Shown: positions 1 to 47,308 of the stretch, in pieces
Numbering within the stretch: position 1 is the stretch's first letter
Layout of the letters: every line of letters begins with the position of its first letter
Position numbers and translations under genes: made by a program
The notes under the pieces: model-generated
The model's input: only the letters and a program-made list of their open reading frames with translations
Databases searched by the model: none
What the model was told of the DNA's origin: nothing
Origin: Armatimonadota bacterium
GTDB lineage: Bacteria; Armatimonadota; Hebobacteria; GCA-020354555; CP070648
Length of the DNA: 47,308 nt
Reading direction: 5' to 3'
NCBI GenBank assembly: GCA_035527535.1
Contig: DATLAK010000099.1
Span: forward strand, 1 to 47,308

Positions 1-381
1 GCGCCGGAAGCAGTGTGGCGCTTCTACAACGGGCGCTGCAACGTGGAGAACCTGATCAAGAGCCTGCCCTGAGTGAAACGAAGGGAGGGGCGGCTGGGGT
101 TGGGGATGGACGAGGTGTGCTCGCACTCGTGGGCGGCGAACGCCTTGCACAACTGGCTGGCGCTTTTGGCGGGCAACGTCGTGGGCTGGTTTGGGGAATA
201 CCTGCTGGGCTTGGAGCGCCGCCACAGCATCGCCCTGGTACGGGAGCGGTTGCTGCGCATCCCGGCGCGCTTGATACGCACGGGGCGCCAGTGGGTGCTG
301 CGCTTGTCGGCGCAGTATCGGCATCTCAATCTGTTTCTGCGAGCGCATCAGCGGTTGCGTGCGGGACCGACCTTCGCCTGA
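1..381 (+). pseudogene. IS1380-type transposase, 3' part, interrupted
   Basis: The window opens inside a transposase C-terminus. Frame 1 reads WRFYNGRCNVENLIK, then after an in-frame TGA at 70-72 continues in the same frame as GRLGLGMDEVCSHSW, then an LALLAGNVVGWF hydrophobic stretch and an arginine-rich tail. The FYNGR..VEN block followed by a G-x-G-[LM]-D motif and an aromatic/leucine segment is typical of IS1380-family DDE transposases. Removing exactly 24 bases (61-84) joins K to E and restores a family-like VENLIKEG, so the gene looks broken by a short repeat insertion rather than by point mutation. The 5' part lies outside the window. The reading-frame facts are seen directly; the family name is from memory of the family. 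Confidence 0.75.
61..85 (+). repeat. 25-base dispersed repeat inside transposase
   Basis: The 25 bases begin AGCCTGCCCTGAG and end CGAAGGG. The same two flanks recur at 41584-41596 and 41649-41655 around a larger insert. The copy brings the in-frame TGA that ends the transposase frame. A similar intergenic sequence is common in environmental bacterial genomes (recollection, not checked). Confidence 0.6.
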
Positions 382-708
382 GCGCGACGGATGCATACCC
401 TTCATCACCAGCCCCGGGCGACCGGGGCTATCGGCGTTGTGCGCGACGCCGATCTGCGGGCACATGGCAGGGGTGGGCGGCCCTCCCCACTCCATTTCCG
501 AGCCACAAAACCCGCATCGCGCCTCCCACTGAAACCATTAACCCACTCACGCCCTGTCCGAATGCTTCCCGGCTCGCGAAAAACGCACACCGGCGGGCCT
601 TACGCATAATCTGGGTTAGAGGGTCGCGCCCGGACGTGCGCGCAGCCATCCCAACGAGAAACGGGCACGCCCTTGCAGGCAGGGAGCGAACTGCTGCGCA
701 GAGCAGCA
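382..708. other. Non-coding gap with one hairpin after the IS remnant
   Basis: No convincing gene is visible. A hairpin at 410-429 (arms AGCCCCG/CGGGGCT, 6-base loop) follows the transposase stop and could terminate it, though no T-run follows. It is convergent to the minus-strand flavoprotein gene ending at 709. Confidence 0.4.
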
Positions 709-2112
709 CTAGCCAAGCTCATCGTGGATCGCCGCGGCGGCGCGGCGGCCCGCGCCCATCGCCTCGATCACCGTCGCCGAGCCGGTAACGATGTCGCCGC
801 CGGCGTACACTCGCGGCAGGCTGGTGCGCCCGGTGTCGGGGTCGGCGATGATGTAGCCGCGCTCGTTCACCGCCAACCCCGGGGTCGTGCGCTGGATGAG
901 CGGGTTGGCGGCGCTGCCGATGGCGATGATGACGGTGTCGGCGGCGAGGGTGAACTCGGAGCCGACGCACGGCACCGGTCGCCGCCGCCCGGATTCGTCC
1001 GGCTCCCCCAGCTCCATGCGCTGACACTCCAGGCGGGCCGCCCAGAAGTCGCCGTTCGACAGCACCCGGGTCGGGCAGGTCAGGTACTCGAAGCGAATGC
1101 CCTCCTCCTGCGCGTGCAGCGCCTCCTCCGCCCGCGCCGGCATCTCCGCCCCCGAGCGCCGATAGACGATCGTCACCTCGCGCGCGCCCATGCGCAGCGC
1201 CACCCGCGCGGCGTCCATGGCGACGTTGCCCCCGCCCACCACGGCTACCCGCTCCCCCACCCACAGCGGGGTGTCCACTTCGCCCACGCGATAGGCCTGC
1301 ATGAGGTTGGCGCGGGCCAGGAACTCGTTCGCGGAATAGACGCCGTTGAGGTTCTCGCCCGGGATGCGCATGAAGTGCGGGGCGCCGGCGCCGGTGCCGA
1401 TGAACGCCGCCGCGTAGCCCGATTCCAGCAGCGCGGGGAGAGTGAACAGGCGCCCGATGACCGCGTTGGGCCGCACCTCTACCCCCAGGCCGCGCACGTA
1501 TTCGATCTCCGCGTCGAGCACGGTCTTGGGCAGGCGGAAGTTGGGAATGCCGTAGCGCAGCACCCCGCCCGCCCCGTGCAGCGCCTCGAAGATGGTCACG
1601 CCATAGCCCAGCCGGGCCAGGTCGCCGGCCACCGTCAGCCCCGCCGGCCCGGAGCCGACGACGGCGATGCGCGGGCCCTCGGGGACGGCGGGTGATTCTG
1701 CGCCGGCGCGCTCGTGCGCCAGTGCATAATCCCCCACGAAGCGCTCCAACCTCCCCACCGCCACCGGCTCGCCCTTGTTGGCGAGCACGCACACGCCCTC
1801 GCACTGGCTCTCCTGGGGACATACCCGCCCGCAGATCGCCGGCAGGCTGTTGCGGTCGCGCACCCGCGCCGCGGCCTCGCCGAAGCGGCCGTCGCGCACC
1901 AGCGCCAGAAAGCCGGGGATGTCTATGCCGACGGGACAGCCCTCGACGCACTTGGGCTGCTTGCACTGCAGGCAGCGCGATGCCTCCGCGATCGCCAACT
2001 CCTCCGTGAACCCCAATGCCACCTCTTCGAAGTTGCGGGCGCGCGCCGCCGGGTCCTGCTCCGGCATGGGCTGGCGCGGCAGGCGCTTAGGCTTCGCCGA
2101 GTCGGCAGGCAT
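709..2112 (-). CDS. GltA/NfnB-like NADPH-dependent FAD oxidoreductase
   Basis: 467-aa iron-sulfur flavoprotein related to the small subunit of glutamate synthase. The N-terminus has an adrenodoxin-like ferredoxin domain with CLQCKQPKCVEGCP and CGRVCPQESQCEGVC (two [4Fe-4S] clusters). Then come an FAD-binding VVGSGPAGLTVAG motif, an NADPH-binding VVGGGNVAMDAARV motif and a C-terminal YAGGDIVTGSATVIEAMGAG FAD motif. ATG 2112 was chosen because the conserved KRLPR..MPEQDP start follows it; a longer frame reaches 2187 but lacks family similarity. It overlaps the stop of the upstream FNR-like gene by 26 bases, so the two are translationally coupled. With that partner it is most likely an NfnAB/SudAB-type complex (ferredoxin:NADP+ transhydrogenation) rather than a glutamate synthase, since no large subunit is present. 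Confidence 0.88.
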   Translation of the reverse strand: MPADSAKPKRLPRQPMPEQDPAARARNFEEVALGFTEELAIAEASRCLQCKQPKCVEGCPVGIDIPGFLALVRDGRFGEAAARVRDRNSLPAICGRVCPQESQCEGVCVLANKGEPVAVGRLERFVGDYALAHERAGAESPAVPEGPRIAVVGSGPAGLTVAGDLARLGYGVTIFEALHGAGGVLRYGIPNFRLPKTVLDAEIEYVRGLGVEVRPNAVIGRLFTLPALLESGYAAAFIGTGAGAPHFMRIPGENLNGVYSANEFLARANLMQAYRVGEVDTPLWVGERVAVVGGGNVAMDAARVALRMGAREVTIVYRRSGAEMPARAEEALHAQEEGIRFEYLTCPTRVLSNGDFWAARLECQRMELGEPDESGRRRPVPCVGSEFTLAADTVIIAIGSAANPLIQRTTPGLAVNERGYIIADPDTGRTSLPRVYAGGDIVTGSATVIEAMGAGRRAAAAIHDELG

Positions 2113-2932
2113 GCTCGTAAACCTCCTTGGCGCGCCGTTCCGCGTCCACAAATCGCTGCTGGCGCTGCGACAGCTCCTCGAAATCAACCTCGTGTCCGTT
2201 GAACACCGGCCCGTCCACGCACGCGAACTTGGTCTCGCCTCCTACCGTCACCCGGCAGCCGCCGCACATGCCGGTGCCGTCCACCATGATGGGATTGAGG
2301 CTCACCAGCGTCTTCACCCCGTGGGGGCGCGTGGTGGCGGCGACCGCCGCCATCATGGGCACCGGCCCCACTGCCACCACCAGGTCAACCGCGCAGGCGG
2401 GATCGTCGAGCAGCGCCGCAAGCTCATCGGATACGAATCCTTTCCGCCCGCGCGAGCCGTCGTCGGTGGTGATGCGCACCTCGTCGCTGACCGCGGTCAT
2501 TTCGTCCACCAGCACCAGCAGATCGGCGCTGCGGGCGCCGAGGATGCTGAGCACGCGGTTGCCGGCCTGCTTGAGCGCCCGCGCCTTCGGGTAGAGCGCG
2601 GGGACGCCGACCCCACCGCCGACGCACACCACGGTGCCCACGCGCCCGACCTCCAGGTGATGGCCGAGGGGGCCGACGACGTCGAGGATAGTGTCGCCGG
2701 CGCGCAGGCGGCTGAGCTGCTGCGTGGTCTTGCCCACCGCCAGGAAGATGACGGTGACGGTGCCCGCCGCGGGATCGCAGTCGGCGATGGTCAGCGGTAT
2801 GCGCTCGCCGGTTTCATCCGCGCGCAAGATCAGGAACTGCCCGGGCCGCGCCGCGCGCGCCAAATCCGGCGCCGCGATATCGAGGCGCGTCAGGTCCGGC
2901 CCCAACTTCCTCGCCGAGACGATGGGAAACAC
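2087..2932 (-). CDS. FNR-like FAD/NAD-binding subunit (NfnA/SudB type)
   Basis: 281-aa cytosolic subunit of the dihydroorotate dehydrogenase electron-transfer/ferredoxin-NADP reductase family. It starts with an FAD-binding barrel containing ARPGQFLIL and RIPLTIAD, then an NAD-binding region with VCVGGGVGVPALYP, and ends with a cysteine cluster GMCGGCRVTV..FACVDGPVF that would hold a [2Fe-2S] cluster. The start is GTG 2932, preceded by GGAGG with a 7-base gap. It is the first gene of a two-gene operon with the GltA-like subunit. Members are annotated as sulfide dehydrogenase beta or NfnA; which one applies cannot be told from sequence alone. Confidence 0.87.
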   Translation of the reverse strand: MFPIVSARKLGPDLTRLDIAAPDLARAARPGQFLILRADETGERIPLTIADCDPAAGTVTVIFLAVGKTTQQLSRLRAGDTILDVVGPLGHHLEVGRVGTVVCVGGGVGVPALYPKARALKQAGNRVLSILGARSADLLVLVDEMTAVSDEVRITTDDGSRGRKGFVSDELAALLDDPACAVDLVVAVGPVPMMAAVAATTRPHGVKTLVSLNPIMVDGTGMCGGCRVTVGGETKFACVDGPVFNGHEVDFEELSQRQQRFVDAERRAKEVYEHACRLGEA

Positions 2933-3336
2933 TGGTCATCCTCCGTTGTCGTAAGCGCAGAGGTCACGTCTGATTCTGTTCTACCCAGGCGCCGAGGCAT
3001 TCACCGGCGCGCCGGTAACATGGTGCTCATCGCGGGCCATCTTCGCCAGCGGGAACGGCGCCGGTGCGCGCTCGAGCGCGCCGTGGATGCGGGCGAGCCG
3101 GCGGGCGGGAAAACCCTGGGGATAATCATTACCCGCCGCGAAGGAGAAGTCAAGCTGCCGGCCAGCCAAACCGGACCTGTCCGGGCGGCGACCGAGCCAG
3201 GCGCAGATAGTTGCGGCGCAACCAGGAATATCGGCCCCGCGCGTCGCAACCCCATGTCACGGGGCACAATGCACCGACCCTGGAGATCCAACACGAGGTG
3301 GTGCGCCGTTTCCCGCGAACCCTATAGGGCAAGCCC
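2933..3336. other. 404-base divergent intergenic region
   Basis: The region lies between divergent genes and should hold both promoters; no strong -35/-10 pair was found. A 62-codon minus-strand frame (3169-2981) contains FSFAAGNDYPQGFPARRLA, which looks protein-like but has no recognised family and could be a decayed remnant. Short inverted repeats occur near 3209-3221. Confidence 0.35.
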
Positions 3337-5658
3337 ATGGCAACCGGCAAAGCGCCCATCGCCCATGACATAGAATTGCAGCGCGGTCTCGGGCTGCGCG
3401 AGGCGACCATGATCGGTGTCGGCGCCATGATCGGCGCCGGGGTCTTCGCCCTCACCGGCATCGCCGCCGGCGCGGCCGGGCCGGCGCTGACGGTGGCGTT
3501 TATCCTCAACGGCATCGTGGCCGCCATCACCGGCATGTCCTACGCCGAGCTGGGGGCGGCGTTCCCCCAGGCGGGCGGCGGCTACTCCTTCGTGCGCATG
3601 GCGCTGCCGCGGGTGGCGGGATTCGTCACCGGCTGGATGTCGTGGTTCGCCACCGCCTTCGCCTGCGCGCTCTACGCGCAGACCTTCGGCGCGTACTTCG
3701 GTAACCTGCTGCAGGAGGTGATGGGGGTGTCCACCCCCGGCCTCTCCCCGCTGGTGTTCGCACGTGTGCTGGCGGTGCTGGCTGCCCTCGCCTTCGCCTA
3801 CATCAACATCCGCGGTTCCACCGAGACCGGCGTCGCCGGCAGCATCATCACCCTGTGCAAGGTGCTGATCCTGCTCGCGTTCGCCGGCGCCGGCTTGTGG
3901 GTGATGACCCGCGACCCAGGGTGGTCGGCCCAGCTCGGCCTGGGCGCGGTCGGCGACTTCTTCCCGCTGGGCGCCGCCGGCGTCTTTGCCGCCATGGGCA
4001 TTACCTATGTCGCCTTCGAGGGCTACGAGATCATCGCCCAGGGCGGCGAGGAGATCCGCGATCCGCGGCGCAACATCCCCCGCGCCATCTTCCTGTCCCT
4101 GGCCATCGTGCTGCCCATCTACCTGCTGATCGCCGTGGTGTGTATCGGCGCGGTGCGGCCGCCGGACGACATCCCGTCATGGCGCTACCTGGGCAGCCTG
4201 GCGGAACCGGAATTGGCGGTGCTGGAGGCCGCCAAGAACGTGCTGGGGCCGGTGACGGGGATGATCCTGATCATGATCGGTGGCCTCATGAGCACCATGT
4301 CCGCCCTCAATGCCACCATCTATTCCTCCTCGCGCGTGGCCTTCGCCATGAGCCGCGACGCCCTGGTGCCGCTGGCGCTGGCGCGCGTGCACGCGACGTG
4401 CCGCACCCCCTACGTGGCGATCGTCGTCACCGTCGTCGTCGTCGTCCTGATGGCGGCACTGCTGCCGATCCAGGCGGTCGCCGCCGCCACCAACATCCTG
4501 TTCCTGCTGAGCTTCACCCTGGTCAACCTCGCCGCCATCTCGCTGCGTTACCAGCGCCCCGACGCGGACCGCCCCTTCCGCATCATCGCTTTCCCCGTCA
4601 CCACCATCATCGCCATCGTCGTCTCCCTCGGCATGTGCGTGTACCTCGTCCATTGGGAACCGATGGGGGCTGCGGTTTGCCTGGGGTGGATGGTGCTCGG
4701 GCTCTACGTATTCTACCACCACTCGCGGCGGCTGGAGCACGAGGAGCGCGGCTCCAAGGTGGTGCTGGAGGAGCGCGAGGTCACTCGCCGTCCCCATCAG
4801 ATCGTGGTGCTGGTGTCCAGTCCCGAGAGCGTTGAGCCGCTGATCACGGTGGCGGCGGCGCTGGGCAAAGCCACCGAGAGCGAGATTCTGGCGGTGCGTA
4901 TCGTGCTGGTGCCGCGCCAGCTCCCCATCGCCGAGGGGCGGCAGTTCGTCAACGAGGCCCGTCCGCTGCTCGACGAAGCGGTGGCGCAAGGCGGGCGGCT
5001 CGGGGTGCCGGTATATACCATGGTGCGCGTCGCCCAGAGCCTGCCGCAAGCGGTGCTGGAGACGCTGGAGGAGCGCCACGCCGAGCTGGTGGTCATGGGA
5101 TGGCGCGCGGGACGGCGCGGGCAGCGCGGGCACGTGCTGGGCTCGGTCTTGGATCCGGTGATCCTGCGCGCGCCCTGCGACGTGGCGGTGCTGCGCCCGG
5201 GGCGCGACGGCAAGGAGTTCTCGCTGGACTCGATTCTGGTAGGGGTGACGGCCAGCCCCCATGCCAAGCTCGCGGTGGAGATCGGCCAGGCGCTGGCGCA
5301 GCAATCCGGGGGCCGCGTACGCTACCTGCACGTGGTCAAGGAAGGCACCGGCATGGACGCCAAGACCATGCACGACTACCTGACCGACGCCGCCCGCAGG
5401 CGCGGCGCGCCCACGGTCGAGATCGCCCACGCCACCACCACCGCCGGGGGCATCCTCGAGTTCTCGCGGGAGGCGGACCTGCTGGTTATCGGCGCGGCGC
5501 GCGAGCCGCTGTTCGAACAGTACTTCTTCGGCGACAAGACCCAACGCATCGCGCGCGTCGCCCGCTGCGCGGTGCTCATGGTCAAGCGCCACCCCAGCGC
5601 TCCCCGCTCCATCCTCCGCCGCCTCTTCACCCCCGCCCCCGAGGACGTTGACGCCTAG
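3337..5658 (+). CDS. APC amino-acid permease fused to two Usp domains
   Basis: 773-aa inner-membrane protein. Residues ~1-470 form a 12-helix APC-superfamily transporter, opening with the family motif MIGVGAMIGAGVFALTG and containing ITYVAFEGYEIIAQGGEEI in the middle. From ~486 two universal-stress-protein modules follow (~486-625 starting HQIVVLVSS, and ~628-755 starting SLDSILVGV). The second carries a LLVIGAAREPLFEQYFFG nucleotide-loop-like stretch. APC-Usp fusions are known, and the Usp tail may bind ATP or AMP and tune transport. The substrate is unknown; cationic or branched amino acids are possible. ATG 3337 begins just before the first conserved helix. The gene stands alone, with a divergent upstream neighbour. 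Confidence 0.88.
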   Translation: MATGKAPIAHDIELQRGLGLREATMIGVGAMIGAGVFALTGIAAGAAGPALTVAFILNGIVAAITGMSYAELGAAFPQAGGGYSFVRMALPRVAGFVTGWMSWFATAFACALYAQTFGAYFGNLLQEVMGVSTPGLSPLVFARVLAVLAALAFAYINIRGSTETGVAGSIITLCKVLILLAFAGAGLWVMTRDPGWSAQLGLGAVGDFFPLGAAGVFAAMGITYVAFEGYEIIAQGGEEIRDPRRNIPRAIFLSLAIVLPIYLLIAVVCIGAVRPPDDIPSWRYLGSLAEPELAVLEAAKNVLGPVTGMILIMIGGLMSTMSALNATIYSSSRVAFAMSRDALVPLALARVHATCRTPYVAIVVTVVVVVLMAALLPIQAVAAATNILFLLSFTLVNLAAISLRYQRPDADRPFRIIAFPVTTIIAIVVSLGMCVYLVHWEPMGAAVCLGWMVLGLYVFYHHSRRLEHEERGSKVVLEEREVTRRPHQIVVLVSSPESVEPLITVAAALGKATESEILAVRIVLVPRQLPIAEGRQFVNEARPLLDEAVAQGGRLGVPVYTMVRVAQSLPQAVLETLEERHAELVVMGWRAGRRGQRGHVLGSVLDPVILRAPCDVAVLRPGRDGKEFSLDSILVGVTASPHAKLAVEIGQALAQQSGGRVRYLHVVKEGTGMDAKTMHDYLTDAARRRGAPTVEIAHATTTAGGILEFSREADLLVIGAAREPLFEQYFFGDKTQRIARVARCAVLMVKRHPSAPRSILRRLFTPAPEDVDA

Positions 5659-5725
5659 CCCGCCGCGCGACGCCGACCGTGCCCAGTGGACTTGCGAGCA
5701 CCGGCCTCGCTTGTCAGGCGCCGAT

Positions 5726-5752
5726 CGCGCCCCAATTCCACGCGCCCCAATT
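5726..5752 (+). repeat. 12-base direct repeat, 15-base period
   Basis: CGCGCCCCAATT occurs at 5726-5737 and again at 5741-5752, on the same helical face region just upstream of the -35 box at 5760. This is the arrangement expected for a tandem operator or UP-element, but the function is unproven. Confidence 0.4.
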
Positions 5753-5759
5753 GCGCAGC

Positions 5760-5787
5760 TTGACGGGCCCGCCCGAGAGAATATACC
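5760..5787 (+). promoter_or_regulatory. sigma70-like promoter for zinc-ribbon gene
   Basis: TTGACG (5760-5765), 16-base spacer, TATACC (5782-5787), 20 bases before the start codon at 5807. Confidence 0.5.
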
Positions 5788-5806
5788 ATGAGCGCAGGAG
5801 CGCCCC

Positions 5807-6388
5807 ATGGCCACCTGTCCGCGCTGCGGCAACCTGCTGCGGGAGGTGCTGGTGACAGTCGGCGCGGAAACGCGCACGGCGGTCGAAGCATGCCTGGACG
5901 GCTGCGCCGGCATCTGGGTCGGGCGCGAAGACCTGGTGGCGGGCCTGCAGCCGGCGATGTCGGACGACCTGCTGCGGGTGCAGGAGGGGACGGCGGAGCC
6001 GCGCAGCACGCGCTGGGACTTCCTCGAGGTCGAGGAGGCCCGCCGCTGCGGGCCCAAGATCGTGCTGCGGCCGGAGCAACTGGAGCCGTACATCCGCTGC
6101 GTCCGCTGCGGCCGCGAGATGGATCGCTACCGCTGGAACATGACCTCGCCGGTGGTGCTCGACGAATGCCGCGACGGTCACGGCATCTGGATTGACGCCG
6201 GCGAGATCATGCAGATGCGCCAGTTTTTCCAGGCCGACGCCGCCGATCCGGTCAAGCGCGACGACCTCCGCGGGCGCCTGGCGGAGGTGCGGGCGCAGTA
6301 CGAGCGCGCGGTGCCGCGCGATCACCCGCACCGCGACCACTCCCCCCTCGGCTGGCTGTTCGGCGTGCTGTTCGACAACGACTGGTAG
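5807..6388 (+). CDS. TFIIB-type zinc-ribbon protein
   Basis: 193-aa soluble protein with two zinc-ribbon modules. The first begins MATCPRCGNLL and is completed by ACLDGCAGIWVGREDL (~residues 1-45). The second begins IRCVRCGREMDRY and is completed by DECRDGHGIWIDAGE (~residues 95-140). The C..C..GIW[VI] pattern is that of the zf-TFIIB family of small bacterial proteins of unknown role. A charged C-terminal tail rich in His/Arg/Asp follows, ending in a hydrophobic GWLFGVLF. ATG 5807 follows GGAGC at a suitable distance; an earlier ATG at 5788 is in another frame. No partner gene explains its job. Confidence 0.8.
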   Translation: MATCPRCGNLLREVLVTVGAETRTAVEACLDGCAGIWVGREDLVAGLQPAMSDDLLRVQEGTAEPRSTRWDFLEVEEARRCGPKIVLRPEQLEPYIRCVRCGREMDRYRWNMTSPVVLDECRDGHGIWIDAGEIMQMRQFFQADAADPVKRDDLRGRLAEVRAQYERAVPRDHPHRDHSPLGWLFGVLFDNDW

Positions 6389-6405
6389 GCGCGCCCCCTT
6401 CTCGG

Positions 6406-6430
6406 TGGCGCGGGATCACATCCCGTGCCA
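6406..6430. terminator. Strong hairpin after zinc-ribbon gene
   Basis: An 11-bp stem with one G-T pair (left arm 6406-6416, loop CAC, right arm 6420-6430) lies 17 bases past the stop codon. There is no T-run, so it may be a transcript-end stabiliser or attenuator for the next gene rather than an intrinsic terminator. Confidence 0.45.
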
Positions 6431-6569
6431 GGGCGGGCAGGTTGGACACCCCCTACGGCGAAGGCGGCTCGGCACGCAAGACCCCCTGATTGCGGTCGAA
6501 CATCCGTGCGGCCGGTGGGTGAGGATCGCGCCGGCCTCGCAAGCGGCCCGGCGGAAGGAGCCATCGAAG

Positions 6570-8036
6570 ATGAGCATCCCCATTCGCGTCCACCCCGACA
6601 ACCCGAGATGCTTCGAGTTCAGGGGCAAGCCCCTCGCCCTGGTGACCGCGACGGAGCACTACGGAGCGGTCATGAACCGCCCGTTCCGGTTCGAGCGATA
6701 CCTGGCCGACGCGGCCGCCAAGCGCATGACGCTGACCCGGCTGTTCGTCCTCTTTCGCGAGCTGCAGACCCCGGTCAACCCGTACTCGACCTGCAAGCCG
6801 GAATCGCCCGACTACGTCGCGCCTTTCGCCCGCACCGGTCCTGGTACGGCCCTCGACGGCCAGCCGCGCTTCGACCTTGACCGCTGGGAGACCGAGTTCT
6901 TCGCGCGCTTGCACCGCTTTCTGTCGCTGGCATCCGAGTACGGCATCGTCGTCGAGGTCACGCTCCTCAGCAACACCTACGCCCCCAACATCTGGGCCCT
7001 CAATCCTCTGCACCATGCGAACAACGTCAACGGCCTGGAGCAAGTCGAGTGGCACGACTACCTGACCATGCGCCACCCCAAGCTGCTTGAGCGGCAGTTG
7101 GCGCACGTCCGTAAGATCGTTGAAGAGACCAAGCGCTACGACAACGTCATCTACGAAATCTGCAACGAGCCGGGCGGCGGTGTGGAGGGGCGGACCGAGA
7201 AGCCCTCGCCCGATGAGATCAATCAGTGGCAAATGGCGATCGCGCAAACCATCCGCGAGGCCGAGGCGGATCTGCCTTGTAAGCACCTCATTGCCGGGCA
7301 GGAGGCTTTCACCTACGAGCCGTTCGCGCAACCCTGCGACAGGTCCTTTTCCGAACTCGACCTCGATGTCGTCAACATCCACCCGTTGCCCAACACTACC
7401 TGCGGCGGCAAGAGCTATGACATGGGTGAGTTCATGTCCAAGCAGCTCAAGCTGCGCGCGTTCCGCGATTTCTGCCTGGCAACGCGCGACCAGCCCAAGC
7501 CCCTCAACCTGGACGAAGACAACGTCGCCAGCCAGTACAAGGACTTCGACGCCTGGACCATCCATCGCAAGCGCGCGTGGACCGCGCTGCTGAGCGGCTG
7601 CCACTACGACTACATTGACTTCTCGATCATCAACTACTGTGAGACCGGCACCCCGGACTCGCGGCGGCACATTCGCACCTGGATGCGGCATCTCTCCGAG
7701 TTCATTCACACGGTGGACCTCCCGCGCGCGCGACCGCTCGCCGGCTGGCTCAAGGATCCCCCGCCGCATACCCTCGAATCGGTGCTGGCGGTGGAGGGGG
7801 AGGACTACTGCATTTATCTCGCGGACGAACGCGAGCTGGGCGACGACGGCGCGGGCAAGAATGTGCGCGGCGAGATCACGCTGCGCTTACCACCGGGGCG
7901 CTACCGCGCATCATGCTACTCGCCGCTGACGGGGATGCACTCGCCCGCCACCGAGGTGGCCGGTGGCGAAGACCTGCGCCTTGCCCTGCCCGCGTTCGAG
8001 CATGACGTCGCCGTCCGCATCACGCGGGCGGGGTGA
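6570..8036 (+). CDS. Clan GH-A (GH5-like) glycoside hydrolase
   Basis: 488-aa protein without a signal peptide. The (beta/alpha)8 fold is suggested by RFDLDRWETEFFARLHRFLSLA, a VVEVTLLSN strand, and VIYEICNEPGGG, whose Glu200 sits at the clan GH-A acid/base position. A second acidic strand, LNLDEDNVAS (Glu316), could hold the nucleophile. The C-terminal ~110 residues look like a beta-sandwich (ITLRLPPGRYRASCYSPLTG), common in this type of putative glycosidase. The start ATG 6570 has AAGGAG nine bases upstream. The substrate is unknown. It may belong to the carbohydrate genes further along (GH2, Gfo/Idh/MocA, FGGY kinase). Assignment to a specific GH family is uncertain. Confidence 0.7.
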   Translation: MSIPIRVHPDNPRCFEFRGKPLALVTATEHYGAVMNRPFRFERYLADAAAKRMTLTRLFVLFRELQTPVNPYSTCKPESPDYVAPFARTGPGTALDGQPRFDLDRWETEFFARLHRFLSLASEYGIVVEVTLLSNTYAPNIWALNPLHHANNVNGLEQVEWHDYLTMRHPKLLERQLAHVRKIVEETKRYDNVIYEICNEPGGGVEGRTEKPSPDEINQWQMAIAQTIREAEADLPCKHLIAGQEAFTYEPFAQPCDRSFSELDLDVVNIHPLPNTTCGGKSYDMGEFMSKQLKLRAFRDFCLATRDQPKPLNLDEDNVASQYKDFDAWTIHRKRAWTALLSGCHYDYIDFSIINYCETGTPDSRRHIRTWMRHLSEFIHTVDLPRARPLAGWLKDPPPHTLESVLAVEGEDYCIYLADERELGDDGAGKNVRGEITLRLPPGRYRASCYSPLTGMHSPATEVAGGEDLRLALPAFEHDVAVRITRAG

Positions 8037-8131
8037 CCTCGCGGCTGCCCCCCGGCGCCGCGCAGCAACCCCTTGGCAGGAATCAGCTCGGCGCTTGCGG
8101 AACACGTGTTTGAGCGTGTGTGGTGGCGACC

Positions 8132-9334
8132 ATGGACTCTGGGGAAAAGCTTGCGGTCCTCGGTTCCGCGGCCCTGTTTGACGTGTGCACGGGCAGCTGC
8201 GGCGGGCCGCCGCGCCCGCGAAATGCGCCTCCTCCGGGCCTAGGCGCGAGCGTGATCTATCCCGCAGCTCTCCCCGACGGTCGCACGGTCTCGCTCTTCA
8301 AGGTGCTGCAGACCAACGTCTGCCGGCACAACTGCCTCTACTGCGCCAACCGCGCCGATCGCGGGGTGCGCCGCACCCAGTTCCAGCCGGAGGAGCTGGC
8401 GGCATTGTTCATGGACTTCCATCGGCGCGGCTACGTGCAGGGCTTGTTCCTCAGCTCGGCGGTGGCGGGGAGCCCCGAGCGCACGATGGCGGACATGCTG
8501 ACCACCGCCGAGATCGTGCGCCGCCGTTACGGCTTCGCCGGCTACCTCCATCTCAAGGTGCTACCGGGAGCGCCCTACGACTGCGTCGAGCGCGCGGTCG
8601 AGCTGGCGGATCGCGTCTCGGTCAACATGGAGGCGCCGACGGAAGCGCAGTTGACCCGGATCGCCCCCGATAAGCACATGCCCGGCGATGTCGTGCAGCG
8701 CATGCACTGGATCAAGCGCGCCGCCTCCCGCGCAGGCCTGATGGCGGCGGGTCAGTCAACCCAGTTCGTTGTCGGCGCCGGCCGCGAGACCGACCGCGAA
8801 CTCCTGACCAGCGTGACCGCGCTTTACCGCGACGTCGGCCTGCGCCGGGCTTACTTCAGCGCCTTCGAGCCGATCGCGGACACGCCGCTGGCGGAGCAGC
8901 AACCCGCGCCGCCCATGCGCGAGCATCGCCTCTACCAGGCGGACTGGCTGCTGCGGCGCTACTCGGGGGTCTATGCGTTGGGCGACATCGTGTTCGAGGA
9001 CGATGGCGACCTGGCGCTCGACGTGGACCCCAAGCTGGCGATTGCCCTGCGCCAGCGCGCGAGATTCCCGGTCGAGGTCAACCGGGCGGATTACGCGGAA
9101 CTGCTGCAGGTGCCGGGCATCGGCCCGAAGTCGGCGCGGCGGATCGTCGTCCAGCGGCGCGTCCATCGCTTCGGCGATGTGGCGGAATTGCGGCGCGTGG
9201 GGGTCGCCGTGCGCCGGGCGGCGCCGTTCGTGCTCATCAACGGCCGCGCGCAGGGCAGCGTGGACGTATTCGCACGCAGGATAGCGGCCAGGCTGCGCGC
9301 CGACCACCAACTCTCGCTGCCCTTGGGCGGGTAG
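8132..9334 (+). CDS. Radical-SAM putative DNA modification/repair protein with HhH
   Basis: 400-aa enzyme. The radical-SAM motif CRHNCLYC (Cys64, Cys68, Cys71) binds the SAM-coordinating [4Fe-4S] cluster, and an N-terminal DVCTGSCGG segment precedes it. Residues ~320-345 hold a helix-hairpin-helix (LLQVPGIGPKSARRIVVQRR), a non-specific DNA-binding motif. This architecture matches the family described as putative DNA modification/repair radical SAM protein (TIGR03916), which usually sits next to a uracil-DNA-glycosylase-family gene. No such partner lies here. ATG 8132 is preferred over GTG 8120 because family members start with MD..EKL. The stop lies 6 bases from the stop of the convergent GH2 gene. 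Confidence 0.85.
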   Translation: MDSGEKLAVLGSAALFDVCTGSCGGPPRPRNAPPPGLGASVIYPAALPDGRTVSLFKVLQTNVCRHNCLYCANRADRGVRRTQFQPEELAALFMDFHRRGYVQGLFLSSAVAGSPERTMADMLTTAEIVRRRYGFAGYLHLKVLPGAPYDCVERAVELADRVSVNMEAPTEAQLTRIAPDKHMPGDVVQRMHWIKRAASRAGLMAAGQSTQFVVGAGRETDRELLTSVTALYRDVGLRRAYFSAFEPIADTPLAEQQPAPPMREHRLYQADWLLRRYSGVYALGDIVFEDDGDLALDVDPKLAIALRQRARFPVEVNRADYAELLQVPGIGPKSARRIVVQRRVHRFGDVAELRRVGVAVRRAAPFVLINGRAQGSVDVFARRIAARLRADHQLSLPLGG

Positions 9335-9340
9335 CGGCGG

Positions 9341-12172
9341 CTACATCTTCAGCAGCTCGGTCGCCGCGCCGAAGTCATCGCCTCGCCCGTCGAGCCGCGG
9401 GCTGAACAGGCGTAGGAACTCCTTCTTCGGCACCTGCGCGGTCGGCGCGAAGCGCTGGTCGCGGGCGTAGTCCACCAGGCACTGTAGCAGATGGCGCACC
9501 TCGATGTGCGCGGCCGCTTCCGGCAGCACGCCCAGGCTGGTGACCAACACCGCGCCCGCTCCGATCCGGAATTCCAGCATATGGGCGTTGTTGCGGTTGG
9601 TCGCGTAGTGGTCAATCATGCGAATGATCGGTTCCACGCCGTACTGGCGCAGAGGGCTGAACTCCATCGGCAGGTAGCCCACAAACATCCGCACGAACTG
9701 CAGGTCGCACATGTTCTGGTGCGGGAATGCCGCTAGCGCCGGGTGCGGGGCGATGACCGTGCCCGAGTTGCCGCTGTTGCCAGCGTTCCACGGAATCGTC
9801 CGGAAGATGGGGTAGAAGCTGGTGGAGCCGTAGTAGAGAATGGTGTTCTCGATCACCGCTCCCTGGGTGAAGAGCACACACTTGCCGCCGCGCTCAATGT
9901 AGGCAGCCAGGGCTTCATCAACCGCGTCCGCGATGACCGGCGATGCTCCCTCGGGAATCGGCGCCCCGCGCGCGCCCTCCACCCGCAGAAATAGTCCCGG
10001 CGCGCCCGCGGCGGTTGAAAGCGGTGCCGAATCGGGCAGAGCCCACAACGACCACTCGTTGGTATTGACCAGCCTCCCGCCATGATAGAGTGCGACCCGC
10101 AGCTCGAACTTGTACCCCCTATCGGCGTGGGGCAGGTCGAACTCCGCGCACCCGGCCGGCGTCAGCTCACCCTGCGGCACCTCCGCCACGCGCAGTTCGC
10201 CCTCCTGGGAGGCCGCGCCGCCGACCGCCTTCCACCGCAGAGTGCTGCCGTTCAGCGGGGTTTCACCATAATGGCTGATCGCCAATGGAATGCGCTGCTT
10301 TTCCCCCATCTGCCGGCAGCGATTGCCTTCTTGCGCCAGCAAGACTACGGTATCCCCGTTCGACTTCAAGAACTCCTGGGCCGATACGTTCTTCGGCTGC
10401 CAGAAATCATCCAGCAGACCCTCCGCGTAGCGCCCATAGTCAATCAGCAGCCACAGGATGTAGCCTTCGACCGTCGGGTTGCGCCGCGCGTATTCGATCC
10501 CATCCTTGCGGCAGAGCGCCTGCAGCCACAGCGAGTGCTGGCGGTATGTGGCGAGCGAGTCCTCCTGGCCGTTCTCCCGCGCGGTTCTCTCCAGCATATC
10601 CAGCCAAAACGGCTTGAGTTGCGTCGCGGCATACTTTCCCCGATCCGCGGGATCGGGATAGCAGCTCCACCAGTTGTACTCGTGGAGGATTGCCGGGTGG
10701 CGCAGGTCGGTGATCATGTCCGTCTCGTCCAGCACTTCCTTCATCCACTTCGGGTGAACCGAAGCGTAGAAATCGGTGTCCCGTTTCCCCTTTTCGGTAT
10801 CCTCCGAGTTGACATAGCCGGTGCAGTCTATCACCAGCGCGTGCGGGGCGAGGGCGCGCGTTCTCCGCGGCAGCTCGCGACTGTAGAAATCGAAGGATTC
10901 CTGGGTCTGGTTGGCAAACTCCAACTCGCTCGACATGCTATACATCATCACCGACGCATGGTTGCGGGTTCCCTTGATCAGGCCCTCCAGTTCCTGCGCA
11001 TAGTACGCGCGGAAGCGCTCGTCAATCTTGTAGCGGTTGTTTCGGTAGTCTTGGGAAAGCCCGAAGGGCATCTCCTGGATGATCATGACGCCTGTTTCAT
11101 CCGCGGCCTCGATGAATTCCATCGCCAGCGGCTCCATACAGCCCTTGGCGCCATTGAGCCCATACTCCCTGGCGCGTTTCAAGCGCGACAGGTGCCATTC
11201 TTTGTCTGCTGGGCACAGGGTCTCCGGATAGAAGGGGATGTCGCCAAAGACGCGCAATAACAACGGCTTGCCGTTCAGGTAGAACTTGGCCCCCTGCACG
11301 GTCAGTTGGCGCATCCCGAAGCGAATCGCCACCCGGTCTATGCACCGGTCGCCCCCGCCCGATGTGACGGAAATATCCAGCACGTAGAGTTGGGGGTGTT
11401 CCGGCGCCCACGTCACGTAATCGCCGAGCTTGACCTCGGCCTGTGCTTGCGCTTCTCCGGCCGCCAGCGGCATGGTCGTCTCTCCAACGGTGCGCTTGCC
11501 GTCCACTACCCGCAGCATAAGGTTCAGGGGCTCGCTCGCAGCTTCGGACAGCGTGAGATCCACGCGCACCGAGTCGGCGGCGAGCTGCGGCTGAACATAG
11601 GCGTCCACCACTGACACCCGATCGGTGATCTCGCACGCTACCGGCCGGTACACACCCGTCCAGTAGACTCCAAGCTCCTCCCATTCGTACATGCCGTCAA
11701 GCCGTATCTCGGGGAACTTGGGGATCGCCGTCACCTTGATCGCGGCCAGGTTCCCCCGGCCCGCCCGTACCAGATCGGTAACATCAACGCGCTGCTGGGT
11801 GCGCGAGCTCTGGGTGTAGCCGACGTGGGCCCCGTTGACGTAGAGGTCCGCCGCGGGGAAGATGCCGCCCAACCGCAGCCACACGCGCTGGTTGGCGCCG
11901 AACTTGGGCAGGGCGAATCTCCTCCTGACCCAGAACGGCTCGTGGAAGAATGTCTTCAGCAGTTGGTTCGGCTCGCCGATACCCTGGGCCTGGGGTGCGC
12001 CGGGGATCGTTATCGTCTGGGCGAACTCGCCCTGGCCCTCGTGCCACCCCTGCTGGCAGCCCTCATCCTGCGGGTCGCGGCGAAACTCCCACGCCCCGTT
12101 GAGGTCAACCTGTGGGCGTAGGCTGTCCCTGAAAGAGAAGACATCCGTGATGAAGCGACCGCCGTTCCCCAT
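9341..12172 (-). CDS. Glycoside hydrolase family 2 protein
   Basis: 943-aa enzyme with the GH2 order. A sugar-binding jelly-roll comes first (VDLNGAWEFRRDP to ~residue 190, including WLRLGGIFPAADLYVNG), then an immunoglobulin-like domain. The TIM barrel starts near LRVFGDIPFYPE. Putative catalytic residues are Glu416 (acid/base, in SMSSELEF, where GH2 enzymes normally have NE) and Glu498 (nucleophile, in LHEYNWW). An extra ~350-residue C-terminal part follows, with beta-sandwich and a glutamine-amidotransferase/trehalose-utilisation-like stretch. The start ATG 12172 has GGGGAAG upstream; a longer frame to 12292 is arginine-rich and unlike the family. No signal peptide is evident. Likely substrates are beta-galactosides, glucuronides or mannosides; which one cannot be told. 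Confidence 0.82.
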   Translation of the reverse strand: MGNGGRFITDVFSFRDSLRPQVDLNGAWEFRRDPQDEGCQQGWHEGQGEFAQTITIPGAPQAQGIGEPNQLLKTFFHEPFWVRRRFALPKFGANQRVWLRLGGIFPAADLYVNGAHVGYTQSSRTQQRVDVTDLVRAGRGNLAAIKVTAIPKFPEIRLDGMYEWEELGVYWTGVYRPVACEITDRVSVVDAYVQPQLAADSVRVDLTLSEAASEPLNLMLRVVDGKRTVGETTMPLAAGEAQAQAEVKLGDYVTWAPEHPQLYVLDISVTSGGGDRCIDRVAIRFGMRQLTVQGAKFYLNGKPLLLRVFGDIPFYPETLCPADKEWHLSRLKRAREYGLNGAKGCMEPLAMEFIEAADETGVMIIQEMPFGLSQDYRNNRYKIDERFRAYYAQELEGLIKGTRNHASVMMYSMSSELEFANQTQESFDFYSRELPRRTRALAPHALVIDCTGYVNSEDTEKGKRDTDFYASVHPKWMKEVLDETDMITDLRHPAILHEYNWWSCYPDPADRGKYAATQLKPFWLDMLERTARENGQEDSLATYRQHSLWLQALCRKDGIEYARRNPTVEGYILWLLIDYGRYAEGLLDDFWQPKNVSAQEFLKSNGDTVVLLAQEGNRCRQMGEKQRIPLAISHYGETPLNGSTLRWKAVGGAASQEGELRVAEVPQGELTPAGCAEFDLPHADRGYKFELRVALYHGGRLVNTNEWSLWALPDSAPLSTAAGAPGLFLRVEGARGAPIPEGASPVIADAVDEALAAYIERGGKCVLFTQGAVIENTILYYGSTSFYPIFRTIPWNAGNSGNSGTVIAPHPALAAFPHQNMCDLQFVRMFVGYLPMEFSPLRQYGVEPIIRMIDHYATNRNNAHMLEFRIGAGAVLVTSLGVLPEAAAHIEVRHLLQCLVDYARDQRFAPTAQVPKKEFLRLFSPRLDGRGDDFGAATELLKM

Positions 12173-12308
12173 CTGGTTGACTTCCCCTTTCTCGCCCGCC
12201 GCGACCAACCGCCGGCGGTGCCACCACATTCCGTGAGCGCGTGTGTGAGCCCCCCGATTGCCTTCGCTGCCATCCCGAGCGCGGCCGGGCATTCGGCCGT
12301 GGTTTCCC

Positions 12309-12329
12309 GCGTGCGCTGGCAGCGCACGC
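12309..12329. terminator. 9-bp hairpin between oxidoreductase and GH2
   Basis: Perfect stem GCGTGCGCT/AGCGCACGC with loop GGC, 13 bases past the oxidoreductase stop on the minus strand. There is no T-run. It may attenuate read-through into the GH2 gene. Confidence 0.45.
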
Positions 12330-12341
12330 AGGTCCCGTCGC

Positions 12342-13382
12342 CTACTTGATCGCCACCTCCGCGCCGGTGGCGGCGGACTTGTAGATCGCGTCGAGGATCT
12401 GCGTCGCCATCAGCCCATGCTCGCCGGGCACGGGTGAGGGCCCGCCCTCGCGGATCGCCCGCACGAACTGCGCGATCTCCTCAACGTAGGAGCTCGCCTT
12501 GGGCAGGTGGGTGGGGGTGACATTGACCAGCGTGCCCTGCTCCTGGCGGAAGATGCGCGCGGGCGACGTATGCAGCCCCGCTTCGGTGCCCATGAGCATG
12601 ACGTAGCCTTCGTCCTCGGCTATGTGCGCCGCCCAGCTCGCCTTGAGCATGAGGGTGGCGCCGTTGTCGAAACGCACCAGGCCGACGCCGAAGTCCTCGA
12701 CCGAGAACTTATCCGCATCCCAGGGGCCGAAGCCGCCGAAGTAGTCCGCGCGCTTGCCCAGCTTGGTGTAGGCAGCGCCGCAGGCGGCGACGGGCTTGGG
12801 ATGGCCCATCAGGTACAGCGCGAGATCGAGCATGTGCACGCCGACGTCAATCAGCGGGCCGCCGCCCGACAGCTGCTTGTCCGCGAACACGCCCCAACTG
12901 GGGATGCCGCTGCGCCGCATGTAGGCCGCTTCGCCGTAGTAAACCTCGCCCAGCATGCCGGCGTCGGCGCAACGCTTGAGGTACTGCGCATCGGGGCTCC
13001 ATCGCATGTCGAAGCCCATCATCAGCAGGCGCTTGGCCTTGCGCGCGGCGGCCACCATCCGCCGCCCCTGCGCGGCATTGATCGCGATCGGCTTCTCGCA
13101 CAGCACGTGGGCGCCCGCCTCCAGCGCCGCGATGGTCGGCGCCATGTGAAACGCATTCGGCGTGCACACGCTGACGGCGTCCAGCTTCTCCGCCGCCAGC
13201 ATTTCCGCGTACTCGCAGTAGGTGCGCTTGACGCCGAACTGCTCGGCGGCTGCGCGCACCGCCTCGGGGTTGCTGTCGCACAAGGCGACCACCTCCACGT
13301 CGTCGAGCTTCTGGTAGTTGGGGATGTGCGCATACTTGGCGATGCCGCCCGTGCCGATGATGCCGACGTACACCTTTTTCAC
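12342..13382 (-). CDS. Gfo/Idh/MocA-family oxidoreductase
   Basis: 346-aa NAD(P)-dependent sugar dehydrogenase or related. The N-terminal Rossmann motif VGIIGTGGIAKYAHIP is followed by the family signature AGAHVLCEKPIA (Lys of EKP is the catalytic/NAD-contact lysine), then DVGVHMLDLALYLMGHP, which contains the catalytic His. GTG 13382 is the start, with GAGGAGGG seven bases upstream. The gene precedes the GH2 hydrolase on the same strand, so both may act on the same oligosaccharide or its released sugar. The substrate cannot be deduced, because the family covers inositol, glucose, uronic acids and glycosides. Confidence 0.9.
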   Translation of the reverse strand: MKKVYVGIIGTGGIAKYAHIPNYQKLDDVEVVALCDSNPEAVRAAAEQFGVKRTYCEYAEMLAAEKLDAVSVCTPNAFHMAPTIAALEAGAHVLCEKPIAINAAQGRRMVAAARKAKRLLMMGFDMRWSPDAQYLKRCADAGMLGEVYYGEAAYMRRSGIPSWGVFADKQLSGGGPLIDVGVHMLDLALYLMGHPKPVAACGAAYTKLGKRADYFGGFGPWDADKFSVEDFGVGLVRFDNGATLMLKASWAAHIAEDEGYVMLMGTEAGLHTSPARIFRQEQGTLVNVTPTHLPKASSYVEEIAQFVRAIREGGPSPVPGEHGLMATQILDAIYKSAATGAEVAIK

Positions 13383-13537
13383 GTGTACCCTCCTCTGGTT
13401 CTCGGCTGACCCCCGCCGAGACCGATGTCGAATGCTGAGTTGCGGCGCTGCCAGGTTCCATTCCCCCGCGATATTTCCCTTGCGGAGGTTCCGCGGCGAT
13501 GGCGGATCCGCAGTCTCGCAGCAGCCGCGGGGGCGGG

Positions 13538-14425
13538 CTACAGCAGAGCGGTGCTGAAGTATCGCTCGGCGCGGTCAGGCAGAACGGTGGCGATGTTGCC
13601 GGCGATCTTCCGCGCGAGGCGTCGCGCCGCCCATACGTTGGCGCCCGAGGAGATGCCCACCAGCAGGCCATGATCTCGTCCCAGTTGGCGCGTGGTGTCA
13701 ATGGCGTCCTCGTCGCTCACCTCGATGACGTCGTCCACCAGCGATACATCGAGCACCGCCGGAATGAACCCATCCCCGATGCCCTGGATCTGGTGCAGGC
13801 CCGGCTCGTGCCCGAGCAGCGCGGACACGTTCTTCGGCTCCACCGCGACGATGCGCACACCCGGCTTGTGCTCGCGCAGGAAGGTGCCGACGCCCTGCAA
13901 GGTGCCCCCGCTGCCGACGCCTGCGACAAAGCAGGCAATGTCGCCGGTCAGCTGGCGCCACAGCTCGCGGGCGGTTTCCTCGTAGTGGACGCGCGGGTTG
14001 TCGGGGTTCTCGAACTGCTGCGGCACGAACACGCGCGGGTCAGCGGCGGCCATCTCCTCTACCCGCCGTACGGCGCCCGCAATGCCCTCCTCGTCCGGCG
14101 TCAGCACCAACTCCGCACCCAGCGCGCGGATCAGCTTCTTGCGCTCCTGGCTCATGCCCTCAGGCATCACTATGCGCACCTGGTAGCCCTTGAGCCGGCC
14201 GACCAGCGCCACGCCGATGCCCGTGTTGCCCGACGTCGGCTCGACGATGATGGACTCCGCCGTCAGGCGGCCGTCGCGCTCGCCGCCCTCAATCATGGCC
14301 AGCGCCACCCGGTCCTTGATGCTCCCCCCGGGGTTGAGGAACTCGGCCTTGGCATAGACGTTCTCGCCTTTCAGACGGATGAGCGGCGTCCGGCCGATGA
14401 GATCGAGGATGTTGTCGGTCAGCAT
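13538..14425 (-). CDS. cysK: O-acetylserine sulfhydrylase (cysteine synthase)
   Basis: 295-aa PLP enzyme making cysteine from O-acetylserine and sulfide. The PLP lysine lies in NPGGSIKDRVA, the substrate loop in EPTSGNTGIG, the phosphate-binding loop in GVGSGGTLQGVG, and the pyridine-nitrogen serine in LLVGISSGANVWAA. The length suits CysK/CysM. ATG 14425 follows AAGGAGG by 8 bases; a longer upstream frame is unrelated. It lies on the same strand as the oxidoreductase, 155 bases away, and is probably an independent unit. CysK and CysM cannot be separated by eye. Confidence 0.93.
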   Translation of the reverse strand: MLTDNILDLIGRTPLIRLKGENVYAKAEFLNPGGSIKDRVALAMIEGGERDGRLTAESIIVEPTSGNTGIGVALVGRLKGYQVRIVMPEGMSQERKKLIRALGAELVLTPDEEGIAGAVRRVEEMAAADPRVFVPQQFENPDNPRVHYEETARELWRQLTGDIACFVAGVGSGGTLQGVGTFLREHKPGVRIVAVEPKNVSALLGHEPGLHQIQGIGDGFIPAVLDVSLVDDVIEVSDEDAIDTTRQLGRDHGLLVGISSGANVWAARRLARKIAGNIATVLPDRAERYFSTALL

Positions 14426-14739
14426 GCCAACGCCTCCTTGCCCGCTAAGGTAGCACTCCGACGGGCCGCAACGCAAGCGGCAAAGGGCCGCGCGGACTCC
14501 GGCTCGCGACCAGCCCAAGGCGGGTGAACTCCTAGAGGCTTGCGCGCCCGCCGCAGGCGGATCAACCTTTGGCGCGGAGTCGCGCCTAAGATGGGCGCGC
14601 GGCGCTACCCGCCGCGCGGAGTTCGGCTCGCGACTCCGGTAGAGAGTCGCGCCCACAGAGGCCAGGCCCGCAGGTTTGCGCTTGTGGGCGGCGAGATGCA
14701 CAGGCAAGGGTGGGCCGGCTGCGCCTGGAGGTGCATCCC
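14426..14739. other. Palindrome-rich intergenic region
   Basis: It holds the cysK upstream region and several GC-rich inverted repeats between 14571 and 14651. No gene is supported until the small zinc-ribbon start at 14740. Confidence 0.45.
14629..14651. repeat. 23-base hairpin repeat, copy 1
   Basis: A hairpin with ends CGCGACTC/GAGTCGCG around a TCC..TAGAG-containing centre. A second 23-base hairpin with the same ends and centre motif but different stem bases lies at 37107-37129. Confidence 0.5.
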
Positions 14740-14898
14740 GTGGAATGCCCGAAGTGCGGCTACATCCTCGGACCCTTCGACGCGTCTTGTCCCAGGTGCG
14801 CGCGCATGGCGCGGACCCCCTGCGCCGTGTGCGGACGCGCTAGCGGCGTAGGGCGCCGGCGGTCGGCGCTGGCGGCGCCGGGATCGGGGGCCGCCCCC
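14740..14898 (+). pseudogene. Zinc-ribbon gene 5' remnant
   Basis: GTG 14740 has GGAGGTG six bases upstream and opens a frame reading MECPKCGYILGPFDASCPRC, then TPCAVCGR. That gives three CxxC knuckles in the first 35 residues. The frame stays open to 15345, but from about residue 40 it is composition-driven sequence antisense to the zinc-ribbon gene 14899-15558. The best reading is a real N-terminus whose body was lost, or a very short protein. The interval given is the part not shared with the opposite gene. Confidence 0.4.
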
Positions 14899-15558
14899 CT
14901 ACATCTCGTACACCTCCGCGTCCATGTGGCCGCCGCAGCCGGGGCAGAACTCCGCGCCGAAGGCGGCCTCCGCCCCGCAGTTAGGGCACCTGCGCGGCGG
15001 CGCGATGTCGGGGCTGACCGCCTCCTGTTGGGCGCCGCGAGGGCGGCCGCAGAGGGGGCAGAAGTTGGCGCCGGGCGGGAAGGCCTCGCCGCACTCGCAT
15101 TTCTCTTCCTCCGTATCATCGGGCGCCCCGCGGCGAGCTGGCATCTCCTCGAGCAGTTGCGGACTAGTCGCCGGGCGAGCTCGCGGCGCGGGCACTACGG
15201 GAGAGGGATGCGGGGGCCTGCGCGGGCCCGCCCTCAACGGGGGCACGGCGGGCTCCAGCAGGGCCTCCAGGTAGCAAGTGGTCTCGTCGCGGATGCGCCG
15301 CTTCATCTCGGCAAGGTCGGCCATCCGCTGGTGCACCGCGCGTAGGTCGAGCGTGGTCTCGGTCACGGCCGGCAGCGGCTCGGTCCCGGTTTCGGTCAGG
15401 AACTGATGGTAGCGGGCGCCCAGCCGGAACAGGAGCTCGTCGCGCCGCTTGCGCAGCGCCGAGACCTCGCGGCCCGCCACCAGCAGCCGCCACCATTCCC
15501 GCAATCTGCCCGCGATCAGCCGTCCCAGGTACCGCAGTTCCCTGACCACTCTCTCCAT
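14899..15558 (-). CDS. Double zinc-ribbon protein with helical N-terminus
   Basis: 219-aa protein. Residues 1-100 are charged and helical, probably coiled coil (VSALRKRRDELLFRLGARYH). A proline-rich linker (PPHPSPVVPAPRARP) leads to two zinc knuckle pairs: CECGEAFPPGANFCPLCG and CPNCGAEAAFGAEFCPGCG. The DZR-type arrangement binds two zinc ions and often mediates protein-protein contacts; the function is not known. The start ATG 15558 has GGGG upstream. It is divergent from the FGGY kinase gene and convergent with the zinc-ribbon remnant. Confidence 0.78.
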   Translation of the reverse strand: MERVVRELRYLGRLIAGRLREWWRLLVAGREVSALRKRRDELLFRLGARYHQFLTETGTEPLPAVTETTLDLRAVHQRMADLAEMKRRIRDETTCYLEALLEPAVPPLRAGPRRPPHPSPVVPAPRARPATSPQLLEEMPARRGAPDDTEEEKCECGEAFPPGANFCPLCGRPRGAQQEAVSPDIAPPRRCPNCGAEAAFGAEFCPGCGGHMDAEVYEM

Positions 15559-15702
15559 CGGTTCCCCCTATGCCACGCTGGCGGAAGCGCTCCCCTGTCG
15601 GAACGCGATCGCGCCCCCGACCGCGCACGGCCCCCTTGGTGGAGGGATTCCCTGTGGCGCGGCGAAATACCCTCCAACTTGGTCGTGACGAGGTGACTTC
15701 TC

Positions 15703-17226
15703 GTGGCCGATCCGAAACCGCCGCTCTTCCTCGGTATTGACTGCGGCACCCAGAGCCTGCGCAGCGGCATCTTCGACCTCGCCGGCAAGCCGGTGGTCGC
15801 TGCCGTGCGCGAATATCCCACCGACTTCCCGCGCGTGGCGTGGGCCGAACAGCAGCCGCACGACTGGTGGAACGCCGTCAAGGAGACGGTCGCCGAATGC
15901 CTCGACCGCGGCCGCGTCAGGCCCGCCGACATCGCCGGCATCAGCCTCGACGGCACCGCCTGCACCGTCGTCGTCGCCAAGGACAACGGCGAGCCCCTAC
16001 GCCCCGGCATCCTGTGGATGGATGTCCGCGCGCACGACCAGGCTGAGCGCGTCACCGCCACCGGCGATCCCGTCCTCAAGTACGTCGGCGAGAAGGAAAG
16101 CCCGGAGTGGATGATCCCCAAGGCGCTGTGGCTCAAGGAGAACGAGCCGCGGGTTTATGAAAAGGCCGAGCGCATCGCCGAGGTCACCGACTGGCTCATG
16201 TTCCGCCTCACCGGGCGCTGGACCGCGTCCCTCAACGTCGCCACCTGCAAGTGGAACTACGCTACCCCCGAGGGTGGTTGGCCGCGGCGGTTGCTCGAGA
16301 CCCTGGGCCTGCCCGAGATCCTGGACAAGTGGCCGCAGGACGTGCTCGCCCTCGGCGAGCGCGCGGGCGAACTGACGAAGACGGTCGCCGCCGATTTGGG
16401 CCTGCCCGCGGGCATACCGGTGGCCGAGGGTGGCATAGACGCCTACACCGGGATGCTCGGCATGGCGACCGTCAAGCCGGGCCGCATGGCAGTGGTGATG
16501 GGGTCCTCGACCTGCCACATGGGCCTCAGCGACCGCGGCATCTTCGGCTCCGGCGTGTGGGGGCCGTATCCGGACGCGCTGATTCGCGGCACCTGGGTGC
16601 TGGAGGGAGGTCAGACCGCCACCGGCTCGATCGTGAAGTGGTTCCGCGACAGCTTCGCCGCGGGCGCGTCGTATGCCGCGCTGGACGAGAAAGCGGCCGC
16701 GATACCGCCGGGGGCGGAGGGGCTGGTGCTGGTGGACTACTTCCAGGGCAACCGCACGCCGATCCGCGATCCGCTGGTACGCGGCGCGCTGTGGGGGCTG
16801 GGCCTCAAGCACACGCCGGCCCATGTTTTTCGCGCCATCCTGGAGGGCACCGCCTACGGCACGCGCCACATCCTGGAGGATCTGACCGCCCACGGGTTCA
16901 AGGCCGCCGAGCTCTACGCCACCGGCGGGGGCGCGAAAAGCCGCCTGTGGCTGCAGATCACGGCTGACGTCTGCGGGCTGCCCATCTTCCTCTCCGAGGT
17001 CGGCGAGGCGACCACCCTCGGCAGCGCCATCGCCGCCGCCGTCGGCGCGGGATATTATCCCGACCTGGCGCAGGCGTCGGCGAACATGGTCACCATCACC
17101 GGCGAGGTCAAGCCCGACCCCGCCCGGCGTGACGACTACGACTTCTACTTCCGCCAGTATGTGGAAACCTACCCCGCGCTGGCGCCACTGATGCACGAGG
17201 TCTCCCGCCGCGTCCAATCCGGGTAG
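15703..17226 (+). CDS. FGGY-family carbohydrate kinase
   Basis: 507-aa cytosolic sugar kinase. The N-terminal ATPase fold has FLGIDCGTQSLRSGIFD and ISLDGTACTVVV. The catalytic Asp lies in AEGGIDAYTGMLG, and the C-terminal ATP-binding region contains YATGGGAKSRLWLQITADV. The length and GSSTCHMGL motif are closer to ribulokinase-like members (AraB type) than to glycerol kinase; a pentulose or other ketose is the likely substrate. GTG 15703 is preceded by GAGGTGA. It is followed 17 bases later by yraN, so the two probably share a transcript. Confidence 0.87.
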   Translation: MADPKPPLFLGIDCGTQSLRSGIFDLAGKPVVAAVREYPTDFPRVAWAEQQPHDWWNAVKETVAECLDRGRVRPADIAGISLDGTACTVVVAKDNGEPLRPGILWMDVRAHDQAERVTATGDPVLKYVGEKESPEWMIPKALWLKENEPRVYEKAERIAEVTDWLMFRLTGRWTASLNVATCKWNYATPEGGWPRRLLETLGLPEILDKWPQDVLALGERAGELTKTVAADLGLPAGIPVAEGGIDAYTGMLGMATVKPGRMAVVMGSSTCHMGLSDRGIFGSGVWGPYPDALIRGTWVLEGGQTATGSIVKWFRDSFAAGASYAALDEKAAAIPPGAEGLVLVDYFQGNRTPIRDPLVRGALWGLGLKHTPAHVFRAILEGTAYGTRHILEDLTAHGFKAAELYATGGGAKSRLWLQITADVCGLPIFLSEVGEATTLGSAIAAAVGAGYYPDLAQASANMVTITGEVKPDPARRDDYDFYFRQYVETYPALAPLMHEVSRRVQSG

Positions 17227-17243
17227 GGGCGCGCGAGTGCACC

Positions 17244-17639
17244 ATGCCAATGTGGGGCAAGCCGCAGCCGAAGGGCCGTCCCGAGCTGGCCCGCATAGGG
17301 GAGGACGCGGCCGCGCGCTATCTCCAGGCGCAGGGCTACGCCATCCTCGAACGCAACTATCGCACCGACCTGGGCGAGGTTGACCTCATCGCGCGCCACG
17401 GCGGCGACCTGGTATTCGTCGAGGTCAAGAGCCGCACGCCGTCGGATTCCTTCGCTCCCGGGGAGTCGGTGACGCGCGCCAAGCGCGGAAAGCTGGTGCG
17501 GCTGGCGCAGGTTTACCTGGCGGCGCGCGCGCGCCGCGACGAGCGCTGCCGCTTCGACGTGGTCGAGGTCGCCCTGGAGGATACAGGCGAGGTGCTGAGC
17601 GTGCGCGTAATTCCGGGGGCGTTCTTGGCCGGCCGGTAG
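17244..17639 (+). CDS. yraN: UPF0102/YraN-family endonuclease-like protein
   Basis: 131-aa protein with the Holliday-junction-resolvase-like nuclease core: GEDAAARYLQAQGY, ILERNYRTDLGEVDLIA and LVFVEVKSR. The last two carry the E-x-D and E-x-K residues of PD-(D/E)XK enzymes. The exact role is unknown. It follows the FGGY kinase closely. It is full length for the family. Confidence 0.92.
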   Translation: MPMWGKPQPKGRPELARIGEDAAARYLQAQGYAILERNYRTDLGEVDLIARHGGDLVFVEVKSRTPSDSFAPGESVTRAKRGKLVRLAQVYLAARARRDERCRFDVVEVALEDTGEVLSVRVIPGAFLAGR

Positions 17640-17661
17640 GCGCGGGGAGGGTGATCGGAGC

Positions 17662-17763
17662 ATGGGCGCCCCCGCCCGTGATATCCTGGCCGAGGCGGCC
17701 AGGCTTCATGGCGCAGGCGTAGCCCCGCGCTGCCGCGCGAATGCCGCCCGGCCCCCTACATGA
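17662..17763 (+). CDS. Possible 33-aa small ORF or gene-start remnant
   Basis: ATG 17662 follows GGAG and GGGGAGGG and gives MGAPARDILAEAARLHGAG, an amphipathic helix, then a Cys/Arg/Pro-rich tail to TGA 17763. It overlaps the last bases of the convergent sulfatase-fold gene. The helix coincides with a 7-bp inverted repeat (17685-17703), so it may be no gene at all. Confidence 0.25.
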   Translation: MGAPARDILAEAARLHGAGVAPRCRANAARPPT

Positions 17764-19027
17764 GCCGCGATTTGCGCGGCCGGTAGCCGTGGCGGCGGAT
17801 CCAGGCGTCGAGCTTGCGCTCCAGGTCGCGGGCGAGCTGGGGCTCCTCGGCGATGATGTTGCGTTGCTCGCCGGGGTCGCGCTGGAGGTCGTAGAGCTCC
17901 CGCCACCCGCCCCGCTTGAACTGCGCCACCTCACCCAGGCGTGCGAACCGCTCGCCGGCATCGCCCAATAGCTTGTCGAACTTCGCGGCCAGCGGCACGG
18001 TGCGGATGAGCTTGTAGCGCGCCGATCGCGCCGAGAAGTGCTCGTACTTGTAGAGCTTCTCATGCAGGGTGTGGGCGAAAACCACCTCCGGTGCCGGGTC
18101 CTTTTTCCCGCGGATGCGCGGCAGCAGGCTGCGGCCGTCCATCTCCGGCGGCAGCGGCAGCGCGCAGATGTCGAGGATGGTAGGCGCGATGTCCTGGGTC
18201 TGGCACAGCCCGGGCACCGCCTTGCCGACCGGGAGCACGCCGGGCAGGGCCATGACCAGGGGGATGCGCGCGATCTCCTCGTAGAGGTTGAGCTTCTTCT
18301 CCAGGAAGCCGTGCTCCTGGAACTCCGTGCCGTGGTCGGAGGTGGCGACGATCAGCGTGCGCTCAGCCTGCCCCAGGCGCCGCAGCTCCTCCAGTATGAG
18401 CCCGAAGTAATGATCCACATAGCTGATCTGGCCCTCGTAGCGGTTCTGGTAGCTGCTGCCCCACTTCGAGCCCCAGGGCTCGTTGGCGGCGAAGGGCTCG
18501 TGCGTGTCATTGGCGTGGAGGTACATGAAGAACGGCCGCGATCCCGCCAGGCGCAGGCATTGGCGCGCCGGCTCCACCACTAGCTCCAGGCCATTGTTGG
18601 TGGGGAAGAGGTCGGTGTAGCTGCGGAAGCCGCGCGCGAAGCCGTAGGCCCACGAGCCGCCGAAGCCGTTCTGATTGGCGAGGCCGAAGGTGAGATAGCC
18701 GTTGTCCCGAAAGACCTCGGCAAGCGGCCGGAAACGCGCTGGCAGATGGCAGTCCAACCGCAGATAGACCAGGCCGTGCTTGATCGGCGCGAGGCCGGTG
18801 AGCAGCGTCATGTGCTGCGGCAGGGTCCAGCCGCAATTGACAACGGCATCCTTGAATCGCACCCCCTGCGCCGCCAGTGCATCCAGGGTCGGCGACACCT
18901 GCTTGGGGTAGCCATAGGCGCCGAGGTAGTCCCGGCGCAGGGTGTCGAAGGAGATGACGATGACGTTGAATGGGCCGCCGGGGGCCTGCGGCCTGCGGGC
19001 GCTGCGCGTTCGCTTGACGGGGGACAT
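17756..19027 (-). CDS. Sulfatase-fold (alkaline phosphatase superfamily) protein
   Basis: 423-aa protein. Metal-binding motifs are present: VISFDTLRRDYLGAYGY at the N-terminus, and ATSDHGTEFQEHG further along. The position that in type I sulfatases carries Cys or Ser for formylglycine (C/S-x-P-S-R) reads T68-L-P-Q-H in GWTLPQHMTLLTG. It therefore cannot be a classical FGly sulfatase unless Cys65 is used. A Thr nucleophile fits phosphoglycerol or phosphoethanolamine transferases, but no N-terminal membrane helices are present. The start ATG 19027 is 17 bases after the malectin gene, in one operon. A phosphodiesterase or phosphatase role is possible. Confidence 0.75.
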   Translation of the reverse strand: MSPVKRTRSARRPQAPGGPFNVIVISFDTLRRDYLGAYGYPKQVSPTLDALAAQGVRFKDAVVNCGWTLPQHMTLLTGLAPIKHGLVYLRLDCHLPARFRPLAEVFRDNGYLTFGLANQNGFGGSWAYGFARGFRSYTDLFPTNNGLELVVEPARQCLRLAGSRPFFMYLHANDTHEPFAANEPWGSKWGSSYQNRYEGQISYVDHYFGLILEELRRLGQAERTLIVATSDHGTEFQEHGFLEKKLNLYEEIARIPLVMALPGVLPVGKAVPGLCQTQDIAPTILDICALPLPPEMDGRSLLPRIRGKKDPAPEVVFAHTLHEKLYKYEHFSARSARYKLIRTVPLAAKFDKLLGDAGERFARLGEVAQFKRGGWRELYDLQRDPGEQRNIIAEEPQLARDLERKLDAWIRRHGYRPRKSRLM

Positions 19028-19044
19028 GGGCGTGGCAGTCCTTT

Positions 19045-19560
19045 CTATTTCCCTGCGCGCGTGATCTCGATGGCGCAGACGTTGGCGCCGGCGTGCATGG
19101 GCAGGGAGACGCCGACGAACCGTACTTCCAACCGGCCGCTGGTCACCTTCGCGGCGAAGGTCTTCTCCCGGGCCGTGTCGTGGCCGACCTCGGCGAAGAC
19201 GCCGAAGTTCTCCAATACGCGCTTGCCCTGGATGAAGACCTCCTGCCGCTCGGCGGCGTTCGATTCCCAGTAGATCTCCGCGAACAGCAGCCGCACCTGG
19301 TAAGTCCCGTTGGGGAGATCAAAGCGATAGCGAATCTCTTCGCCAACACGGAGGGACTGGAACAGCGGAGCATCGTCGGCGTCCGCGATGGCATCCGTCG
19401 TGGTCAGAACGTAGGTATCGGGCATATCCAGGCAGCCCCACGAACCAGCGTGGTAGGCCTGGTCCGGCGCCCACAGGTTGCCCTCGCGGTCGCGGAACTG
19501 CTGGCCGCCGACGTTGACGCGGACCGCAGCCTTCGCCTTGGTGGCTGCGCGTTGCCTCAT
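19045..19560 (-). CDS. Malectin-domain carbohydrate-binding protein
   Basis: 171-aa protein that is almost wholly one malectin-like domain. It opens VRVNVGGQQFRDREGNLW, then DQAYHAGSWG, followed by the beta-sandwich core YQVRLLFAEIYWE, ENFGVFAEVG and a closing NVCAIEITR. Malectin domains bind di-glucose-type sugars, and in bacteria they are usually attached to hydrolases. Here the domain stands alone and has no signal peptide, only a basic MRQRAATKAKAAV leader. It lies upstream of the sulfatase-fold gene on the same strand, so it may target that enzyme to a glycan. Confidence 0.82.
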   Translation of the reverse strand: MRQRAATKAKAAVRVNVGGQQFRDREGNLWAPDQAYHAGSWGCLDMPDTYVLTTTDAIADADDAPLFQSLRVGEEIRYRFDLPNGTYQVRLLFAEIYWESNAAERQEVFIQGKRVLENFGVFAEVGHDTAREKTFAAKVTSGRLEVRFVGVSLPMHAGANVCAIEITRAGK

Positions 19561-19737
19561 GACATCCTACACCGTGCTGCGAGACGAGAATCGGGGCGCA
19601 GATACGAAGCGGGGCCCGGATACGCATATCATTGCCGCCTTCGGTGCGTAACCCGTCGGCACCTTCCGGCCGCCGGGAATTCGCGCTCGTCGTGAGCACG
19701 GCGTCGGCGGCCGCGCGGAGTGAAGAATCTCGCTGCG

Positions 19738-19791
19738 GTGGCTAGGGCCGACGAGTCGGCCCGCCACGGCGGCCCAACGGGCCTAGCCGCC
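19738..19791 (+). repeat. Two-hairpin structured repeat, copy A
   Basis: Stem-loop I is GTGGC, TAGG, inner palindrome GCCGACGAGTCGGC, CC, GCCAC. Stem-loop II is GGCGG, inner palindrome CCCAACGGG, CCTAG, CCGCC. Both outer stems pair perfectly (5 bp each). Confidence 0.75.
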
Positions 19792-19861
19792 TGATCGAGA
19801 ACTGATGGGTAACCGTCAGGCGCAGTCCGCCTGTGGCCCAGTTCGTCCCCCCCGCTGCGGC

Positions 19862-19890
19862 TTTACGTGAGCGAGGCCACCTGGTACAAT
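19862..19890 (+). promoter_or_regulatory. sigma70-like promoter for subtilase
   Basis: TTTACG (19862-19867), 17-base spacer, TACAAT (19885-19890), 52 bases upstream of the GTG start. GGGAGG lies 11 bases before the start. Confidence 0.65.
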
Positions 19891-19942
19891 AATTGCTGCC
19901 AAGCAAGGCAATGCTGAATCCTGTCGTACCGGGAGGCCCGAA

Positions 19943-21148
19943 GTGAAGGGAACCGTCGTCAGCCCAAGGGTCATCATCGTCTGCTGTCTCGCGGCCCTGG
20001 CGGTCATATTCTTGGCAGTGCCGGCCCCGGCTGCGCCTGCCGGGCAAGGCCCCGAGCGCGCGATCGTGGTCTTCCGTGACTCGTTCGCCGACGCGCCCGC
20101 GCAAGCAGGCCTGCTGCGCGCGTTCGGCGGGGAGCCACTGCAGTCGTTGTGGTTGATCAACGGGGTCGCCGCGGCATTGCCGCCGGGGGTAGCGAAGCAC
20201 CTGCTGGCGCGCGGCGAGGTCGTGCGGATAGACCCCGACGTGGAGGTGCACGCCCTGGCCAAGCCGCCGTGGGCCGGTGGGAACAAGGGCCAGCCGCCGG
20301 CGCAGCCACCGCAGGAGCTGCCGTGGGGCGTCAACCGCATTGACGCGGAATGGGCGTGGGGGGCTGCCACCGGGGCCGGGGTTAACGTCGCCGTCATTGA
20401 CACCGGCATTGACAGCAGCCACCCGGATCTCGCGGCCAACGTCGCCGGCGGCATCAACTTCGTCGCCAAGACGTGGTGGAAACCGGCGGCCCCGAGCAAG
20501 TGGGCCGACGATAACGGCCACGGCACCCACGTTGCCGGCATCATCGCCGCGCTCGACAATGACATCGGCGTGGCCGGCGTGGCGCCGCGGGCGACGTTGT
20601 GGGCGGTCAAGGTGCTGGACAAGAACGGCTCCGGGTACCTGAGCAACGTCATTGCCGGCATCCAGTGGAGCGTGAGCAACCACATTGACGTGGCCAACAT
20701 GAGCCTGGGCACCGACTTCGACGTCCCGTCGCTGCATGATGCGTGCGATGCCGCAGCCGCAGCCGGCGTGCTGCTGGTGGCGGCCGCGGGGAATGACGGC
20801 GCGGCGGTGGACTATCCGGGGGCCTATTCGTCCGTGATCGCGGTCGCCGCCACCGACATCAACGACCTGCGCCCCTGGTGGAGCAGTTTTGGGCCGCAGG
20901 TGTACCTCGCCGCGCCGGGCGTGAGCGTCAAGTCAACCTGGAAGGGCGGCGGCTACGCCTATGCCAGCGGCACGAGCATGGCGGCTCCCCACGTGACGGG
21001 AACGCTGGCCCTCAACCTGTCGGCCAATCTGTCCGCTTCCGCGGACGACTTGTCGCCCGCCGGCTGGGACGTCTACACCGGCTGGGGTCTGGTGGATGCG
21101 GGAGAAGCCGCGACCGGCGCAGTCAACTACGGCGACGACCTGCCATAG
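19943..21148 (+). CDS. Secreted subtilisin-like serine protease (S8)
   Basis: 401-aa exported protease. A Sec signal peptide (basic start, IIVCCLAALAVIFLAV core, cleavage near APA-AP) is followed by an I9-type propeptide (ERAIVVFRDSF to ~residue 105) and a proline-rich linker. The catalytic domain has Asp153 in VIDTGID, His193 in NGHGTHVAG, oxyanion Asn284 in AAAGND and Ser345 in GTSMAAPH. The set is complete, so it should be active. No C-terminal anchoring domain is seen, so it is probably periplasmic or released. GTG 19943 is the start. It precedes the lipid A operon but has its own promoter and a hairpin after its stop. Confidence 0.93.
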   Translation: MKGTVVSPRVIIVCCLAALAVIFLAVPAPAAPAGQGPERAIVVFRDSFADAPAQAGLLRAFGGEPLQSLWLINGVAAALPPGVAKHLLARGEVVRIDPDVEVHALAKPPWAGGNKGQPPAQPPQELPWGVNRIDAEWAWGAATGAGVNVAVIDTGIDSSHPDLAANVAGGINFVAKTWWKPAAPSKWADDNGHGTHVAGIIAALDNDIGVAGVAPRATLWAVKVLDKNGSGYLSNVIAGIQWSVSNHIDVANMSLGTDFDVPSLHDACDAAAAAGVLLVAAAGNDGAAVDYPGAYSSVIAVAATDINDLRPWWSSFGPQVYLAAPGVSVKSTWKGGGYAYASGTSMAAPHVTGTLALNLSANLSASADDLSPAGWDVYTGWGLVDAGEAATGAVNYGDDLP

Positions 21149-21174
21149 GCCCCCGCTGCGGGCACTCCGGGGCC
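21148..21174 (+). terminator. Possible terminator hairpin after subtilase
   Basis: GGCCCC (21148-21153) pairs with GGGGCC (21169-21174) across a 15-base loop, starting at the last base of the stop codon. No T-run follows. Confidence 0.35.
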
Positions 21175-21186
21175 CTGTCCGGTAGG

Positions 21187-21215
21187 TTTACACTTCGGGG
21201 CGAGCGTGCTATAAT
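21187..21215 (+). promoter_or_regulatory. Strong sigma70 promoter of the lpx operon
   Basis: TTTACA (21187-21192), exactly 17 bases, TATAAT (21210-21215). TG one base upstream of the -10 makes an extended -10. This is the best promoter in the window; it lies 61 bases upstream of lpxC. Confidence 0.8.
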
Positions 21216-21276
21216 CCGGCGTCACGGCCGCTCCCAGCCTGAATCAAACCATGGCCGTGGCGGGCGGAGCAAGCAT

Positions 21277-22101
21277 ATGCCGGCTCGAACCACCCTGGCC
21301 CGTGCCGTTGCTGCCAACGGCGTGGGCCTGCATTCTGGAAAGCCCTGCCTGATCGAACTCAGCCCCGCGCGCTGCGGGGAAGGAACGGTATTCGCGCTTG
21401 AGGGCGCGCCCACGGTGACGGCGGTGGCAAGCCACGTGGTGCGATGGGAGCGCTGCGTGGCGTTGGGCAACTCGGCGGGGTCGGTGTACACGGTCGAGCA
21501 CCTGCTGGCGGCGTTGCATGGGATGGGCGTTAACGACGTCCGCATCAAGGTTGCCGGCCCCGAGATCCCGGCCTTGGACGGCAGCGCGCTCGGCTTCGTC
21601 AAGCTCATTGACGAGGCGGGCGTCCGCGCGACCGGGCGCTTGCGCCGCTATCACCTGAAATCAGCGGTCTGGGTGCAAGAGGATGGCAGACTGCTGATCG
21701 CGCTGCCTGCCAACGAGTTTCGGATTAGCTGCGTGGTGGACTATCCGCACCCCCACCTCGGGCGCCAGTTCGCCACCTTCCGTATTGACCCGACCACCTT
21801 CCGCAACGAGATCGCGCCCGCGCGCACCTTCTGCTTCGAGGAGGACATCAAGGAACTGCGCGCCGCCGGCCTGGGCATGGGCGGGTCGGAGAAGAACGCG
21901 ATCGTCATTAGCCCTCGCGGGTACACGTCGCCGCTGGTTTTCCCCAATGAGATCGTGCGCCACAAGGTGCTGGATTTGATCGGCGACCTGAGTCTGGTGG
22001 GAGTGCCCTTCAGCGCGCACATCGTCGCCGTGCGCCCGGGGCATCGGCTGAACGTCAGGTTGGCGCGCGAGTTGGCGGGCGCACTGGGCGTGGAAGCGTA
22101 A
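21277..22101 (+). CDS. lpxC: UDP-3-O-acyl-N-acetylglucosamine deacetylase
   Basis: 274-aa zinc deacetylase, the committed step of lipid A synthesis. Zinc ligands are visible as His75 in YTVEHLLAALHGMG, His229 and Asp233 in VRHKVLDLIGDLSLVG; His256 in RPGH is the general acid. The N-terminal NGVGLHSGKP motif is intact. It is somewhat shorter than the ~300-aa enterobacterial enzyme. The start ATG 21277 follows GGAG. It is the first gene of a ten-gene operon in which most neighbours overlap or nearly touch. lpxC first, followed by fabZ and lpxA, is an order known in several phyla where LpxC and FabZ may even be fused; here they are separate. Confidence 0.95.
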   Translation: MPARTTLARAVAANGVGLHSGKPCLIELSPARCGEGTVFALEGAPTVTAVASHVVRWERCVALGNSAGSVYTVEHLLAALHGMGVNDVRIKVAGPEIPALDGSALGFVKLIDEAGVRATGRLRRYHLKSAVWVQEDGRLLIALPANEFRISCVVDYPHPHLGRQFATFRIDPTTFRNEIAPARTFCFEEDIKELRAAGLGMGGSEKNAIVISPRGYTSPLVFPNEIVRHKVLDLIGDLSLVGVPFSAHIVAVRPGHRLNVRLARELAGALGVEA

Positions 22102-22131
22102 ACCCAAACGAGCGGTTCAGAGGACGCTGCA

Positions 22132-22605
22132 ATGCAACTAGATGTGAACCAAGTCTTGGAGGTGCTGCCGCACCGCTACCCCTTCCTGCTGGTGGATCGC
22201 ATTCTCGAGCTGGAGCCGGGGGTGCGCGCGGTGGGGGTCAAGAACGTGACCATCAACGAGGAGTTCTTCAATGGTCACTTCCCGGGCCGGCCGCTGATGC
22301 CGGGGGTGTTGGTGCTGGAGGCGATGGCGCAAGTGGGGGGGATCCTGCTGATAGCGTCCGGCGACAATCACGGCAAGCTGGCCGTGCTCGGGGGCATTGA
22401 CCGGGTGCGGTTCCGCAAGCCGGTGCTGCCGGGCGACCAGCTCGTGAGCGAGGTCGTGGTGTTGAAGATACACGCGGAGTGGGGCAAGGTGCGAGCGATC
22501 GCGCGCGTTGACGGAGACATCGTGGCCGAGGCCGAGTTCCTCTGCATGCTGCTCAAGGATGAGCAGGAGTCGGCGCCAGCCGCCGCTCCCGGCGTCGGAG
22601 GGTGA
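22132..22605 (+). CDS. fabZ: (3R)-hydroxyacyl-ACP dehydratase
   Basis: 157-aa hot-dog-fold dehydratase of fatty acid synthesis. [12 protein letters not shown] lies at the N-terminus. The catalytic His49 is in [15 protein letters not shown] and Glu63 in VLEAMAQ, as in FabZ rather than FabA. It competes with LpxA/LpxD for hydroxyacyl-ACP, which explains its place beside them. GAGGA precedes the ATG. The last ~15 residues ([10 protein letters not shown]) are a low-complexity extension. The stop lies 3 bases before lpxA. Confidence 0.95.
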
Positions 22606-22608
22606 ACG

Positions 22609-23451
22609 GTGAACATCCACCCCACCGCCATTGTCGCCCCGGGCGCCAAGCTCGGCAGCGACGTTACGGTCGGCCCCTACGCGGTCATTGGCCCGGAAGC
22701 CGTGATCGGGGACCGCTGTCACATCGGCCCCCACTGCTTCGTTGACGGCCACACCGTCATCGGCGCCGACACGCAGGTGCTGTTCGCCGCCGCGCTCGGC
22801 TGTCCGCCGCAGGATCGCAAGTATAACGGCGAGCCGTCGTCGCTCGTCATCGGCGCGCGCAACATCATCCACGAGTACGTCACCATCCACCGCGGCAGTG
22901 GCGAGGGCACCACCACCCGCGTCGGCGACAACAACATGATCATGGCCTATTGCCACCTCGGGCACAACTGCCAGGTCGGGTGCGAGGCGACCCTGGTCAA
23001 CAACGCCGTGCTCGGGGGGCACGTGGTGGTGGAGGATCGCGCCTACGTCGGCGGCCTCGTCGGCATTCACCAGTTCACCCGCATAGGCAAGCTCGCCATG
23101 GTCGGCGGCTATTCGCGCGTCACCCAGGATGTGCCCCCGTTCATGATGGTAGAGGGAATTCCGGCGCGGGTTCACGGGCTCAACGTCATTGGCCTGCGGC
23201 GGGCGGGGGTGGACGCCGAGACCCGCAACCTGCTCAAGGCCGCCTACCGGTTGCTATACCGCTCCGGGCTCAACCTGTCGCAGGCGCTGGACCGCATTGC
23301 CGCGGAACTGGAGGATGCCCCCGAGCTCCAGTACCTGGTGGATTTCTTGAGCGCGCTCAAGAACGGCCGCGTCGGGCGCCAGTATGATCGCCCGCCGTCG
23401 GCGCCGCCGGTCGAGGAGGACGTGCTCGAGGATCAAGTAGGGCCCAGTTGA
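22609..23451 (+). CDS. lpxA: UDP-N-acetylglucosamine O-acyltransferase
   Basis: 280-aa left-handed beta-helix acyltransferase, first step of lipid A synthesis. Hexapeptide repeats run from IHPTAIVAPGAKLGSDV to about residue 190, with the family stretch ALGCPPQDRKYNGEPSSL and HEYVTIHRGSG; the catalytic His lies in the AYCHLGHNC region. The C-terminal helical domain (~195-255) is present, followed by a ~25-residue acidic extra tail. GTG 22609 has GGAGGG upstream, overlapping the end of fabZ, so translation is coupled. Confidence 0.95.
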   Translation: MNIHPTAIVAPGAKLGSDVTVGPYAVIGPEAVIGDRCHIGPHCFVDGHTVIGADTQVLFAAALGCPPQDRKYNGEPSSLVIGARNIIHEYVTIHRGSGEGTTTRVGDNNMIMAYCHLGHNCQVGCEATLVNNAVLGGHVVVEDRAYVGGLVGIHQFTRIGKLAMVGGYSRVTQDVPPFMMVEGIPARVHGLNVIGLRRAGVDAETRNLLKAAYRLLYRSGLNLSQALDRIAAELEDAPELQYLVDFLSALKNGRVGRQYDRPPSAPPVEEDVLEDQVGPS

Positions 23452-23473
23452 CCTCCAGCGGGGAGCCGGCGCC

Positions 23474-24655
23474 ATGGAAGCCTTCATAGTCGCCGGCGAG
23501 CCCTCGGGCGACCGCCAGGGAGCGGCGCTGGCGAAGGAGATCTGGCGGCGGGAGCCGCAGGCCGACATCGCTGGCGTCGGCGCCTGGGCGATGGCGCAGG
23601 CGGGCGTGAGCATCGCCTTCGACAGCGCCGGCTGGGCCGCCATCGGCGTCGGCGAGGCGCTGAAGAAGGCCCCTGCGCTGTGGTTCGCGCTGCGTGCGCT
23701 GCGGCGGCGGCTGTTGACGGGGCCGCCCGCGGTGCTGGTGCTGATAGACTTCGGCGCTTTCAACCTGCGGCTGGCGCGCAGCCTGCAGGGAAGCGGCATT
23801 CCCATCCTCTACTACTTCCCCCCACGCTCGTGGTCGCGCGTGCCCGCCACCGGCGGCCTGACCGACTTGGTTGACGCCATCGCCACGCCCTTTCGCTGGT
23901 CGCAGGGGGTGCTGGCCGGAGGCCGGGCGCAGGTGCGGTGGGTGGGTCATCCCCTGGTGGATCAGGTGCAGCCGACCACGGCTCCCGCGCCGGCACGGGA
24001 GCGCTGGGGAGTGGCATCGGGTGAGCGCCTGGTGGCCGTGGTTCCGGGGAGCCGCCGGCAGGAGCTGCGCTACCTGCTGCCGGAGCTGGCATCCGCCGCC
24101 CGGGCGCTGGACGGGCAGCTCCCGGGGCTGCGATTCGCGATCAGCGCCGCCCCGGGCGTATCGCGGGATGAGCTGGAGCAGAGGTTCCGGCGCCTCGGCA
24201 GCGAACCCATTATCGTGGACGGCTTGAACCCCGACCTGCTGCAGCTCGCGCAGGTCGCGCTTGTCACCTCCGGCACGGCGACGCTGGAGCTCGCCATCCT
24301 GGGGGTGCCGATGGTGGTGGTGTATAAGCTATCGCCCGTCCACCGCCTGCAGTACGCGATCCTGTGCCGGCTGCGCGGGCCGCTGCGGTTCGTGGCGATG
24401 CCCAACCTCATCGCCGAGCGCGCCGTCGTGCCGGAGCTGCTGCAGGACCGCGCCCGGGGGGATCTCATCGCCGCCGAGGCGCGCAAGCTGCTGGACCAAC
24501 CCGCGGCGGCGCAGCGGGTGCGGGGCGACCTGCTGGCGGTGGCCGCTGAACTCGGCCCCCCCGGCGCCGCCGGGCGCGCCGCCGAGATGGCGCTCGCGCT
24601 CGCACACAACCGACCGATCAGAGACGACCTTGGGACCGGTGCTGCTGAAGCGTAG
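23474..24655 (+). CDS. lpxB: Lipid-A-disaccharide synthase, divergent
   Basis: 393-aa GT19 enzyme joining UDP-diacylglucosamine and lipid X. Family motifs are IVAGEPSGDRQGA (N-terminus), VLIDFGAFNLRLAR, RWVGHPLVD, VVPGSRRQELRYLLP and SGTATLELAILGVPMVVVYK with PNLIAERAVVPELLQ. The usual YY[VI]SPQVWAW motif is replaced by YYFPPRSWSR, and the following region is altered, so it is either a divergent LpxB or a related acyl-glycan transferase. Its position between lpxA and msbA supports LpxB. The stop overlaps the following methyltransferase gene by 17 bases. Confidence 0.85.
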   Translation: MEAFIVAGEPSGDRQGAALAKEIWRREPQADIAGVGAWAMAQAGVSIAFDSAGWAAIGVGEALKKAPALWFALRALRRRLLTGPPAVLVLIDFGAFNLRLARSLQGSGIPILYYFPPRSWSRVPATGGLTDLVDAIATPFRWSQGVLAGGRAQVRWVGHPLVDQVQPTTAPAPARERWGVASGERLVAVVPGSRRQELRYLLPELASAARALDGQLPGLRFAISAAPGVSRDELEQRFRRLGSEPIIVDGLNPDLLQLAQVALVTSGTATLELAILGVPMVVVYKLSPVHRLQYAILCRLRGPLRFVAMPNLIAERAVVPELLQDRARGDLIAAEARKLLDQPAAAQRVRGDLLAVAAELGPPGAAGRAAEMALALAHNRPIRDDLGTGAAEA

Positions 24656-25207
24656 GCTGTTGCTGACGCGGGTCACGGCGGTGGCCGTCGTCGCCGCCTT
24701 CTGGCTTCCGGGCGCGCGTCCGGCGGTGGGCGGGCTGGCCGCCGGCACGGCGCTTATGGTGGCCGGGCAACTGCTGCGGCTGTGGGCGGCCGGGCACCTG
24801 GTCAAGCGCGAAGTCCTGACCACCACCGGGCCCTTCGCGCACCTGCGCCATCCGCTCTACTGGGGGAGCATGTTGAGCGGGCTGGGGCTGTGTGTTGCCA
24901 CGCGCATCTGGTGGTCGTACCTGGTGGTTGCGGTCGTGTTCACGCTGGTGTACGTTCCGACCCTGCTCGACGAGGAGCGGTCGCTGCAGCGGATCCACGG
25001 CGAGGCCTATCGCCGTTATCTCGAGGCGGTGCCGCGGTTCGGCCTGCGCCTGCGGGGATACCGCGCGCCGCAGAACTCGGCCGGCCCGAGCGGCGGCGGT
25101 TTCCGCTGGCACCTCGCCGTCGGCAACGGCGAGCACCGGACGATGGCGGCGACGGTGCTGCTGCTGGCCCTGCTGTGGGGGCGTCTGGTCGCGGCCGGAG
25201 GCATGCG

Positions 25208-25211
<4 letters not shown>
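24639..25211 (+). CDS. ICMT-family membrane methyltransferase
   Basis: 190-aa integral membrane protein with about four to five hydrophobic segments. The isoprenylcysteine carboxyl methyltransferase/PEMT fold is shown by LRHPLYWGSMLSGLG (SAM-binding RHP motif) and the distal pair DEERSLQRIHGEAYRRYLE and VPRFG. It starts inside lpxB (GTG 24639, or TTG 24630) and ends with GTGA overlap to the ABC exporter, so it is locked into the lipid A operon. Bacterial members methylate varied lipids or are uncharacterised. Modification of lipid A, Kdo or a co-exported lipid is inference from position only. Confidence 0.78.
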
Positions 25212-27025
<1,814 letters not shown>

Positions 27026-27040
27026 CCCGGGCAACTGACG

Positions 27041-29542
27041 ATGGCAGTCCAAGACGTCGTGAGCCAACACCAACGCCCGCCACGAACGTGGCCCGCCCCA
27101 CCGGCGGAGCCGGCGCCGGCCTTTGACTGGCGCCTGCTGCTGTACAATATCGCTCTGACTCTGCTCGCACCCCTGCTGGCGGCGTACCTGCTGTGGCGAA
27201 TGGCCGGCCGCGGCAAGTCGCACGGCGGCTGGGGCGAGCGGCTGGGGCGCGTTCCCCCGGCGGCGCGCTACCGGCCGGGAGGCCCGCGGGTATGGATTCA
27301 TGCCGTCTCCGCCGGTGAGGTCGCGGGCGCCGCGTGCTTGCTCGACGCCATCAAGCGCGTCCTTCCCGAGGCCCAGGTGCTGGTCTCGACCACCACCGCC
27401 ACGGGACGGCCCATGGCCGCCAGGAGCTGTGCCCGCGCCGATGCCATCTTCCATTTTCCCCTCGACCTCCTGCCCGCCGTGGAGCGCGCCCTGCGCCTGA
27501 CGCGCCCGGACCTGTGCCTGCTGGTCGAAGGCGAGCTGTGGCCGAATTTCCTATCCGCCGCCCGCAGGCACGGCATACCTACGATGGTGGTCAACGGGCG
27601 GGTGTCGGATCGCACCACCCGGCGGCTGCAGGTGCTGGGACCGCTGTTCAGGTGGGTGGTCGGTCGGGTTGACCGGTTCTGCATGCAGTCGCGAAGGGAT
27701 GTCCAGCGCATCGTCGCGCTGGGCGCTCAGCCCGCGCGCGTCGCCCAGGTCGGCAACGTCAAGTTCGACCAGGCAGGCGCGCGGGTCGCGCCGGGGGAAC
27801 GCGAGCGGCTGGCGCGCGAACTGGGGGTCGCGGGGGCGCAGACGGTGGTCATTGCCGCCTCCACCCATCCTGGGGAGGAAAGGATCGCGCTCGATGCCTT
27901 CAACGCGGTGCGCCAGGTGGATGCCGCCGCGCGGCTCATCATCGCCCCCCGGCACATCGGGCGCGCCCGCGAGGTCGAGCAGGTGGTGGCGCAAGCGGGG
28001 TTACGCTCCCGGCGCCGCACCCAGGGGCCGCCCGGCGCCGCCGAAGGACCCAACACGGTCATCATCCTCGACACCATCGGCGAGCTCGAACGAGTCTACT
28101 CAGTCGCCGCCGCGGCCTTCATCGGCGGCAGCTTCGCGCCCATCGGCGGGCACAACCTTCTCCAGGCGACGGCGCAAGGGATCCCCTGCGTCTTCGGCCC
28201 GCACATGCACAAGTCCCGCGATATCGCGGGTGTGATTACCGAGGCCGGGTTGGGGGTTCAAGTGCGCAGCCCGCAAGCGCTGGGCATGACCCTGGCCTCG
28301 CTGATCCGGGATCGCAAGCGCCTGGCGGCGATCCGGCGCAGCAGCGGCGAGGTGCTGGCGCGGCACCGCGGCGCCGCCGACCGCAGCGCGCTTGCCGCCG
28401 CCGAGATGCTCGGCTACCGGCCGCCGGGGACGCAGTCCACGCCCGGCGCCGGGCTGCGGGCTTTCGTCGTCGGGGCGCTGTCCGGGGCCGATCGCAGGCC
28501 GGCGGCGCGGGCGCTGGTTGGCATGCTGGCGCCCGCCTCCGCGCTATACTGGATCGGCCTCAAGCTGAGTCGGCTGGCGTATGCTCTGGGCCTGGCGCGC
28601 GTGACGCGCCTGCCCGCCCGGGTCATCAGCGTCGGCAACCTGACCGCCGGCGGCACCGGCAAGACCTCGGCGGCGGCGCTGCTGGCCGCGGACGCCGTCG
28701 GCGCCGGCAAGCGTACCGCGGTCCTCAGCCGCGGCTACGGGCGGCGGTGCGGGGGAGGCAAGGCCGAGCTCGTGTCCGACGGTAGGCAGGTCATGAGTGA
28801 CCACCTGAGCGGCGGCGACGAGCCATTGCTGCTGGCCCGCGAGGCGGCGGGCGCGGCGGTGCTCGTGGGCAAGGATCGGCGGCAAACCGGACGGCGAGCG
28901 GTGGAGACCCTGGGGGCGGAGGTGCTTATCCTCGACGACGGCTTCCAGTACTGGCGGCTGGCCAAGGATCGCGAGATCGTCTTGATTGACGCGCTGTGTC
29001 CGTTCGGCAATGGCTTGCTGGTGCCCGCCGGCATCCTGCGCGAGCCGCTGAGCCACCTGCGCCGCGCAAGCGCGGTGTGGATCACCCACACGGATCTCGC
29101 GGCGCCGCAGCGGGTGGCGGAGCTACGCCGCCGCGTGGGGCGCGTCTTTCGCGGGCCTATCCGCGAGACCGTCCATCGTCCGCTTGACTTGCGCGCCCTG
29201 GAGGGCGAGGAAGCGATGGACCTGGGGCGGCTGCCGGAGCAACCGGTGGCTGCCCTCTCGGGCATCGGCAACCCGCGGGCCTTCGAGCTGACCCTGGAGC
29301 GACTGGGTGCGCGCGTACTGCCCCTGCGCTTCCCGGATCACTACCGCTACCGCGGCGCGGACTGCGCGGCGATTGAGCGCTTCGCGCGGCGCCGGGGCGC
29401 GCGTATCGTGACCACGGCGAAGGACGCGGTGCGGCTGTGGCCGGGAGCATTCACGCAACCAGTGTGGGTGCTGCGCGTGGAGATGGCGGCGGCGCAGGGC
29501 GGCCTCGGGCTCGAGTGGGAGGGGGAACCGGAGCAGCCGTGA
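27041..29542 (+). CDS. waaA-lpxK: Kdo transferase-lipid A 4'-kinase fusion
   Basis: 833-aa bifunctional protein. Residues ~30-430 are a WaaA/KdtA GT30 Kdo transferase: a membrane anchor (LLYNIALTLLAPLLAAYLLW), GGWGERLGRVP, VWIHAVSAGEV, LLVEGELWPNF and SFAPIGGHNLLQATAQGIP. Residues ~470-833 are LpxK: a helical anchor, RVISVGNLTAGGTGKTSAA with the Walker A loop (~530-543), AVLSRGYGRR, ILDDGFQYW and FPDHYRY. There is no stop or frameshift between them. Both act on lipid IVA at the inner face of the inner membrane: LpxK phosphorylates, then WaaA adds Kdo. The first ~28 residues are an extra proline-rich leader. The stop overlaps the next gene by GTGA. Confidence 0.93.
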   Translation: MAVQDVVSQHQRPPRTWPAPPAEPAPAFDWRLLLYNIALTLLAPLLAAYLLWRMAGRGKSHGGWGERLGRVPPAARYRPGGPRVWIHAVSAGEVAGAACLLDAIKRVLPEAQVLVSTTTATGRPMAARSCARADAIFHFPLDLLPAVERALRLTRPDLCLLVEGELWPNFLSAARRHGIPTMVVNGRVSDRTTRRLQVLGPLFRWVVGRVDRFCMQSRRDVQRIVALGAQPARVAQVGNVKFDQAGARVAPGERERLARELGVAGAQTVVIAASTHPGEERIALDAFNAVRQVDAAARLIIAPRHIGRAREVEQVVAQAGLRSRRRTQGPPGAAEGPNTVIILDTIGELERVYSVAAAAFIGGSFAPIGGHNLLQATAQGIPCVFGPHMHKSRDIAGVITEAGLGVQVRSPQALGMTLASLIRDRKRLAAIRRSSGEVLARHRGAADRSALAAAEMLGYRPPGTQSTPGAGLRAFVVGALSGADRRPAARALVGMLAPASALYWIGLKLSRLAYALGLARVTRLPARVISVGNLTAGGTGKTSAAALLAADAVGAGKRTAVLSRGYGRRCGGGKAELVSDGRQVMSDHLSGGDEPLLLAREAAGAAVLVGKDRRQTGRRAVETLGAEVLILDDGFQYWRLAKDREIVLIDALCPFGNGLLVPAGILREPLSHLRRASAVWITHTDLAAPQRVAELRRRVGRVFRGPIRETVHRPLDLRALEGEEAMDLGRLPEQPVAALSGIGNPRAFELTLERLGARVLPLRFPDHYRYRGADCAAIERFARRRGARIVTTAKDAVRLWPGAFTQPVWVLRVEMAAAQGGLGLEWEGEPEQP

Positions 29543-30474
29543 TTCACCTGCGCTACAGGCGGATGCAGCAGTTCGTCGGCCGCACGCTTCTGCTCTCCAT
29601 GGCGCGCTGGGCGCATGTCATTCCCCGCCGCGCGGTGGGCGCGCTGGGGGCGATGCTGGGGATGCTGGTGATGGCGGGCTCGCCCCGCCACCGGCGCATC
29701 GTCATGGACAACCTGCGCACCGCGTTCGGCGACGAGAAATCCGAACTCGAGCTGCGGGTCATCGCGCGCCGCTTCTATCGCAACTTCGCGCGGGGCCTGA
29801 TCGAGTTTCTGCGCATGCCCGCCATGGGCGCCCGGGAGATCGTTGACGCCAATCGCCTCCAGGGCCAGCACTACATAGACGAGGCGCTGAGCCGCGGCCG
29901 CGGCGTCATTCTCATTACCGCGCACTTCGGCAACTGGGAGACGGTCGGCGCGCGCCTCGCGCTCGCTGGTTACCGTCCGCTCAACGTCATCGCCCGCGAC
30001 CAGCGCGACCAGGAGGTGACGGAGCTGCTGACGTCGCTGCGCCGCCACGGCGGGCTGCGGGTTATCCCGCGCGACGGGGCGATCCGCGCGTGCATGCGCC
30101 GCCTGCGCGCCAACGAGGTGCTGGCGATGTTGATTGACCAGAACGCGGGCGAGCGCGGCGTGTTCGTGGATTTCTTCGGCAAGCTCGCGTCCACCGCGGC
30201 GGGGGCGGCGGTGCTCGCGCAGCGCACCCAGGCGACGGTGCTGCCCATCTTCTGCGTGCGCCAGCCCGACGGCATCCAGGTCGGTGAAATCGGCCCGCCG
30301 GTCGAGATCCAACGCACCCATGACCTGGAAAGCGATATCATCGCCAACACCGCCATCTTCACCAAGATCATCGAGCACGCCGTGCGGCGGCGCCCGGATC
30401 ACTGGTTCTGGCTGCATCGTCGCTGGAAAGCCCGCCCCCCGTGGGAGCGCGGCGAAACGGAGGGCCCTTCGTAG
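29539..30474 (+). CDS. LpxL/HtrB-type lipid A acyltransferase
   Basis: 311-aa inner-membrane late acyltransferase. The catalytic HX4E motif is in ILITAHFGNWETVG; LIDQNAGERGVFVDFFG and DHWFWLHRRWKARP are typical of the family. An N-terminal hydrophobic segment (VGALGAMLGMLVMAG) anchors it. GTG 29539 overlaps the WaaA-LpxK stop. It would add a secondary acyl chain to Kdo2-lipid IVA, matching its place right after the Kdo transferase. LpxL versus LpxM cannot be separated. Confidence 0.9.
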   Translation: MIHLRYRRMQQFVGRTLLLSMARWAHVIPRRAVGALGAMLGMLVMAGSPRHRRIVMDNLRTAFGDEKSELELRVIARRFYRNFARGLIEFLRMPAMGAREIVDANRLQGQHYIDEALSRGRGVILITAHFGNWETVGARLALAGYRPLNVIARDQRDQEVTELLTSLRRHGGLRVIPRDGAIRACMRRLRANEVLAMLIDQNAGERGVFVDFFGKLASTAAGAAVLAQRTQATVLPIFCVRQPDGIQVGEIGPPVEIQRTHDLESDIIANTAIFTKIIEHAVRRRPDHWFWLHRRWKARPPWERGETEGPS

Positions 30475-30536
30475 TCCGCGGCGCGCCCGGCCGTTTCGCG
30501 CACCTGTGACTGCCGACCGCGGACCGCGCACCAGCC

Positions 30537-31550
30537 ATGGCGCTCACTCGCATCCTGATAGTCAAGCTCAGCTCGCTGGGTGACGTGGTGCACGCGCTGC
30601 CCGTCGCCGGGGCGCTGCGCAGGCGCTTCCCCGGCGCGAGCATCTCCTGGCTGGCGGGCCCGGCCGCCGCTCCGGTGGTGACGATGTGTCGCCATGTGCA
30701 TCACCTGCTCGTCTGGCGCCCGGGGCGGCGCCCGCGGCTGCAGATGTTGTCGGAGCTGCGCGCGCTGCGGCCCCAGGTATCGCTCGACCTGCAGGGCCTG
30801 GTTCGCACCTCCGGCCTGGCCTGGCTGAGCGGGGCGCGCTGGCGCGTGGGCTTTCGCTCCTGGCAGGAGGGGGGCTTGGCGCTATGCAACTTGCCCGCCA
30901 TTTCCCCGCGCAGCGACCTCCACGCGGTGGACGCCTACCTGGAGTTCGCGCGCTACCTGGGAGCGAACCAGGCAGGGGTGGACTACGGTCTGCGGTTGCC
31001 CGAGAAGGCGCGCGAGTATGGAGCGCGGGCCATCGGCTCCGGCGGCAGCGAGAAGAGGACGCCGGCGGTCGCCCTGCTGCCGGGTGCCAGGTGGGCGACG
31101 AAGAAATGGCCGGCACGCCACTTCGCCGCCGTCGCCGCCATGCTCGGGGAGCGCGGCGTGCGGTGCGTGGTGCTCGGAGGGCTTGATGAGCGCGAAGCCG
31201 GAGCCAGGATCGCGGCCGCCGCGCCCGGGACGGTGTGCGATTTCAGCGGCCGCACGTCGCTTGCCCAGTCGGCGGGAGTGATGATTAACTGCGCGCTGGC
31301 GGTGGGCAACGATTCGGGGCCGATGCATCTGGCGGTCGCGCTGGGCGTGCCCGTGATCGCCCTCTTCGGGCCGACCGATCCGGTGCGCACCGGCCCCCAC
31401 GGCAGCGGACATACCGTGCTCCAGGCCGCGGTGAGGTGCGTCGGCTGCCGGCGTCGGCGATGCCGAGTGCCGTGCATGGAGACCATCTCCCCGGAGCGCG
31501 TCCTGGAGGCCGCGCTCCAGCGGCTGGCGCGAAGCCGGGAACATGCCTGA
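30537..31550 (+). CDS. GT9 heptosyltransferase family protein
   Basis: 337-aa GT-B glycosyltransferase of the ADP-heptose:LPS heptosyltransferase family. The N-terminal ILIVKLSSLGDVVHALPVA is the acceptor-side signature. SLDLQGLVRTSGLAW, LPGARWATKKWPARHF and NDSGPMHLAVALGVPVIALFGPTDP (nucleotide-sugar side) follow. Closest to WaaC/WaaF by motif. The C-terminal region is unusually Cys/Arg-rich (CVGCRRRRCRVPC), as in several GT9 members. It lies 62 bases after the acyltransferase and overlaps the next gene by 8 bases. Confidence 0.9.
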   Translation: MALTRILIVKLSSLGDVVHALPVAGALRRRFPGASISWLAGPAAAPVVTMCRHVHHLLVWRPGRRPRLQMLSELRALRPQVSLDLQGLVRTSGLAWLSGARWRVGFRSWQEGGLALCNLPAISPRSDLHAVDAYLEFARYLGANQAGVDYGLRLPEKAREYGARAIGSGGSEKRTPAVALLPGARWATKKWPARHFAAVAAMLGERGVRCVVLGGLDEREAGARIAAAAPGTVCDFSGRTSLAQSAGVMINCALAVGNDSGPMHLAVALGVPVIALFGPTDPVRTGPHGSGHTVLQAAVRCVGCRRRRCRVPCMETISPERVLEAALQRLARSREHA

Positions 31551-32997
31551 ACTGACGATCCTACATCTGCTGCCCGCGCTCGAGTGCGCCGCCGGGAGCT
31601 ACGTCGTCGGCCTCGCGGCGGCCTTGCGGGCGCGCGGTCATCGCTGCGTCATCGTCTCCGGCGGGAGCAAGCCGCCGGAGCAGGCAGGGGCCGCCGGCGC
31701 GCGCCACCTCCATCTGCGCATGCGCGGCCTGCACGCGCCCGCCGCGGTGCGCCGCCTGGCGTGGATCATTGACCGCGAGCAGGTGGACCTGCTCCACGCC
31801 CACAGCCGGACCGTGGGCGCCGTGGGTTCCCTGGCCGCGCGCCTCGCGCAGATCCCCCACCTGCTTACCGTCCACGGCCTGCACAGCCCGGCGCCGGGTG
31901 GGCTGGAGCGCGCGGCTGCCGAGGTGGAGCGCATCTATCGCGAACTGCTGGCGGGAGCACCGCCGCGGCGCATCGCGGTGTTTCACCTCAACCAGGTGGG
32001 GGATCTCATGTTCTCGCTGCCCGCGCTGGCTGCGCTGCGGGCGCGCTTCCCGGCCGCGGAGATCGTCAGCATCCTGCGCCCGCACCTGCGGGAGCTGCTG
32101 CAGGACAGCCCCTATGTGGACCGCTTGATCCTACGTCGGGGCGGGCTCGCGGCCGAGGCGCGACTGGCACGCGGGCTGCGGGGCGCCGGGTTCGACCTGG
32201 TCGTGGCGCTGTCGCAGTCCGCATCGTCCGTGCTGCAGGCGCTCGCCTGCGGGGCGCCAAGGCGCGTGGGGTTTGTGGATGCGGACCTGAGCTTTCTGTT
32301 CACGCGCAAGGTGCATGTGCGCGGCGTGGTGTGGCCGGGCAAGCTGGCGCGCCTGCCCGTGTGCCTCGGCGCCGACGCGCCGCCGCTCAGCTACGTCGGC
32401 ATGCTGGCCATTGCCGAGGCATTGCGGGCGCGCGCGCGCGGGCTCCTGGAGAAGCGGGGAGTCGCGTCCGGTCAGGAGATGGTCGCGATTGCGCCGGGCG
32501 CTTCGGGGCGCCGGCGGCACAAGGCGTGGGAGGCCGGCAGGTTCGCGGCGGTGGGCGACCATCTGCACCGGCGCTGGGGCGCGGCGGTGGTGATCGTCGG
32601 CGGGGCCGGCGATGCCGCCGAGGCGGGGCGCATCGCCGCCGCGATGTCGGCGCCGGCGGTCAACCTGGCGGGTCACACGACCACCGGCGAGCTGGTTGCC
32701 GTGCTCGAACGCGCCCGGCTGCTGGTCGGCATTGACGCCGGGCCCATGCACGTCGCGGCGGCCATGGGCACGCCCACCGTGGCGCTGTTCGGCCCCACTG
32801 ATCCCCGGCGCACCGGACCCTGCGGCGACGGGCACGAGATCGTCACCGCGGGTCTCGACTGCGCCCCTTGCCTGCGCGGGTGCGAGACCCGCGCGTGCAT
32901 GACCGGCATCACCGTGCGGCACGTGACGCAAGCCGCGGACAGGGTCATGCGCGGCGCCGTGCCTAGCGCTGGGGATTCCGTGGACGGCGCGGGCTGA
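31543..32997 (+). CDS. GT4 N-domain/GT9 heptosyltransferase chimera
   Basis: 484-aa protein. Residues 1-~130 resemble only the N-terminal Rossmann domain of GT4 glycosyltransferases (TILHLLPALECAAGSYVVGLA, LLHAHSRTVGAVGSLAARL, LLTVHGLHSP). From ~145 a complete GT9 protein follows: IAVFHLNQVGDLMFSLPAL, APGASGRRRHKAWEAGRF and GIDAGPMHVAAAMGTPTVA with FGPTDPRRTGP. No stop or frameshift divides them, and the ATG at 31543 is fixed by overlap with the previous gene. The GT4 half lacks the donor-binding C-domain, so it probably is not catalytic alone. It is the last gene of the lipid A operon and convergent with the GT cluster. Confidence 0.85.
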   Translation: MPELTILHLLPALECAAGSYVVGLAAALRARGHRCVIVSGGSKPPEQAGAAGARHLHLRMRGLHAPAAVRRLAWIIDREQVDLLHAHSRTVGAVGSLAARLAQIPHLLTVHGLHSPAPGGLERAAAEVERIYRELLAGAPPRRIAVFHLNQVGDLMFSLPALAALRARFPAAEIVSILRPHLRELLQDSPYVDRLILRRGGLAAEARLARGLRGAGFDLVVALSQSASSVLQALACGAPRRVGFVDADLSFLFTRKVHVRGVVWPGKLARLPVCLGADAPPLSYVGMLAIAEALRARARGLLEKRGVASGQEMVAIAPGASGRRRHKAWEAGRFAAVGDHLHRRWGAAVVIVGGAGDAAEAGRIAAAMSAPAVNLAGHTTTGELVAVLERARLLVGIDAGPMHVAAAMGTPTVALFGPTDPRRTGPCGDGHEIVTAGLDCAPCLRGCETRACMTGITVRHVTQAADRVMRGAVPSAGDSVDGAG

Positions 32998-33020
32998 GCC
33001 CATGCGCATTCCGAGCGGGC

Positions 33021-34172
33021 TCATCTCAGCAATTCGGCGAGCCTTGCGCTGAGGCGCGACAGGCTCACGCGCTCCCTCGCCGCCAGAAGGTTAGCCCGCT
33101 GCCGCGCATAGCGAGCGACCGGCTTGGTGCGCAGTATGTCGAGGATGACCTCCTGCATCTCTTTGTAGCTGTCGCACAAGTAACCGATGTCCCCCATCGC
33201 CTCGAAATGGTGGGCGAAGAACGGGGTGCGCAAGGCGATGACCGGTTTGAGGTGGGAGAGAGCGTCGCAGAAAACACCGCTGGCTCTCAGGGCGTATGAC
33301 TGCGGCCGGTGAAAGAACACCGCGTAGTCGACGCCGGCGGCGCGGCGATCGAACTCGGCGCGGCGCAGCGGCTTCGCCGGCGACGGCACCACCACGGGGT
33401 GCGCCGCCATCCTCTGCATCCTCCAGTCAACTATCGGGCCCAGCACGGTGAACTCAGGCCTGCGGTCGCAATCAAGCGCCTGCATCTCGCTCGCCATCCT
33501 GAACAGGGCATCGGTGCCCTTGTCCCGGTGGCCAACCCCGAACGCGCCAAAGCGAACGACATCGCCCGCAAACGGCTCGTGAGGCTGCGGGGCGGCGTAG
33601 AAGTAAGGGAGATCCATGAACATGACCTGGTCCGCGATCGCCGGCATCTCGCGGCACAGCTCGTCCGCGATCGGCTGGCCCATGACCAAATAGGCGATGC
33701 GATCCGATGGGCGGAACCGCAGCGCGCGGCGAAACCAGAACACCCGCCGCAGAACCCGCCTTGGGCGCTGGGTTATGGTCGCCAGGATGGCGTGCATCGC
33801 CGCCACGCAGCGAATCTGCGGGAACGACGGCAACACCAGCTTGACGGCGAACAAGCTCTCACTGGTGATCGAGGAATAGACTACCCAGCGCGCCTGGTTG
33901 CGCGCGGCTGCGGCGAATGCGGCCTTGCACAGCGCGAGCTCCTGGCAGAACCGGATCAGGTGCCCGCGCTGCCGCGGCAGGCGGATCTGCAGGAGCTCGA
34001 TGGGGGCGATTGCGTGCTCGCGCAGGGTCTCGCCCACCTCGGCCAGATGCTCGCCCTCGGCGAGGAACATTATTCGCTGGCCGGGAAACGCCGCCCTGAT
34101 CACGGCCAGGAGCGCGGCGTTGACCTGCGCGTGCACGAACCCGGCGCACTGCGGCTCACACACGACGATCAT
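33021..34172 (-). CDS. Putative GT-B glycosyltransferase, unassigned
   Basis: 383-aa soluble protein. The N-terminus MIVVCEPQCAGFVHAQVNAAL suits a Rossmann acceptor domain. VRFGAFGVGHRDKGTDALF, YAVFFHRPQSYALRASGVF and ALSHLKPVIALRTPFF resemble the donor domain of GT-B enzymes, but the usual E-x7-E motif is not clear. No family is recognised. It is the last gene of a four-gene minus-strand cluster; its ATG overlaps the stop of the GT4 gene by ATGA, so it is translationally coupled to it. A role in LPS core or capsule assembly is inference. Confidence 0.6.
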   Translation of the reverse strand: MIVVCEPQCAGFVHAQVNAALLAVIRAAFPGQRIMFLAEGEHLAEVGETLREHAIAPIELLQIRLPRQRGHLIRFCQELALCKAAFAAAARNQARWVVYSSITSESLFAVKLVLPSFPQIRCVAAMHAILATITQRPRRVLRRVFWFRRALRFRPSDRIAYLVMGQPIADELCREMPAIADQVMFMDLPYFYAAPQPHEPFAGDVVRFGAFGVGHRDKGTDALFRMASEMQALDCDRRPEFTVLGPIVDWRMQRMAAHPVVVPSPAKPLRRAEFDRRAAGVDYAVFFHRPQSYALRASGVFCDALSHLKPVIALRTPFFAHHFEAMGDIGYLCDSYKEMQEVILDILRTKPVARYARQRANLLAARERVSLSRLSARLAELLR

Positions 34173-35275
34173 GCGTGACTCCGCGCCGCGAGCACCCGTT
34201 CCACCTCGGCGAGGAATGTCTCCGCCGATGCCCTCCACGAGAACTTCGCTGCTTGCGCCATGCCTTTGCCCCTGAGCGCTTCGCGCAATTGGGGGTCGCC
34301 CTCGATCCGCACCAGCGCGTCGGCGAGGTCGCGGTCGCGGTCGGGGTCGACGTAGAGGGCAGCATCGCCGCACACCTCGGGGATCGCCGCGCACCGGGTG
34401 GTGATCACCGGGCAGCCCACCGTCATCGCTTCTAGCGGCGGCAGACCAAAGCCCTCGTACTTGGAGGGATACACGAGGGCCTGTGCGTGCACCAGCATAT
34501 GGAGCAGATCGGCGTCCGCAACATACCCCAGCTCCTCCACCGCCCCCTGTCGCGCGGCCTCCGCGATCACCTGCTGCAACCGATCCGAGCGACAGTCCGG
34601 GCTTCCGGCCAGCAGCAGCCTGCTGCGGAGACGCTGGCTCCGGCGCAGATCAGCGACCACCGTGACGAGGCGCTCGATGCCTTTGCGCAGATCATAGCCG
34701 CCGACGTAGAGAAAGTAGTCGCCGCGCCCGTGGATGCCCTGCGGGAGCACATCCCTTGCGGCCCGCAGATGGGTGGCGAGGCGCACCACGACCGGCTCGA
34801 CCTGCGTGCGGAAGTGCTTCACTATCTCGCACCTGGAGTAGTCCGAATCCGTGACTACGAGGTCGGAGTGATCGAGATCGCGCTGCACCTGAACGCGGTA
34901 CTGATCGCGCGCGCGGTCGGTCGTGAAATAGTGCGGGATGACCAGCGGCAGGATATCGTGCATGGTCGTCACCACCATCGCGCGCGAAAACAGCCGCGGC
35001 ACGCCGCCGTTGAATGGAAAATGAACGAGATCGGGGCGATGACGCGCCACGTGCAGCGGTAGCGCGAACCGCCGCCAATGCTGCCGCGAGAAGCGGCGGC
35101 CAATTCGCGCTGCGCTCACGCCGGACGGGAGGTCACACTGAAGCGGTTTGCGGTGGGCCGCCGTGACGGTCCAGGCCGGCACCAGGTCGAGGCAGGCGCG
35201 CCACAGCCCCACCGTCGCCTTTGCGATACCGGTGGCGGGCGCCTCCAGTACGGTTGCATCAACCAGCACCTTCAT
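34169..35275 (-). CDS. GT4 family glycosyltransferase
   Basis: 368-aa GT-B enzyme. VLVDATVLEAPATGIAKAT at the start resembles mannosyltransferases of the GT4 family. YFLYVGGYDLRKGIERLV is the inter-domain hinge with the phosphate-contact R/K, and VYPSKYEGFGLPPLEAM is the EX7E donor motif (Glu of YEGFG and Glu of LEAM), followed by GCPVITT. ATG 35275 was chosen over an upstream GTG/ATG at 35329 because the conserved strand begins there. It is likely to use a nucleotide-hexose such as GDP-mannose or UDP-glucose. Confidence 0.88.
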   Translation of the reverse strand: MKVLVDATVLEAPATGIAKATVGLWRACLDLVPAWTVTAAHRKPLQCDLPSGVSAARIGRRFSRQHWRRFALPLHVARHRPDLVHFPFNGGVPRLFSRAMVVTTMHDILPLVIPHYFTTDRARDQYRVQVQRDLDHSDLVVTDSDYSRCEIVKHFRTQVEPVVVRLATHLRAARDVLPQGIHGRGDYFLYVGGYDLRKGIERLVTVVADLRRSQRLRSRLLLAGSPDCRSDRLQQVIAEAARQGAVEELGYVADADLLHMLVHAQALVYPSKYEGFGLPPLEAMTVGCPVITTRCAAIPEVCGDAALYVDPDRDRDLADALVRIEGDPQLREALRGKGMAQAAKFSWRASAETFLAEVERVLAARSHA

Positions 35276-35394
35276 GCTCGACTCGCGCACCCACAACAAA
35301 GTGGTTGCGGGGGAGCAGGCGGCCCCCACGGGCCATGCCCGTCACCCGGAAAAACAGCGCCCGGTGCCGCCCCCAGCGAACTTTCGCTCTCTCA

Positions 35395-36171
35395 CTAGCG
35401 CGGAATCTCGCGCCCCTGCCCCCGCAGCATGTAGGCCAGCTTGACCCCGCGCCATTTCTGCTGCGCATACCACCACGCCAGCGGGCGGGGAGCCCGATGG
35501 CGGGCGTGAAACGCCTGGTTGGCCTGCTCGCGCTCGCGGTCAGCCGGGCCGTGCGCGCGGGAGAGGCTGCGGTCATGAATGCGGTACTGGTAGAGCAGCT
35601 CCGGGACCCGCCGCATCGGCCAGCGGCGGGCGATACGCAGCCAGTAATCGTGGTCCTCTTTGTACTTCATGTCGGGGTCATAGTCGCCGACTTCGTCGCG
35701 GCACTGGCGGCGGTACATGAATGACGCGCGGATGTAGTTGTGGCGCAACAGCACGAGCGGGTCGTAGTCCAGCGTCCGCACGGCGCGGATGATCTCTCCC
35801 GCGTCGCCGATGTCATACCAGTCGGAATAGACCATCCCCACCTCGGGATTCCCATCCAGCGCGGCGCTCAGCGTCTCGAGCATGGATGGGAGCATGATGT
35901 TGTCGGACGAGGTCCAGGTCAGGTGTGCTCCCTGGGCCTGGGCGAAACCGACGTTAAGCGCGGTCGGCAAGCCCGCATGGGCTTGCCGGCACAACTCGAA
36001 GCCCAGGCGCGACTGGTAATCGGCTAGCACCTGCGGCGTGCTGTCGGTCGAGCCGTCGTCCACGACGATTAACTCGAAGTCGCGAAAGGTCTGGTTCGCG
36101 ATTCCGTCCAGGCTGTGGGGGAGGTAGTCCGCCTGGTTACGCGTCGGCAGGACGATGCTGATCTTGGGCAT
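35395..36171 (-). CDS. GT2 family glycosyltransferase
   Basis: 258-aa GT-A enzyme. SIVLPTRNQADYLPHSLDGI and ELIVVDDGSTDSTPQVLADY form the nucleotide site. The metal-binding position reads WTSSDN rather than DxD, so it carries a single Asp there. YKEDHDYWLRIARRWPM holds the ED acceptor motif. It lacks a membrane segment. ATG 36171 lies inside the end of the upstream GT2 gene (35-base overlap). It probably adds a hexose in core or O-chain assembly. Confidence 0.87.
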   Translation of the reverse strand: MPKISIVLPTRNQADYLPHSLDGIANQTFRDFELIVVDDGSTDSTPQVLADYQSRLGFELCRQAHAGLPTALNVGFAQAQGAHLTWTSSDNIMLPSMLETLSAALDGNPEVGMVYSDWYDIGDAGEIIRAVRTLDYDPLVLLRHNYIRASFMYRRQCRDEVGDYDPDMKYKEDHDYWLRIARRWPMRRVPELLYQYRIHDRSLSRAHGPADREREQANQAFHARHRAPRPLAWWYAQQKWRGVKLAYMLRGQGREIPR

Positions 36172-36943
36172 GCTCGCTCTCGGGCGCGGTCGGCAAGGTT
36201 GGGCGCCCCAGCTCCCACAGTTTCGCCTCTCTTGCCGCGGCCTGCCACGCATCGAACAGCGCCAGGATGAGGCCCTGCGGGCCATCGAGAAACCCGGCGC
36301 GAAGAATGTAGTCGCGCGCGAATATCGCCGGGCCGCGGACCCCCATGCTTGGCAGCGAGGGCCGCCGGCCGCGCCGCAGCCACTCCAGCGCCCCCCATTC
36401 CGCGTAGCGGCGCATCTTCACGAAGCAATCGTCCAGGGTGAGATACGAATAGTGCAGGATCGCTCCCCGGCAGCGGCCGACGCGCCCCTGCACCTGCGCC
36501 GCCTCGTGCACTGCGCGCTCCGGGTAGTGCGTCAGGTCGCGCCGGAACAACCGCAGCTTGCGCTCTCCGCGCCATGCGCCGTAGCGCATGCGCCGCCCCA
36601 GGAAGTAGCCGTGGATGGGGATGAAGTAGCCATCCGCCGCTCGATCAGCGACGAGGAGGGCGCGCATCTCGCGGCGCAGCTCAGGGGTCACGCGTTCGTC
36701 GGCGTCGAGCGACAGCACCCACGGGTGCGCGGCCTGGCTCAGCGCCCAGTTCTTCTGCGCTGCCGGGCCGCGAAACTCGTGTTGCAGCACGCGCGCCCCC
36801 AGTTCGCCCGCGACGGCGGCGGTGGCGTCCTCACTCGAGTCGTCCACCACCAGCACCTCATCCGCCCAGGCGACCGATTGCACGCACTCCGCGATGTTGT
36901 GCGCCTCATTATGGGTGGGGATGATGACGCTGAGCTTGTCCAT
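36137..36943 (-). CDS. GT2 glycosyltransferase, WaaE/KdtX-like
   Basis: 268-aa GT-A enzyme with LSVIIPTHNEAHNIAECVQSV, EVLVVDDSSEDAT, QKNWALSQAAHPWVLSLDAD (DAD metal motif) and ERVTPELRREM. RKLRLFRRDLTHYP, AVHEAAQVQG and ILHYSYLTLDDCFVKMRRYA are features of the WaaE/KdtX group that adds glucose to the first heptose or modifies Kdo-proximal core. It is the first gene of the minus-strand GT cluster. This subgroup fits the adjacent Kdo transferase and heptosyltransferases. Confidence 0.9.
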   Translation of the reverse strand: MDKLSVIIPTHNEAHNIAECVQSVAWADEVLVVDDSSEDATAAVAGELGARVLQHEFRGPAAQKNWALSQAAHPWVLSLDADERVTPELRREMRALLVADRAADGYFIPIHGYFLGRRMRYGAWRGERKLRLFRRDLTHYPERAVHEAAQVQGRVGRCRGAILHYSYLTLDDCFVKMRRYAEWGALEWLRRGRRPSLPSMGVRGPAIFARDYILRAGFLDGPQGLILALFDAWQAAAREAKLWELGRPTLPTAPESEHAQDQHRPADA

Positions 36944-37232
36944 GCCGAGCGCACCGCGGCCTTCCGCGTCAGTCTCCAGTTCGAGCCGCGCCCCCGCCTG
37001 TCCTGCCGAACAGGTGCCTCGCGGTCGGCATCGAATCCATCCCCACCCAAGAAGGTCACCCCCCGCGCTCGCCGGGTGTGTTCGGAGAGTGGCGATCGCC
37101 CTTGCGCGCGACCTCCTATAGAGGTCGCGAACCTCACGCCACGCCCTGACAGGTCGGGGCGCGATTGCTCGCGCCCTCCACGAGAAGGCGCGCCCGGTTG
37201 ACGCCTGGCCCGGCGCGGCGCGGGAGCGCTCA
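36944..37232. other. Intergenic region with hairpin repeats
   Basis: No gene is seen. It contains the inverted repeat CCTGT/ACAGG near 36997-37014, the 11-mer AAGAAGGTCAC (37049-37059, also at 41826), and a 23-base hairpin (37107-37129). Confidence 0.5.
37107..37129. repeat. 23-base hairpin repeat, copy 2
   Basis: Perfect 9-bp stem CGCGACCTC/GAGGTCGCG with loop CTATA. Same length, ends and TCC..TAGAG centre as the hairpin at 14629-14651. Confidence 0.5.
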
Positions 37233-38108
37233 TTACCCCGGTGCGAACAGCTCCTCCACGAACGCGCGGGGATCGAAGTCCCGCAGGTCGTCGGCCTGCT
37301 CGCCGGTGCCGATGAGCTTGATGGGGAGGCCGGTTTCGTGGGCGATGGTCACCACCGCGCCCCCGCGCGCGGTGCCGTCGAGCTTGGTGAGGACGATGCC
37401 GGTGACGGCGACCGCCTGCGCGAACTGCTGCGCCTGCGCCAAGGCATTCTGACCGACGGTGGCGTCGAGCACCAGCAGCGCCTCGTCGGCAGGACGGCCG
37501 AGCGCGCGCTCGCTCACCCGCGCCACCTTGCGCAGCTCCTCCATCAGGTTGCGCTGCGTGTGCAGGCGGCCGGCGGTGTCGGCGATAACGACCTCGACCC
37601 CGCGCGCGCGCGCGGAGGCGACCGCGTCAAACACCACCGCCGCCGGGTCGCCGCCGGGCTGCTGGGCGATGGCCTCGACGCCGATGCGGCTCGCCCACAC
37701 CTGGAGCTGCTCCGCCGCCGCCGCGCGAAAGGTGTCGGCGCACGCCAGCAGCACGCGCTTGCCCTGGCCGCGAAAGCGATGGGCAAGCTTGGCGATGGTC
37801 GTGGTCTTGCCGGTGCCGTTGACCCCCACCATCAGGTAGAGGAGCGGCTGGCGCTCGTCGGTCATCAGCGGGCGCTGGTGGCGGGACAGAACCTCCGTCA
37901 GAATGTCCTTGAGGGCGTCACGGGCGTGGGCGGCCTGTGCGATGTGCTGGGCGAGGATGCGCTGACGCAGTTGCCCTACCACCTCCTGGGCGGTGCGGAC
38001 GCTGACGTCGCTCGCCACCAACAGCTCTTCGAGTTCTTCCAGCAGCTCTTCATCCACCACGTCGCGCAGGAAGAGCTGGCCGATGCGGCTGAACAGTCCC
38101 TTGAGCAT
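37233..38108 (-). CDS. ftsY: Signal recognition particle receptor
   Basis: 291-aa SRP GTPase that docks ribosome-SRP complexes at the inner membrane. The N domain is [21 protein letters not shown]. The G domain has G1 [30 protein letters not shown]3 [10 protein letters not shown]4 [11 protein letters not shown] and closing [22 protein letters not shown]. The long acidic A domain of E. coli FtsY is missing; a short [10 protein letters not shown] amphipathic start probably contacts the membrane. ATG 38108 has GGAGG five bases upstream. It is downstream of the PDZ/anti-sigma genes on the same strand (34-base gap), so part of its transcription may come from the sigma operon. Confidence 0.95.
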
Positions 38109-38142
38109 GGATCCTCCGGAAACCAATGATCTCGCGTCGAAG

Positions 38143-39366
38143 CTAACGCATCGAGCGGGCGGTTTTCAGCATCGCCTCGCGGCCGAGGGCGCGCGATTGC
38201 AGGGACACCGCGGTTTCGCCGCGGGCCCACGAGAGGACCGCTTGCGCGCCCGCGCTGGTCAGCGTCCCAGTCGCGGCGCCGATTGCGACTCGCGCTCCCA
38301 ACCCGGGGGCCGGAGCCGGCCCGGCGGTGCTGCGCGCTCCCGCCTGGGTGATTATCAGCAGCGGCTTGCCGGCCCCCGCGTACAGCAGCCGCGCCTCCAC
38401 GGGCTTGCCGTTACGCGTCAGCGCGCTGAGCGTTAGCAGCCCGTAGCCGGGCGGCAGCCACTGCGGCGCCAGCAGGACGAACGGCATGACTGCGCGCGCC
38501 TGGGCCAGTGTCATATCCTCCACATCGTAGAGCGGCAGGCGCACTCGCTTGAGCGTCACCTGCAGGGGAGTCGTGCTCCCGGCGCGCGCCACCGTTAGCT
38601 TCACCGATGTGCCCGGCGCCCCGCGCAGCAGCTCCATCATCGCCGGCAGGTGGAGCAGCGATACGTCGCGGCCGTCTGCGGCGACGATGGTGTCACCCGG
38701 CCGCAGTCCCGCGCGCGCCGCCGGCATGCCGGGCTCGACCGACAAGATGGTTGTCGGCATGCCGGGCGTGAGGGCGAGGCCTACTCCACCGCCGGGGAGG
38801 TCGGCGGCGACGGAGCGTCCCCACCCCCGCCGGCGCGCCGCCGAGGGAGCACCCATGCGCGCGCCGGGGGCCGCCTGCACCGCCGACCCCGCGAGCTTGA
38901 GGAGCTCCTCCACGCGCAGCTCGGCTGTCAGCCCGAGCTGCGTATCGCCTTGGATCCACTCGACCGTGACCCGTCGCGGCCCGGGGCCCTGCGCTGCCCA
39001 TCCCGCACGGTCGCCGAACCTGAGGGGAAACGAGGGTTGGGTGAGCGGCTGACCAAGATTTGGCATCTGCCACAGGGTGATGCCGTTGGCATAGGTGACG
39101 TAGACGCGGTCGGGCACATAGACCCCCTCGATCTGCTGTGCGGGCGCAAACAGGATACGCGGGGTTCCGGCGTCCGCCGGCGGAGCCGTGGGAAGGCAGA
39201 TGACGAAAGAGGCGCGTTCCTGCGCCTCGGTCAACGACATGACTCCCGCTCCCGGCGCCGAGACGACGGCGGGAACGCGCGATTCGCGAGCGGCAATCGC
39301 CGGCGCCAGCGCGCACGCGCCCAGCGCTACGCCCAGGCCCCTGGCGATCAGCGATGCCCGGGTCAT
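38143..39366 (-). CDS. Secreted PDZ protein with duplicated flanking domain
   Basis: 407-aa exported protein. A signal peptide (LIARGLGVALGACALAPAIA-A) comes first. A PDZ domain at ~192-280 (ILSVEPGMPAARAGLRPGDT, IVAADGRDVSLL) is flanked by two related units. The unit at 43-160 has SLTEAQERASFVICLPT, YANGITLWQMP and VEWIQGDTQLGLTAEL. The unit at 285-407 has TLAQARAVMPFVLLAPQWLP, PPGYGL, LLYAGAGKPLLIITQAG and LSWARGETAVSLQSRAL. The LPxGY...Y..G...L.I.Q pattern recalls DUF4367 and RseB/MucB C-terminal domains. ATG 39366 overlaps the anti-sigma stop by 4 bases. It is third in the sigma operon, the place of MucB/RseB; a regulatory role is inference. Confidence 0.72.
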   Translation of the reverse strand: MTRASLIARGLGVALGACALAPAIAARESRVPAVVSAPGAGVMSLTEAQERASFVICLPTAPPADAGTPRILFAPAQQIEGVYVPDRVYVTYANGITLWQMPNLGQPLTQPSFPLRFGDRAGWAAQGPGPRRVTVEWIQGDTQLGLTAELRVEELLKLAGSAVQAAPGARMGAPSAARRRGWGRSVAADLPGGGVGLALTPGMPTTILSVEPGMPAARAGLRPGDTIVAADGRDVSLLHLPAMMELLRGAPGTSVKLTVARAGSTTPLQVTLKRVRLPLYDVEDMTLAQARAVMPFVLLAPQWLPPGYGLLTLSALTRNGKPVEARLLYAGAGKPLLIITQAGARSTAGPAPAPGLGARVAIGAATGTLTSAGAQAVLSWARGETAVSLQSRALGREAMLKTARSMR

Positions 39367-40838
39367 GGATGGGACCGTTTCGCGCGACCCGGAGTAGCAG
39401 GAGGTTGGGGCACCGGCCATATCGTCAGCGTCCCCTCTCCGCCGCGCAGCGCGTAACCCATCCGCTCCAGCGCCTTCGCTATCGTCTTCTGTGCGGGGCG
39501 CGCGCCGAGGCCGGCCCGGCGGCCGGTCGGGAAGCCCTCCGGCGCCAGGACGTACACGCCTTGGCCCGATGCCAGACCTTGCAAAACCTCGTCCCACGTG
39601 GCCGAAGCGGTCGGTTTCCCTTTGCTCACTCTGGTCATCGGCCCGGGGGGGCCGGAGGGCCCGGCAGCACCGGCAGGCGCCGCTTCCGTCCGCTCCGCGG
39701 AGACGGGCGCGAACACGTAGTAAGCCTGCGGCTGCACCTGGGCGCCGCGTATGACTAGCTGCTGCGTTGCCATGTCGGGGCCCGGCGCCGCCACCTGCAC
39801 GTCCACGTTGTTGACTCTGCTCTTGTCGAGTCGGCCCTGCCACAGCACGACCTCGGGCGATCGCGCATCGGCACTGCGCAGCGACACCTGGGCGTCCTCC
39901 ACGTCGTCGTTGGGCTTCAACTGCAGCGTCAGGTTCCGGTTGGACAACTGCGTGTGACTGGCCTGGGCCGTCACCGCAATCGAGGTAGCGGCCCGCTCGC
40001 CGAACCGCAACGCATCGTCGAGATCGGCGGCAGGCGCACGCTTGCCCTCGCCCGGGGTAGCGACGGCTGCGCGCGCGGCGCGCAGCGACGGGGTCGCCGG
40101 CTCCGCCGCGACCGATGGTGCCGCGGAGGAGGGAACGTGCTCCTCCTGCTCTGCGGCCGTCCTGCCTTTGGTGACCGCGCTCTCGGCGCCAGCCCCGGAC
40201 GCGCGCGGGGACTCCGTCCCCATGGGCGGCGGCCCTGTAAGAGTCAAGGGCGACACGGCCGGCGCTTCAGCCTTCGTTGGCGCGTACCCCGCGGACGGGC
40301 GCGATGGTTCGCGCCCATTGGCGCCGCGCGGTTGGGCCGCGGTCGCCGCCGGCACGCCGGGGTGGACCGGTGGCGCCGGGCGCTCTGCGGACGGCGCGGC
40401 CGCACCAGTCATGGGAGCGGGAGTCCGCAGGGGTGGTTGACGCAGGGCGTCACCCGAGTCGTCGCGCAGCCGGGCGGGCGCCTGTGCGGCGGTTCGGCTG
40501 CGGAATGACGGTTCTTCACGTGTCGTCAGGTGCATGACACCGAAGGCAGCGACCGCCAGCAGGGCCGCGGCGGCTACCGGCACTGCCCAGCGCACCATCA
40601 CCGCACGCGGCCCGTCGCCGCGCGCCTGCAGGCGCGCCCGCACCGCGCCCACCAGGGCCGGCGGCGCAGGCTCCGCTTGCAGTTCGCGCAGGGACCGCAG
40701 GACCGCCTCCAACGCGGCGAACTCCTCCCGGCAGCGGACGCAGGCCCCCAGGTGCGCCTCCAGCTCGCGCCGCTCGCCCGCTCCCAGGTCGCCGTCGCGG
40801 TAGCGGGAGAACCGGTCTATGACATCACGGCATCGCAT
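39363..40838 (-). CDS. Membrane zinc-finger anti-sigma factor
   Basis: 491-aa single-pass protein. Residues 1-40 are a zf-HC2/ZAS anti-sigma domain (Cys3, His29, Cys33, Cys36: HLGACVRC). The transmembrane helix is ~81-104 (VPVAAAALLAVAAFGV). A long periplasmic part follows: a ~180-residue low-complexity Pro/Ala linker, a beta-rich domain (~280-390, NRNLTLQLKPNDDVEDAQVS), and a small C-terminal alpha/beta unit (QKTIAKALERMGYALRGGEG). The gene follows the sigma factor by 21 bases. In this family the ZAS domain holds the sigma factor until regulated proteolysis frees it. The periplasmic part is much longer than RseA's and is probably the sensor. Confidence 0.85.
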   Translation of the reverse strand: MRCRDVIDRFSRYRDGDLGAGERRELEAHLGACVRCREEFAALEAVLRSLRELQAEPAPPALVGAVRARLQARGDGPRAVMVRWAVPVAAAALLAVAAFGVMHLTTREEPSFRSRTAAQAPARLRDDSGDALRQPPLRTPAPMTGAAAPSAERPAPPVHPGVPAATAAQPRGANGREPSRPSAGYAPTKAEAPAVSPLTLTGPPPMGTESPRASGAGAESAVTKGRTAAEQEEHVPSSAAPSVAAEPATPSLRAARAAVATPGEGKRAPAADLDDALRFGERAATSIAVTAQASHTQLSNRNLTLQLKPNDDVEDAQVSLRSADARSPEVVLWQGRLDKSRVNNVDVQVAAPGPDMATQQLVIRGAQVQPQAYYVFAPVSAERTEAAPAGAAGPSGPPGPMTRVSKGKPTASATWDEVLQGLASGQGVYVLAPEGFPTGRRAGLGARPAQKTIAKALERMGYALRGGEGTLTIWPVPQPPATPGRAKRSHP

Positions 40839-40859
40839 GGCATACCCTACTGTTTGACC

Positions 40860-41474
40860 TCAGTCTCCGCGCAGAAGTTCCAGGTGCGGCTGGAGGGCCT
40901 CCTTGAGCGCCAGGCGAGCCCGGTTCAGCCGTGACTTCACGGTGCCGACGTTGGCGCCGGTAATCGTCGCAATCTCCTCGTAGGAGCACCCTTGCAGCTC
41001 GTACAGCACGAGGGGCAGCCGATGGTGCACGGGCAGCGACGCGATCGCCCGGTGCACGACCTCGTGGCGCTCCCGCCTCTGCACGCGCTCCTCCACGCCG
41101 GGAGCGGGGTCCGGGGCATCCGCCGGGATCGCCTCGTCAGTGATGAGCGAGCTGGCGGGCGGTGGCCGCCGCTGGCGGCGCTTGATCTCGTCGAGGCAGA
41201 CGTTTGTCGTCACCCGGTACAACCAGGTCGAGAACGATGACCCGCGGCGAAACCGCTTGATCGCGGCGAAGGCGCGCACCAGTGCTTCCTGGGCGATGTC
41301 GCACGCTTCGTCGCGATCGCCGATCATGCGGTAGGCGAGGTTGTACACCCACTGGCCGTGCCGCTCCACCAAGCGATCGAAGGCCAGCGTATCTCCCCGC
41401 TGACATCGCTCGATCAGCACGTTCTCGGCGGCGAGCGCGTCTTCCGTCACCGCTCCTGGGGGCGCGAGTCGCAT
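40860..41474 (-). CDS. ECF (RpoE-like) RNA polymerase sigma factor
   Basis: 204-aa group IV sigma factor. Region 2 covers LIERCQRGDTLAFDRLVERH, NLAYRMIGDRDEACDIAQEA and FSTWLYRVTTNVCLDEIKR. Region 4 covers IASLPVHHRLPLVLYELQG, YEEIATITGANVGTVKSRLN and RARLALKEAL. The start is taken as ATG 41474; an upstream frame to 41561 lies before the promoter -10 and cannot be transcribed from it. It is first in an operon with anti-sigma and PDZ genes, opposite an HtrA gene, pointing to cell-envelope stress. No auto-regulatory ECF-type promoter (GAAC..TC) was identified. Confidence 0.93.
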   Translation of the reverse strand: MRLAPPGAVTEDALAAENVLIERCQRGDTLAFDRLVERHGQWVYNLAYRMIGDRDEACDIAQEALVRAFAAIKRFRRGSSFSTWLYRVTTNVCLDEIKRRQRRPPPASSLITDEAIPADAPDPAPGVEERVQRRERHEVVHRAIASLPVHHRLPLVLYELQGCSYEEIATITGANVGTVKSRLNRARLALKEALQPHLELLRGD

Positions 41475-41484
41475 GGCTTCCAGG

Positions 41485-41513
41485 ATTATATCGCGGTCAG
41501 TGGCACTGGGCAA
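41485..41513 (-). promoter_or_regulatory. sigma70-like promoter of ECF sigma operon
   Basis: On the minus strand TTGCCC (41513-41508), 17 bases, TATAAT (41490-41485). The -10 ends 10 bases before ATG 41474, so the leader would be only a few bases. Confidence 0.6.
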
Positions 41514-41583
41514 GGGCCGAGACGAGCGGGGGTGTGACCTCGGAGTCTTGGCATGCCGCACAAATCACTCCTCTCCCTTCCAG

Positions 41584-41655
41584 AGCCTGCCCTGAGTGGC
41601 TAGGTCGCGCGCGACCGCCACCCCGGCCCAGCGGGCTTAGGGGCCTGTCGAAGGG
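41584..41655 (+). repeat. 25-base repeat split by structured repeat
   Basis: AGCCTGCCCTGAG (41584-41596) and CGAAGGG (41649-41655) match the two ends of the repeat at 61-85. Here they are separated by structured-repeat copy B. Confidence 0.6.
41596..41645 (+). repeat. Two-hairpin structured repeat, copy B
   Basis: GTGGCTAGG, inner palindrome TCGCGCGCGA, CCGCCAC, CCCGG, inner palindrome CCCAGCGGG, CTTAG, GGGGCC. The outer stem of the second hairpin is CCCC/GGGG. Confidence 0.7.
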
Positions 41656-41702
41656 GAGAGGACGAAGGTGAGGGTAAACAGTCCCGCCGTCCACCCTCAC
41701 CC

Positions 41703-41756
41703 GGCGGCTAAGTCCCGATTCTCGGGACCGCCGTGGCGGCCTTCAGGCCTAGCCAC
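41703..41756 (-). repeat. Two-hairpin structured repeat, copy C
   Basis: On the minus strand: GTGGCTAGG, inner palindrome CCTGAAGG, CCGCCAC, GGCGG, inner palindrome TCCCGAGAATCGGGA, CTTAG, CCGCC. Confidence 0.72.
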
Positions 41757-41774
41757 TCGCCGCAGGCTCGCCGA

Positions 41775-41795
41775 CCTCTCCCTTCCAGGGAGAGG
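41775..41795. repeat. Perfect 9-bp hairpin
   Basis: CCTCTCCCT, loop TCC, AGGGAGAGG. The left arm also occurs at ~41569-41577 with its partner (GGGGAGAGG) displaced to ~41653-41661 by the nested insert. Confidence 0.6.
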
Positions 41796-41980
41796 GGTGC
41801 GCACCGTCTGCGGCCGCACCAAAGAAAGAAGGTCACACCCGCGAGCGGGGGTGCGGTTCGCAAACCACCGGTGGTCACCACGCGCCGCGCCGATGATGCC
41901 GGTCGCTGCTGCGGGCTACGGTGTGACGAACAGCAACGTGGGTGTAGCAACACCCGCACAGCGCTCGCCCGCCGCCGCCC

Positions 41981-42009
41981 TTGACGCGCCGCGGGAGGCA
42001 TGGGACAAT
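41981..42009 (+). promoter_or_regulatory. sigma70-like promoter for first htrA
   Basis: TTGACG (41981-41986), 17 bases, GACAAT (42004-42009), 30 bases before the start codon. Confidence 0.6.
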
Positions 42010-42039
42010 ACGGCAGCCAACGCAAAGAGGTGAGCGGGA

Positions 42040-43170
42040 ATGAGCGACGGAACGGTGTTCAGGCTGCGTTGGGCGCCCCTGGTGGGAGCGGCCCTGGCGG
42101 GGTGCGTGATCGGCGCCGCGTTAACGGCGCTGGTGACGGCGCCAGGGGGCGCCGGCTTGGCCGCTCCGGCCTATGCGCGCGCGATCGCCCCGGAGTCACA
42201 GAGTGCGATCGTCGAGGCGATAAAGAAGGTTGGCCCCGCGGTCGTCAACATCAACACCATCGTGCAAGTCCCATCCGCGCCGGTGCCGGAGATCTTTCGG
42301 CCGTTCTTCGAGGGGCCGTTTCCGCGTCAGGGCCAGGCCTCGGGCGTCATCATCGATCAGAAGGGATTGGTGCTGACGAACAACCACGTCCTCGAGGGTG
42401 CGACGGCGGTCAAGGTCACTCTGGCCGACGGGCGCACCTACGACGCGACCGTCGTCGGCACCGACCCCTTGAGCGATATCGGCGTCGTGCGCATAGCGGA
42501 CGGCGGCTTGCCCTTCGCCGAGCTGGGCGCCTCCGAGGAGAAGCCCATCGGCTCGTGGATCATCGCCATCGGCAACCCCTACGGCTACGAGAACACGGTG
42601 ACGGTGGGCGTGCTGAGCGCGCGCGATCGGAGCCTGCGCGCCCCCAACGGGGTGGTACTTGACCATTTGCTGCAGACCGATGCGGCCATCAACCCCGGCA
42701 ACAGCGGCGGTGCGCTGGTGGACATCGAGGGCAAAGTCATCGGCGTCCCGACGGCGATCATTCCCTACGCGCAGGGCATCGGCTTCGCCATCTCCGCCGA
42801 GAGCGCGCGCAAGGTAGCCACGCAGCTGATCGCGACCGGGCGCGCCATCCACCCCTGGCTGGGCGTGGGGGTGGTGCCGATCACGGACGAAATCCGACAG
42901 CAGCTCAAGCTGCCGGATCGCGGCGGCGTCCTCGTCAGCGGCGTCGAACCGGACAGCCCGGCCGCGCAGGCCGGGATCCAGCCCCGGGATGTGATCGTGC
43001 GCGCGGGAGAGCGCGCGGTGACCGACCTGCAGGTGGTTGCCGACGTGGTGCGGGACAGCACAGTGGGGCAGGAGCTTCCGCTGACCATACTTCGCAATGG
43101 CGCCCAGATCGTCGTCACCGTGACCGTCGGCGAGCGGCCCGCGCCAAAACCGGGCCCCGAACAGCCATAG
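42040..43170 (+). CDS. HtrA/DegP-family serine protease, one PDZ
   Basis: 376-aa envelope protease. An N-terminal hydrophobic segment (~11-32) acts as signal anchor. The trypsin-fold domain has the triad His116 (LTNNHVLEG), Asp146 (LSDIGVV) and Ser222 (NPGNSGGALVD). One PDZ follows at ~275-365 (GVEPDSPAAQAGIQPRDVIV). One PDZ plus a membrane anchor is the DegS arrangement, the protease that cleaves RseA in E. coli. The gene is divergent from the sigma/anti-sigma operon, so a site-1-protease role is an attractive inference. ATG 42040 has GAGGTGAGCGGGA upstream. Confidence 0.92.
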   Translation: MSDGTVFRLRWAPLVGAALAGCVIGAALTALVTAPGGAGLAAPAYARAIAPESQSAIVEAIKKVGPAVVNINTIVQVPSAPVPEIFRPFFEGPFPRQGQASGVIIDQKGLVLTNNHVLEGATAVKVTLADGRTYDATVVGTDPLSDIGVVRIADGGLPFAELGASEEKPIGSWIIAIGNPYGYENTVTVGVLSARDRSLRAPNGVVLDHLLQTDAAINPGNSGGALVDIEGKVIGVPTAIIPYAQGIGFAISAESARKVATQLIATGRAIHPWLGVGVVPITDEIRQQLKLPDRGGVLVSGVEPDSPAAQAGIQPRDVIVRAGERAVTDLQVVADVVRDSTVGQELPLTILRNGAQIVVTVTVGERPAPKPGPEQP

Positions 43171-43517
43171 ACACCCGGGAGGCGATGTCGGCTGAGCCTG
43201 CTCTCAGGAGGGCGAGCCGCGCGACGGCTCCGCTGAGCCTGCGCCCCCGAACCCGGTTCGTGCGCTGTGGCTTTTCCGTCAGGCAGCAGCCCTCTCATCG
43301 GCCGCAGTGAACCACCGGTCGCCGGTTTCCCCGCCCGCGCTTTCTGCGCCCGCGCGTCTCGATCGCGCCCAGCGCGCCGAAGCCCAGCGGTTCCCGCTTG
43401 GCGCTGCCGTGAAGGCTCACAACGGAACCAACGGCCGGAGACATTCGTCACACAAGACGGGAATGATGCTGCCGCGGTGGTGCCCGTGCGTCACTGGCGG
43501 GATATGGCGCGGCGTGC
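43171..43517. other. Intergenic region, small repeats
   Basis: No gene is supported. GCTGAGCCTGC occurs twice (~43191 and ~43232) around a hairpin GAGCCG/CGGCTC (43214-43230), which may end the htrA transcript. Confidence 0.4.
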
Positions 43518-43523
43518 TATAAT
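43518..43523 (+). promoter_or_regulatory. Extended -10 element for GT2 gene
   Basis: TATAAT preceded by TGC (TGnTATAAT), as in the lpxC promoter. No good -35 at 16-18 bases (TGGCGG at best), consistent with an extended -10 promoter. AGGAGG lies at 43544-43549. Confidence 0.55.
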
Positions 43524-43552
43524 CCCGCACAATAGCGACGCACAGGAGGCCA

Positions 43553-44254
43553 GTGATCAAGGTAGCAGCCATCATTCCCGCCTACAACGAGGAGCGCCGC
43601 ATCGGGGCGGTGCTGTCCGTGGTGGAGCGAGCGGGCCTGTTTGACGACATCGTGGTAGTGGACGACGGGTCCACCGACCACACGCTGGAAAAGCTGCCCA
43701 CGAATAACGGCGTGCGCGCCCTGCGTCTGGCTGAGAACGTCGGCAAGGGTGGGGCGATGTGGGCAGGGGTTCACGGTACGGACGCTGACATCGCGCTGTT
43801 CCTGGATGCGGATCTCGTGGGCCTGCAGCGCGAACACCTGCGCTCGCTGGTCGAGCCGGTGGCCGCGGGCGAGGCCGACATGTGTGTCGGGGTGTTCCGC
43901 CACGGGCGCTACTGGACCGATCTCGCCCAAAGGCTGGTGCCCTACATCTCGGGGCAACGCGCGCTGCGCCGCGAGACATTCTTGAGCGTGCCGCGGGTGC
44001 GCTTCGCGCGCTCCGGCGTCGAGGTCGCGCTCACCTATCATGCGCGGGTGCAGGGCTGGCGCGTTACAAGCGTTCCGCTGGTGGGAATAACGCATGTGAT
44101 GAAGGAGGAGAAGATGGGCGCGCTGCGCGGGCTGTGGGCACGCACAGGCATGTACTGGGAGATCGCCAGCTACATCTCCAGCGAGCGGTGCAGACGCAGC
44201 GCGAGCGGCGCGCTGCGCTCCCTGCGCAGGTTGCTCGGAGAGCAGCCCGAGTAG
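43553..44254 (+). CDS. GT2 family glycosyltransferase (DPM/GpgS-like)
   Basis: 233-aa GT-A enzyme. VAAIIPAYNEERRIGAVLSV, IVVVDDGSTDHT, NVGKGGAMWAG and ALFLDADLVGL (DAD metal motif) are present. The short form without a membrane domain resembles polyprenyl-phosphate or glucosyl-phosphoglycerate type transferases. The GTG start sits only three bases after AGGAGG, which is tight. It lies between two htrA genes, and no functional link is evident. Confidence 0.85.
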   Translation: MIKVAAIIPAYNEERRIGAVLSVVERAGLFDDIVVVDDGSTDHTLEKLPTNNGVRALRLAENVGKGGAMWAGVHGTDADIALFLDADLVGLQREHLRSLVEPVAAGEADMCVGVFRHGRYWTDLAQRLVPYISGQRALRRETFLSVPRVRFARSGVEVALTYHARVQGWRVTSVPLVGITHVMKEEKMGALRGLWARTGMYWEIASYISSERCRRSASGALRSLRRLLGEQPE

Positions 44255-44330
44255 CCATTCGCTGCCGGCCGCGGCTGCACGGCGCCGGCGGCGCGAGGCG
44301 CCCGCGACCGCCGCCATCATCCCCATGCGC

Positions 44331-44383
44331 CCCTAGGCGGCGAAGCCGCCGGGGTGGCGGGCCGATGGGTCGGCCCTAGCCAC
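44331..44383 (-). repeat. Two-hairpin structured repeat, copy D
   Basis: On the minus strand: GTGGCTAGG, inner palindrome GCCGACCCATCGGC, CCGCCAC, CCCGG, inner palindrome CGGCTTCGCCG, CCTAG, GG. It lies 52 bases upstream of the second htrA. Confidence 0.72.
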
Positions 44384-44435
44384 AACGATCCGATTCACGA
44401 TTGCAGGCCATGAGAGCAGGAGGAGGTTGTTGGGA

Positions 44436-45938
44436 ATGCGCAACCGCAGATACGCCGTAACCATTTCGATCGCGTGGCTCGTCGCGCTCTTGATCGTGCT
44501 GGCCGCCGCGGCGGGAGTGGCCTATCGCTACCACGGGCTCGTGGGCAGCGCCGCGGCCGCCACGCTGGAGCCGCCGAAGGAGCTGACGACGCTGCAGCAG
44601 GGCTTCATCGCCTTGGCCGAGCGCGCGAAGCCGTCGGTGGTCAACATCAGCATCGAGCAGAAGGCACAACCGCCATCGGGCGAGCAGTCAGTCCCGCCCG
44701 GAATGGAGGAACTGTTCAAGTTCTTTCGGCGTCAGTTCGGCGACCAGTTCGATTTTCGCACCGAGCCGCCGTCGGCCCAGCCGCGCAAGAGTCTGGGCTC
44801 GGGCGTCATCATTGATCCGCGCGGCTACATCCTCACCAGCGCCCATGTCGTGCGCGACGCGGATCGCGTGACGGTGACGCTGGGCGACGACAAGGAGCGC
44901 AAGGCGACGATCGTGGCCAGCGACCCCCAGACCGACCTGGCGGTGATCAAGATCGAGAACGAAGCACGATTGGTCGCGGCGCCGCTTGGCGACTCGGACC
45001 GCGAGCGCGTCGGCTCCTGGGTCATGGCCATCGGCAGCCCGCTGGGGCTGGAGCAGACGGTCACCGTCGGCGTCATCAGCGCCAAGAAACGCTCCTTCGA
45101 GAATCCCAACGTCAGTGAGCGCCGCTTTCGCGACATGATCCAGACCGACGCGGTCATCAACCCCGGCAACAGCGGAGGCCCGCTGCTCAATCTCAAGGGC
45201 GAGGTCATCGGCATCAACACTATGATCGTCAGCGGCACCGGCTTCAGCATCGGCTTAGGCTTCGCCATCCCCATCAACGGCGCCACCAGGCGGGTGATCG
45301 AGACCCTCAAGTCGGGGGGAACGCCGACGCGCGGGCTGCTGGGGGTGCACGTGCGGGCGCTGGATGAGGCGTTGGCATCGAACTACGGCGTGGATAAGGG
45401 CGCCTACGTCAATGACGTCGTCGCTGGCAGCCCGGCCGAGCAAGCCGGGATCAAGGCGGAAGACATCATCGTCCAGTTCGGCGACACCAAGATCGGCGAT
45501 GCGGACGAACTGGTGGGTGCGGTGGAGCAAACCAAGCCCGGCAGTCGGACCCCCGTGGTCGTCGTCCGCAGCGGCGCGCACAAGACCCTGCAGGTCACCG
45601 TCGGCCAGGTCCAGGGCCAGACCGCCGGCGCGACCGTCGCCTCCGCCACCGGCAAGCTGGGGGTCACGGTCAGCGACATCACGCCGGCGCTGCGCGAGCG
45701 CTATCGCCTGCAACGCGACCAGGGAGTGGTAGTCACCAAGGTTGATCCCAACGGTGACGGCGCTCGCGCCGGACTGGAGCCGGGCGACGTGATCGTGAAG
45801 ATCAACCACGCGGAGATTACGGCGGTGGCGGATTACGAGGGGGCGGTCGGCCGCCTCAAGGCGGGCGACGCGGTGGTGATCCGGATGGGGCGCGGCAGTG
45901 GCGTGTTCACCCTCACCATCCGCAGCCTCGGCGAGTAA
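44436..45938 (+). CDS. HtrA/DegP-family serine protease, two PDZ
   Basis: 500-aa exported protease-chaperone. An N-terminal signal anchor (ISIAWLVALLIVLAAAAGV) precedes an LA-loop insert (FKFFRRQFGDQFDF). The triad is His137 (LTSAHVVRD), Asp167 (QTDLAVIK) and Ser246 (NPGNSGGPLL). Two PDZ domains follow at ~300-390 and ~405-495 (VDPNGDGARAGLEPGDVIVK). The DegP/DegQ arrangement suggests an oligomeric periplasmic quality-control protease. ATG 44436 is chosen over TTG 44427 because AGGAGG (44421-44426) is then nine bases upstream. Confidence 0.94.
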   Translation: MRNRRYAVTISIAWLVALLIVLAAAAGVAYRYHGLVGSAAAATLEPPKELTTLQQGFIALAERAKPSVVNISIEQKAQPPSGEQSVPPGMEELFKFFRRQFGDQFDFRTEPPSAQPRKSLGSGVIIDPRGYILTSAHVVRDADRVTVTLGDDKERKATIVASDPQTDLAVIKIENEARLVAAPLGDSDRERVGSWVMAIGSPLGLEQTVTVGVISAKKRSFENPNVSERRFRDMIQTDAVINPGNSGGPLLNLKGEVIGINTMIVSGTGFSIGLGFAIPINGATRRVIETLKSGGTPTRGLLGVHVRALDEALASNYGVDKGAYVNDVVAGSPAEQAGIKAEDIIVQFGDTKIGDADELVGAVEQTKPGSRTPVVVVRSGAHKTLQVTVGQVQGQTAGATVASATGKLGVTVSDITPALRERYRLQRDQGVVVTKVDPNGDGARAGLEPGDVIVKINHAEITAVADYEGAVGRLKAGDAVVIRMGRGSGVFTLTIRSLGE

Positions 45939-45991
45939 ACAAACGGCCGCGGGCCGCCCCCAGGCCGGCCCGCCCTATAGCTGGATGAGTG

Positions 45992-46083
45992 CGCTGCCAC
46001 GCTGGCTTGCCCGTCGGCGTGGCAGCGACGCTTTCGGGTCGGCCCGTCCCCCGGGGCATCGTCGCTGCCGGCGCATGCCGGCA
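45992..46083. terminator. Bidirectional terminator hairpins
   Basis: Between convergent htrA and htpX: a perfect 11-bp stem CGCTGCCACGC/GCGTGGCAGCG (45992-46002 with 46017-46027) and a 7-bp stem TGCCGGC/GCCGGCA with loop GCAT (46066-46083). Confidence 0.6.
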
Positions 46084-46099
46084 GTCCGTCATCTTCCCC

Positions 46100-46981
46100 T
46101 CACATCTCCCGCAGCCGGCGGATGCGGTCTTGAATCGGCGGGTGGGTGGAGAAGAGGCTATTGATCTTCCCCTTGTGCTCGGTCAGGGGGTTGATGATAT
46201 AGAGGTGGGCGGTGGCCTTGTTGGCGACCTCCAGCGGCTCGGTGTCCGCCGCCAGCTTCTCCAATGCGCTGGCCAGCCCCTCCGGGTAGCGCGTAAACAT
46301 CCCCCCCTGGGCGTCGGCCAGGTATTCGCGCGACCGCGACAGCGCCAGCTGCATCAGCACCGCCACGATCGGCGCCAGGATCGCCAGCGCCAGCCCTACC
46401 AGCGCGATGATCCCTGAGCCGCCCCCTCGCCGCCGCGAACGCCCCCCGCCCCAGTAGAAGTACCGCATCATCCAGTCGCTGATGAGCGCGATCATCCCCA
46501 CCATCACCGCGACGATGGTCATGAAGCGGATGTCGTAGTCGGCGACGTGCGCCAGCTCGTGCCCGATCACGCCCTCCAACTCGTAGCGATCGAGCTTGGT
46601 CAGCAGGCCGGTGGTAACGGCAACCGCGGCGTGCTGGGGATCGCGCCCGGTGGCGAAGGCGTTGGGGGCGGAATCTTCAATCACGTAGAGCCGCGGCATG
46701 GGCACCCCGGCGGCGATGCTCAGCCCCTCGACCGCGTTGTAGAGCTGGCAATACTGCTCCTTGGTGGCGGGCCGGGCGCGGCTCATCGCCAGCACGATGC
46801 GATCCGAGTAGTAGTAGCTGCCGAAGACGGAGATGATCGCGAACACCAACGCCACTGCGGGCGCGGCGTAACCGAAATCGGTCAGCTCGCCGAAGACATA
46901 GCCCAAGCCGACGATGATGACCACGAACACGATCATCACCAGCAGCGACTTGTTGCGATTGGCGGCGATGGCTTCGTACAT
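46100..46981 (-). CDS. htpX: HtpX-family M48 zinc metalloprotease
   Basis: 293-aa inner-membrane protease that clears misfolded membrane proteins. It has two N-terminal helices (LLVMIVFVVIIVGLGYVF and VALVFAIISVFGSYYY). The zinc motif HELAH (His141, Glu142, His145) follows VIG, and the third ligand Glu lies in SREYLADAQG. Two more helices lie between these, flanking a GGGRSRRRGGGSG loop. C-terminal STHPPIQDRIRRLREM is typical. Its gene follows lemA on the same strand. In many bacteria htpX expression answers membrane stress, matching the neighbouring htrA genes. Confidence 0.95.
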   Translation of the reverse strand: MYEAIAANRNKSLLVMIVFVVIIVGLGYVFGELTDFGYAAPAVALVFAIISVFGSYYYSDRIVLAMSRARPATKEQYCQLYNAVEGLSIAAGVPMPRLYVIEDSAPNAFATGRDPQHAAVAVTTGLLTKLDRYELEGVIGHELAHVADYDIRFMTIVAVMVGMIALISDWMMRYFYWGGGRSRRRGGGSGIIALVGLALAILAPIVAVLMQLALSRSREYLADAQGGMFTRYPEGLASALEKLAADTEPLEVANKATAHLYIINPLTEHKGKINSLFSTHPPIQDRIRRLREM

Positions 46982-47032
46982 GGGAAAGAATGCTCAACCC
47001 CAGAGATCGCGGAGAACGCAGAGAGGAATGTG

Positions 47033-47075
47033 GCCCAGCCGCCCGCGGCTGGGCTGGGGCGCGGCGTGCCGCGCC
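47033..47075. repeat. Two hairpins between lemA and htpX
   Basis: GCCCAGCCG/CGGCTGGGC with a 4-base loop (47033-47054) and GGCGCGGC/GCCGCGCC with loop GT (47058-47075). They could cap the lemA transcript or set the lemA:htpX ratio. Confidence 0.45.
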
Positions 47076-47126
47076 CTCAATCCGCCTCCATCTCCACTGT
47101 CGCGGCGGCCGGCTGGCATCCGGCGC

Positions 47127-47308
47127 CTACTGCTGCTCGCGCGGCGGCTCGGCGGGCGGCCCCTCGCGCGCGAAGTCCACCCGCACCGGCTCGCGCGCGG
47201 CCGCCTCCTCGATCTCGAAGTAGTCGCGCGCGGTGAAGCCGCTGGTGCCGGCGACGATGCTGGCGGGGAAGGTCTGGATCATGGCGTTGAACGTCGCCAC
47301 CACGTCGT
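47127..47308 (-). CDS. lemA: LemA family protein, C-terminal part
   Basis: The last 60 residues of a LemA protein run off the window edge (5' end missing). DVVATFNAMIQTFPASIVAG matches the YN..IQ.FP..I.A family helix, then FTARDYFEIEE and an acidic, Pro-rich tail. LemA proteins are anchored in the inner membrane with a helical bundle outside the cytoplasm, and the lemA-htpX pair is a common operon. Identification rests on this fragment and its neighbour. Confidence 0.85.
   Translation of the reverse strand, partial: DVVATFNAMIQTFPASIVAGTSGFTARDYFEIEEAAAREPVRVDFAREGPPAEPPREQQ

Follow-up and report, generated by a model that had tools for sequence, protein, structure and literature searches.

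Among the small repeats of bacterial genomes, REP-like ones are some of the most frequent, and how they move is still poorly understood. REPINs are doublets of REP sequences that form hairpins, for which compensatory changes and a possible two-hairpin 'clover' fold have been described (Bertels and Rainey 2011, PMC3116915); their ends lie 71 or 110 bp apart (PMC3116915). Di Nocera et al. (2013, PMC3733652) described REP sequences with a GTAG or CGTC tag, variable in stem and loop, that form head-to-head pairs, in some cases separated by just 1-5 bp. Some REP families reside within other palindromes, and in that study Y1 genes did not correlate in any obvious way with REP families (PMC3733652). 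For the REP sequences of E. coli, the Y1 enzyme TnpA-REP needs a bulge in the stem and the 5' GTAG tag, and reads the stem above the bulge non-specifically (PMC8266576).

The window, by which we mean the whole stretch of 47,308 nucleotides that was analysed, contains four copies (A to D) of a double hairpin. Each unit consists of two abutting hairpins with a mirrored plan, S-TA-GG-H-CC-S' followed by S-GG-H-CY-TA-S', and a single rule fits all eight hairpins of the window: a foot stem S of 4 bp, an unopposed TA, and a tip H enclosed by GG and CC. The TA bulge is located on the 5' side in hairpin I and on the 3' side in hairpin II, and the gap between the two hairpins, as parsed in the four copies, is zero. 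The sequence-only reading, made beforehand, had the four copies in the right places and on the right strands, gave the tip lengths correctly (14, 10, 8 and 14 bases in hairpin I; 9, 9, 15 and 11 in hairpin II, all eight palindromic) and had recognised hairpin II as roughly an inverted hairpin I, which the common plan bears out. It had also described a covarying outer stem in hairpin II; the covariation stands, and the stem drawn as GGCGG/CCGCC for copies A and C is better described as CGGC/GCCG with a TA bulge, the longer version being this stem plus neighbouring bases. The foot stem is TGGC/GCCA, CGGC/GCCG, CCCC/GGGG or TCCC/GGGA, and therefore covaries, the conserved part of the unit being limited to (G)YGGCTAGG/CC-GCC. 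Units are about 42-61 bases long (commonly around 50), with single hairpins of about 21-31 bp, and are near-symmetrical, both strands reading nearly identically. Outside the stem a consensus tag is absent, with just a single-base preference for G (or A) in 78 units. In a scan of 0.68 Mb for GG/AG...CC frames in which the 4-bp stem and the bulge dinucleotide could be of any sequence, TAGG ranked first (64 matches), followed by GCGG (39); with a 5-bp stem, TA gave 25 matches versus 9 for the next dinucleotide.

Copy A (19739..19789, plus strand), the boundaries of which were taken from its empty site and are ambiguous by one base, reads TGGC-TA-GG-(GCCGACGAGTCGGC)-CC-GCCA in hairpin I (19739..19766, bulge on the 5' side) and CGGC-GG-(CCCAACGGG)-CC-TA-GCCG in hairpin II (19767..19789, the same plan inverted, bulge on the 3' side). 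As single-stranded DNA, the whole copy folds with z = -3.5 relative to shuffled sequences. Copy B (41597..41643, plus strand) has a CCCC/GGGG stem in hairpin II and its insertion point is GCCCTGA(G)^CCTGTCGAAGGG; on its own as single-stranded DNA this copy folds no better than its shuffles (z = -0.48). Copy C (41705..41755, minus strand) carries the tips CCTGAAGG and TCCCGAGAATCGGGA (fold z = -4.5). Copy D (44330..44382, minus strand), again with CCCC/GGGG in hairpin II (fold z = -4.4), is located 44 bases upstream of an open reading frame (44427-45938) for a trypsin/PDZ protease (Pfam). Copies B and C are carried by an intergenic composite repeat (41541..41828, strand unspecified), which also contains the palindrome CCTCTCCCTTCC(A)GGGAGAGG. 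In the surrounding region (38143-45938), genes for an ECF-like sigma factor and a zf-HC2 protein adjoin genes for PDZ/trypsin-like (HtrA-type) proteases, and copies B, C and D occupy intergenic stretches of this cluster. Elsewhere in the window (27041-29542), one open reading frame fuses a Kdo-transferase N domain (PF04413) with LpxK, the tetraacyldisaccharide 4'-kinase (PF02606), a fusion of lipid A genes.

A covariance model built from four units was run on all fetched loci, and the count for the whole draft genome (3.24 Mb) came to about 100 loci, made up of 84 covariance-model loci and 16 further exact ones. The exact pattern GTGGCTAGG-N(4-24)-CCGCCAC is matched 58 times in the genome, against once for the reversed control, many more times than chance would give. 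Within the same class (Hebobacteria), 11 of 14 sampled genomes are positive, with matches, listed per strand, numbering 27 in G005, 22 in G013, 21 in G007 and 18 in G011. The families that bear the element are f1, f3 and f4; the three genomes of family f2 have many Y1 genes and none has the element. Outside the class, none of the 137 sampled genomes of the phylum (151 genomes were searched altogether) has a match at E <= 1e-4, and the rest of the 39 contig matches outside the class are without hairpin tips and seem due to chance. The frame with its invariant TA bulge spans at least nine genera.

The tips were sampled without requiring that they be palindromes. Nearly all of the 54 distinct tips from the genome and its relatives are palindromic, with a mean of 3.43 outer pairs versus 0.64 when shuffled (maximum 1.15). 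The value is much the same in each subset, 3.42 versus 0.61 for the 33 distinct tips of the genome itself and 3.43 versus 0.69 for the 21 of its relatives, and not one tip is common to both. In an alignment of 126 distinct rows, 98.8% of the cells are paired, compared with 80.6% after shuffling and at most 49.6% with the register slid; double-sided changes number 388 versus 112 in shuffled rows, counts that are inflated by the near-symmetry of the unit, which puts both strands of many copies among the rows. The 64 parsed units represent 59 different hairpin combinations: one hairpin recurs with up to four partners, eight tips occur on both sides, and close copies differ mainly in the loop (for example TCAGCAATGCTGA and TCAGCAAAGCTGA). 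Hairpins are therefore exchanged as modules, and tips drift yet stay complementary. The exchangeable palindromic cores proposed from the four copies are thus found as a mosaicism of whole hairpins, and the two observations that would have spoken against the sequence-only reading, no more copies in the genome or tips losing complementarity, were looked for and not made.

When the flanks of 88 units were joined and compared with 0.88 Mb of the same genome and with small loci of it, spanning matches were obtained for 25, about 20 of them convincing; the 0.88-Mb sample was partly chosen around elements, and its densities are not genome averages. The joined flanks match sequences without the whole hairpin pair, so the two inverted hairpins act as one unit. 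The best empty site is that of the unit at C92:55903, of which the 35 + 35 joined bases match an uninterrupted place on contig C110 at 70 of 70 positions. The flanks of copy A join exactly as in uninterrupted copies on contigs C65, C176 and C191, and a repeat near-identical to the composite one, otherwise colinear, is present on contig C113 without copies B and C. At well-matched junctions nothing is duplicated and nothing is lost, the precise kind of insertion that characterises IS200/IS605-type elements. The insertion point is G^C (R^Y), with G at -1 in 59 of 78 units and C at +1 in 67 of 78, junction placement being ambiguous by one base. At one odd junction (query 62), a tandem repeat of 8 bases lies on one side and there is no flanking duplication. 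A reading of the unit as a CTAG-tagged hairpin, with its TGGC/GCCG flanks belonging to the target, was rejected, as those bases are absent from empty sites. Units also nest in other units, as at L157:1814, where the exact insertion point is the junction of hairpins I and II of another copy; such nesting explains the long arrays on contigs C149, C139, C191 and C70, and copies nest in other palindromic repeats as well. From these comparisons of occupied and empty sequence, it is clear that the element is mobile; footprints alone cannot tell insertion from precise excision, and both mean mobility. The earlier suggestion of a mobile non-autonomous element is thereby strongly supported.

RAYT genes, which had been suspected in the genome, are indeed present: two pass the NCBI RAYT model at the NCBIfam cut-off and others fall below it. 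In 36 stretches around about 30 Y1 loci of 11 genomes, searched with a two-frame scan and the covariance model, the double hairpin flanks no Y1 gene, and the only two elements in these stretches are some 2 kb (L243) and some 2.3 kb (L221, a weak match) away from the gene. A 2.4-kb neighbourhood in genome G001 was dropped as a case of RAYT linkage because the gene is bounded by different inverted repeats, AAATAGGTGACTGTCCC; with its repeats of this type, this Y1 gene (C1:4048639-4048968; L221 5000-5850) resembles the 'TIRtrons' of PMC3733652. In the genome itself, one RAYT gene (C149:26544-26939; L062 6360-7080) is bracketed by GTAG-tagged hairpins, GTAGGGGCCGATCTCCTGATCGGCCC, in a classical REPtron-like arrangement. 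Another (C61:21322-21726; L060 6900-7941) lies in a tandem field of GCGCGGGGTTCTCCTAACCCCGCG palindromes that reaches the end of the contig, surrounded by tandem GCGCGGGG...CCCCGCG repeats. A fragmentary RAYT-like gene (C189:1752-2210; L242) lies between GTAG hairpins, and a further one within the open frame splits the profile match. Hairpins directly preceded by GTAG number 38 in the 0.88 Mb (for example L149:1727, L145:15872 and L062:6369), and many of them share the foot GGGC/GCCC and differ in their palindromic cores; variable cores are thus not confined to the family with the TA bulge.

In the relatives, Y1 (RAYT) genes of G007 and G003 are flanked by the GGCAGGAG palindrome, and the GTAG-type palindrome GGGCAGGAGGCAAGCTCCTGCCC is found on both sides of Y1 genes on contigs C27 and C71 of G007 and C422 of G003. 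In several relatives the double hairpin sits precisely in the loop of the RAYT-flanking palindrome, after GCAAG. Counted with up to one mismatch, the host palindrome GGCAGGAGGCAAG^CTCCTGCC is empty versus occupied 46 to 2 times in G007, 18 to 3 in G010, 18 to 1 in G003, 13 to 2 in G011 and 11 to 9 in G013. The element therefore lives close to RAYT-driven repeats, which supports, and does not prove, mobilisation in trans by a Y1 enzyme. Inside a flanking palindrome are 17 of the relatives' 33 units; in the genome itself, a flanking stem of at least 5 bp is present in 14 of 78 units, where about seven are expected, and the hosts are diverse. A general three-way junction of an outer stem and two hairpins, suggested by the relatives, is thus not part of the unit, the outer stem being the host palindrome in a subset of cases. 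Against mobilisation by a Y1 enzyme, no Y1 gene was detected in the element-bearing genomes G008, G011 and G012, all estimated to be 74-86% complete and two of them fragmented (G012 is a single contig; G008 and G011 are incomplete), and family f2 has Y1 genes without the element.

We take the double hairpin to be a REPIN-like non-autonomous mobile element, most likely mobilised in trans, in single-stranded form, by a Y1 transposase of the RAYT type, and give this explanation a probability of roughly 0.58. The mobilising enzyme would read the frame of the hairpin, that is, the 4-bp foot stem, the TA bulge on the outer side and the GG/CC, while the tip beyond GG/CC would need only to fold and could drift or be swapped. 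Folded and single-stranded, the unit would be excised or copied and then inserted at G^C (R^Y), neither duplicating nor removing target bases, at sites including the loops of other palindromic repeats, which would expose single-stranded DNA. A Y1 HUH transposase of the RAYT type, acting in trans, is the likeliest candidate for the enzyme. A bolder version, in which the element is defined by shape, its tips are free, swappable, lineage-specific modules, and it lives in part as a second-order parasite inside the loops of repeats driven by RAYTs, would have only the foot, TA bulge and GG/CC read, and the unit moved, by an enzyme family new to REPs; this is tentative and rather doubtful.

Alternatively, the element might have no enzyme of its own and spread mainly within the loops of RAYT-linked GTAG-type palindromes, as a composite. 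Nine copies of G013 reside in the host GGCAGGAGGCAAG, most with the same two tips, as if one composite had been amplified, and about half of the relatives' units lie inside the palindrome that flanks Y1 genes. Such hitchhiking is unlikely as the main route, given how few units of the genome itself have a flanking stem and how diverse their hosts are, and since units enter one another as well as ordinary sequence, for which the unit itself must move. The attC sites of integrons resemble the double hairpin in design: some bases are extrahelical, the foot is short and conserved, the terminal structure is hypervariable but self-complementary, and recognition is by structure. Integration by a tyrosine recombinase in the same structure-specific manner, with recombination at G^C, would also leave no duplication. 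However, attC sites are not paired back to back and are linked to gene cassettes and IntI, neither of which is in evidence for the double hairpin; the unit carries no gene and is made of two abutting hairpins, each about 25 bases long, and from this comparison of general architecture we consider such an origin improbable. Terminal inverted repeats of nine bases, GYGGCTAGG/CCTAGCCRC, would suit a MITE moved by a DDE transposase, but no well-matched empty site reveals a target duplication. Insertion without duplication speaks against MITEs of the DDE type and agrees with IS200/IS605 chemistry, and of all the readings the MITE is the hardest to credit.

Two further explanations were considered. 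Correction of quasi-palindromes by template switching is a known mutational mechanism, and if it had perfected these palindromes, the hairpins need be neither selected nor recognised; that close copies differ mainly in the loop would agree with this. As a full account it is very improbable, leaving unexplained the dispersal, the TA frame kept across genera, the zero-gap pairing and the precise empty sites, but such repair may still help to keep the tips palindromic. An element transcribed into RNA and retained for its function, as a terminator, riboregulator or mRNA stabiliser, might be expected to have the strong structure and covariation seen here and to be mostly intergenic. Of 74 sampled loci, 61 (about 82%) are outside genes as called with a simple codon-usage script, in every flanking orientation; the 13 units inside called genes, a setting in which Rickettsia palindromic elements are read in frame, include those at L145:10439, L147:10401, L165:7748 and L236:10034. 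Against an RNA element, an Rfam search of the window gave no match, copies lie between divergent genes 13 times versus 2 between convergent ones, the two strands are near-identical and the footprints reveal movement. With no enrichment between convergent genes, a terminator or 3'-UTR element was rejected, and no tRNA-like gene was found in the window. The structured RNA proposed as one option in the sequence-only reading hence received no positive support, and we regard it as having very little chance of being right.

The family is an unusually clear natural experiment: the fixed and free parts of the hairpin are directly readable, insertions can be placed to the base, and a single genome has target repeats both occupied by the element and free of it. 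That tips change yet stay self-complementary suggests that the machinery may read a shape and a tiny bulge rather than a full sequence. The unit is also a small DNA substrate on which recognition by structure, whether by Y1 transposases or by other enzymes, could be tested, and it adds a little-studied phylum to the range of tagless, bulge-framed REP-like doublets.

The comparison with REPs and REPINs made from the four copies was apt in its main lines, except that the element has neither an unpaired GTAG/CGTC end tag nor a RAYT gene directly linked to it. Like a REPIN, the element is an inverted hairpin pair, intergenic and dispersed as one unit; unlike one, it has no spacer between conserved ends, no conserved 16-mer and no RAYT of its own, its tips are free beyond the bulge, and the physical association with a RAYT gene seen in REPINs and REPtrons was not observed. 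With tagged REPs it shares the short (20-40 bp), many-copy, mostly extragenic palindrome, the head-to-head arrangement, the variable stems and loops and the nesting, and differs in having a TA bulge in CTAGG...CC in place of an unpaired GTAG/CGTC end, a strict zero gap and a covarying foot. The E. coli REP also has a bulged stem, whereas here the bulge is an unopposed TA and there is no GTAG tag; the way in which its Y1 enzyme reads the bulge, and the upper stem non-specifically, fits the proposal that the frame is read and the tip is free (PMC8266576). Mitochondrial double-hairpin elements and GC clusters (for example PMC5910586, PMC4478555) are likewise small mobile double hairpins that spread between genes; they are organellar, with other frames and target rules and no demonstrated relation. 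Nesting and pairing are not new in themselves, as REP dimers 1-5 bp apart and REPs inside palindromes were already described (PMC3733652). What is new is the lack of an end tag, an invariant TA bulge between the stem parts, a strict zero gap and free, exchangeable palindromic tips, together with the resolution of insertion to a single base from empty hosts present in many copies.
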